This document shows positions 1 to 36,308 of a DNA stretch of 36,308 nucleotides, piece by piece. Origin of the DNA: a virus; IMG/VR virus record IMGVR_UViG_3300020465_000049, positions 1-36,308 of that record; one strand, written 5' to 3'. The notes under the pieces are model-generated. The model worked only from the letters and a program-made list of their open reading frames with translations. It was not told where the DNA came from and searched no databases. Numbering within the stretch: position 1 is the first letter of the stretch; every line of letters starts with the position of its first letter. The translations under genes and the position numbers were made by a program.

Positions 1-1191
1 GGATCTGCAACAGATGATCAAGTTGTCTTTCAAGTAAATGACGTACTAGACCCAACAGCTGCAGAACAAGTTATTAGAGTAGGACAAACTATTGTGGTTG
101 TCCAAAATGACGGATCTGGTTCTAACAAAGCGGTTGTAAGCGCTGTTGATAATACCCTTGGAGGTAGAGGTAGATTTACAGCTGATTTTTATGAGGCTGG
201 TGGATTAGTAACTGCAGGAACAGGAGTAACTAACGCTGATGTTACTGTATTTATTTACGGATCAGAATTTAAGAAAGGAACTGCTGGAATGGTAGGTTCT
301 CTTGAATCTAACGACTTCATCTTTGACAATAAGCCTATTATTATTAAAGATACTTACAATGTATCTGGATCTGATATGGCTCAAATTGGCTGGGTAGAAA
401 TTACTACTGAAGATGGAGCAACAGGATACCTTTGGTATTTAAAATCTGAGCATGAAACAAGACTTAGATTTGATGATTATTTAGAAACTGCAATGATTGA
501 AGCTGTACCTGCAGAGCAAAACTCTGGTGCTGCGGCAATCTTAGGTAGCTCAGGTGCTGCTGCTGATCCAGGAGCTGGTTCGGATGGTATATTTTATGCT
601 GTTCAAAACAGAGGAAATATCTGGGATGGTGGAAACCCAACTACATTAGCAGACTTTGACAATGTAATTAGTCGTCTTGACAAGCAAGGAGCAATTGAAG
701 AAAACGTAATATTCGTTGACAGACAGTTTGCTTTTGATATCGATGATATGTTAGCCGCTCAAAACTCTTACGGAGCAGGTGGTACATCATACGGTCTATT
801 TGACAATGACGAAGAAATGGCGTTAAATTTAGGATTCTCTGGATTCAGAAGAGGTTACGACTTCTACAAAACTGACTGGAAATACTTAAATGACCCTACT
901 ATGAGAGGTGGACTTCCAACAGGAGCAGGATCAGGACGTGTAAACGGACTACTTGTACCAGCTGGATCAACTAGTGTTTATGACCAAATTCTTGGTAAAA
1001 ACGCTAAGAGACCTTTCTTACATGTTAGATATAGAGCTTCTGAAACAGAAGACAGACGTTACAAAACTTGGATTACTGGTTCTGCTGGTGGTGCAAGAAC
1101 AAGTGATGTGGATAACATGCAAGTTAACTTCTTGTCAGAAAGAGCTGTATGTACTTTAGGTGCTAACAACTTCTTTATATTTCAAGAATAG
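1..1191 (+). CDS. Major capsid protein, 5'-truncated
   Basis: The reading frame is open from base 1, so the gene begins upstream; the first in-frame GTG at 94 is not the likely start. About 396 residues are visible. The composition (Gly, Ala, Asp and Asn rich, few Cys, no membrane segment), the alternating beta-rich stretches and the C-terminal run of RYRASE, KTWITGS and NNFFIFQE suggest an HK97-fold major capsid protein of the kind found in Bacteroidetes podoviruses. This is a family-level inference without an alignment. The position fits, because connector and tail genes follow. A strong intrinsic terminator follows the stop codon by 18 bases, as expected for the most abundant virion protein. 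The alternative is another abundant head protein. The N-terminus and any delta domain or scaffold are outside the window. Confidence 0.72.
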   Translation, partial: GSATDDQVVFQVNDVLDPTAAEQVIRVGQTIVVVQNDGSGSNKAVVSAVDNTLGGRGRFTADFYEAGGLVTAGTGVTNADVTVFIYGSEFKKGTAGMVGSLESNDFIFDNKPIIIKDTYNVSGSDMAQIGWVEITTEDGATGYLWYLKSEHETRLRFDDYLETAMIEAVPAEQNSGAAAILGSSGAAADPGAGSDGIFYAVQNRGNIWDGGNPTTLADFDNVISRLDKQGAIEENVIFVDRQFAFDIDDMLAAQNSYGAGGTSYGLFDNDEEMALNLGFSGFRRGYDFYKTDWKYLNDPTMRGGLPTGAGSGRVNGLLVPAGSTSVYDQILGKNAKRPFLHVRYRASETEDRRYKTWITGSAGGARTSDVDNMQVNFLSERAVCTLGANNFFIFQE

Positions 1192-1209
1192 TTAATAATT
1201 GTTTTTTCT

Positions 1210-1237
1210 GGGGAGCTTACGGGCTCCCCTTTTTTTA
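1210..1237 (+). terminator. Intrinsic terminator after the capsid gene
   Basis: A perfect 7-bp stem, GGGGAGC (1210-1216) with GCTCCCC (1223-1229), closes a 6-base loop and is followed by eight T residues. It lies 18 bases past the capsid stop codon. It probably separates very high capsid expression from the genes downstream, which would depend on read-through or on their own promoters. Confidence 0.93.
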
Positions 1238-1257
1238 TAAAATTTAAATTTAATCTA

Positions 1258-2013
1258 ATGAAAACTACTACTAAATATGTAGATAAAATCTACAAACTAA
1301 CGCGCGACACAGCGCCCCTATCATTAACCTTAGCGTCGAGACATACTAAAAGATTTCCTTTGCTTTGGTTTGATGAAAAAAATGGAATTAATAAAGCATT
1401 AAGATATGCAAGAAATCAAAACTCACCCTTTCAAGATGAGCAAGATGATAATGCTATATTAGAACCTATTGTATTTGAGGATGGATTTTTGTCTGTTCCA
1501 AAAAATAATCAAGTGTTACAAAAATTTTTAGAATATCATCCAGGAAAAGGACGGATATATGTGGAGGTAGATAAAGCTAAAGAAGCTTCTGATGTTGTTG
1601 AAAATTTAAACTTAGAAGTTGATGCCTTAATAGAAGCGCGTCAACTAACGGTAGATCAAGTAGAAAATGTGGGCCGTGTTTTGTTTCAGCAAGACGTAAC
1701 TCGAATGACTACTTCGGAGCTGAGAAGAGATATTCTTGTTTTTGCTAAAAATCAGCCTAAAGATTTTCTAATGCTACTGCAAGATCCAATGCTTAAAATG
1801 AATGCAACTATACAAGGCTTTTTTGACAAAAACATTTTACAGTTAAGAAATCAAAACAAAGAGGTATGGTTTAATACTCCTTCCAATAAGAAGAAAATGT
1901 TAAATGTGCCTTATGGAGAAGACCCTGTTTACATGGTGGTTTCGTTTTTTGAGTCGGAAGATGGTGTAGAAGTATTAAAGCATTTGTCGGGATTGGCTAA
2001 AAACATGGAATAA
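1258..2013 (+). CDS. Uncharacterised 251-aa protein, probably head-associated
   Basis: I do not recognise the family. The 251-residue protein is soluble and charged, with no signal peptide or membrane segment. The first half holds a beta-rich stretch around residues 60-105 (LEPIVFEDG, then GKGRIYVEVD). The second half is helical, with regularly spaced Glu, Leu and Arg and a weak coiled-coil propensity (about residues 105-165). It lies between the capsid terminator and the small structural genes, so a head completion, scaffold-like or connector role is possible; this rests on position alone. The ATG at 1258 has an AT-only leader (AAATTTAAATTTAATCTA) and no Shine-Dalgarno sequence. No TAnnTTTG box lies between the terminator and this start, so expression may come from read-through. 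Confidence 0.85.
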   Translation: MKTTTKYVDKIYKLTRDTAPLSLTLASRHTKRFPLLWFDEKNGINKALRYARNQNSPFQDEQDDNAILEPIVFEDGFLSVPKNNQVLQKFLEYHPGKGRIYVEVDKAKEASDVVENLNLEVDALIEARQLTVDQVENVGRVLFQQDVTRMTTSELRRDILVFAKNQPKDFLMLLQDPMLKMNATIQGFFDKNILQLRNQNKEVWFNTPSNKKKMLNVPYGEDPVYMVVSFFESEDGVEVLKHLSGLAKNME

Positions 2014-2032
2014 AGTGTGTTTTTATTTTCCG

Positions 2033-2040
2033 TATATTTG
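2033..2040 (+). promoter_or_regulatory. Bacteroidetes-type -7 box for the small-protein pair
   Basis: TATATTTG matches the Bacteroidetes consensus TAnnTTTG exactly. It lies in the 54-base gap before the 2068 start, so the leader would be about 20-28 nt. No clear TTTG is seen at the -33 position. Together with the terminator at 2624-2658 it would make 2068-2598 a separate transcription unit. Confidence 0.55.
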
Positions 2041-2067
2041 TTTTTTTAACACATAAATTTTTTTATT

Positions 2068-2343
2068 ATGAACAAGTATGCAAGTATCACCGTTAGCGGT
2101 GCAGCAGAGCAGTTTTCGGTAAAAGATGTAGCATCTTGCTATTTAGATAGTTCAGATGATATTGTTATCGATTACAATGATGGCTCTCAAAGTAAAATTG
2201 CGTCAGGCTCGGCCTTAGTGCAAGCGGACGTAGACATCGTATTCGATGCCATTAAAAGTGCTCAACAAGAGAAATGGACTCAAGTATTATTCGTTATACC
2301 GGCATTGAGCCAAACGGTAAACGCCTTTACATTCACCTTTTAA
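2068..2343 (+). CDS. Small structural-type protein, first of a related pair (91 aa)
   Basis: The protein has 91 residues and no membrane segment. It has alternating polar and hydrophobic stretches (DDIVIDYNDG, then ASGSALVQADVDIVFDAIKSA), suggesting beta strands followed by a helix. It appears related to the next gene: both share a D-V start, a D/N-I-V-x-x-Y strand, a glycine/serine turn and an A-D-x-x-x-x-x-A-x-x-S helix. The pair has its own promoter box and terminator, which suggests high expression, as for a decoration or minor capsid component. That role is inferred from context; I recognise no named family. The start is ATG in the context TTTTTTATTATG. Confidence 0.8.
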   Translation: MNKYASITVSGAAEQFSVKDVASCYLDSSDDIVIDYNDGSQSKIASGSALVQADVDIVFDAIKSAQQEKWTQVLFVIPALSQTVNAFTFTF

Positions 2344-2355
2344 ACCTTAGAAATT

Positions 2356-2598
2356 ATGAATAAATTTTTGAAAATGGGAAATTATGTTTTTGGAGGCGAT
2401 GTATTATACGTTGGATTAGTTACAAACAATATTGTTTTGAACTATCGTGACAAGCAAATAACTTTAGCAGGTTCAGGAAGTATGACTGCCGCAGACAAAA
2501 CGGCTATCGAAGCTGCTCTTGTAAGTGTTTGGGGCCAAGGTTATACTGACGCAACCATTGACGTAACTCTAAGTCAAGCGATAACAACGATTTCATAA
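2356..2598 (+). CDS. Small structural-type protein, second of a related pair (80 aa)
   Basis: This 80-residue protein starts 12 bases after the preceding stop codon and looks like its diverged paralogue. The motif NNIVLNYRDKQ aligns with DDIVIDYNDGSQ, and GSGSMTAADKTAIEAALVSV aligns with ASGSALVQADVDIVFDAIKSA. Identity is low but the order and spacing of the motifs are kept, so a tandem duplication is likely. The two differ mainly at their ends. The function is unknown; an abundant virion or decoration protein is possible. A strong terminator follows 25 bases after the stop codon. Confidence 0.8.
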   Translation: MNKFLKMGNYVFGGDVLYVGLVTNNIVLNYRDKQITLAGSGSMTAADKTAIEAALVSVWGQGYTDATIDVTLSQAITTIS

Positions 2599-2623
2599 AA
2601 CTCGTTTTAGTCGACAATCTAAG

Positions 2624-2658
2624 AAGAGGTCATGAAAAATTGACCTCTTTTTTTTTTA
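2624..2658 (+). terminator. Intrinsic terminator closing the small-protein unit
   Basis: A perfect 9-bp stem, AAGAGGTCA (2624-2632) with TGACCTCTT (2641-2649), encloses an 8-base loop and is followed by an uninterrupted T run to 2658. The stem is longer than the one behind the capsid gene. A promoter -7 box starts only three bases after the T run. Confidence 0.93.
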
Positions 2659-2668
2659 CTTATCTTTG
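2640..2668 (+). promoter_or_regulatory. Bacteroidetes-type promoter overlapping a terminator
   Basis: The -7 box TATCTTTG (2661-2668) matches TAnnTTTG exactly. TTG at 2640-2642, 18 bases upstream, could serve as the -33 element; it lies at the junction of the terminator loop and the 3' arm of its stem. The ATG at 2684 lies 15 bases past the box, so the leader is very short. Confidence 0.62.
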
Positions 2669-2683
2669 TGTAAAAGAATAACA

Positions 2684-3415
2684 ATGATAAATTCTGTACG
2701 AAATACAGTTTTAGCCGTCCTTAATAAAAATAACTACGGCTATATATCACCGCAAGATTTTAATTTATTCGCAAAGCAAGCACAACTTGATATTTTTGAT
2801 GATTACTTTTATCAGTATAATCAATTAATTAATCAAGAAAACGCTAGAATGGTAGGGTCGGGATATGCTGACATACGAAAGGGTTACGAAGAGGTTATAG
2901 ATTTATTTTCGGAAACTAAAACTTTAACCCAAAATTTACTTAACCAATATTTTTTACCATCTCAAAGCACAACAGGGGACGACTATTATTTAATAAATAA
3001 AGTTCTTTGTTCCAGTGGAGGCGTGTATCAAGGAGAAGCGGAAAAGGTATCCAATAGCAATATAACTCTTTTAAACGGTTCTAATTTAACATCGCCAACG
3101 CTTACATATCCAGCATATACATTACAGGGAGCATTTATTACAATATTCCCTGCTCAGTTTAATGGAGCTACAGATATTGAAGCGCAATATATTCGCTATC
3201 CTAAAGATCCTAATTGGACGTATTTAAACGTAGCTAATGGGGAACCTGCATTTAACCAAAGTAATGCAGATTATCAAGACTTTGAATTATCTAGAGATGA
3301 TGAAACATCGCTAGTGTTTAAGATATTGCAATACGCTGGAATGTCTATTAGAGATATTCAAGAGGCACAGTTTGGTGCAGAACAAGAACAAATGGAAGAA
3401 CAAAAAGAAAACTAA
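2684..3415 (+). CDS. Probable head-tail connector protein (243 aa)
   Basis: The ATG at 2684 is chosen over an in-frame TTG at 2666, which lies inside the promoter box. The protein has 243 residues. The N-terminal third is helical (VRNTVLAVLNKNN, then SPQDFNLFAKQAQLDIFDDYF), resembling the helical start of phage connector and stopper proteins. A beta-rich centre (about residues 110-180) and an acidic, Gln/Glu-rich C-terminus ending QEQMEEQKEN follow. The stop codon overlaps the next start as TAATG, so the two are probably translated together and may act together. In short-tailed phages of this type, two such proteins lie between the capsid gene and the large stabilisation protein. The adaptor assignment is inferred from position and overall shape. 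Confidence 0.75.
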   Translation: MINSVRNTVLAVLNKNNYGYISPQDFNLFAKQAQLDIFDDYFYQYNQLINQENARMVGSGYADIRKGYEEVIDLFSETKTLTQNLLNQYFLPSQSTTGDDYYLINKVLCSSGGVYQGEAEKVSNSNITLLNGSNLTSPTLTYPAYTLQGAFITIFPAQFNGATDIEAQYIRYPKDPNWTYLNVANGEPAFNQSNADYQDFELSRDDETSLVFKILQYAGMSIRDIQEAQFGAEQEQMEEQKEN

Positions 3416-4335
3416 TGGCATATTTATCTCAATATCAATATTACGAAAACGCAGGTGTATCGCCTACAGATGCTAATTGGGGGTCTTACCAGTATGTTCC
3501 CTTAACAGATGTTGTTAATAATTTTTTATTGATGTACTCTGGAAACCACTCTTTAGTTAATAACGAAGAGCGATACAAAATATTATTTCATGCAAAAAGA
3601 GGAATACAAGAATTAAACTACGATGCATTTAAAGAAATAAAAGCTTTAGAAATGAAAGTGTTTGATGATTTAAAATTTATTCTTCCTTCAGATTATGTAA
3701 ATTGGGTGCGTATCTCTTTGTATAAAGATGGCTATTTAAGGCCTCTCACAGAAAATATTCAAGTTAATGCTGCGGCGTCTTATTTACAGAGCGCCTCGGG
3801 TTCTTTAAGTTTTAATGCCGATGGTACTATACAAACTACAACTTCTACTTTAGATACGCAAAGAGTGGATGGGTCACAACAAAGTATATATTTAAATCAA
3901 AATAATTCTAATGATGCATCAGATATAGCCTCGGAAAATCCTGACGCATGGAAAGATTATAATATTGGAGCACGATATGGATTAAATACTGAAACAGCAA
4001 ATTTTAATCCTACGTTTAGAATAGACAAAAAATCTGGGGTAATAAACTTTGATTCTACAATGGCTAACGAGCAATGTATATTAGAATATATAGCCGATGG
4101 CATGGAAGGTGGAAATGATTCATTAGTTAGTGTAAATAAACTATTTGAAGATTTTTTATATGCTTACATTAAATATGAAATATTAAATAACAAATTTGGA
4201 GTACAGGAATATATAATCAATAGAGCGCGAAAAGATAAAAGTTCTTTATTAAGAAACGCAAAAATAAGAATAAGTAATATTCACCCTGGTAGGCTATTAA
4301 TGAATCTACGAGGAGAGAATAAGTGGATTAAATAA
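3415..4335 (+). CDS. Probable head-tail connector or neck protein (306 aa)
   Basis: The start shares one base with the preceding stop codon (TAATG). The first 25 residues are Tyr/Gln-rich. They are followed by a helical core (LTDVVNNFLLMYSG, then ERYKILFHAKRGIQELNYDAF) and a beta strand with FILPSDYVNWVRISLYKDG. Residues 120-200 are a low-complexity Ser/Asn/Thr insert, and the C-terminus is helical and basic. The helical bundle followed by an L-P-x-D-Y-V-x-W-V-R-I motif recurs, as I recall, in connector or neck proteins of uncultured marine phages. In this location it probably forms a ring between portal and tail. The exact adaptor type cannot be fixed without a structure search. Confidence 0.77.
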   Translation: MAYLSQYQYYENAGVSPTDANWGSYQYVPLTDVVNNFLLMYSGNHSLVNNEERYKILFHAKRGIQELNYDAFKEIKALEMKVFDDLKFILPSDYVNWVRISLYKDGYLRPLTENIQVNAAASYLQSASGSLSFNADGTIQTTTSTLDTQRVDGSQQSIYLNQNNSNDASDIASENPDAWKDYNIGARYGLNTETANFNPTFRIDKKSGVINFDSTMANEQCILEYIADGMEGGNDSLVSVNKLFEDFLYAYIKYEILNNKFGVQEYIINRARKDKSSLLRNAKIRISNIHPGRLLMNLRGENKWIK

Positions 4336-4336
4336 A

Positions 4337-7300
4337 ATGGCAAACCTACAAAGAAATTTTATCGCGGGAAGGATGAACAAGTCTCTCGACGAAAGGCTTG
4401 TACCGAATGGAGAGTATATAGACGCATTAAATGTTAGGCTTGGTTCTACTGAAGCTTCCGAGATAGGGTCAGTAGAAAACTCAAAAGGCAATACTAAAAT
4501 GACAAGTTTGCAGTATGAGCAAACAAATAGTGTTACTGGAGCTGTACTCTTAAGTAATCAAGCAAGGTGTATCGGGGCTTATGAAGATGGACAAAACAAT
4601 AGAATTTATTGGTTTGTACACGACCCTGCTTTTTCTGTAGGAAATACAGGAAAAATAGATATGATTGTTTCTTTTAATCCCACGACACAAAATTTAACCT
4701 ACCACATAATTAGTATTGACGATGGATATGGAGGGAATACTACCCTGAATTTTAATCCAAAACATTTGATTACAGGAGTAGATTTAGTAGAGGATTTATT
4801 ATTTTTTACAGACAATATAAATCCTCCGAGATATATAAATGTTACTCAAAATTATCCTAACCCTTTATTTGACATAGATCAAACTACTGCTGAGGAGTTT
4901 ATGGTTATTAAAAAACCCCCAGTAACTGCGCCAGTTTTAATTTTAAAACAACAAATAAATAATTTAGATGATTTTTTAGAAACTAGATTTATTTGTTTTG
5001 CATATCGTTATCAATACGCTAACGGTGAATATTCAGCTACATCCCAATGGTCAGAGCCTGCGTTTGATCCAAACAATTATAACTACAGTTATGCTACGAA
5101 TTTAAATGAAGGGATGGTTAATACAGTAACCGGAGTGGATGTTCAATTTAATTCTGGAAGCGCGTTAGTTAAAAACATCGAAATCTTATATAAAGAAATT
5201 ACCGATGGTACTGTTAAAATAGTGGATAAGTTATCTAAAGACCTTCAAGGTTTTGCTGATAATACCCAGTATAGCTTTACGTTTGACAACAGTAAAATAT
5301 TTACGGTACTTCCATCCACTGAATTGCTTCGTCTTTACGACAATGTCCCTATAAAAGCATTGGGTCAAACTTTAATGGGTAATCGGTTAGTTTATGGTAA
5401 TTATATTGAGGGTTATGATTTAAAAGATATATTTAACAACCCCGTTAAATTAGAATTTATTACTAATTTAGTAGAGAACCAAATACAAAACTTTTCTTTA
5501 ACGACAAGCCTAGAAGCTGGATCTTATACTTTTGGAAGCGTCCAGACAATTCCTAATTCTATAGCTAAAGTAGATTTTTCTAGTGTGGATACTTTTACAC
5601 AGCTCAAAGCAGGGACTTCTTTTGTTATATATTTTACGTTTGAACATTCTAAATATGACCCAACAGCCAGTCAGCCTACCACTACTACAGAAAATGTAGA
5701 TGTTCAGTTTGCTTATGTCTTACCTCAAGACTATACGTCTATATATGACTTGGTTGCAGCTGCAGATTTTCAAGAAGCTATCGGTACGGTCTCTAATATA
5801 AAACCCGTTTATGATGCGGTAAACCCTACTTCATGTTCGGGATATACTTTAACAGATTTTGTAAATTGTTTTATTCCTACTACTCAAACCACTTCTACAG
5901 GAACAGTAACTAAATTTTCTAGTGGTATTACTGCTGCAGGAGAGCCTGTAAAAATTGTAGACAATACACCAGCTACTACAAGTATAAAGCTGCAATTACC
6001 GGCAATGCGATATGTAACGGACCCTGCAAGTCCAAGCGGAGGATGGTATGAGTATTACAAATATATTTCCCTAACCGCTCAATTTACTACTGTATCTAAT
6101 CCAAAAAGTTTACATAGTAATAGAGGGTATGAAATAGGAGTGGTTTATATGGATGAGTTTTTGCGCTCTTCTACAGCTTTAGTTAGTCCTAATAACACTA
6201 TACAAATCCCGTGCTCTAACTCTAGATCTCAAAACCAAATACAAGTAAGTATCCCTTGGGCGCAAAGAGCACCCTACTGGGCTAAGTATTATAAGTTTGT
6301 TCTTAAACCAGATCAGTCAACTTATGAAACAATTTATAGTGAAATATTTTTTAAGGACCCTCAAAGCAATAGTTATTTCTTTTTATTAGAAGGAGAAAAT
6401 GCAGCCAAAGTTGAAGCGGGTCAAAGACTGATAGTCAAAAGAGATAGCGGAGGAGCAGTGGAGCAATGTGTTGAAGCTGTGGTAACGGACAAACAAGTAC
6501 AGTCTTCTGATTTTTTAAAAATACGAAACCCTTTTGACACTACAACTTACCCTGAGGAACCACCAGAAGACCCATTTGCTGTAGGATATTACATTAATCT
6601 CCCAGCAGGGCCTTACATGGAGATGGTTCCTAGTGGATTTAATATAACTGAAACAACTAGTGTAGGTGGTAGTGCAGTAGCAAATACACCTGTAACCTCC
6701 ACTTTTCCAATCAGGGTAAAAACTAAAGGTTTCCCTGTGGGGCGTGCGTTGGTAAATGTTCCAAACTTAGATCCAAATGCTAGTCCTACCGCAAAATATA
6801 TAGATTATACTATTCCAGTTAATAGTCAAATTAACATTACAATAGAGCAACGAAGAGAAGGGGCTAGAGGTGGATTTGCAGGAAGATGTGAATATAGGTA
6901 TAACACTTATGAGTCTCCAGATTTAATTGCTTCAACAGATTATGCAAATTTTCAAGCATGGTTTGAAGGTGATAATATAGGAGATTTAATTACACAAATG
7001 AGTAGAGTAGACAACGGAGACGGCAGTCAAACTACCAACACTTATATTGCAGGAACTCCAATAGATGGAACTAGTACTGGATTAAATGTCAGTGAGCCAC
7101 CTGAAACTATAAACAGCACTGATCAAAATCCATTTATTCCTGTTGCTTTAGGAACCAATACGTATCAATTTTTTAACGCTAATGATGGGTCTAAATGGTT
7201 GTTAGCGACTGGTACATCAAGCTGTAAAGCTGCTGCTAATCTCTTTGGTGGGAATGTAGGCGGGCGCGCGTCTAGTGTATACATGAAAATTACAGTTCAA

Positions 7301-10075
7301 AGAGCTGATCAAGGAGGGGTAGTTGTTTTTGAAACAATTCCTTCAGACGCATCTCCTGATATATGGTATGAAAATGATGTTAATTTTGAAGTCAATGCTA
7401 ATGGAGAACATCAAGGTAGCTACGGTTGGCAAAATGTTCAAACAAAAACTTCGGCGGTATCAGACACTGGATTTTTTAATTGTTATTCATTTGGTAATGG
7501 TGTAGAAAGTTATACTGTAAGAGACTCTGTAAAAGGCGAAGCTTTAGCTTTAGGAAATAGAGTGACAACAACATCAGGTCAAGATTATAAAGAGGCCCAT
7601 AGGTTCGCTGATTTAACCTATAGCGGGGTGTTTAACGATGAAAGTAATGTAAATAAACTTAATGAGTTTAATTTAGGATTAGCCAATTTTAAACCGCTTG
7701 AAGACTCCTTTGGTTCTATTCAAAAACTTCATGCTAGAAAAACAGACATACTTACTTTGCAAGAAGATAAAATATCTTACGTATTAGCTGGCAAAGATTT
7801 GCTTACTGATGCAGGGGGATCAGGGAACCTTACTTCTGTTCCAGAAGTATTAGGCCAGCAAATCTCTCGTATAGAAGAATATGGGATTAGTAGAAATCCT
7901 GAAAGTTTTGCAGTGTTTGGTGCAGATAAATTTTTTACTGACGAGCAAAGAGGAGCAGTTATTCAACTGAAAGGAGGCGCTTATAATCAAGAGTCTTTAA
8001 CAGTCATTTCTGAACTCGGTATGAGGTCTTGGTTTAGGGATTTGTTTCATAATAATTTTGATGCTCAAAAGTTAGGTGGATTCGATCCGTATATGAACGA
8101 ATATATTTTATCCGCCAACAGTATAACTTTGCCATTTGTTGGGAATTGTGATTTATGTGGAAGTTCTAGAGACATAGCTATACCTGTAGGCGAAACAATA
8201 TCTTATTGTGTGGATGTAACACAAGAAGTAGGCACTGTAGAGATTGAATATGTTATTCCCAGTGGTGGTAATAACAATGTTATTACTGAAGCCAATACAC
8301 CCAATCCTAGTGCTGGATTGGTTAATGTTATAACTGAAACTAATTCAACGGCATCTTCTGGGAACGAGATAGTCGTAGAAGACTCTACTTCAAATAATAC
8401 TTATACTATAACAGCTTTATATAATGGAACCACTACAAGCGTAACCACGTCTATAAATGGTATTTTAACTGTAGCTAAAAACTCTGTATATGCAGAAAAT
8501 TTAACTGTTGAAGTTTCGTCTAATAGTATAACTGAAGATACTATTGAGATTACAGTAAATTGCCCTACGCCCGATGATATAACTATCATTCAAGTAGGTA
8601 TTGGAAGTAATGCCGATAAAGGTAAATTTATTCATAATGAATATAGATGGCAAGATGGTTTATTTAATTCTCCTTTACACAGTGAATTAATGGAGTTTAA
8701 AAGTGGCAAAGAAAATCCCTTAGTAAGTCAATATTTAAGTTTAACTGGAAGCCAAGGAGCGGGGGTTATCCCAGATGACGACGCCAAGGTGACAATCATA
8801 AGTAATAAAATTAATTTTGATGACTATGATTTTGAGCCTAACACTAACAACTTTAGATTTTTAAGATCAGCAACAGTTTATGGTAATATAACTTCCGATA
8901 TAATTTCTTTATTAGCGGCATCTACTAATGTCACACCGCTTCAAAATAATGCGCCAGAATTTTCTGCTACATTTACTATGCCAAGCGGGGCTACTAATGA
9001 TAATTTATATTTAATATATGATTACAGGGATTCAACTGCGGTACAATTATGTTATTCAACAGTAGATCTAAATGATGTATGCTGTGTAGGGTGTAATGTA
9101 GAACCAACGCCGGTTCCTACTCCGGAGCCTACGCCTACTCCTATAGGATGTATATCCTATACGTTAGCTTCACCATCTACTTGTACGAGTTACGATGTTA
9201 AAGCAAACGCAGATACCATTCGTATTGATTTTACTAATTGTGATGGAGATGCTGATTTTGTAGCAAATGTTCCTGCTGGAGATGCTGTAGACGTGTGTTC
9301 AACTACTGTCCCTACGACTACTCCTGGAACAGGTACTGTTACAGCAGGTGTGAGTTGCGGTGGTACAGCCAATACATTTACTTGGTTGGCATGTAATGGA
9401 GTACAATTAGAGGAAACAGTAGGAGGGGGAGATTCAAGTGTGGTTTGTGCTTCAAATATACCTGTAAGGTCAGTAGGTACTAATGGAACAGTGACGGCAG
9501 GAGCAGCATGTGAAGAAAAATATTACGCAGCAATACAATGCGGTAGTAGTGGTACAAGAGTTTTCTTGTCGGGAAGTGCTTCTCTTGGAGTCTTTAGCGT
9601 AGGTAATGTTGTCTACTATGATGAGATAAATTTAAGCGGCTCAAATATACCTATAAGAAAATGCGCTACAATAGAAAAAATTAATTGGGGCAATGGAAAT
9701 GGTGGAGAAATAGTGGGTCAAGCGTCTTCGTGTAAAGATGCTACAAATTGTCCAAGTGATTTAACGGATAACCCTGTATGGATGTTTAACACAAACCAAG
9801 ATGGAGGGTTTGATACTCCTGCTAATTTAACGTGTAACAACACGGTATTTTGCGCTGCACCGGCATTTACTTCTATTACTACTACTGCAAATTTATTTGC
9901 TAATAATACTTTATTTTTCTCAGACAGAGATTTTAATTTACCTTTCAACGGGAATAATAAATATTATGGATTTGTTGCTCCTCCACCAGGAAGCAAGTAT
10001 GCAACTCAAGATTTTATGGAAGGATGGGTGCAGATAGGTAGTGACGGAAGGGTAATATCATTCTTTACATGTTAA
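4337..10075 (+). CDS. Large tail stabilisation protein with C-terminal adhesin-like modules
   Basis: This 1912-residue protein begins one base after the previous stop codon (TAAAATG). Residues 1-60 (FIAGRMNKSLDERLVPNGEY, then DALNVRLGSTE and GSVENSKGN) match the start of P22 gp10-like tail stabilisation or crAss-type muzzle proteins. Such proteins close the tail end and hold fibres; the match is from memory of the family. The body to about residue 1580 is Asn/Thr-rich and beta-rich. A Pro-Thr hinge, PTPVPTPEPTPTP (1590-1602), then separates a Cys-rich C-terminus of about 310 residues. That tail carries a module (about 1751-1800, FSVGNVVYYDE then a CATIEK strand) and a final SDRDFNLPFNGNNKYYGF segment that resemble repeats in the next gene. 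It is longer than usual for the family, and the extra length is mostly the C-terminal part, which looks like a fused host-contact region. Confidence 0.72.
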   Translation: MANLQRNFIAGRMNKSLDERLVPNGEYIDALNVRLGSTEASEIGSVENSKGNTKMTSLQYEQTNSVTGAVLLSNQARCIGAYEDGQNNRIYWFVHDPAFSVGNTGKIDMIVSFNPTTQNLTYHIISIDDGYGGNTTLNFNPKHLITGVDLVEDLLFFTDNINPPRYINVTQNYPNPLFDIDQTTAEEFMVIKKPPVTAPVLILKQQINNLDDFLETRFICFAYRYQYANGEYSATSQWSEPAFDPNNYNYSYATNLNEGMVNTVTGVDVQFNSGSALVKNIEILYKEITDGTVKIVDKLSKDLQGFADNTQYSFTFDNSKIFTVLPSTELLRLYDNVPIKALGQTLMGNRLVYGNYIEGYDLKDIFNNPVKLEFITNLVENQIQNFSLTTSLEAGSYTFGSVQTIPNSIAKVDFSSVDTFTQLKAGTSFVIYFTFEHSKYDPTASQPTTTTENVDVQFAYVLPQDYTSIYDLVAAADFQEAIGTVSNIKPVYDAVNPTSCSGYTLTDFVNCFIPTTQTTSTGTVTKFSSGITAAGEPVKIVDNTPATTSIKLQLPAMRYVTDPASPSGGWYEYYKYISLTAQFTTVSNPKSLHSNRGYEIGVVYMDEFLRSSTALVSPNNTIQIPCSNSRSQNQIQVSIPWAQRAPYWAKYYKFVLKPDQSTYETIYSEIFFKDPQSNSYFFLLEGENAAKVEAGQRLIVKRDSGGAVEQCVEAVVTDKQVQSSDFLKIRNPFDTTTYPEEPPEDPFAVGYYINLPAGPYMEMVPSGFNITETTSVGGSAVANTPVTSTFPIRVKTKGFPVGRALVNVPNLDPNASPTAKYIDYTIPVNSQINITIEQRREGARGGFAGRCEYRYNTYESPDLIASTDYANFQAWFEGDNIGDLITQMSRVDNGDGSQTTNTYIAGTPIDGTSTGLNVSEPPETINSTDQNPFIPVALGTNTYQFFNANDGSKWLLATGTSSCKAAANLFGGNVGGRASSVYMKITVQRADQGGVVVFETIPSDASPDIWYENDVNFEVNANGEHQGSYGWQNVQTKTSAVSDTGFFNCYSFGNGVESYTVRDSVKGEALALGNRVTTTSGQDYKEAHRFADLTYSGVFNDESNVNKLNEFNLGLANFKPLEDSFGSIQKLHARKTDILTLQEDKISYVLAGKDLLTDAGGSGNLTSVPEVLGQQISRIEEYGISRNPESFAVFGADKFFTDEQRGAVIQLKGGAYNQESLTVISELGMRSWFRDLFHNNFDAQKLGGFDPYMNEYILSANSITLPFVGNCDLCGSSRDIAIPVGETISYCVDVTQEVGTVEIEYVIPSGGNNNVITEANTPNPSAGLVNVITETNSTASSGNEIVVEDSTSNNTYTITALYNGTTTSVTTSINGILTVAKNSVYAENLTVEVSSNSITEDTIEITVNCPTPDDITIIQVGIGSNADKGKFIHNEYRWQDGLFNSPLHSELMEFKSGKENPLVSQYLSLTGSQGAGVIPDDDAKVTIISNKINFDDYDFEPNTNNFRFLRSATVYGNITSDIISLLAASTNVTPLQNNAPEFSATFTMPSGATNDNLYLIYDYRDSTAVQLCYSTVDLNDVCCVGCNVEPTPVPTPEPTPTPIGCISYTLASPSTCTSYDVKANADTIRIDFTNCDGDADFVANVPAGDAVDVCSTTVPTTTPGTGTVTAGVSCGGTANTFTWLACNGVQLEETVGGGDSSVVCASNIPVRSVGTNGTVTAGAACEEKYYAAIQCGSSGTRVFLSGSASLGVFSVGNVVYYDEINLSGSNIPIRKCATIEKINWGNGNGGEIVGQASSCKDATNCPSDLTDNPVWMFNTNQDGGFDTPANLTCNNTVFCAAPAFTSITTTANLFANNTLFFSDRDFNLPFNGNNKYYGFVAPPPGSKYATQDFMEGWVQIGSDGRVISFFTC

Positions 10076-10095
10076 AAATTAATTAATTTTACACA

Positions 10096-12321
10096 ATGGC
10101 AACAGCTGGAATATACTACATAGACACATTTAATTTTGCAGATGCTACTGCAGTATATACAGATGCGGCCCTAACGACGTTTGCTCCCGATGGTTATTAT
10201 CAAATGGGTGGAGCAACTGCTCGCCAACAAGTAGGCGGTATATTACTACCCGCAGAACCTTGTCCTTCTTGCGCTAAACCATCACCGGATCCTACTCCAA
10301 CTCCAAACAATGCTTTTAAAGTAACAGATAAGGTAACCTCAGTAATTGATCACGTTGTTCTAGATAACAATTTCACCGTGGGAGAAGAGGTGACTACGGA
10401 TATTTCTTCTAATTGTTGGCTTATAAATGAAAAGGCAGTAAATAGCACGACTAATGTTATTACAGGTAAATGTGCTGTTGTACCACCGCCGCCTGCTGAG
10501 TATTATGAATTAGATTTGTGTCCTATTTCTGCTAATACGGGCGTCCCTACTAAAATTTACAGTTCATTAACGCCTACTTCAGGACAGAGATTATATGTAG
10601 TTAATATTTATAATAACGCTTATTATCTATACAACAATGCTCAGCCTGTAACTACTCCCGTACCTGGGATACCATTAATTGAAACAGGCATTTCTTTAAC
10701 TGCTGCTAGTGCTTGTCCTACAGTTCCAACCCTTTATACATATTGGAACGCTCAAGAGTGTAATAACCCTAACATTACTAAAATAATTCAAGCTCCCGAT
10801 GGAACTAGTTTTGTAGTGGGTCAGTCAGTTAAAATATCTAATACGTGTTATGAAATAACAAGTCAAAGGGTAGGATCAGCTACTACTTTTGATATACAAT
10901 ATTTAGCAGGAGGAGCTGTTTACACAGGTTGTACCACTGGAGCTACGCCTTGTATTGCTGCTGTACCACCAAACACTTCTTTCTTAGCTAGAGAGAATAC
11001 AACTCTTGCTGAGTATCATGTTCTAATGAAATCAGGTTTTAAAGTGAATGATAATGTAGAAATACAAACAAGCGGGGGTGTACAAATTGCTGGGTGTTAT
11101 AAGTTAGTTAGCCAGTCTACTACTCCTACCACTAACACTATAATAAATGATTGCCCTGATGTATCTGCATGTGCAACCTATAGAGTTATTGGCAGTGGTA
11201 CATTTAATAGGTGTTCAGACGGTCAGAGTGTTTTTAGAGATTATAGCTCAGACCCTTCAGGAGAAGTGTGTGCACGATTAGAAACTGCGAATTTTTCAGG
11301 GGGTGCAACACAAATTGGAACTTGTATTACTGACATTCCTTTTGAGCCCACAGGTTTTGATTATTTTAGGGCCGTACCATGTGATGGAGGCGCAGAAATA
11401 ATTGTGAAAACCGATGGGACACTTCCCGAAGAGGGTCAGGCAGTTAAAGTAGACGGTGGAACTACTTGTTATGAAATTAAAGGAACTTCAGGAATCGAGA
11501 CAGCAATCAATGATATAACTGATCTAACAGATAATTGTAATGAATGTAACCCTCCTGCCAATTGTTTTCTTCATCAAGTAGATTATGTGAATAGCTTTAC
11601 TGTGTGTACCGCTGGTACATTTGGGGTTACTTTTGCTGATAATAGTGATTTTTCCGCAGCTACTAAATTATATTCATCGAATGGATGTGTAAACTCGGCA
11701 CCTGCGCTTGATGGAACTTATACTGTTACTACTTCGACTAGTAAAATATCTAGATATTGGGATGGTGTTACACTTGGAAACGCTACTGTATGCAGCAGTA
11801 CACCGCAAAATGTAACAGCTACTATAACATCATTTGATAATAAAATTAAAGGAAGCACTGAAGGCGTGGGTTACACAGTAACAGGGTCGGGAATAAATTC
11901 CTCAACTACTGGAGCTTCGCCTTTGTCTATACCATCTGGCGGAAATTCACCTTTTAACACTGCTATATCAGTAAATCCAGGCTTTAGTATAACAGGCGCC
12001 GACGTTATTTACAATCCTACAAGCATAACCCAAAATTCAAGTGTTACAGTAAGACTAGAAGGGACAATAACGGAAGATGCGCCTACCAATGTTTATTTTG
12101 TGTTATCATGTGGTAATTTACTATACTATAGAGTTGAGTCCCCTTCTGCTTTATCAAACGGAACAGTAATTTACTTTAGATCTACCGCTGGTCAAGTGTT
12201 GTGTGGAACAGTACAAGGCACAGATTTAGGGGCTAAGAACGCTGACTTGATTCAAATAATTACTTCTCAAGGTTGTAACAACAGTTTGTGTACGCAAGGG
12301 AGTTTCAATCCTATGTTCTAA
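10096..12321 (+). CDS. Cys-rich modular tail fibre or adhesin-like protein (741 aa)
   Basis: The protein has 741 residues, no signal peptide and an unusually high Cys content. The N-terminus holds the motif AVYTDAALTTFAPDGYY (about residues 19-35), then GGILLPAEPCPSC and a Pro-rich hinge, PSPDPTPTP (62-70). At least four imperfect copies of a beta module follow, of the pattern V-G-x-x-V, about 8 residues, C-Y-x-I, Thr-rich strand, Cys; they centre near residues 96, 242, 317 and 445. The C-terminal third is Ser/Thr/Gly-rich and beta-rich. The same module and hinge occur at the end of the preceding protein, which suggests the two meet in the same part of the tail. A receptor-binding or fibre role is inferred. 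The ATG at 10096 lies 20 bases after the previous stop codon. Confidence 0.75.
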   Translation: MATAGIYYIDTFNFADATAVYTDAALTTFAPDGYYQMGGATARQQVGGILLPAEPCPSCAKPSPDPTPTPNNAFKVTDKVTSVIDHVVLDNNFTVGEEVTTDISSNCWLINEKAVNSTTNVITGKCAVVPPPPAEYYELDLCPISANTGVPTKIYSSLTPTSGQRLYVVNIYNNAYYLYNNAQPVTTPVPGIPLIETGISLTAASACPTVPTLYTYWNAQECNNPNITKIIQAPDGTSFVVGQSVKISNTCYEITSQRVGSATTFDIQYLAGGAVYTGCTTGATPCIAAVPPNTSFLARENTTLAEYHVLMKSGFKVNDNVEIQTSGGVQIAGCYKLVSQSTTPTTNTIINDCPDVSACATYRVIGSGTFNRCSDGQSVFRDYSSDPSGEVCARLETANFSGGATQIGTCITDIPFEPTGFDYFRAVPCDGGAEIIVKTDGTLPEEGQAVKVDGGTTCYEIKGTSGIETAINDITDLTDNCNECNPPANCFLHQVDYVNSFTVCTAGTFGVTFADNSDFSAATKLYSSNGCVNSAPALDGTYTVTTSTSKISRYWDGVTLGNATVCSSTPQNVTATITSFDNKIKGSTEGVGYTVTGSGINSSTTGASPLSIPSGGNSPFNTAISVNPGFSITGADVIYNPTSITQNSSVTVRLEGTITEDAPTNVYFVLSCGNLLYYRVESPSALSNGTVIYFRSTAGQVLCGTVQGTDLGAKNADLIQIITSQGCNNSLCTQGSFNPMF

Positions 12322-12358
12322 AATTTAATTTAGTATCTTAGTATATAAAATTAAATTT
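12321..12358 (+). promoter_or_regulatory. Near-consensus -7 box inside an 11-bp inverted repeat
   Basis: TATCTTAG at 12334-12341 differs from TAnnTTTG at one base. It sits between AAATTTAATTT (12321-12331) and its exact reverse complement AAATTAAATTT (12348-12358), which ends one base before the glycosyltransferase ATG. It may be a promoter with an operator, or an RNA hairpin over the start; in DNA this AT-rich it could also be chance. Confidence 0.38.
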
Positions 12359-12359
12359 A

Positions 12360-13583
12360 ATGAAATCTATATTTGTGCAGATAGCTAGCTATCGCGACCC
12401 CGAACTTATTCCCACTATAAAGGATCTAATTGAAACGGCTCATAAACCTGAGAATTTAAAAATATGCATTGCTCATCAATATGCAGAGGAAGATGAGTGG
12501 GACCGCTTAGATCAGTTTGCTGATGACGGACGATTTACCGTCATACAAATTCCTTATCAAGAATCTCAAGGAACTTGTTGGGCGAGAAGTGAAATCCAAA
12601 GACATTATAATGGTGAAGATTATACTCTTCATTTAGACTCTCATCATCGTTTTGAAGCTGGGTGGGACACGGAATGTATAAACACATTAACAAAGCTACA
12701 AAAGCAGGGTTTTAAAAAGCCATTACTGACCTCTTATTGTCCAGCTTATGAATTAAATACCACTAAGCCTAGAGACACCACAGCTTATGGTATGCAAATT
12801 AATGTTTGGAATGATGGTGTAGCTTTATTTCATCCTTATGCAATGGGAAAAACTACGGCTCCGGTTCCTTCAAGATTTTACTCAGGGCATTTTGCATTTA
12901 CATTAGGACAGTTTTGTAAGGAGGTTCCTCATGATCCTCTTATGTATTTTTATGGAGAAGAAATATCTATCTCAGTAAGAGCTTTTACTCATGGCTATGA
13001 TTTATTTGCACCCCACAAACCTGTGGTATGGCATGAATACACTAGAGAGGGAAGGTCAAAGCATTGGGACGATCATAGTAGATGGTTTGATAGAGACGCC
13101 GCTTCAAAAGCACGGACTCGTCAACTTTTAGGTGTCAATGGAGAAGTTTGTTCACCGTGCAATAAAAACACTTTTAAAGAATATGGCCTTGGCGAGGTGA
13201 GAACATTAGAAGAGTATGAGTTGTATGCTGGGGTAAAATTTGCTGATCAGACTATAACACATAGGTGTAAACAAAACCTGCCTCCCCCTGGAATGGAAGG
13301 AGACTCTATCTACCATGAGTCAAAAGAATATCATATAAAATTAAACAAGTATGACTTCTTATATGAAGATACTGCATTTGCAGCGCTTGTAATGGAAGAT
13401 AATAACGGGATAGTAGTTCACCACGATACAATAACAAAAGACGAAATAAACGCCCTTAAATCGTCTAATATGGTTTATATGAATATATCTAGAAGTGTGA
13501 TAGGGGTTAAGCCTTTGAGATATTTGATATGGCCTTACAGCCAATCGCATGGATGGGGAGATAAAGTGGTTAGTTATTTTTAG
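12360..13583 (+). CDS. GT60-like glycosyltransferase (GlcNAc-transferase fold)
   Basis: The protein has 407 residues. The N-terminal 270 residues match the GlcNAc-type glycosyltransferase family that includes the Skp1 GnT1 enzymes (PF11397, GT60). The signatures are IFVQIASYRDPELIPTIKDL at 4-23, CIAHQ at 36-40, GTCWARSEIQ at 71-80 and HLDSHHRFEAGWD at 91-103; D93-S-H95 is the likely metal-binding DxH-type motif. Characterised members transfer GlcNAc to hydroxyproline in eukaryotic Skp1. Phage substrates are unknown and could be virion proteins or host surface sugars. Residues from about 290 to 407 form an extra beta-rich domain of unknown role. It lies among tail genes, directly after two proteins with Pro-Thr hinges, which favours a virion substrate. 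No signal peptide is seen, so it should act in the host cytoplasm. Confidence 0.85.
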   Translation: MKSIFVQIASYRDPELIPTIKDLIETAHKPENLKICIAHQYAEEDEWDRLDQFADDGRFTVIQIPYQESQGTCWARSEIQRHYNGEDYTLHLDSHHRFEAGWDTECINTLTKLQKQGFKKPLLTSYCPAYELNTTKPRDTTAYGMQINVWNDGVALFHPYAMGKTTAPVPSRFYSGHFAFTLGQFCKEVPHDPLMYFYGEEISISVRAFTHGYDLFAPHKPVVWHEYTREGRSKHWDDHSRWFDRDAASKARTRQLLGVNGEVCSPCNKNTFKEYGLGEVRTLEEYELYAGVKFADQTITHRCKQNLPPPGMEGDSIYHESKEYHIKLNKYDFLYEDTAFAALVMEDNNGIVVHHDTITKDEINALKSSNMVYMNISRSVIGVKPLRYLIWPYSQSHGWGDKVVSYF

Positions 13584-13591
13584 TAAATTTG
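13584..13591 (+). promoter_or_regulatory. Bacteroidetes-type -7 box
   Basis: TAAATTTG matches TAnnTTTG exactly and overlaps the end of the glycosyltransferase gene by nothing: it starts one base past the stop codon. The next ATG (13611) is 20 bases past the box. No convincing -33 element is seen. Confidence 0.45.
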
Positions 13592-13610
13592 TATATCTAA
13601 ATTTTTTATT

Positions 13611-14405
13611 ATGCCAGACTATACTTTAACTTATAGCGAAACATCTAACGGATGGCCTTCTTTTTATTCTTATTATCCAGAGTATATGGTGGGTATGAAT
13701 AATTATTTATATTCATTTTCAGGGGGAAATATTTACCAACACAACACCAATACAGTTAGAAATAATTATTATGGCATCCAGGGTATATCAGAGATAACGA
13801 GCGTTTTTAATGAAGATCCTTTAACTAATAAAATATTTAAAACATTAAACTTAGAGTCCGACACTGCATGGTCGGCTTCATTAGAAACTGACCTTCCTAA
13901 CACGGGTCTTATTGACTACAGCTGGTTTGTCCAAAAAGAAGGAGATTGGTTTGCGTATATTAGAACTGCAGGAGGAGACCCTGCCGCTTTAACAGAATAT
14001 GCTTTGAGATCTATGAATGGTATTGCACAAAGTCTTTCAGTAACTGGAACTACCAACAATCCTATTATAAATTTTGCAACCTCCATAAACATAGGAAATA
14101 TTATAAGTATTGGAGATAATCTATATTCTGCCAACCCACCTTATACAGGCCCTACACTTATTGGCACGGTTACCGATATAGAAATAGATTTAGTTAATAG
14201 CATCAATAGAATTACTACTGACGCTACAGTAGTTGGAGGCGCTGCTCCTACCCTTCAAGACTCTTTTATCCTTTACATAAAAAATCAAGAAGCTGAGTCG
14301 CATGGTATACTTGGACACTATATGAAATTCGTTTTACAGAATACAGCAACAGTGCCAACAGAGCTCTTTGCTGTAGAGTCTCAGGTGATGAAAAGCAATC
14401 CTTAA
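13611..14405 (+). CDS. Tail structural protein (264 aa), function unknown
   Basis: The protein has 264 residues. The N-terminus is aromatic-rich, with the pattern W-P-S-F-Y-S-Y-Y-P-E-Y-M-V-G-M-N-N, then YSFSGGNIYQHN, RNNYYG and a strand KIFKTLNLESDTAW. This order (W-x-S-F-Y-S-Y, then a MxGMNN segment, a short beta hairpin ending in His-Asn, and Phe-Lys-Thr-Leu near a Trp) is, from memory, common in tail or baseplate structural proteins of marine phages. The second half is beta-rich and Thr/Asn-rich. There are no catalytic motifs, membrane segments or Cys clusters. Together with its position between the fibre genes and the ejection genes, this suggests a tail surface component. It has its own promoter box at 13584. 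Confidence 0.72.
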   Translation: MPDYTLTYSETSNGWPSFYSYYPEYMVGMNNYLYSFSGGNIYQHNTNTVRNNYYGIQGISEITSVFNEDPLTNKIFKTLNLESDTAWSASLETDLPNTGLIDYSWFVQKEGDWFAYIRTAGGDPAALTEYALRSMNGIAQSLSVTGTTNNPIINFATSINIGNIISIGDNLYSANPPYTGPTLIGTVTDIEIDLVNSINRITTDATVVGGAAPTLQDSFILYIKNQEAESHGILGHYMKFVLQNTATVPTELFAVESQVMKSNP

Positions 14406-14412
14406 AAATTAG

Positions 14413-14420
14413 TATCTTTG
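14413..14420 (+). promoter_or_regulatory. Bacteroidetes-type -7 box with a near-leaderless start
   Basis: TATCTTTG is identical to the -7 box at 2661-2668. The GNAT-like gene's ATG begins only seven bases past the box, so its transcript would be nearly leaderless if this box is used. No -33 TTTG is evident. Confidence 0.52.
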
Positions 14421-14427
14421 TTAACAA

Positions 14428-14838
14428 ATGGAATTTAACATAAGACCATTGAACGACACTGACTATGAAGAAGTTCTTGTAGGCTGGTGGCGAGATTGGA
14501 AATGGACGGCTCCAGTTCCTGCATTTTTACCCGATAACGGTAAAGGTGGCGTAATGGTTTTAGATAAAAACATACCTGTATGTGCAGGATTTATATATAT
14601 GACTAATTCAAAAGTAGCTTGGGTAGACTGGATTATATCTAATAAAGAGTATAAGAAAAAACCACACCGAAAAGAGGCTTTGACATTACTCATTAAAACA
14701 TTAACAAACATCTGCAAGGATAGCGGCAAAAAATTCAGCTATGCTCTTTTAAAAAATAAAAGTTTAATAAAAACGTATGAGAACTTGGGATACACCGCAG
14801 CAGATAATTACTCACAAGAAATGATAAAATTATTATAA
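14428..14838 (+). CDS. GNAT-like acetyltransferase (136 aa)
   Basis: The protein has 136 residues, close to the minimal GNAT fold. It begins with a beta strand of the type FNIRPLNDTDYEEV, continues with VMVLDKNIPVCAGFIYM (residues about 45-61) and AWVDWIISNKEYKKKPHRKEALTLLIKTL (about 70-98). The last stretch is where GNAT enzymes carry the beta-4 strand and the acetyl-CoA pyrophosphate loop. It ends with a helix and the strand NKSLIKTYENLGYTAADNYSQEMIKLL, typical of GNAT C-termini (N-x-x-x-x-x-x-Y-x-x-x-G-Y). The canonical Q/R-x-x-G-x-G/A loop is not intact (KKPHRKEA), so activity is uncertain. The substrate is unknown. It lies between tail and ejection genes and ends one base before the next start. 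Confidence 0.7.
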   Translation: MEFNIRPLNDTDYEEVLVGWWRDWKWTAPVPAFLPDNGKGGVMVLDKNIPVCAGFIYMTNSKVAWVDWIISNKEYKKKPHRKEALTLLIKTLTNICKDSGKKFSYALLKNKSLIKTYENLGYTAADNYSQEMIKLL

Positions 14839-14839
14839 T

Positions 14840-15595
14840 ATGGCAGCAGCAACAGCAATCATAGGAACCACATTAGCTGTAGGTGGAGCAGCAATGAATT
14901 TTGCTCAAGCAGCAAAACAAGGAAAGCTTCAGCGACAAGCAGAACAAGAAGCCGATAAAGCTATGGCGGCTGCTCGTAGTGAATTAGAAAAAAACTTTTA
15001 CAAGGGATTAGATATTAATCTTAAATCATTTGATAGGGAACGAGATTCATTGGCCCGACAAGGCCAACAGATACTTCAAGCTGGTCAAGAATCAGATAGA
15101 GGTGCAGCAGCAGTAGCGGGAAGAGTAATGTTAGGAACTCAGCAAGGAGAACAAAACATTACTGACCGACAAATAGATAGTTTAGAAAAATTAGAGCAAA
15201 CAGTAGCGCAGGAAGAGTCAAGATTAGCTACGTCTAGAGCCCGTTTAGATTTAGCTGAAGTCGAAGGAGCTCAAGAGGCGGCGGCGGAAGCTGCTAAAAA
15301 TCAAGCAGCAAACATCAGCGCGGGGATACAAGGGCTAGGAGCAGCTGCCACAGGTCTTTCAGCTTCTTCCGAGCTATATGGTTCAAAAGGAGCTAGACAA
15401 GCAGCTAGAACCGCTCGGCAAGTTGATGCGGGCAAAATACTTCCTAACAGCGGGGTCAAAGTTAACCAGGGCGCTTTACAAGATATGCTAAGAGGTGGTG
15501 GAATTGATGGTTCTGGTGACGCTTTATCTAAAGGAGGAGGGGTATTCCAAAACATATTTCAAGGAGTCACAGGTTTATTTAAAGGAGGTAATTAA
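14840..15595 (+). CDS. Ejection or internal virion protein (T7 gp14/P22 gp7-like)
   Basis: The protein has 251 residues. The N-terminal 25 residues are small and hydrophobic (AAATAIIGTTLAVGGAAMNF), like the membrane-insertion segment of podoviral inner virion proteins. A long Ala/Gln/Glu-rich helix region follows (about residues 25-165), with KQGKLQRQAEQEAD and SDRGAAAVAGRVMLGTQQG. A second small-residue segment (ISAGIQGLGAAATGLSASSE, about 155-175) and a Gly-rich C-terminus complete it. Size, composition and position just before two larger virion proteins match T7 gp14 and similar proteins that pass through the portal and form a channel in the outer membrane. Sequence identity in this class is low, so the call rests on architecture and order. 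Confidence 0.72.
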   Translation: MAAATAIIGTTLAVGGAAMNFAQAAKQGKLQRQAEQEADKAMAAARSELEKNFYKGLDINLKSFDRERDSLARQGQQILQAGQESDRGAAAVAGRVMLGTQQGEQNITDRQIDSLEKLEQTVAQEESRLATSRARLDLAEVEGAQEAAAEAAKNQAANISAGIQGLGAAATGLSASSELYGSKGARQAARTARQVDAGKILPNSGVKVNQGALQDMLRGGGIDGSGDALSKGGGVFQNIFQGVTGLFKGGN

Positions 15596-15605
15596 AAAAT
15601 AAATA

Positions 15606-17615
15606 ATGGCAACGTACTACAAGTATAAATCGAGAGAAGGTGAAGATCAGATAGACTGGAGAGGTATTACTCAAGGGATTACTGATGATATGAATCGGAT
15701 CGCTAAAGAGCGTGCGGATAAGAAAGAAAAAATAGACAATGAAGTCCTCACTAATCTAGAAACTTTAGCAGACAAACCTCAAGGTCAAGACGCTGGACAG
15801 AATCAAATTATTGCCAACTATGCCGAACAAGCCTCAGCTGTTGCTTTGGCTAATCAAAAACTTTTAAAATCAGGAGGTATAACCTTAAAAGAATATACCG
15901 CCAGAACTAACACTGCGGGCTCTTCCACAAAAAAACTTTTTAATCTTTCTAAAAAATACCAAGAGAACTTTCAAAGACACATGGACTCTTTGAAGCCTGA
16001 TGAAAATGGGAAAATACAAGGTAGCGGATTAGGAGCTTTATTTTTAAAGCAAGTGGAAACCTTTAGCAATCCCGACACTACTAGATATTATATGGATCCT
16101 ACCACAGGCGAGGCTTTCTTAGCTAAGGTAGGAAGTGATAAAACTACACCAGGACAAGTAGCAACCATAGATGGCAAAGCATATTCATTGATGGATGTAG
16201 GAGCAGCCGGTGATATTATATCTAGAGATGTTAACAGGTATCAGTCAAATGATGTTGCTACAAATTTAGCTGACCAAGCGGGAGCTTATGTGGATGTCAT
16301 TATGACTGGAGATATTAAAACTAAAGAAGATGCTTTTGCAAGAATGTTTGCGGTAGATGAAAAAGGAAATTTAGTAGAAGAGGGTATCACTGAAGAAGGT
16401 AAAGCTATTATGACTCAAATTAAGGCAACCTTTGCTTCGGATATGGATTATGCTAGTATGCTATACGACACGCTAGGCAAAGAGCCAATAGCAAAAGACA
16501 CAAAGGGTGAAGGGTATACTAACATTTTAACAGGTAAAGAGTATACTGGAAAGGTTGAGGACGCTATATTATTTGAAACCGTTAACGGCCAACAGCAACC
16601 GCAGATAACCGATGAGCAGAAAAAAGAAGCTGAAATGGGTGTGCTTAAACAAATAAGAACCAAGCTTGATATTAAGGAGACTGCGCGAACTGAATTTCCT
16701 CCTCAAAAACCACCAAGGGACACAGCTGCTGATAAAAGCGCTAGGGCATTAAGGACTAAAGAAATAGGGTATTTAAAAAGTATTGATAATGCAATATCAG
16801 GTGACCCTACCACAGCTCAAGCCTCTATTGATGCAATGATTGTAGGGGCAAATGCTATATATGGTAAATCTCCTGGATTAGCAGAAATAGAAGACGCTGT
16901 AAGGTCTGAGGATGGGAACACTTTAACTGTAACTCGAATAGATCAAGACGGCTTAAAGTCAACTACTCCGTATGATATTTCTGATCCTAACAAAGCAGGG
17001 GAAGTTATGGTGGAGCTTTTCTTTCCAAATGTTAAAGGCTCTTATGAGGAATTGTTACAAGATTTTAACAAACAAGAAGGAGGTTTTACAACTCGAAAAA
17101 TTAAAAATCCTAAGTACGACCCTACAAAATTAGATGACAAAGGGTTGCCTGTAGAGCCACAATTTATAGACAACCCTAATTACAAAGGTCAATCTGCGGC
17201 TGGTAAAACAAAGCAAAAAATTACATCGACGATAGATTTTGAAACCGCTACGGTATTAGGAGATACTCCTGCGGGAAACAAAAAGTTAAAAGACATTATA
17301 GAAAAACTAGATGTAGGCACTTACCTGACGTACCGTAATGCGCCTTTGGAGAGATCTAAAGAAATGAGTAAAGGTGCCGAAGCGGCGTTTTCTATTTTAA
17401 AAGAGGATTTTCCGGATTTAAATATACAGTCTACCCCCACCAACAAAGGGCTGGAAATAAAAGCTCCTGGTATATTTGAAGGAACGCTTTTACTAGACAA
17501 TAAATATACTTTTGATGGAACAACAAAACAAAAATTTACTAATGCGATAAAAGACTTATTTAATTCTATTGCCAAAGGACTTCCATTTGACGTTTCAAAA
17601 CACAATAAAAAATAA
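15606..17615 (+). CDS. Probable ejection cargo or internal virion protein (669 aa)
   Basis: The protein has 669 residues and is hydrophilic, with no membrane segment. The first 130 residues are helical and charged (ITDDMNRIAKERADKKEKID), followed by mixed alpha/beta sequence rich in Lys, Asp and Thr. A conspicuous Lys/Pro-rich stretch (about residues 495-540, with KNPKYDPTK and DNPNYKG) looks like a flexible linker. I recognise no enzymatic motif: there is no lysozyme or transglycosylase Glu motif that I can defend. It sits between a gp14-like protein and a 2109-residue protein, the usual order of the three ejected proteins of podoviruses (as in T7 gp14, gp15 and gp16). The middle member of the trio is the best reading, on context. 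The gaps to its neighbours are only 10 and 5 bases. Confidence 0.75.
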   Translation: MATYYKYKSREGEDQIDWRGITQGITDDMNRIAKERADKKEKIDNEVLTNLETLADKPQGQDAGQNQIIANYAEQASAVALANQKLLKSGGITLKEYTARTNTAGSSTKKLFNLSKKYQENFQRHMDSLKPDENGKIQGSGLGALFLKQVETFSNPDTTRYYMDPTTGEAFLAKVGSDKTTPGQVATIDGKAYSLMDVGAAGDIISRDVNRYQSNDVATNLADQAGAYVDVIMTGDIKTKEDAFARMFAVDEKGNLVEEGITEEGKAIMTQIKATFASDMDYASMLYDTLGKEPIAKDTKGEGYTNILTGKEYTGKVEDAILFETVNGQQQPQITDEQKKEAEMGVLKQIRTKLDIKETARTEFPPQKPPRDTAADKSARALRTKEIGYLKSIDNAISGDPTTAQASIDAMIVGANAIYGKSPGLAEIEDAVRSEDGNTLTVTRIDQDGLKSTTPYDISDPNKAGEVMVELFFPNVKGSYEELLQDFNKQEGGFTTRKIKNPKYDPTKLDDKGLPVEPQFIDNPNYKGQSAAGKTKQKITSTIDFETATVLGDTPAGNKKLKDIIEKLDVGTYLTYRNAPLERSKEMSKGAEAAFSILKEDFPDLNIQSTPTNKGLEIKAPGIFEGTLLLDNKYTFDGTTKQKFTNAIKDLFNSIAKGLPFDVSKHNKK

Positions 17616-17620
17616 CGCCA

Positions 17621-20600
17621 ATGGAAGAAATATACATTACTCCGAATGGTTTAGAATTAACTGAATCTGAGTTACGTCAAGAATATGGAGACAGATTTGA
17701 TGAATTTGTAGCGCAAGGATTATTAAAAAAAAAATCTATCAATCAGGCTGTCTCTCCTGAAGGGGAGGTTATAGCTGAAGAACAGAGTGTTACTCCAGAA
17801 GAAGAGTTTAGCCCTGGGGATTTAGAGGTTTTAGAAAAAGATTTAGTGTTTGGGCAAAACCAGACACCAACTAATGAGCCGCCTGTCGAAACTCAAGAGG
17901 TTGTTTCTGAGACTACAGAAGAATCATTTGTTATTCCCGAAGTTTTAGAAGAAGATCCCCAAACTATTTCCGCTGATGAAATTAAAAAACAAAGAGAGTT
18001 TTTAGAAACTCAAGGCGTAAATGTAGATGCTGAATTAAGAGAGAGAAAATTTGGAAACAAAGATACTACGGGTAATGAAGAAGGAGATATAAATTTAATA
18101 TATAATAGTTATATTACCACCAACGCGTCTCAAGATATAGTTACTGACTTAGAGTCTAATCTTTTAAAACCTCTTATGCGTACTGAAGAAGTTGATGTTG
18201 AAGTTACACCGCCTTCTATAGATGAAAAAATACTAGAAAAACTTGCAATCGATGCTGAAGATTACGCTAAATGGGCCGCTCAATCTTTAAGAGAAGAATC
18301 TGCCTCGTATAAGTTTTTAAAAGAAGCTTTGCCTACCGAAGAGGGAGCTCAGTTTGAACAAGAAAAAAAAGACTCTGAGCGCGTTCTTTCTTATAAAATG
18401 GAGATAATGAATAATCTCAGACAGGATATAGCCACCATTGATTCACGTCTTCAATTAGTAACAGACCCTAAAGATAAGCTGAAGCTTTTAAATATAAAGG
18501 GTAAATTAGAAACCTCTCTAATAGATCAAACTAAAATATTAGGCAAAATGGGAGAGCTGTTTCCTAAGTTTAAGGAGTTTACTTATGATTTGGATTTAGA
18601 AAGAAGAAAAAAAATATATAACGCTGGACAAAAAGGCGGGGCAGTAAGAGTGTTAACTGAACTCGGAGAAACCGCAAAAACTATACCCACAACAATAGCA
18701 GATTTTGCTCTTAATACAGCGGCCGTAGTAACATCTTTGCTAGATCAGGGTATTGCAGCTGCTGGAGGAGATAAAAAAGGAGTTTTAGCTGGTATTACCG
18801 AGATGTTGTTAGATAGCAGTCAGGCTTTAGATATTGAAATAGGGCCCGTAAAAAGATCGGGTGTCACAGAAGGAAAGCCTGTAACGGTGGGGGGCAACGA
18901 GTATATAGTAACAGAGGAAGGCGATGTTATTGATCCTATTACTAATGTAAGTATGATAGGTATAATTTCAGACGATAAGCTTGCGCTAATAAAAGAACGC
19001 GCAAAAAATGTTAAGTTTTCTGAAACCAATTTCAGTGGAGGAAGTTTACTTCAAGGAGGAGTGCAAACTCTTGCTAATCTTTTTGCTTTAATAAAAGGGG
19101 GTCAAAGATTTGCAAAAGCGGCTGGGGTTTCTCCCAGCGTTGGAATGGGATTAGCTTCCTATTCAAGCACCGCTGCTCAAGCTGTAGAGGATATGAAGCA
19201 AGATTTAATAAATGCAGGGCTAACTGAAAAGGAAGCTTTAGATAAAGCAGCTATTGCTGGAAACGCTATTGCTACTTTAGATGGTGTATTCTCGGCTTTG
19301 GCGGGGGATAACAAAAAAATATTATTTAGTCTTCAAGGGTTTAGAACGGCTATAATTAATGCAGTAAAAAAAGATGGAGCTAAATTTACTAATGATCAAT
19401 TAAAACAAAAAGCCAAAGATTTAGCTAAAGAAAATTTTAAAGAAGTTGTAATAGAGGAATTACCTGTGTTGTTTTCGGAAAAAGGAATCAACGCTTTGGT
19501 TAATGAGGTAGTGGATACAGAAGTTAGGTCAAGTAAAGTTAAAGACAGTGAGATAATAGAAACAATAATTTTAACTCTCGGAGCTACAACCGCTTTAGGA
19601 TCAAAAAATTTATTAACTAAAAACAAAAGATCAGACGCTCTTCGTTATGTGGCTAGAAATGTAAATGATTTAGAGGGGACTATTAAAAAATTAGTAGACA
19701 ATAATAACATAACTGAGCAAGAAGGGAAAGAAGTGTATGATGAAATCTATGCGATGCAGACTGCAGAGAATAGAACTAAAGGGACAATAGTTAATTCTGA
19801 CAACATGTTAGAAGTTTCTGATTTGTTGAACCAGCGTCAACGCTTGATTGATCAGAAAAAAGATTTAGAGGGTCCTTTAGCTGAAGAAATTGACCAAAAA
19901 ATTGCTGACGTAGATGAGCAAATAAACCAAGCTAAAGAAAGAGACAACGAGCAAAATAAAATAAAAGATAAAGTTGTTCCCCCAAAACAAGCAGACACAG
20001 ATCAGACTGCTAGGGGAGAAATTGAAGTAGATAATGAATTTGCAGAGTTTTCAGATCAAACGATAGCTTTTAGGGACAGAGAAACACTTACAAACAAAAC
20101 TGGAGTTGAGGCTGAGGTAGGAGATAGGTTTGTTGAAAAAACGGTAAATGATGGAATAGAAAAAGGGCAAACTACTCAAGAAATATTAGATAGAATTACC
20201 CCACGCTATGGTTTTGATAATAGCGAAATAGCGGCACTAAAAGAATTTATAGAAGGAAAAAAGGCAGGAAAAATTAAAAATGATTTTGGTACTTATAGAA
20301 AAGGTAAACCAAAAACAGAACAAGAGGTCGAAACTATAGAAGAAACTTACACATTGCCCACGGACCCTGTTGAAGCTCGTAAAGATTTTGAAGTTCTTGA
20401 TAATAGAGACCGAGCGCAAGGTTTAGAAATAGAAGAAGATGGCGCGGGAAAATGGGTTGTCAGAAACAAAAAAACCGGTAGAATAGTTTATTCTAAAACT
20501 AAAAAAGATGCAGAGTTTTTAGCAACAAAAGATGGCTCAGCAAATTGGGATTACGGTGAGGGTGATGTTATAGAAGTTGAAACAACAGAAACGGAAACTG

Positions 20601-23600
20601 AATCTGAGGAAGAGGTTGTTATTGAAGAAGGTAAGCCTTTAACTGTTAATGAAAACAAAACACTTTTTAAATCTATTCGAGACCCTAAAACGCCATTAGA
20701 AACCAGAAGAAAAGCCTTCGTTGATATTATAAATAAAATTAAAACTAAAGGTAAAGTAGCAGCTCGAAGAGCTAAATCTTTAATTAAAGAAGTAGAAAAG
20801 CTTAACTATAAAAATCCCGTTACCGTAGAGAAAACTATTCAAAAGATTACTAAAACCTTTGACAAAGCAAACAATGTAGAAGCTTTGAGTGTAGCAAACA
20901 AAACTAAAAAACAAATAAAAAAAGCCGCTAGTAATAAAAATCTAGATGCTAATGTCTCGACGGCAGCGAAAGAGTTTTTAAGAATTGATCCATTGACAGT
21001 AGATGATTTGGCGCAGTATCAACAAAAAGCGGAGGAGTTGCTCCAAGGACTTAGGTCTACTAGAAGAACAAAGACAGGGGTAAAAGTAGCGCCAGCTGTT
21101 GATATTAAATCGACGGAAGAATATTCTGCCAAAGAAATTGAGGCGCAAGATAAGAGACAAGCTCAGTTAGAAGCAGATGCTTTTGAGGCTTTAACAGGAG
21201 TTCCTCCTGCAGATTTATCATTAAGCGAGGTTCGTGATATAATTTATAATGAAGAGACAACTGAAGAGGCGAAAAAAACTAAAGCGGAAAAGAAAAGCAA
21301 AGTAATATTTGATGCTTTAAAAAATGCTTTCAGCGTTTATACTTCTGTTGTAGATGAACAATTAAAAACCAAAACAGATCCTTTTAAAAGAGACCTGGAT
21401 ACTGGAGAAAAAATTGAAATAACTGCAGATCAAAAACGAATAGTAAGGGCCTTTATGAACATGGATTTAAATGTTCTAACAGATCAAGAAGCTTTACAAG
21501 CGTTAGACTCTTTAATTAATTTTGCTACTAACGCCTCTACTGGAGGAATGGAAGCCGTAGTAAGTAATTATGTAGGGCGAACTAATTTAGTCAAAGCAAT
21601 AAAAGATGGCCTTAAGGGCATTTCTTTAAATGCTGCTGGAAATTTCTGGTCGTCAAATATTGCTTCAGTTCCCTTAATGCTAGAAATGATTTTTAAGGGA
21701 CAGTCACGAGCTGCCAAAATTTTATCTCTTTCAGGCTTTCAAGATGTGGTAAATGGCGCCGCTAAAGCAGAAACACAAACCCGACAAATTGAAGAAAATT
21801 ATGTTAAGAAATTTGATAAATCTAAGCCAAACGGAGAAGCGTTCAATACCTCCCTAAATATGATTGAACGCGGAATGTTTGCTTTTATGAGGAGAACATT
21901 AGTAGGGACAGAAGCGGAGCAACAACAAGAGTTTGAAAGAAAGAAAGCTTTAATTTTAGAGTCTATAGAAAAATTAAAGGCTACTAATAATAAGACAGAT
22001 AATGAGAAGGCAGATTTTTATCAAGAAGTCTTTGATAAAATACTTAAAGATTCTAATAATGTTACCGATGTTGAATCGAAAGTAGATAAAAAAAATATCG
22101 AAGCTGTTGAGTGGATGACAGAAGAATGGAAAAAGCACTATAAAGATTTAAGCAACACTAATTTAAATATATATAATAAAAAACTAGATCAAGATATTAA
22201 TTATACCCCCGATGTATTTAGTTTGCTAGAGCCAGATACCTCTCAACAAAAAATAGATGAGCCTATGTTTGATACATCAGGAAGAAGAATCTACAATAAA
22301 GAAACAGGGGTGCTGAAAAAATCCAAACGCCCTAAATCTTTGGACGAAAGAAGATATGTTAATCTTAGTTTTGATACCGCAAACATAAATAGCTTAAGAA
22401 AAGCTTTGACTGATGTCAATACTGCTGCAGCTATACAGCAAGTAAAAGGATTTACTGAGTCTGGTGATTTTGATAAACTTATACCAAAAAAAGCTGATAG
22501 AGATATAGTTTACAATCGAATGAAAGAATATATTGCCAAGAAGAGAGGCTTAGAATATACTCCGCAAGCAACTAAAACAATTTTAAAATATTTTAACACA
22601 CTAACATCTTTAGGGGTTTCGAGAACTTTAGGGAGTATGGGCCAATTTATTAAACAGCTTACCCCCCTGTTTAACACAATGGTAAATGCGGGAGGAGTAA
22701 ATACCATTGATGGGATTAGATTGTTTACTAATCCTACAGTTATAACTTGGTTGAAAAATAGTGGTTACGATATAGCTAATAGAGGAATCTCAGCGTCAGC
22801 TAACCTGGAAAGTTTAAGTAGAAAAGTAGATGAAGCCGCTAACAGTAAGCCCGAAAAACTTAGACGCGGATTTCAAAATGTACAAAATTGGTGGATTGAC
22901 AAGTTCTTAGTAACGCCAGATAAAATAGCTGCTAATGCATCATGGATGGCTTATTATGCAAAAGACATGAAGAAACAAGGCATAGATATTACTGCTCCAG
23001 GATTTGATTGGGAAAATCATAAAGTAAATAAAAAAGCTGGAGACTATGCTCAACAACAAGTTGACCGACAACAAAACATATCGGATCGTGACTTACAAGG
23101 AAAATTATTTAGTTCTAATAATCCTTGGGTTACCATAACAAGACAAGTTTTATTACCCTTTTCTAACTTTTTGTTAAATCAAAAAGCAAGAATGTATTCT
23201 GATGGTAGAACTTTAGTTAGTAAAACTGCTGCAAAAGAAGACAAGGCTAAAGCCTTAAGATCGCTAGGTGGTCTTGTGGTTGAGACCGGTATATTTAATT
23301 ATTTAGGCTTAATGCTTACCCAAGCTACCGCTGCGGCTTCAAACTATCTTATGGGAGAAGATGATGAAGAGCAAGCTGCAAAAGATTTAGAAAACAGGCT
23401 CAAAGGAAGATTACAAAATGTAATTTTAGATGTATCTAATCCAGCTCCTCCTGCAGATGATTTATTAATCAGGGCGATAAATGGGGGTATAAAAATGATA
23501 GACGATGATGAAGATCCCTTTCAGTTTTTTGAAAGTAATAAAAAACTAATTGAGGATTTAGGATTGATTAGTATATCTCTAGATAAGATATTTGAATTAT

Positions 23601-23950
23601 ATGATTTTGCTAATGTAATGGCGACAGGAGAGTATAAAAAAGAAAATGCTTTTGGAGGAAGTAAAACGCACCAGTTGTCAACAGACGAAAAGAAAGCTGC
23701 TCAATACAGTACATTACTATTATTTTTGTATACTATAGGTGCATTGCCAGCTGAAGCTGGGAGTATTGCGAGATACAACATGCGAACGATTAAAAGAAAA
23801 GTTTCTAAAGCACCCAAATATTTAAACGCTAAGGATCAAGCCAGGTTAAAACGAACTAATCGAAGAAGGTGGGAGCAAGAATATGGGCCTAAGAGTTTTT
23901 ATGCAAGAGATAAAAAAAGAAAAGCTGAAGAAAGAAAAAGAAGAAAATAA
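17621..23950 (+). CDS. Giant ejection or internal virion protein (2109 aa)
   Basis: This is the longest gene of the window, 2109 residues. The N-terminal 180 residues are acidic and Glu/Pro/Thr-rich, probably disordered. Helical sequence follows, with weakly hydrophobic stretches near 345-390 (ELGETAKTIPTTIADFALN), 480-530 and 640-655, then a long Lys/Glu coiled-coil-rich centre (about 660-1190). A compact region near 1290-1450 (GISLNAAGNFWSSNIASVP) and a helical C-terminal region hold a final amphipathic or hydrophobic segment near 1885-1910 (GIFNYLGLMLTQATAAASNY) and a very basic end (KRKAEERKRRK). It is the third member of a 251/669/2109 set. Length, hydrophobic patches and position correspond to the largest ejected protein of podoviruses, which enters the cell and helps pull in DNA. 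No transglycosylase motif was found. Confidence 0.75.
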   Translation: MEEIYITPNGLELTESELRQEYGDRFDEFVAQGLLKKKSINQAVSPEGEVIAEEQSVTPEEEFSPGDLEVLEKDLVFGQNQTPTNEPPVETQEVVSETTEESFVIPEVLEEDPQTISADEIKKQREFLETQGVNVDAELRERKFGNKDTTGNEEGDINLIYNSYITTNASQDIVTDLESNLLKPLMRTEEVDVEVTPPSIDEKILEKLAIDAEDYAKWAAQSLREESASYKFLKEALPTEEGAQFEQEKKDSERVLSYKMEIMNNLRQDIATIDSRLQLVTDPKDKLKLLNIKGKLETSLIDQTKILGKMGELFPKFKEFTYDLDLERRKKIYNAGQKGGAVRVLTELGETAKTIPTTIADFALNTAAVVTSLLDQGIAAAGGDKKGVLAGITEMLLDSSQALDIEIGPVKRSGVTEGKPVTVGGNEYIVTEEGDVIDPITNVSMIGIISDDKLALIKERAKNVKFSETNFSGGSLLQGGVQTLANLFALIKGGQRFAKAAGVSPSVGMGLASYSSTAAQAVEDMKQDLINAGLTEKEALDKAAIAGNAIATLDGVFSALAGDNKKILFSLQGFRTAIINAVKKDGAKFTNDQLKQKAKDLAKENFKEVVIEELPVLFSEKGINALVNEVVDTEVRSSKVKDSEIIETIILTLGATTALGSKNLLTKNKRSDALRYVARNVNDLEGTIKKLVDNNNITEQEGKEVYDEIYAMQTAENRTKGTIVNSDNMLEVSDLLNQRQRLIDQKKDLEGPLAEEIDQKIADVDEQINQAKERDNEQNKIKDKVVPPKQADTDQTARGEIEVDNEFAEFSDQTIAFRDRETLTNKTGVEAEVGDRFVEKTVNDGIEKGQTTQEILDRITPRYGFDNSEIAALKEFIEGKKAGKIKNDFGTYRKGKPKTEQEVETIEETYTLPTDPVEARKDFEVLDNRDRAQGLEIEEDGAGKWVVRNKKTGRIVYSKTKKDAEFLATKDGSANWDYGEGDVIEVETTETETESEEEVVIEEGKPLTVNENKTLFKSIRDPKTPLETRRKAFVDIINKIKTKGKVAARRAKSLIKEVEKLNYKNPVTVEKTIQKITKTFDKANNVEALSVANKTKKQIKKAASNKNLDANVSTAAKEFLRIDPLTVDDLAQYQQKAEELLQGLRSTRRTKTGVKVAPAVDIKSTEEYSAKEIEAQDKRQAQLEADAFEALTGVPPADLSLSEVRDIIYNEETTEEAKKTKAEKKSKVIFDALKNAFSVYTSVVDEQLKTKTDPFKRDLDTGEKIEITADQKRIVRAFMNMDLNVLTDQEALQALDSLINFATNASTGGMEAVVSNYVGRTNLVKAIKDGLKGISLNAAGNFWSSNIASVPLMLEMIFKGQSRAAKILSLSGFQDVVNGAAKAETQTRQIEENYVKKFDKSKPNGEAFNTSLNMIERGMFAFMRRTLVGTEAEQQQEFERKKALILESIEKLKATNNKTDNEKADFYQEVFDKILKDSNNVTDVESKVDKKNIEAVEWMTEEWKKHYKDLSNTNLNIYNKKLDQDINYTPDVFSLLEPDTSQQKIDEPMFDTSGRRIYNKETGVLKKSKRPKSLDERRYVNLSFDTANINSLRKALTDVNTAAAIQQVKGFTESGDFDKLIPKKADRDIVYNRMKEYIAKKRGLEYTPQATKTILKYFNTLTSLGVSRTLGSMGQFIKQLTPLFNTMVNAGGVNTIDGIRLFTNPTVITWLKNSGYDIANRGISASANLESLSRKVDEAANSKPEKLRRGFQNVQNWWIDKFLVTPDKIAANASWMAYYAKDMKKQGIDITAPGFDWENHKVNKKAGDYAQQQVDRQQNISDRDLQGKLFSSNNPWVTITRQVLLPFSNFLLNQKARMYSDGRTLVSKTAAKEDKAKALRSLGGLVVETGIFNYLGLMLTQATAAASNYLMGEDDEEQAAKDLENRLKGRLQNVILDVSNPAPPADDLLIRAINGGIKMIDDDEDPFQFFESNKKLIEDLGLISISLDKIFELYDFANVMATGEYKKENAFGGSKTHQLSTDEKKAAQYSTLLLFLYTIGALPAEAGSIARYNMRTIKRKVSKAPKYLNAKDQARLKRTNRRRWEQEYGPKSFYARDKKRKAEERKRRK

Positions 23951-23952
23951 TT

Positions 23953-24126
23953 ATGCCATTTAGAAGCCAAGCTCAAAGAGCCTACATGTATAAGAACCTA
24001 CCTGAAATAGCAGAGCAGTGGGAAAAAGAAACGACTTCTGGAGTCTTACCTAAAAGAATACATCCCAAGAAACCTAAAAGGTCATTGTTGACACAGCGAA
24101 GAAGAAGAAGAAAAGTTAGAAGATAA
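23953..24126 (+). CDS. Small basic conserved phage protein (57 aa)
   Basis: This is the last late gene. The ATG at 23953 follows the previous stop codon by two bases and the frame closes with TAA at 24124-24126. It begins MPFRSQAQRAYMYKNLPEIA and continues with EQWEKETTSG. This N-terminal motif (M-P-F-x-S-x-A-Q-x-x-Y/F-M, then P-E-I-A-x-x-W) is a familiar signature of small proteins scattered through many phage genomes, with no assigned function that I can cite. The C-terminus is highly basic, with a run of Arg and Lys (RRRRRKVRR-type), suggesting nucleic-acid or acidic-surface binding. It may be a DNA-associated virion or ejection component; that is inferred. Confidence 0.78.
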   Translation: MPFRSQAQRAYMYKNLPEIAEQWEKETTSGVLPKRIHPKKPKRSLLTQRRRRRKVRR

Positions 24127-24162
24127 ATAAATACAGAATATAACAAACTAAAACAGTTATCA

Positions 24163-24177
24163 TTATAGCAGCTATAA
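24163..24177. other. Short hairpin between convergent late and early blocks
   Basis: The 65-base gap between the two convergent transcription blocks holds a perfect inverted repeat TTATAG-CAG-CTATAA. A wider pair, AATACAG and CTGTATT, surrounds it at about 24130-24136 and 24184-24190. Neither has a long T run, so it is at best a weak bidirectional transcription-end structure. Confidence 0.4.
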
Positions 24178-24191
24178 ACTCTATGTCTGTA

Positions 24192-24386
24192 TTAAACTTC
24201 ATCAGTAACAGAATCGCTTACGCTTTTAAGTTTTTTAGATAATAAATTTACTTCCGTCCGCAGAGGTGTATATTCTTTATCCATAAGCAACTCGTAAATA
24301 TTGTTTAGTGAAGAGTGAAGATCAGCCATTACAAAATTAATATGTTGTATTCTTTTTTGCTCGACTTGAGGCACTCTAAGTTTCAT
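24192..24386 (-). CDS. Uncharacterised 64-aa protein
   Basis: Last gene of the minus-strand replication block. The protein has 64 residues, is helical and charged, with heptad-like spacing of Leu, Ile and Val (INFVMADLHSSLNNIYELLM and LLSKKLKSVSDSV), so a short coiled coil or dimer is likely. There are no known motifs. It begins 60 bases after the preceding gene's stop codon in an AT-only gap. It is unrecognised, and the function is unknown. Confidence 0.62.
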   Translation of the reverse strand: MKLRVPQVEQKRIQHINFVMADLHSSLNNIYELLMDKEYTPLRTEVNLLSKKLKSVSDSVTDEV

Positions 24387-24446
24387 GAACTCTAAATTAT
24401 AAATATTTTTTTATAAATAAAAGAACAAATAATAAATATTTTTTAA

Positions 24447-24782
24447 CTAAGTTTTGACTAGGAGCTGATTCTTGTTGTAATAATCTAAATACTCGTCAGA
24501 ATCTATAGGGTGTAAGCTTTGAAAAATCATCTCGTCATAGTGAGATAATGTTACTACAAAGTAAAAAGGGGTTTCGTGTTTTATTACACCTGCTAATTCT
24601 AAAACATCATCTAAAGGGTAGTTATAATTATTGTCTACATACTTTTCTATTTGCATAACAATAGGGACAGAAGTCATAAGGTCATGACGCATCAGCTCTA
24701 ATACAAAGTCGCTATCAAAAGTGTATAACACACCTTCATTATAACTTGAACTAACCTCTGTGTACTTCTGTCTGAAATCCAT
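24447..24782 (-). CDS. Uncharacterised 111-aa protein
   Basis: The protein has 111 residues, acidic and Tyr/Asp-rich, with segments FDSDFVLELMRHDL and YPLDDVLELAGVIKH. There are no Cys clusters, membrane segments or known motifs. Its ATG lies 32 bases inside the end of the VRR-NUC gene, a large overlap for this genome. A later start is possible at the Met of the MRHDL segment (near 24690), but that would cut off a third of the protein. Its place directly behind the nuclease suggests a link to DNA processing, which is only positional. Confidence 0.62.
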   Translation of the reverse strand: MDFRQKYTEVSSSYNEGVLYTFDSDFVLELMRHDLMTSVPIVMQIEKYVDNNYNYPLDDVLELAGVIKHETPFYFVVTLSHYDEMIFQSLHPIDSDEYLDYYNKNQLLVKT

Positions 24783-24990
24783 GCTCTTCTAATTCTTTTA
24801 ACCTATACGCTTGGAGCTTTGAAACCTTACCTTTTTTAGTTTTCACCTCTACAAACAATACTTCTTTGTCTGGGTGTAGAGCAACTAAATCTGGTATACC
24901 ATTTTTATTTGTCTTGATAAGCTTTAGTACATAATAGCCTTTTGATTCTAACTCCTTAATCTTTTTGGCTTGTACTTGTTGCTCGGTCAT
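24751..24990 (-). CDS. VRR-NUC domain nuclease (79 aa)
   Basis: A minimal, single-domain VRR-NUC protein of 79 residues. The catalytic PD-(D/E)XK core is visible: GIPDLVAL with D34, then LFVEVKTKKGKVSKLQ with E48 and K50, and the family's S-x-x-Q (Q60) on the next helix. Glu residues in the first helix (E3, E13) complete the usual set. Family members cut branched DNA such as Holliday junctions or flaps, usually as dimers. It starts one base after the helicase stop codon (TAA then ATG), so the two are translated together. The pairing of a phage SF2 helicase with VRR-NUC is common and suggests branch processing or genome resolution before packaging. Confidence 0.88.
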   Translation of the reverse strand: MTEQQVQAKKIKELESKGYYVLKLIKTNKNGIPDLVALHPDKEVLFVEVKTKKGKVSKLQAYRLKELEEHGFQTEVHRG

Positions 24991-26217
24991 TTATAAATTT
25001 AATAAATCTTTTTTGAAATGATTAAGAGTATAATCTTTCTTGTTAACAACAGCTTTGTATATCTGATCTTCTATACCTCTTTTAGAAAAAATCCAATAGA
25101 CTTCATTTTTTGTGCGGTCCTTAGTTGTCATCCGATCACGCGACTGCCAATAACTTGTAGCGCTAAAGTCTATATTATAATATACAAGACAATCGGCTTG
25201 TCGTAAACTAATACCTTCTCTACCACTTACTATCTGAAGTGCTATGTTTTTGTCAGTGTTAACAAATTCATCAAGTTCTGTGGTAATATTTTGTTGGAAT
25301 ACTTCTTTTAGTGCGTTGAGCTCCTCTTTAAATTTATAAAATATTCCAATTTTTTGGTTCTTGAATTTCTTTTTTATAAATATAGCTTTGGAGTAATCAA
25401 GAACTTTTGAAGATTGGCTTTTAAAAATGACAGTCCCAGAATATATTTGATGAAGTTTTTGCATCAACACAACTGCAGAGTCGGCAAGGATAACTTCATT
25501 ATTCCCTTCTACAACTAAATCTTTTTTTAACTTGTTTGCTATGGTGTAGGTCAAAGGATTCATCTCAACATACATGATGGTCTCGCTTGTTACGGTTTTA
25601 AAACCTGCTTCTTGTTGACTATAAGAAATAAAATAAGGTTTCATGGCATCCATTATAGTAGGTAGGCCCTTAGAATAATCTTTAATATATATTCCGTTGA
25701 TAGGTTTTTGAGTAACATTAACATACTGATCACAAAACCGGTAAAAGTTTATAAATCTTTTAAAGGGGTTGCTAGGTATAGCATACACCTGATGGTACAT
25801 TTGACTGTAAGACTCAGGAGTAGGGGTTCCTGACAATAGAATTACTAAAGGGTTATTCTTTTGGATAATTATCTTAACCTGCTTAGCTCTCTTGCTTGGT
25901 TTAGGAAAGGCTCCCATAGAGTGCGCTTCATCTAAGACAACCAAATCAAAACTTCCTTCTATCTTGTGTAAACTCTCGTAGTTAATAATCTCTAAACTAA
26001 AGTTAGGTTGAAGAAGTTGATAGTCATGTTTAATAGAGCTGATGGCTTTCTTTTTGGTAATAAACAGAACCTGCTGAGCTCCCATTTTTTTCGCTATACC
26101 CAAACTTGTAAGCGTCTTTCCCGTTCTAACCTCCATAGCTAAGTAAACAAAACCATGCTCAGCTATAACATTACTACCCTTTTTTATTATATCCTCTTGG
26201 TAATCTCTAAACTCCAT
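24991..26217 (-). CDS. SF2 (SNF2-like) DNA helicase
   Basis: The protein has 408 residues, short for the family. Helicase motifs appear in order: Walker A EVRTGKT (29-35), motif Ia VLFITKKKA (50-58), DEAH box VVLDEAH (93-99), motif III LLSGTPTP (127-134), motif V SGREGISLRQAD (331-342) and motif VI WQSRDRM (357-363) with the arginine finger. This is the SNF2-like SF2 layout that phages use for ATP-driven remodelling or unwinding of branched DNA. No HNH, RING or other extra domain is seen. The ATG directly follows the primase stop codon without a gap, and the VRR-NUC gene follows the helicase the same way, so the primase-helicase, this helicase and VRR-NUC form one expression unit. Confidence 0.9.
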   Translation of the reverse strand: MEFRDYQEDIIKKGSNVIAEHGFVYLAMEVRTGKTLTSLGIAKKMGAQQVLFITKKKAISSIKHDYQLLQPNFSLEIINYESLHKIEGSFDLVVLDEAHSMGAFPKPSKRAKQVKIIIQKNNPLVILLSGTPTPESYSQMYHQVYAIPSNPFKRFINFYRFCDQYVNVTQKPINGIYIKDYSKGLPTIMDAMKPYFISYSQQEAGFKTVTSETIMYVEMNPLTYTIANKLKKDLVVEGNNEVILADSAVVLMQKLHQIYSGTVIFKSQSSKVLDYSKAIFIKKKFKNQKIGIFYKFKEELNALKEVFQQNITTELDEFVNTDKNIALQIVSGREGISLRQADCLVYYNIDFSATSYWQSRDRMTTKDRTKNEVYWIFSKRGIEDQIYKAVVNKKDYTLNHFKKDLLNL

Positions 26218-28638
26218 TTAAAACACAAGTTCTTGTTGGACCTCACCCTCTTCCCTCGGTTTAATCCTAATCCACTTGCCTTGTTTATCCCTATTAGTTT
26301 CCGGTTCTATGTTTTGAGTATATACACCATAAGCTAAAAGCCATTTATTAAACCTGGTCCTAGAAAGTTTACGTTTGCCAGTGGCACCGAAATCGGGGTT
26401 GAGCATAACAAAGTCTCCAAACAAATGATCGGTATAAATTTTCTCATTTATTTTTAATAAAGTATTTTCTTGATTGTCTATAAGACCACACCACTCAGCA
26501 AATATTTTGTCGGTCTGCACAAAGAATTGTTTGAGCTTTATATTTTTCTGCTCGCTTTCTATGAGGCCTTTATTTAAATATAACTGTAAGCAAGAAATCA
26601 TATAGTTATCAAACTGACAATACTCGTCTTCATCCCAACCGCTAAAAAAGAAACGTCCGTGTTCCTCAACGGGAGTCTTTAAAATGTAATGGTCAGTAAG
26701 TTCCAATTCATACTTTCTCCTTTTAAATGAGTTCCCCGTGCCCTCTATAACATCGTTTGTCGTAATAGCAATCTTTGGACTCTTCTCAAAAGGTATCGTA
26801 ATGGCGTCTTTATTTTTCTTTTCAATGGTCATAGACTCTGTAATGACACTAAAGAGTCTGACAAATTGAAACCTTTCTTTAACATCATCAAACAAAACAA
26901 TCTGCGTATCCGGAGATACTGTCTGAAATGCAAATGACTTCTCAAAATTAAAAGCCTTGCCATCAATAGTAGCTACTTTTTTAATAGCACTTATACCTTG
27001 AAAAAAAATTCCTTTACCTGTTCCTCCGTTAGCAGTGTCTGAAATCATTTCATCATTCAATATAACTGCAGGACAGTAGGAGACATTCTTATGTCCATGC
27101 AACAAATATCCTATTGTTGATTCCATTGACTTTATACGATCAGGATCTTTACCAGATACATTAGAAACAAACTGACGAAAGTCAGGGTTTTTAAGTTCAC
27201 AGTCGCTATATATCCTGTCTATAATGTGATTTTTCCACACAAAAGCATCAAGACTTAAATAGTCTATAGCTTCTACAGAATCTTTGGTAATCTTTACTGC
27301 ACAGTTTTGGTAATACAAATAGCTAGTATCTACAGTATCTTCGTTAAAATATATATCAATAGTGTCTAATAGAGTTAAAAACTCTTCTTTAAATAATCGA
27401 GTTTGATCCGCAAAATAATTATATACACTCATATCATCTTGCTCAATAAGATGGCCTAATATAAAATCTTTTATTTCTTTTTCTGTAGTGTTGTCTATTA
27501 GATTATTAGTGACCTTTACAAAAACATAAGTATTTTGATTATCTGGACAATATTTATAGAAACCATTTGATTCTAAAAACTTTTTAAATATTAACGGCAA
27601 AGCTTTAATTACTCCTTTGTTACTTTTAACCCAAAACTTTACTGAGTTGTTTTCTTCTGCCGTTTCAAGCACTGAGTCTATAATTTCCGTGTCCAACATC
27701 GACTCAGATAACTGTTGGCGGATTACTTTTTTTGACTCTCCTCGTCTTAATTGTTGTTGTATTTGATCTATTCTCTCTTCGTCTTCGTAATACTTGGTGT
27801 TGTATTTGTCCTTGTGAGAGTATGCGTTTTTTATAGTTTTATTTATTTCATTGGGTGTAAAATCAGAGGAAGCATATTGATTAAGAACCACAGTTGCTGT
27901 TGCTTCAGATATACCATACTCATTAAAGGCCATTGCTAATGTAAAAGCATTATTATTCCTTTGGCCATCAACCATAGGAAAATTCTTGGTCCACCAGGAG
28001 ACAAGATAATTTGTAATCCTACTTTCGTCTGTTATAGGTATGGTCTTTATACCTTGACTTCTTATTATTTCTTTATACTCCACCTCTTCTACATCGGTCC
28101 ACTCTTTTGATTTTGGATTAACATATATATCTTCATCAAAACTTTCATAACATACACGGCTGATATTCTTTGTGGTCTTATCAAAGAACTCAGACTTGAA
28201 ATGTTTTTCCAATGCTAAAAAATAACCTGTATGATTATCGGGATCCCTGGGGATTTTTATTAAGACTTTCAACCCTTTTCCCGATGGAGAAACAAAAACA
28301 CTATAGACATATTTGTTATCCTTAAATTTATCTTTATCAGAACGTAATGCTTTTTTAGTAGTGTATCCATCAAAATCTAAACATATTAATCCACTATGTT
28401 CTTGAAGAGCAACGTCACTTCTTTTATTAAATTTACCGCTGAAACAAATAGAGGGTAATTCTTTTTTCAAATCATTACGCTTATTCTTATTGTCTATTGA
28501 TCTGATTTTAATTATCAAATCTTTAGAAGCCCCTTCTTGTATTCTTTTGAGAATTGAATCTACATTTCTGTAAAATGGGGTGTCGGTTTCTTTAATATTT
28601 TTAAAGATAGTGACGATATTTTCTTGATTGATGCTCAT
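26218..28638 (-). CDS. Primase-helicase: VirE-N/AEP-like plus SF3 (D5-like) helicase
   Basis: The protein has 806 residues. The N-terminal domain (about 60-190) matches the BT4734/VirE N-terminal primase-like family: SICFSGKF (63-70), GLICLDFDG (83-91, with D88 and D90 as probable metal ligands), VFVSPSGKGLKVLIKIP (114-130). Residues 200-280 are a helical PriCT-like linker (DGQRNNNAFTLAMAFNEYG). The C-terminal half is an SF3 helicase: Walker A NGGTGKGIF (537-545), Walker B QIVLFDDV (579-586), motif C KIAITTND (622-629). The K-G following the Walker lysine replaces the usual S/T, as in D5-type relatives. It most likely primes and unwinds at the phage origin. No DNA polymerase gene is in the window, so it presumably recruits the host's or one outside. 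The AT-rich region just upstream is a candidate origin. Confidence 0.88.
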   Translation of the reverse strand: MSINQENIVTIFKNIKETDTPFYRNVDSILKRIQEGASKDLIIKIRSIDNKNKRNDLKKELPSICFSGKFNKRSDVALQEHSGLICLDFDGYTTKKALRSDKDKFKDNKYVYSVFVSPSGKGLKVLIKIPRDPDNHTGYFLALEKHFKSEFFDKTTKNISRVCYESFDEDIYVNPKSKEWTDVEEVEYKEIIRSQGIKTIPITDESRITNYLVSWWTKNFPMVDGQRNNNAFTLAMAFNEYGISEATATVVLNQYASSDFTPNEINKTIKNAYSHKDKYNTKYYEDEERIDQIQQQLRRGESKKVIRQQLSESMLDTEIIDSVLETAEENNSVKFWVKSNKGVIKALPLIFKKFLESNGFYKYCPDNQNTYVFVKVTNNLIDNTTEKEIKDFILGHLIEQDDMSVYNYFADQTRLFKEEFLTLLDTIDIYFNEDTVDTSYLYYQNCAVKITKDSVEAIDYLSLDAFVWKNHIIDRIYSDCELKNPDFRQFVSNVSGKDPDRIKSMESTIGYLLHGHKNVSYCPAVILNDEMISDTANGGTGKGIFFQGISAIKKVATIDGKAFNFEKSFAFQTVSPDTQIVLFDDVKERFQFVRLFSVITESMTIEKKNKDAITIPFEKSPKIAITTNDVIEGTGNSFKRRKYELELTDHYILKTPVEEHGRFFFSGWDEDEYCQFDNYMISCLQLYLNKGLIESEQKNIKLKQFFVQTDKIFAEWCGLIDNQENTLLKINEKIYTDHLFGDFVMLNPDFGATGKRKLSRTRFNKWLLAYGVYTQNIEPETNRDKQGKWIRIKPREEGEVQQELVF

Positions 28639-28682
28639 TTTGATGTTGGTTTTTATATTATTAACCCTTATTTTTCCTACAA

Positions 28683-28784
28683 GGTGTTAAAAATGTTGAT
28701 TTTTTTCTTAAAAAAAATTCTAAAATATAATATATAATAAATATATATATATAAAATAGCAACTAATTATCAACATTCAACACC
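28683..28784. other. AT-rich inverted-repeat region, possible replication origin or operator
   Basis: An interrupted inverted repeat flanks 68 nearly pure A/T bases. The left arm is GGTGTT-AAAA-ATGTTGAT (28683-28700) and the right arm ATCAACAT-TC-AACACC (28769-28784). The centre includes long TA-alternating runs, which melt easily. ATGTTG recurs at 28643-28648 directly upstream of the primase start. This sits in the 194-base gap between the terminator of the SSB-like gene and the primase-helicase ATG, a typical place for a phage origin. An operator for the primase gene is the alternative. Confidence 0.42.
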
Positions 28785-28785
28785 C

Positions 28786-28812
28786 AAAAAAGGGGAAGCT
28801 CTTACCTCCCCT
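28786..28812 (-). terminator. Intrinsic terminator after the SSB-like gene
   Basis: Read on the minus strand, AGGGGA (28812-28807) pairs with TCCCCT (28796-28791) around a 10-base loop and runs into T residues to 28786. It lies 21 bases past the SSB-like stop codon. It would separate the recombination genes upstream from the primase-helicase unit, which then needs its own promoter or read-through. Confidence 0.85.
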
Positions 28813-28832
28813 GTCTTCGAGATGCTAGTGTT

Positions 28833-29090
28833 TTAGAAGCCTAAACCATCATCCTCCTTATTTTCTGAGGGTGTTGATTTTTCTTCGGGCTTTACATAGG
28901 GCTCACTAAATTGTAATGAAATCTTTTCATCTCCATTTTGTGTTTGGCCTTTCCATCCGGCAATCTCTATCTGATTTCCATCTATAGTAGTGCCCGTGCC
29001 TTTATAATAAGGCTGATTATCTCCTTCTTTTTTATAGGAGTTAATAAATAAACTTCCTTTCCCGTTAGGGTGTACATACTTTTCACTCAT
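28833..29090 (-). CDS. Small SSB-like protein with acidic Phe-ending tail
   Basis: The protein has 85 residues. The first 65 form a plausible compact beta-barrel: G-K-G-S-L-F-I-N, then P-Y-Y-K-G-T-G-T, QIEIAGWKGQ and KISLQFSEPYVK. The pattern is a Gly-x-Leu-Phe-x-Asn strand, an aromatic P-Y-Y strand and a G-W strand, as in small DUF736-like proteins. The last 18 residues are charged and disordered and end in EDDGLGF, which mimics the acidic, Phe-ending protein-docking tip of bacterial SSB (DDDIPF) and T7 gp2.5. It lies three bases after the exonuclease gene and before a terminator. A single-stranded DNA-binding role is likely but inferred from shape and context; it is shorter than typical SSB (about 150-180). 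Confidence 0.68.
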   Translation of the reverse strand: MSEKYVHPNGKGSLFINSYKKEGDNQPYYKGTGTTIDGNQIEIAGWKGQTQNGDEKISLQFSEPYVKPEEKSTPSENKEDDGLGF

Positions 29091-29093
29091 TTT

Positions 29094-29909
29094 TTAAAAA
29101 TTTAAATTATATATTACGTTTCTTATGTCTTCTTTCTTGTCCTTGCCATGATAGTTCTCATAGATTTGGACGGCTCGTTCTACATCTTGTTTTCCCAGGA
29201 GTACCGTTTCCTCACTCACAGGGCAGACATAAATTTCATGGTAGAACTCTCCTGTATTTCCATACTCTTTTTTAGTCTTGTCTATAGCTATAAAAGTCAT
29301 TGACTTATTAAACAAAGTCTGATATATAAAAGCTTGAGTGTGGTAATAATAGTTATTCTTACCAAATCTGACAAAGTCTTCTATGTTTTTAGCCGTTGTA
29401 GTTTTTAAGTCTATAATTATTCCTTGAGATATAATATCTGCTTTCGCCTTAAACGGATGGCCAAATATTTCTCCCACTACTGGAACCTCATATTCGGCAT
29501 CCTTGTGAGTAATAAGATCAGCGACTTGTTTTTTTGCTCCTTCTAACCCCTTTACATTTAAAATTTCATCACGTAATTGTTCCATCAGTAAAGCCTCATG
29601 CTCTAGAACTGCGCCAGTAATATTGTTCTCTTGTATAAATGTGTCGTACTTTACCCCTCTTGTTTTGGTGTCACTAAAAATTGGAAAATTTTTTGCCTTC
29701 TCAGGTTCTAGGATTAGTTGATGAAAATACCTGCCTTTAATAAAGTTCTCATTGTCAGGCTCTACCTTTCCAAACTGCTTAAAGGTAGAAGGTTGGAGGT
29801 TCTGAATGTCAGAGTTGGAAAGCCATTGCCTTCCAAACTCTCCATAGTAATGCTCATCGATACGTAGTTTATCTATGATCTGTTTCTGTTTTAATTTTTG
29901 TTTTGTCAT
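29094..29909 (-). CDS. PD-(D/E)XK exonuclease (RecE/lambda Exo-like, DUF3799-type)
   Basis: The protein has 271 residues. It shows the N-terminal helix motif F-I-K-G-R-Y-F-H-Q-L-I-L-E-P-E (56-70), typical of RecE-like phage nucleases, an acidic E139-Y-E141 strand, KAKADIISQGIIIDLKTT (154-171) with D158, D167 and K169 as the PD-(D/E)XK core, and Y-Y-H-T-Q-A-F-I-Y (188-196) with the conserved Gln. This order matches the DUF3799/PDDEXK_1-type exonucleases that resect DNA 5' to 3' before single-strand annealing. The ERF annealing gene is two genes upstream, completing the usual phage recombination pair. Its ATG lies 41 bases inside the preceding gene, preceded by an A-rich leader. Confidence 0.85.
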   Translation of the reverse strand: MTKQKLKQKQIIDKLRIDEHYYGEFGRQWLSNSDIQNLQPSTFKQFGKVEPDNENFIKGRYFHQLILEPEKAKNFPIFSDTKTRGVKYDTFIQENNITGAVLEHEALLMEQLRDEILNVKGLEGAKKQVADLITHKDAEYEVPVVGEIFGHPFKAKADIISQGIIIDLKTTTAKNIEDFVRFGKNNYYYHTQAFIYQTLFNKSMTFIAIDKTKKEYGNTGEFYHEIYVCPVSEETVLLGKQDVERAVQIYENYHGKDKKEDIRNVIYNLNF

Positions 29910-30483
29910 GTCTTTTTTTTAATAATTTTAATGCCTTGTAGGCCTCGTTTTCTGAAAGTTTTAGTCTACCTAACTCTATGTCTTTTTGTTTTATCCTTTC
30001 TTCTAAACCATCAATTCTATCTTGGCAATTTTTCTCCGCCATGAATATTTGATCATGTAACCTTTCTTCAAGAAATTTAATTATTTGTTCATCAGAAATT
30101 TTTTTATTCTTAACAATTTTGTGTCGGTCTTTTAATTTAAACTTGTCATGGTGTTCTTCAAAAAATTTTCTTAAATCTTGTTGGCATCCGCTTCCAAAAT
30201 TAGGGAATGCCCATAATTCAGCTAGTGGCACATCCAGTAGCTCCCCTATTGTATTCAACGCTTTTAGCTTTCCATATCTTTGAGCCCCGCAAAGCCTGTT
30301 AAATAAATAAGTTTTTATATATCCATGTTTATGCAATGAATACAAAGTGGTTTTTTCGGTTATATATTTAATTCCACTTAAATATCCTCCCGGTTCAAAA
30401 TACTCTTCTCTTAAAGTTCGATTTCTTTGTACTGGGTCTCCATATACATCAGTATGCCGAGAATTATTTACTTTCTTTGCCAT
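29869..30483 (-). CDS. Protein with RpoA-CTD-like helix-hairpin-helix and a coiled-coil tail
   Basis: The protein has 204 residues. Residues about 58-112 resemble the C-terminal domain of the RNA polymerase alpha subunit: a helix with LFNRLCGAQRYG, LKALNTIGELLDVPLAELW, and the hairpin F-P-N-F-G-S-G-C followed by a helix QQDLRKFFEEH. In RpoA the same positions read about as N-x-L, I-x-T-I-G-D-L, E-x-E-L-L, P-N-x-G-x-K-S. The tail (120-200) is a Lys/Glu-rich coiled coil. RpoA-CTD binds promoter UP-element DNA and activators, so a phage copy could act on transcription, or the fold could serve as a DNA-binding module for recombination. Its neighbours are ERF and the exonuclease. The homology is by eye only. 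Confidence 0.66.
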   Translation of the reverse strand: MAKKVNNSRHTDVYGDPVQRNRTLREEYFEPGGYLSGIKYITEKTTLYSLHKHGYIKTYLFNRLCGAQRYGKLKALNTIGELLDVPLAELWAFPNFGSGCQQDLRKFFEEHHDKFKLKDRHKIVKNKKISDEQIIKFLEERLHDQIFMAEKNCQDRIDGLEERIKQKDIELGRLKLSENEAYKALKLLKKRHDKTKIKTETDHR

Positions 30484-31102
30484 CGTATGCTTTTTTGATT
30501 TCCTTATTTACTTTTTCTGTGTACTTATATTTCTTTTTTAAACCTTCGGTTATCTTATCTAAAGAATAGCCTAGCTTTTTAAAAGAAAGTATTTTGTTTA
30601 ACACATCCCCCCAATGCTCATCTCCTATATCCAATGACACATGAGTCGTTTCTTTTTTAGGTATTGGTTTTTTAGCTACCCCTAAGTCTAACTCTTGTTT
30701 AGCTACAGCGGGAACAACTTGCTCTCCATAAGCATCAACATCCTTGTCGGAAATTATACCGAGTTGACTTGAAATTTGGTAACGTCTAAAGTATGTCGTT
30801 CCCGATCCAAAAGCTTGATAAAGGTTTTGACCTTTCATTTCTACTAAGGGAATGTCAACAGTAGAAGAGTCAGCCTCTCCACTTGGGACATGAAATATTG
30901 TGGTTGTCAAGCATGACTGCCCAGTTTCTTTATTAGTTCCTAGCTTCTGTGTAAATCCAAGCCCATGCTTTTGCATGAGGGGATTGATAGAGTGGATAAT
31001 TTTAGTAAGGTCTACGTACTTATAGCCGTAGCCTTCGGTCTCTTTTAATAACACAGGACATTCTTGCTGAAATCCTGCGAGTGCTTTATAATAATTTTTC
31101 AT
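30464..31102 (-). CDS. erf: ERF-family single-strand annealing protein
   Basis: The protein has 212 residues. The ERF signatures are clear: YKYVDLTKIIHSINPLMQKHG (27-47), a strand with FTQKLG, and LTTTIFHVPSGE (65-76), then GSGTTYFRRYQISSQLGIIS (99-118) with the G-S-G/A-x-T-Y-x-R-R-Y hallmark and DKDVDA (119-124). ERF proteins coat and anneal complementary single strands in phage recombination and circularisation. The C-terminal 70 residues are Lys-rich and partly disordered, with a short helical region, as is common. The ATG shares four bases (ATGA) with the stop codon of the preceding gene, so it is probably translationally coupled. It works with the exonuclease and SSB-like protein encoded downstream. 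Confidence 0.92.
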   Translation of the reverse strand: MKNYYKALAGFQQECPVLLKETEGYGYKYVDLTKIIHSINPLMQKHGLGFTQKLGTNKETGQSCLTTTIFHVPSGEADSSTVDIPLVEMKGQNLYQAFGSGTTYFRRYQISSQLGIISDKDVDAYGEQVVPAVAKQELDLGVAKKPIPKKETTHVSLDIGDEHWGDVLNKILSFKKLGYSLDKITEGLKKKYKYTEKVNKEIKKAYDGKESK

Positions 31103-31479
31103 TTTTTGTTGGTTATATCATTTAATTTATTGGACACTTCTTGATGTTTAGTATTAATGGTTTCTCTACGGATCCTGTGTCCTGCTAAGACCTTCATAGA
31201 GTTGTTTCCGTTTATCTCGTCACGGATTTTTAGTTCTAAATTTTTTTTTTGATTCTGATATTTCTTTAATAATAAACGACAACTTCCTTCTACCCATCCA
31301 TTTTCAAAGAAACGATATTGTTCTTCATTAAGCTCTTGATAGTAAGACATACCAGAGGTCTGAATCCGGATAGATTTTTCGTCTTTCAATATTTTAATTC
31401 CTTTGTACATATAAGACTCATAAGGAGAGGAGCTGATCTTCTTACTAGAATCGTCTGATTTAGCTTGTTGAAATATCAT
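31099..31479 (-). CDS. Uncharacterised 126-aa protein upstream of ERF
   Basis: I chose the ATG at 31479, 13 bases after the preceding stop codon. A TTG at 31500 would add seven residues and overlap the DnaA-like gene by eight bases; TTG starts are rare here. The protein is basic and Ser-rich at its N-terminus (SDDSSKKISSSPYESYMYKG), then predicted beta (IKILKDEKSIRIQTSGMSYYQ), then a long Lys/Arg/Glu/Asn-rich helix to the end (KKYQNQKKNLELKIRDE). No known motif is visible. Its ATGA overlap with ERF suggests a recombination accessory, by context only. Confidence 0.75.
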   Translation of the reverse strand: MIFQQAKSDDSSKKISSSPYESYMYKGIKILKDEKSIRIQTSGMSYYQELNEEQYRFFENGWVEGSCRLLLKKYQNQKKNLELKIRDEINGNNSMKVLAGHRIRRETINTKHQEVSNKLNDITNKK

Positions 31480-31492
31480 ATCTAACTGCTCT

Positions 31493-31789
31493 TTAGTCAA
31501 CGATGCTTAATTTATCTATTACATTTTGAAGATCACTATCTTCCTTTAGTAATCCCTCTACAATAGACACACCATAAGTTATAGGTGGCCGAGTTAAATG
31601 ACATTCATTGTTCTCCATGTATTGTCTTATCATGGCAGTTGTCAAACCTCTCTTACTGCATAGGTAAAACAAAGTTTGTCTTGCTAATACAATCTCTCCA
31701 TTTTGAGACTTTGAAAAAAAATCCTCTCGGCTTAAGCCGGTATGTTTGAGGATGTTGTCGATAAACTTATTAAATATATGCTCTTTCAT
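31493..31789 (-). CDS. Stand-alone DnaA domain IV-like DNA-binding protein (98 aa)
   Basis: The protein has 98 residues and looks like the C-terminal, DnaA-box-binding domain of DnaA with no ATPase part. GLSREDFFSKSQNGEIVLAR (18-37) corresponds to the G-I-x-x-E-D-L, K-S-R, I-V-x-A-R signature. QTLFYLCSKRGLTTAMIRQY (38-57) corresponds to the next helices, and the segment to RPPITYGVSIVEGLL (68-82) takes the place of DnaA's R-D-H-T-T-V-x-H-A recognition loop. That loop is changed, so it need not recognise the host DnaA box. It could be an origin-binding protein or a competitor of host DnaA. It is followed by an unknown gene and ERF. The homology is by eye, and the overall helical layout supports it. 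Confidence 0.68.
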   Translation of the reverse strand: MKEHIFNKFIDNILKHTGLSREDFFSKSQNGEIVLARQTLFYLCSKRGLTTAMIRQYMENNECHLTRPPITYGVSIVEGLLKEDSDLQNVIDKLSIVD

Positions 31790-31793
31790 GTTT

Positions 31794-31982
31794 TTATTTA
31801 AGTGTCATATCAAAAGCCGAAGCTACTTCCTTACGGAAATCTTCTAGCTCTTTGTTGTTAAGTGTTCTGAATGTCGTGGCCCTTAAGTTATCGACCACTT
31901 TTCTTGCTTCAACGTATCCTCTTGACTGATAGTCATCGTCTAAGAATTGGTCAAAGTTTGGGTTGTTGGTTAGTGTTGGCAT
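31794..31982 (-). CDS. Uncharacterised 62-aa protein, first gene of the replication block
   Basis: The protein has 62 residues, with an N-terminal Asn/Pro-rich segment (TLTNNPNFDQFLDDDYQS) and a helical C-terminus (RGYVEARKVVDNLRATTF, then NNKELEDFRKEVASAFD). It is small, acidic and has no known motif. Its ATG is preceded by a tandem AT-rich leader and a weak promoter box. It is the leading gene of the block that continues with the DnaA-like and ERF genes and may be an early regulator; this is unsupported by motif. Confidence 0.68.
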   Translation of the reverse strand: MPTLTNNPNFDQFLDDDYQSRGYVEARKVVDNLRATTFRTLNNKELEDFRKEVASAFDMTLK

Positions 31983-31984
31983 TT

Positions 31985-32015
31985 GATTTAATTTAATTTA
32001 ATTTGATCGAAGATA
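31985..32015 (-). promoter_or_regulatory. Weak promoter box and tandem pentamer leader of the replication block
   Basis: Minus-strand TATCTTCG (32015-32008) differs from TAnnTTTG at one base. It is followed by a leader of tandem TTAAA/ATTTA-type pentamers (31985-32004). The next ATG is at 31982. No -33 TTTG is seen. The terminator just upstream on this strand (32064-32091) makes a new promoter here plausible. Confidence 0.35.
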
Positions 32016-32063
32016 TGAATTTATTTATTTAAATCCTAATCTTTATTTATGTTTTTTTTATAC

Positions 32064-32091
32064 AAAAAAAAGGGCAACATTTCTGCTACCC
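32064..32091 (-). terminator. Intrinsic terminator closing the small-gene array
   Basis: On the minus strand GGGTAGCA (32091-32084) pairs with TGTTGCCC (32079-32072) in an 8-bp stem that includes two G-U pairs, with a GAAA tetraloop, followed by eight T residues to 32064. It lies 20 bases after the last small gene. It separates the array from the replication block, which therefore needs its own promoter. Confidence 0.92.
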
Positions 32092-32111
32092 TCTTTCATG
32101 AACAAACAGAA

Positions 32112-32252
32112 TTAATTTTTAAGATCTTTTATTATTTGCTCTAACTCTTTTATCTTTTCTCTTAAAGCAATGTTAGAATGCCAGAGAAATTCTGGATCGT
32201 TAGGAGCTACTATTGGCTCTAATTGTTCTGAGTTGGTCTCTAATTTCCTCAT
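32112..32252 (-). CDS. Small helical protein, 46 aa (start uncertain)
   Basis: Last gene of the array. The ATG at 32252 (context AAACAGA-ATG) gives 46 residues and overlaps the preceding gene by 53 bases. An earlier in-frame ATG at 32324 would add 24 residues and overlap by 125 bases, which is less likely. The sequence is acidic, with a C-terminal Lys/Glu helix (REKIKELEQIIKDLKN). It has no known family, and whether it is translated is uncertain. A terminator follows 20 bases after the stop codon. Confidence 0.45.
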   Translation of the reverse strand: MRKLETNSEQLEPIVAPNDPEFLWHSNIALREKIKELEQIIKDLKN

Positions 32253-32469
32253 TCTGTTTATAAAGATAAACAATTTGGCGAGGTTTTGAAAGCGTAATCT
32301 TATACCTGGATTTTGCAGAAACATATTTGTTTCGAGTTACCATCTGCTTTATCAGTTCTCTTATCTCTCTCTCATTCTTCATCATCTGCGACCATAAGAT
32401 AAACTCTCTGCTTCTTTTTCTTTTTCTTTTTACTAGCTTGAGTTTTAGGAATCGCAGAAAGTTTTTCAT
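32200..32469 (-). CDS. Uncharacterised very basic 89-aa protein
   Basis: The protein has 89 residues, extremely basic at the N-terminus (LKLVKRKRKRSREF) and helical, with Arg/Lys/Glu repeats in the centre (KNEREIRELIKQMV). It ends in a predicted helix with a Ser-rich tail. The ATG shares four bases (ATGA) with the preceding stop codon. A nucleic-acid or RNA-polymerase contact is possible given the charge, but there is no recognised motif. Confidence 0.6.
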   Translation of the reverse strand: MKNFLRFLKLKLVKRKRKRSREFILWSQMMKNEREIRELIKQMVTRNKYVSAKSRYKITLSKPRQIVYLYKQNEEIRDQLRTIRANSSS

Positions 32470-32711
32470 AATGTTTTGTTTAATATTATTTCATATAGTT
32501 TGTCTTTCTCATCCAAGAGGTCTAAAGATAATATATTATTTGTTCCGTTTTCTCTTAACGAAATGTTGCGAACACCATCTGCATCAAGAGTGGCCTCTAC
32601 AAAAATCTCCATATTTACTCCGGCTCTCCTTCTGTATTTTGCTTTTATAATAAAGGCAATATGGAGTTCGTGGTATCCTTTTCTTCTACCAAAATTTTCT
32701 ATGACTTTCAT
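32466..32711 (-). CDS. Uncharacterised 81-aa protein
   Basis: The protein has 81 residues with beta-rich sequence: HELHIAFIIKAKYRRRAGVN followed by MEIFVEATLDADGVRN and ISLRENG. Its alternating pattern suggests a small mixed sheet. The start overlaps the previous stop codon as ATGA, and its own stop codon overlaps the next start the same way. No family is recognised. Confidence 0.68.
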   Translation of the reverse strand: MKVIENFGRRKGYHELHIAFIIKAKYRRRAGVNMEIFVEATLDADGVRNISLRENGTNNILSLDLLDEKDKLYEIILNKTL

Positions 32712-32935
32712 CTGTTGGCTTGAGCATATTCATGTATATCTTCCTCAATCTTTTCATGTATAAAGTCAAGATAAAATTCTAAAGGTAATAAATCTGAATC
32801 AATGTAAGCATCGGTTACTTCGAGTTCTGACTCAGGAGGGCTCATATAATCCCCATCCCACCAATAGTAAGTGTAGTCTACTGACAAAGTATAGTCTTTT
32901 TCTACTCGCTGATAGGTTGCTCTTATTTTATTCAT
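32708..32935 (-). CDS. Uncharacterised acidic 75-aa protein
   Basis: The protein has 75 residues and is acidic, with an aromatic core (LSVDYTYYWWDGDYMSPPES) and the motif SELEVTDAYIDSDLLPLEF. The Y-x-W-D-G-D, S-P-P-E-S-E-L-E-V layout resembles small phage proteins that carry a metal-binding-like acidic surface, but I cannot name a family. The start overlaps the 45-aa gene as ATGA. It may be a host-takeover protein. Confidence 0.68.
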   Translation of the reverse strand: MNKIRATYQRVEKDYTLSVDYTYYWWDGDYMSPPESELEVTDAYIDSDLLPLEFYLDFIHEKIEEDIHEYAQANR

Positions 32936-33069
32936 AGCTTTAATATTTTTTTTAAAGTTTCGGTTACCTCTTTATCCGACCCAAAGAGCAGTTGATATTT
33001 GTGCTCTTGGGTTAGTGGAGGAATATTATTTTTATCTAGTTGATCTTTTAGTTGGTTTATTTTTTTCAT
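32932..33069 (-). CDS. Uncharacterised 45-aa protein
   Basis: A 45-residue frame with the array's standard leader (CTAAATAAAATG) begins at 33069 and ends with an ATGA overlap into the next gene. The sequence starts MKKINQLKDQLDKNN and contains THE-type helical segments with HKYQLLFGSDKEV. It is the first of four genes linked by ATGA overlaps (this one, then 75, 81 and 89 aa). The motif E/Q-E-H-K-Y-Q-L-L-F-G-S-D is distinctive but I know no named family. Confidence 0.68.
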   Translation of the reverse strand: MKKINQLKDQLDKNNIPPLTQEHKYQLLFGSDKEVTETLKKILKL

Positions 33070-33074
33070 TTTAT

Positions 33075-33176
33075 TTAGTCTTGGTTATCTAAATACTCTA
33101 CAATATCGTTAAATATTCTTGGGTACTCGTGATACAATATATCTACAATTTCTTTGTCTGTGTGTTCGTTTTTCAT
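33075..33176 (-). CDS. Very small protein (33 aa) in the array
   Basis: A 33-residue acidic frame, MKNEHTDKEIVDILYHEYPR then IFNDIVEYLDNQD, starts after the standard leader ACTAAATAAAATG. Its stop codon TAA lies in the leader of the next gene (TAAATAAAATG). The helical sequence and leader support translation, but it is very short. Confidence 0.52.
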   Translation of the reverse strand: MKNEHTDKEIVDILYHEYPRIFNDIVEYLDNQD

Positions 33177-33187
33177 TTTATTTAGTT

Positions 33188-33454
33188 TTATAAGTTATCA
33201 AGGGCATAGTCTACTACCTCATCATAATCATATCCCCATTGCTCAAGAATCTCGTAAAGGTTTTTATAATAAAACCTTACTCCCTCTCTCTTTGCTGAGT
33301 CGTGTAACCAAATTGGATTTTCACCATCTTCAGCAAATCGCAACAGGATTGACTTATATACATTTAGTTGGGCATCACCCTCTAATTGTATTTCTATCTC
33401 TCTGACTTCGCAGTCAGCAATTACTTTGAATTTGTTTTCTGTTATTGTTTCCAT
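33188..33454 (-). CDS. Uncharacterised 88-aa protein
   Basis: The protein has 88 residues, acidic, with a beta start (TITENKFKVIADCEVREIEI) and helical end (NLYEILEQWGYDYDEVVDYA). The middle has LRFAEDGENPIWLHDSAKRE. The ATG at 33454 follows the stop codon of the 68-aa gene by a single A (TAA-A-ATG). The family is unknown. Confidence 0.72.
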   Translation of the reverse strand: METITENKFKVIADCEVREIEIQLEGDAQLNVYKSILLRFAEDGENPIWLHDSAKREGVRFYYKNLYEILEQWGYDYDEVVDYALDNL

Positions 33455-33455
33455 T

Positions 33456-33662
33456 TTATTTTTCTTTAAGTTTAGTTAAATTAATTTTAATCATATTGAT
33501 AGTCTCCTCAATATATTCTTGGAGATGGTCAGTATCCTCAAAGGTTGACTCTTTTTTAAAGTCAGCTTTCTTGATCTCTGATACTGATTCTTTTATTTCT
33601 TTTAGGTTATCAAGTAAGTCTTCGCCTACTATACCTAAATCCATTAGTTCGTTTATTGTCAT
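33456..33662 (-). CDS. Uncharacterised 68-aa protein
   Basis: I chose the ATG at 33662, which has the array leader AACCAATAAAATG and follows the preceding stop codon as TAA-A-ATG. An upstream in-frame ATG at 33734 would overlap the previous gene by 71 bases. The 68 residues are acidic and helical: INELMDLGIVGEDLLDNLKE, then coiled-coil-like Glu/Lys-rich sequence (EIKESVSEIKKADFK) and HLQEYIEETINMIKINLTKL. It is probably a helical hairpin. The function is unknown. Confidence 0.72.
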   Translation of the reverse strand: MTINELMDLGIVGEDLLDNLKEIKESVSEIKKADFKKESTFEDTDHLQEYIEETINMIKINLTKLKEK

Positions 33663-33663
33663 T

Positions 33664-33861
33664 TTATTGGTTTTTAAGTTCGGTTTCTTTTTCAAATTGA
33701 GCGTGTTGTTTCCAATAGGAAAAAAACATTTCAATTTGTTCTATATCTTCTGCAAAGGTTTCTTCTTGTCCTCGTGCATAGATATTCTCTATAATCTCGT
33801 TTACATGATGCTCTACTTTCTTCAAGTCATCAATTAAAAATCCTTGTAGTGTTGGTTTCAT
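33664..33861 (-). CDS. Uncharacterised 65-aa protein
   Basis: The protein has 65 residues and is helical and acidic: LIDDLKKVEHHVNEIIENIY, then EDIEQIEMFFSYWKQHAQFE. It begins behind the leader AACCAAATAAAATG. It resembles the next 68-aa protein in size and helical pattern, though I see no clear sequence identity. The function is unknown. Confidence 0.72.
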   Translation of the reverse strand: MKPTLQGFLIDDLKKVEHHVNEIIENIYARGQEETFAEDIEQIEMFFSYWKQHAQFEKETELKNQ

Positions 33862-33873
33862 TTTATTTGGTTT

Positions 33874-34356
33874 TTAAATTAATTTTCCTTGATCTGTAAA
33901 TTCATATCCATTAACTTCAAACATTTCAATAATATGTTCATCACTTGTCATATATTCATATTCTCTCCTTAACATTGACAAGACTTCCTCTGAAAATTCT
34001 TTTTGATATTCCTCATCTAAATCATCTAATTTTTCATCTAAATCTTCATCATGTTGAATATCATTATATTCTTTAATATACCTTTCAGCAATTTTATAAG
34101 TCTCACAATTTAACCCATGAAATTTTAAAATCAAATGGCAAGTATCGTAAAAATCCTCTAAATGAATTTCAGCAAAACTTCCTCTTTCAATATCAAAACT
34201 TCTTAATTCAATACAGACATGAGACAAATCTTCTTTGATACAATCATACCAAAAGTGATCTTCAACGCTTATATGTCTATAATTGTCAATAGCTTTTTCT
34301 TTTGTTTGCTCATCTAATTCCTCGAATTGATATGCTTTTGTTTCTATTATTCTCAT
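33874..34356 (-). CDS. Uncharacterised conserved phage protein (160 aa)
   Basis: I chose the ATG at 34356 with the leader ACCAAATAAAATG, over an in-frame TTG at 34377. The N-terminal pattern is IIETKAYQFEELDEQTKEKA, then IDNYRHI, an H-F-W-Y-D-C segment and FDIERGSFAEIHLEDF. It belongs, from memory, to a widespread phage and prophage family whose members read roughly YxFxELxxxAKxKAIxxxR, WxxDxxxD and FDxDRGxx. No function is known to me. The C-terminus is strongly acidic (EDLDEKLDDLDEEYQKEF). It is the largest protein of the array. An acidic DNA mimic or anti-restriction role is possible but only a guess from the charge. Confidence 0.82.
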   Translation of the reverse strand: MRIIETKAYQFEELDEQTKEKAIDNYRHISVEDHFWYDCIKEDLSHVCIELRSFDIERGSFAEIHLEDFYDTCHLILKFHGLNCETYKIAERYIKEYNDIQHDEDLDEKLDDLDEEYQKEFSEEVLSMLRREYEYMTSDEHIIEMFEVNGYEFTDQGKLI

Positions 34357-34357
34357 T

Positions 34358-34495
34358 TTATTTGGTTTTAGTTTCAATATATACCTCTTTATATCCTTTT
34401 TCGTGCCATTCTATTTGCTCTATTTCAGCATCAAGAAGATTGTCAAAAATGTTAGGCGTTCCACCTATCCATACATAATATTTTATATTTTCCAT
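34358..34495 (-). CDS. Small conserved phage-type protein (45 aa)
   Basis: A 45-residue frame begins at 34495 behind the leader AACAAATAAAATG and ends TAA, one base before the next ATG. The sequence runs MENIKYYVWIGGTPNIFDNL with IEWHEKGYKEVYIE. The layout (a Y-x-V-x-x-G-G strand, helix, G-Y-x-x-V-x-I-E strand) is a beta-alpha-beta pattern common in very small phage proteins of unknown role. Codon use and leader fit the neighbours. Confidence 0.68.
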   Translation of the reverse strand: MENIKYYVWIGGTPNIFDNLLDAEIEQIEWHEKGYKEVYIETKTK

Positions 34496-34496
34496 T

Positions 34497-34664
34497 TTAT
34501 TTGTTTTTAAAATAATCTCCAAAGGTTTTTATAATGTTTCCTGTTGAAAGATCAAAGCCTTTCTTTACGTTCATTCTTTTGGAATCCTCAACAGATAAAT
34601 TGTCAATCCATTTTTTTAATTCCCTTTGTTTTTTCTTTTGTTCTATTCCTAGAAATCTTTTCAT
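34497..34664 (-). CDS. Uncharacterised basic 55-aa protein
   Basis: A 55-residue frame, 34664 to 34497, is basic and helical: MKRFLGIEQKKKQRELKKWI, then DNLSVEDSKRMNVKKG and FGDYFKNK. It starts behind the leader CTAAATAAATAAATTATG, shared with three other genes of the array, and ends as TAA-A-ATG into the next gene. The function is unknown. Confidence 0.68.
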   Translation of the reverse strand: MKRFLGIEQKKKQRELKKWIDNLSVEDSKRMNVKKGFDLSTGNIIKTFGDYFKNK

Positions 34665-34667
34665 AAT

Positions 34668-34781
34668 TTATTTATTTAGTTCTTTTTTATATCGTTCTTT
34701 TAATCTTTTTAAAAAATTGGTCATGTGTTTGACATTGTCATAATCTTGACCATAGTATTGGCAAATTTCTTTTGTTGTCAT
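34668..34781 (-). CDS. Very small protein (37 aa) in the array
   Basis: A 37-residue frame (MTTKEICQYYGQDYDNVKHM, then TNFLKRLKERYKKELNK) has the leader CTAAATAAATAAATTATG. Its stop codon TAA is part of the next gene's copy of the same leader. The pattern (helix, Y-Y-G-x-D-Y, basic helix) could be a small helix-turn-helix; this is uncertain because of the length. Confidence 0.6.
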   Translation of the reverse strand: MTTKEICQYYGQDYDNVKHMTNFLKRLKERYKKELNK

Positions 34782-34788
34782 AATTTAT

Positions 34789-35070
34789 TTATTTAGATTT
34801 TAACTTTTTTACTACTTTCAAAGCCTTAAGTAAATCCTCGCCTTGCATAAATCCTTTGACAGAATTGAGTCCACAAAATTTATTAAATTTTTTATTGTCT
34901 TGAATTATTTCGTCAACGTCTTTATGAATTAAAGCACATTCAAGCCCATAACTTCCGTCATGATATACTAAGCTAATTCCATAACCATTATCAAACCAAA
35001 TTTTTTGTTTGAATCCGTCGTTATAGTCTATATCAAAACTCTTTCTTAATTTTTGTTTTGTTGTATTCAT
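34789..35070 (-). CDS. Uncharacterised 93-aa protein
   Basis: The protein has 93 residues, basic with a beta-rich middle: IDYNDGFKQKIWFDNGYGIS, then LVYHDGSYGLECALIH. The C-terminal helical part is Lys-rich (DLLKALKVVKKLKSK). The pattern (W-F-D-N-G-Y-G-I-S, then G-S-Y-G-L-E) suggests a small open sheet. The leader AACTAAATAAATAAAATTATG-type sequence precedes it, directly downstream of a complex hairpin. The family is unknown. Confidence 0.75.
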   Translation of the reverse strand: MNTTKQKLRKSFDIDYNDGFKQKIWFDNGYGISLVYHDGSYGLECALIHKDVDEIIQDNKKFNKFCGLNSVKGFMQGEDLLKALKVVKKLKSK

Positions 35071-35095
35071 AATTTTATTTATTTAGTTAAACTTT

Positions 35096-35144
35096 CTACC
35101 ACCAAAAGCCCATCAATAGATGAGCCGTTTTTCTGTGGTGGTGG
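35096..35144 (-). other. Two-tier RNA hairpin upstream of the 93-aa gene
   Basis: On the minus strand an outer 7-bp stem (ACCACCA, 35142-35136, with TGGTGGT, 35104-35098) encloses an inner 7-bp stem (GCTCATC, 35125-35119, with GATGGGC, 35114-35108) capped by a TATT loop. The inner stem needs one G-U pair that forms only in the minus-strand RNA. It is much more GC-rich than its surroundings and has no T tail. It fills the 75-base gap between the 111-aa and 93-aa genes. Confidence 0.62.
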
Positions 35145-35145
35145 C

Positions 35146-35481
35146 TTATGCTGTTTCTAAATTTCTGTTATAGTCTTTTTCTATTTGCTTTAATTCTCTT
35201 TTTAAACAATTTTCTTGTAAACTGCATCGAAATGTTATTTTATTTTCTTTGCAATATGAGAATAAACTTAAATTCCAATTTGGACTGATTTTATTAAATT
35301 GCGTTAAAATTGCCTTTGCTTCTTGTAAGTAGCTTGAGCCATAGCCATATTGAAAAGGCATTAAAAAAGTCTCTTCGTTTTTCATGCCATAATTAAGGGT
35401 AACAATTCCACAGAAATAACTATTTCCGTTTATTTTGTCAAACCATTCTTTAGCGTTTATGTTTATTGTTTTTGTTCTCAT
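35146..35481 (-). CDS. Uncharacterised 111-aa protein in the array
   Basis: The protein has 111 residues. The N-terminus is beta-rich (MRTKTININAKEWFDKINGN, then YFCGIVTLNYGM), the centre aromatic (FLMPFQYGYGSSYLQEAKAI) and the C-terminal end helical (CLKRELKQIEKDYNRNLETA). It has four Cys residues at dispersed positions. The Q-Y-G-Y-G-S-S-Y-x-x-E-A segment resembles a turn seen in small phage proteins, but I do not know a family. Its ATG overlaps the preceding stop codon as ATGA. Confidence 0.76.
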   Translation of the reverse strand: MRTKTININAKEWFDKINGNSYFCGIVTLNYGMKNEETFLMPFQYGYGSSYLQEAKAILTQFNKISPNWNLSLFSYCKENKITFRCSLQENCLKRELKQIEKDYNRNLETA

Positions 35482-35846
35482 TTGTTTAATTTTTCGTTTA
35501 ATCTTATTATTTGTAAAGCCATGAAAGAATAATAATTATTTATAATTCTATCTTGATTTTTCAATGTGTCAGTCTCTAACAATTTTTTTGTTAGATTTAA
35601 AACTTCATCATCATACATAGGAATATTTAAAGCACCACCTTGTAACCAATCGCCAAACCTTTCTTGAGTGTTTGGTATTTTTCTTTTGTTGTATTCATAG
35701 TCATGCTCGTTTGTAAACCTATCCATAACAAAATTTATTTTTTCTTTGTCGGTCATTGTTTCGCTCGGTAGATCTTCGCTATCTATTACCGAAAGAATAT
35801 ATTTTTTAAAATTTTCTTGATACTTTCTTGAATTTGTTTTTAACAT
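35478..35846 (-). CDS. Uncharacterised 122-aa protein with a W-L-Q-G motif
   Basis: The protein has 122 residues, mostly helical. The recognisable stretch is RFGDWLQGGALNIPMYDDEV (about residues 63-82), a W-L-x-G-G/L, I-P-x-x-x-x-E-x-x pattern that recurs in small phage proteins near early genes. I know no assigned function. It begins behind CTAAATAAATAAATTATG and ends with an ATGA overlap into the 111-aa gene. It may pair functionally with that gene. Confidence 0.77.
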   Translation of the reverse strand: MLKTNSRKYQENFKKYILSVIDSEDLPSETMTDKEKINFVMDRFTNEHDYEYNKRKIPNTQERFGDWLQGGALNIPMYDDEVLNLTKKLLETDTLKNQDRIINNYYSFMALQIIRLNEKLNK

Positions 35847-35876
35847 AATTTATTTATTTAGTTAATAATGTTTTAT

Positions 35877-35938
35877 ACTGACAAATCCTCGCAACGAACG
35901 AACGAAGCGAGGCAGTCGGAAAAAAATTTTTTTAGTCG
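35877..35938. repeat. GC-rich hairpin with tandem CGAA units and an A7T7 tract
   Basis: CCTCGC (35887-35892) pairs with GCGAGG (35907-35912) around a loop of tandem ACGA/CGAA units. ACTG (35877-35880) and CAGT (35913-35916) can extend it across a six-base bulge. A perfect A7T7 tract follows (35920-35933), and AGTCG repeats on both sides of it (35914-35918, 35934-35938). This occupies the 85-base gap between two minus-strand genes. The function is unknown. Confidence 0.6.
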
Positions 35939-36114
35939 TTAATTTTTATTTTATGCTTTTTTAATTGTTCGGTCTGTTCTAATTGGTTGACTACATCCCA
36001 AACAACTGCGTTAATTAATTTAAATGTTCCCGGCTCCAATTTACCAGCGTTTAACTTATCCAATGCGTTAAGCGTTAACGCCTCAGAATTTGAAAATAAT
36101 TTAATTGTGTTCAT
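35932..36114 (-). CDS. Uncharacterised 60-aa protein, first gene of the array
   Basis: The protein has 60 residues and is helical: MNTIKLFSNSEALTLNALDK, then LEPGTFKLINAVVWDVVNQL, ending in the polar KKHKIKIND. No family is recognised. Its ATG is preceded by AT-only sequence, with a consensus -7 box about 55 bases upstream, so it likely leads the array's main transcript. Its stop codon falls inside the A7T7 tract. Confidence 0.68.
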   Translation of the reverse strand: MNTIKLFSNSEALTLNALDKLNAGKLEPGTFKLINAVVWDVVNQLEQTEQLKKHKIKIND

Positions 36115-36308
36115 ATTATAAGATTTAAATTTTAATCAATATACGAATAAATTTTGAATAAATAACAAACAAATGTATTTATTTTTTAATTATTTTAATT
36201 GCTCGGTTGATCTTTCTTTAATTCTCTTTTGTTTATTGGTGTTTGAAATGTTTGTTTTATTCTCTTTAATCTAGAATAAAAAAAACTAGGGGCGGGGGAT
36301 TAAGGGAA
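36115..36308. other. Non-coding leader region at the window end
   Basis: No ATG-started frame of useful length is present here on either strand. It holds the -7 box at 36170-36177, long AT runs, a small inverted repeat ATTCT/AGAAT (about 36260-36277), an A8 run and a purine-rich, G-rich end (CTAGGGGCGGGGGATTAAGGG) unlike the rest of the window. A minus-strand frame without any ATG start crosses it and is not called. Confidence 0.5.
36170..36177 (-). promoter_or_regulatory. Bacteroidetes-type -7 box for the small-gene array
   Basis: On the minus strand TACATTTG (36177-36170) matches TAnnTTTG exactly. The first gene of the array starts at 36114, giving a leader of about 50 nt. There is no clear TTTG at -33. 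This is the best candidate for the early promoter of the small-gene array. Confidence 0.48.

Follow-up and report, generated by a model that had tools for sequence, protein, structure and literature searches.

Recurring cysteine-rich modules in the split muzzle gene of a crAss-related phage mark a probable hypervariable tail-tip locus

The window, a 36,308-nucleotide stretch of viral DNA (positions 1 to 36,308 of IMG/VR record IMGVR_UViG_3300020465_000049), contains two long neighbouring open reading frames, P0001 and P0002, and we recovered both at the lengths and coordinates given in an earlier sequence-only reading. The Pro-Thr hinge which that reading had placed in P0001 was likewise recovered, and a similar, shorter hinge was found in P0002; the two hinges were alike in BLASTP self- and cross-comparison. 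An alignment of orthologues revealed that the P0001 hinge is not conserved in every close relative. The Cys-rich gene P0002 is followed by a transferase gene, P0004, which precedes the gene for the muzzle C-terminal domain (muzzle-C), P0008. The genes and hinges are as follows.

4337..10075, plus strand: P0001, open reading frame, 1912 aa
4337..8116, plus strand: main part of the muzzle (tail-tip) protein, P0001 residues 1-1260 (phrog_14478, tblastn)
9104..9142, plus strand: Pro-Thr hinge PTPVPTPEPTPTP, P0001 residues 1590-1602 (sequence)
10096..12321, plus strand: P0002, open reading frame, 741 aa
10279..10305, plus strand: short Pro-rich hinge PSPDPTPTP, P0002 residues 62-70 (sequence)
12360..13583, plus strand: P0004, homologue of the Skp1-type polypeptide GlcNAc-transferase (PF11397, E 1.8e-73)
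13611..14405, plus strand: P0008, muzzle C-terminal domain as its own gene (PF25729 crAss_MUZ_C, E 5.6e-17)

P0001 matched the virion structural protein family phrog_14478 with an E-value of 4.5e-208, and tblastn retrieved structural proteins of Cellulophaga, Flavobacterium, Tenacibaculum and Maribacter phages, including phi46:3, phi38:1 and the elemo phages. The family is covered in two pieces, its N-terminal part by P0001 and its C-terminal part by P0008, and the crAss_MUZ_C domain lies on P0008, outside the P0001 chain. Homology identifies P0001 as the crAss-related muzzle and P0008 as its C-terminal domain. Since these are two parts of one muzzle, the modules described below occupy a gap within a split muzzle gene, a setting that, like the transferase in it, had escaped the sequence-only reading. 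Among the loci read, muzzle and C-terminal domain are fused only in phi38:1 and elemoA. The phage is a crAss-related podovirus with its nearest isolates in Pachyviridae, Pervagoviridae and Elemovirus, and its host is probably a member of the marine Flavobacteriia, judging from the isolated relatives. In crAss001, the muzzle forms the distal tail tip and its crass domain is believed to make contact with the cell, and disulfides are present in the tail barrel and hubs (PMC10172136). Searching with muzzle profiles for a solved muzzle structure gave no PDB chain at E<=0.01; such a structure may be too diverged for sequence comparison.

BLASTP of P0001 and P0002 against themselves and each other returned nothing significant beyond the hinge. 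Because BLASTP was blind to the repeats, profiles were needed. Fourteen orthologues were aligned for P0002, and likewise for P0001 residues 1261-1912; the alignments were cut into segments and all pairs were compared profile-profile with hhalign, the percentages given here for such comparisons being match probabilities. As a control in eight pairs, the columns of one profile were shuffled 60 times, leaving composition identical. None of the 60 shuffles reached the real score in any of the eight pairs, the weak pairs of P0001 1726-1806 included, and negative-control pairs with muzzle segments stayed at about 2% or below in the all-pairs comparison. At least four distinct Cys-containing modules were resolved. 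The single shared module of the sequence-only reading therefore stands as a set of real repeats, but at least four modules had been merged into one. Its modularity and sharing between neighbouring genes were borne out by the profile-profile matches, which reach 98.6% among B copies and 73.5% for C between the two proteins. P0002 has the order A(1-61)-hinge-B(74-130)-x-B(213-286)-B(290-358)-C(358-411)-B(421-486)-A(490-567)-D-B(663-733), and the P0001 tail (1586-1912) has the order hinge(1590-1602)-C-C-B(1726-1806)-E(1813-1912). Neither protein matched a Pfam family at E<=1, the modules have no match to a known repeat or carbohydrate-binding Pfam domain, and neither the A nor the B profile retrieved a convincing PDB sequence.

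9179..9361, plus strand: C, first copy, P0001 1615-1675 (hhalign 95.7% to the next copy; HMM 4e-21)
9359..9514, plus strand: C, second copy, P0001 1675-1726 (hhalign, HMM; predicted beta, pLDDT ~70-81)
9512..9754, plus strand: B, divergent copy, P0001 1726-1806 (38% against the B profile; five strands)
9773..10072, plus strand: E, P0001 1813-1912 (hhalign 97.6%, E 3.8e-12)
10096..10278, plus strand: A copy 1, P0002 1-61 (58.6% to 490-567)
10315..10485, plus strand: B copy 1, two-Cys subtype, P0002 74-130 (98.6% to copy 3; pLDDT ~88)
10732..10953, plus strand: B copy 2, four-Cys subtype, P0002 213-286 (98.1% to copy 4)
10963..11169, plus strand: B copy 3, P0002 290-358 (profile comparison, HMM, AlphaFold2 model)
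11167..11328, plus strand: C of P0002, 358-411 (73.5% to P0001 C; 0/60 shuffles)
11356..11553, plus strand: B copy 4, P0002 421-486 (profile comparison; other-phage HMM 25.1 bits)
11563..11796, plus strand: A copy 2, P0002 490-567 (profile comparison, HMM)
12082..12294, plus strand: B copy 5, P0002 663-733 (77% against the B profile; five strands)

Module B spans about 65 aa, with five copies in P0002 and one in P0001. The repeats noticed earlier near residues 96, 242, 317 and 445 of P0002 are real B copies, as indicated by match probabilities of 98.6% and 98.1% for copies 1 and 2 with their partners and 58.9% for copy 3 with copy 4 (0/60 shuffles). The further copy at P0002 663-733 had been overlooked. 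For the copy near residue 1751 of P0001, the assignment to B withstood the shuffle control (0/60) and the predicted strand order is the same, but the copy is divergent: it matches the B profile at 38%, compared with below 1% for unrelated muzzle segments. The V-G-x-x-V motif proposed for the repeat is present in its literal form in just three of the five copies cited. An HMM trained solely on the B modules of other phages gave 25.1, 17.6, 11.1 and 6.6 bits on P0002, against a best score of 12.1 bits among 500 shuffled copies of P0002. Two P0002 copies thus exceed this control with the HMM alone, and the remaining copies rest on the profile comparison. Cys patterns could be assigned as four-Cys in 30 B modules and two-Cys in 14, with 16 ambiguous, a distribution that mirrors few paralogue groups. 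In the table of these patterns, the two-Cys copies retain the middle Cys pair; a disulfide pairing derived from this loss was set aside as only suggestive, since the pattern stems from those few groups. Overall, sequence comparison supports module B as a series of recurrent homologous copies with conserved Cys spacing.

AlphaFold2 monomer models were calculated from 14 sequences. Their pTM was low (0.28-0.29), so only the local strand order was used and the inter-domain arrangement is left unclaimed. P0002 has a mean pLDDT of 75, with most modules at about 70-88 and a poor N-terminal A, and P0001 1261-1912 has a mean of 58, with the C modules at about 70-90. All six B copies have five predicted strands in identical order, and the Cys of the C-Y/W/A-x-I strand falls in strand four. 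A Foldseek search of the PDB gave no match for P0002 at E<=0.001; part of P0001 hit SIDT proteins (best E 8e-4), which we left uninterpreted at a TM of 0.14. Against viral models, the Foldseek hits were further large uncultured-phage proteins, with low TM.

The strongest sharing between P0001 and P0002 lies in module C, which is distinct from B: the P0002 copy matches P0001 1604-1675 at 73.5%. Module C also briefly matches muzzle residues 1261-1320 (54%, 20 columns), which is unexplained. Module A opens nearly all slot proteins of the relatives, suggesting a docking role, and the first ~60 residues of P0002 probably dock the protein. No cellular source of module A emerged from a host search of genome contigs, in which the patterns were too degenerate or retrieved no relative. 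The sequence-only reading had placed one YTD/PDGYY-type segment at the start of P0002 and at the end of P0001. The P0002 start does form a genuine module, A, which recurs at 490-567, but the P0001 end is no copy of it: E matches A at 6.9% and the N-terminal extension of the muzzle-C protein of loci L031-L037 at 97.6%. In other phages, module E is therefore part of another gene.

The insignificant BLASTP self-comparison, along with the weakness of the A-to-E and B-to-muzzle-C-extension similarities, would also fit convergence, in which Cys/Thr/Gly-rich beta strands resemble one another in composition with no true duplication of modules. We consider this highly improbable, given that the composition-matched column shuffles never attained a real pair score, that the best pairs reach 95-98% and that the six B copies share a strand order.

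We collected relatives and obtained 109 complete related loci, of which 61 are non-redundant. The gap is hypervariable across the 109 loci. It holds between 0 and 3 Cys-rich slot proteins as well as enzymes, and in some loci one or other muzzle gene bears a Cys-rich extension. Up to 16 A modules occur per locus. Module number and order differ, in keeping with the variation among related phages to which the sequence-only reading had pointed. At the DNA level, loci L022 and L023 are mostly 95-100% identical over the distal muzzle (codons 1183 to 1783) and 87-96% over the first ~300 codons of the P0002 orthologue. Identity drops to 38-56% over ~430 codons (about 350-750), starting at the B2/B3 junction, and is back at 95-100% over most of the transferase and muzzle-C genes; the E module falls to 65%. 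This difference is block replacement, not drift. The sharp DNA mosaicism at a module boundary supports the module swapping that had been suggested for this locus. Loci L007 and L020 differ in a similar manner, at 20% in C and 38% in B4, and rejoin at 92-97%. In L004 and L005, the Cys-rich parts are the fastest-changing, at 57-64% versus 82-93% in the flanking genes. None of the loci searched is a donor of the swapped L022 block (best 34% identity). The window encodes an exonuclease homologue and a homologue of an Erf-like annealing protein, and these recombination enzymes may be behind the swapping.

Taken together, we consider it likely that this is a hypervariable modular tail-tip locus, in which a split muzzle displays Cys-rich host-contact modules that are diversified by block recombination. 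The muzzle, one gene in relatives such as phi38:1, is split here: P0001 is its main part and P0008 its C-terminal domain. The space between them serves to display the Cys-rich, Thr-rich beta modules A, B, C and E, carried partly as a muzzle tail and partly by the separate protein P0002. Most likely, the modules form disulfide-stabilised lobes on a Pro-Thr stalk, and these lobes make contact with the host surface before the opening of the muzzle gate. Recombination replaces whole blocks at module boundaries, leaving the muzzle, transferase and muzzle-C genes nearly identical. Disulfides in the modules are plausible: 27 of the 28 Cys residues of P0002 are conserved in at least 90% of 14 relatives. 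The tail-tip position and the hypervariability point to an adhesin role. A host-binding, disulfide-stabilised tip is our best reading, in which we infer both the binding and the disulfides.

P0004 belongs to PF11397 (GT60) with a score of 248.5 bits (E 1.8e-73; cut-off 21), and the residues D93-S94-H95-H96-R97 are invariant across its phage homologues. A Skp1-type GlcNAc-transferase is frequent in the muzzle gap of relatives. In one clade, the gap also contains a prolyl-hydroxylase-like 2OG-Fe(II) oxygenase with an HxD...H pattern and a radical SAM/SPASM protein, and single loci contain a weak match to the hydroxyproline O-arabinosyltransferase family (E 1.3e-5), an O-fucosyltransferase, a GDP-mannose dehydratase or carbamoyltransferases. 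Gnt1 of the PF11397 family is specific for hydroxylated proline, and a Trypanosoma member is a polypeptide GlcNAc-transferase (PMC6939170). These enzymes favour a second reading, not exclusive of the first, in which the modules serve chiefly as a glycan-bearing shield or stalk and not as receptor binders. The GlcNAc-transferase of the locus would glycosylate the Pro/Thr-rich hinges and the Thr-rich modules, preceded by proline hydroxylation in the oxygenase clade, and the glycans would stiffen the stalk, protect it from proteases or mask the tip.

The distribution of hinges bears on this glycan-bearing role. Scoring a hinge as at least 7 Pro in 16 residues, we found one in 14 of 17 enzyme-bearing loci and in 1 of the 44 others among the 61 non-redundant complete loci. 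The Fisher test (p 4e-10) is inflated by kinship, as enzyme presence changes just twice on the muzzle-C tree, and the contrast is largely one between two clades, not 61 independent points. We therefore added a test in unrelated phages, comprising 43 non-redundant loci with the transferase, which are mutually linked through the transferase family and so not fully independent. A Pro/Thr/Ser-rich protein lies within 3 genes of the transferase in 16 of these 43 loci. Such proteins make up 13/85 of the adjacent ORFs, 11/159 of those two to three genes away and 12/279 of those at least four away (adjacent versus at least four away, p=0.0012). There are counter-examples: L121 has a hinge but no enzyme; in L019, L022 and L027 the transferase is accompanied by weak hinges or none; and XacN1 and RAS14 have the transferase with no hinge nearby. 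The window's clade has the transferase, but no oxygenase was found there, even elsewhere in the 49-60 kb records. Hinge modification in this clade would therefore be on Thr/Ser or need another hydroxylase. We regard the shield or stalk role as a real possibility that falls somewhat short of an even chance. As an extension suggested by the gene neighbourhood, we tentatively propose that a phage polypeptide O-glycosylation cassette within the split muzzle gene may decorate the Pro/Thr-rich stalks of interchangeable Cys-rich receptor-contact modules. In its simplest form the cassette would consist of one Skp1-type GlcNAc-transferase, and in its fullest it would also include a prolyl-hydroxylase-like oxygenase and hydroxyproline or fucose transferases.

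Phage-encoded transferases that alter host glycans are common. P0004 could likewise act on the host surface, serving superinfection exclusion or the masking of receptors. It would then lie among the tail genes incidentally, and the Cys modules would be ordinary tail decoration. Members of the family do occur in jumbo phages away from tail genes, the XacN1 copy lying beside a gene annotated as a carbamoyl transferase. We nevertheless find this unlikely, because in every close relative examined the gene is located inside the split muzzle gene, the Pfam family takes its description from a polypeptide transferase, and Pro/Thr/Ser-rich neighbours are enriched in the unrelated phages.

Relatives of the muzzle-C gene occur on at least 548 environmental contigs, and almost every complete locus that we read has a variable module or gene set in the same slot. 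This looks like a widespread mode of tail-tip diversification in crAss-related phages. The Cys-rich module families defined here have no Pfam entry, and the L022/L023 pair offers a clean natural experiment for linking module to host. If the proposed cassette is real, it would be a phage-encoded hydroxyproline- or mucin-type O-glycosylation system for the phage's own tail; the literature we searched on phage tail O-glycosylation or hydroxyproline describes no such system.

The enzymes recall the Skp1 pathway of Dictyostelium and Toxoplasma (PhyA, Gnt1; GT60), in that the phage loci encode a transferase of PF11397, joined in one clade by a 2OG-Fe(II) oxygenase. The putative substrates differ, being Pro/Thr-rich tail hinges in the phages, and the window has no oxygenase. 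The locus is homologous to the crassvirus muzzle (crAss001 gp44, PF25729, phrog_14478), for which length variation by insertion is known (PMC10172136). In the window, however, the gene is split, and at the break come a Cys-rich tail of several modules, an independent Cys-rich protein and a modifying enzyme. The order of genes is the same, and the muzzle parts are homologous, in phi38:1 (gp97), phi46:3 (gp111/gp112) and the Flavobacterium elemo phages, all of which lack A, B and C modules as well as the cassette. Like the window, phi46:3 has two muzzle genes, but in phi46:3 nothing lies between them, whereas phi38:1 and elemoA have a single muzzle gene with 3-4 Cys. The closest annotated record is Podoviridae sp. 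ctfjg026 (MW202828, Manatee Spring), in which the muzzle is likewise split and bears a C module on its tail, and the slot encodes a protein with module A (183 aa, annotated as a putative glycosidase). Its slot protein is short compared with that of the window, and it has neither B modules nor the transferase. The BACON repeats and DGR-diversified tail fibres of gut crAss-like phages similarly place repeats or targeted diversification at the host-contact end (PMC6949934, PMC10136315, PMC12386605). In contrast, the modules of the window have no Pfam match, and their diversity arises via the replacement of whole blocks.

The pairing of a PF11397-type transferase with a hinge protein recurs in an unrelated context, on a 4-kb contig that carries no muzzle (tail-tip) genes (L133). 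The transferase encoded there shows 42% identity to P0004, the Skp1-type GlcNAc-transferase homologue in the gap of the split muzzle gene, and the protein encoded directly downstream of it contains a long PTPTPTPTLTPTITPT hinge (pair at L133:1076-3096). L121 is a counter-example to the link between Pro-rich hinges and modifying enzymes in the muzzle gap, since its muzzle-C ORF (276 aa) contains the Pro-rich stretch PAPTPPPTPPSPATPT and its gap holds no modifying enzyme.

In L041-L046, the slot between the two muzzle genes contains three tandem Cys-rich genes built of repeated A modules, with 16 such modules in L043 when the muzzle tail is included. A short stretch of the muzzle protein P0001 (residues 1261-1320, window 8117-8296) shows similarity to the Cys-rich module C (54% over 20 columns). 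Thus, module C may have been derived from a Cys-containing region of the muzzle itself. In the contig L007, the muzzle gene is broken into two ORFs, of 194 and 1625 aa, that are separated by a gap (L007:2862-8491); this break may reflect a frameshift, an insertion or an assembly error. Further along the window lies a large ORF:

17621-23950: ORF of 2109 aa, in the position occupied by a large structural protein in relatives

This ORF had no PHROG match at E<=0.001.

The transferase family of P0004 is also found in the jumbo phages XacN1 (Xanthomonas; L144) and RAS14 (Stenotrophomonas; L145), with no Pro-rich hinge near the transferase in either. In XacN1, the transferase adjoins a gene annotated as a carbamoyl transferase.
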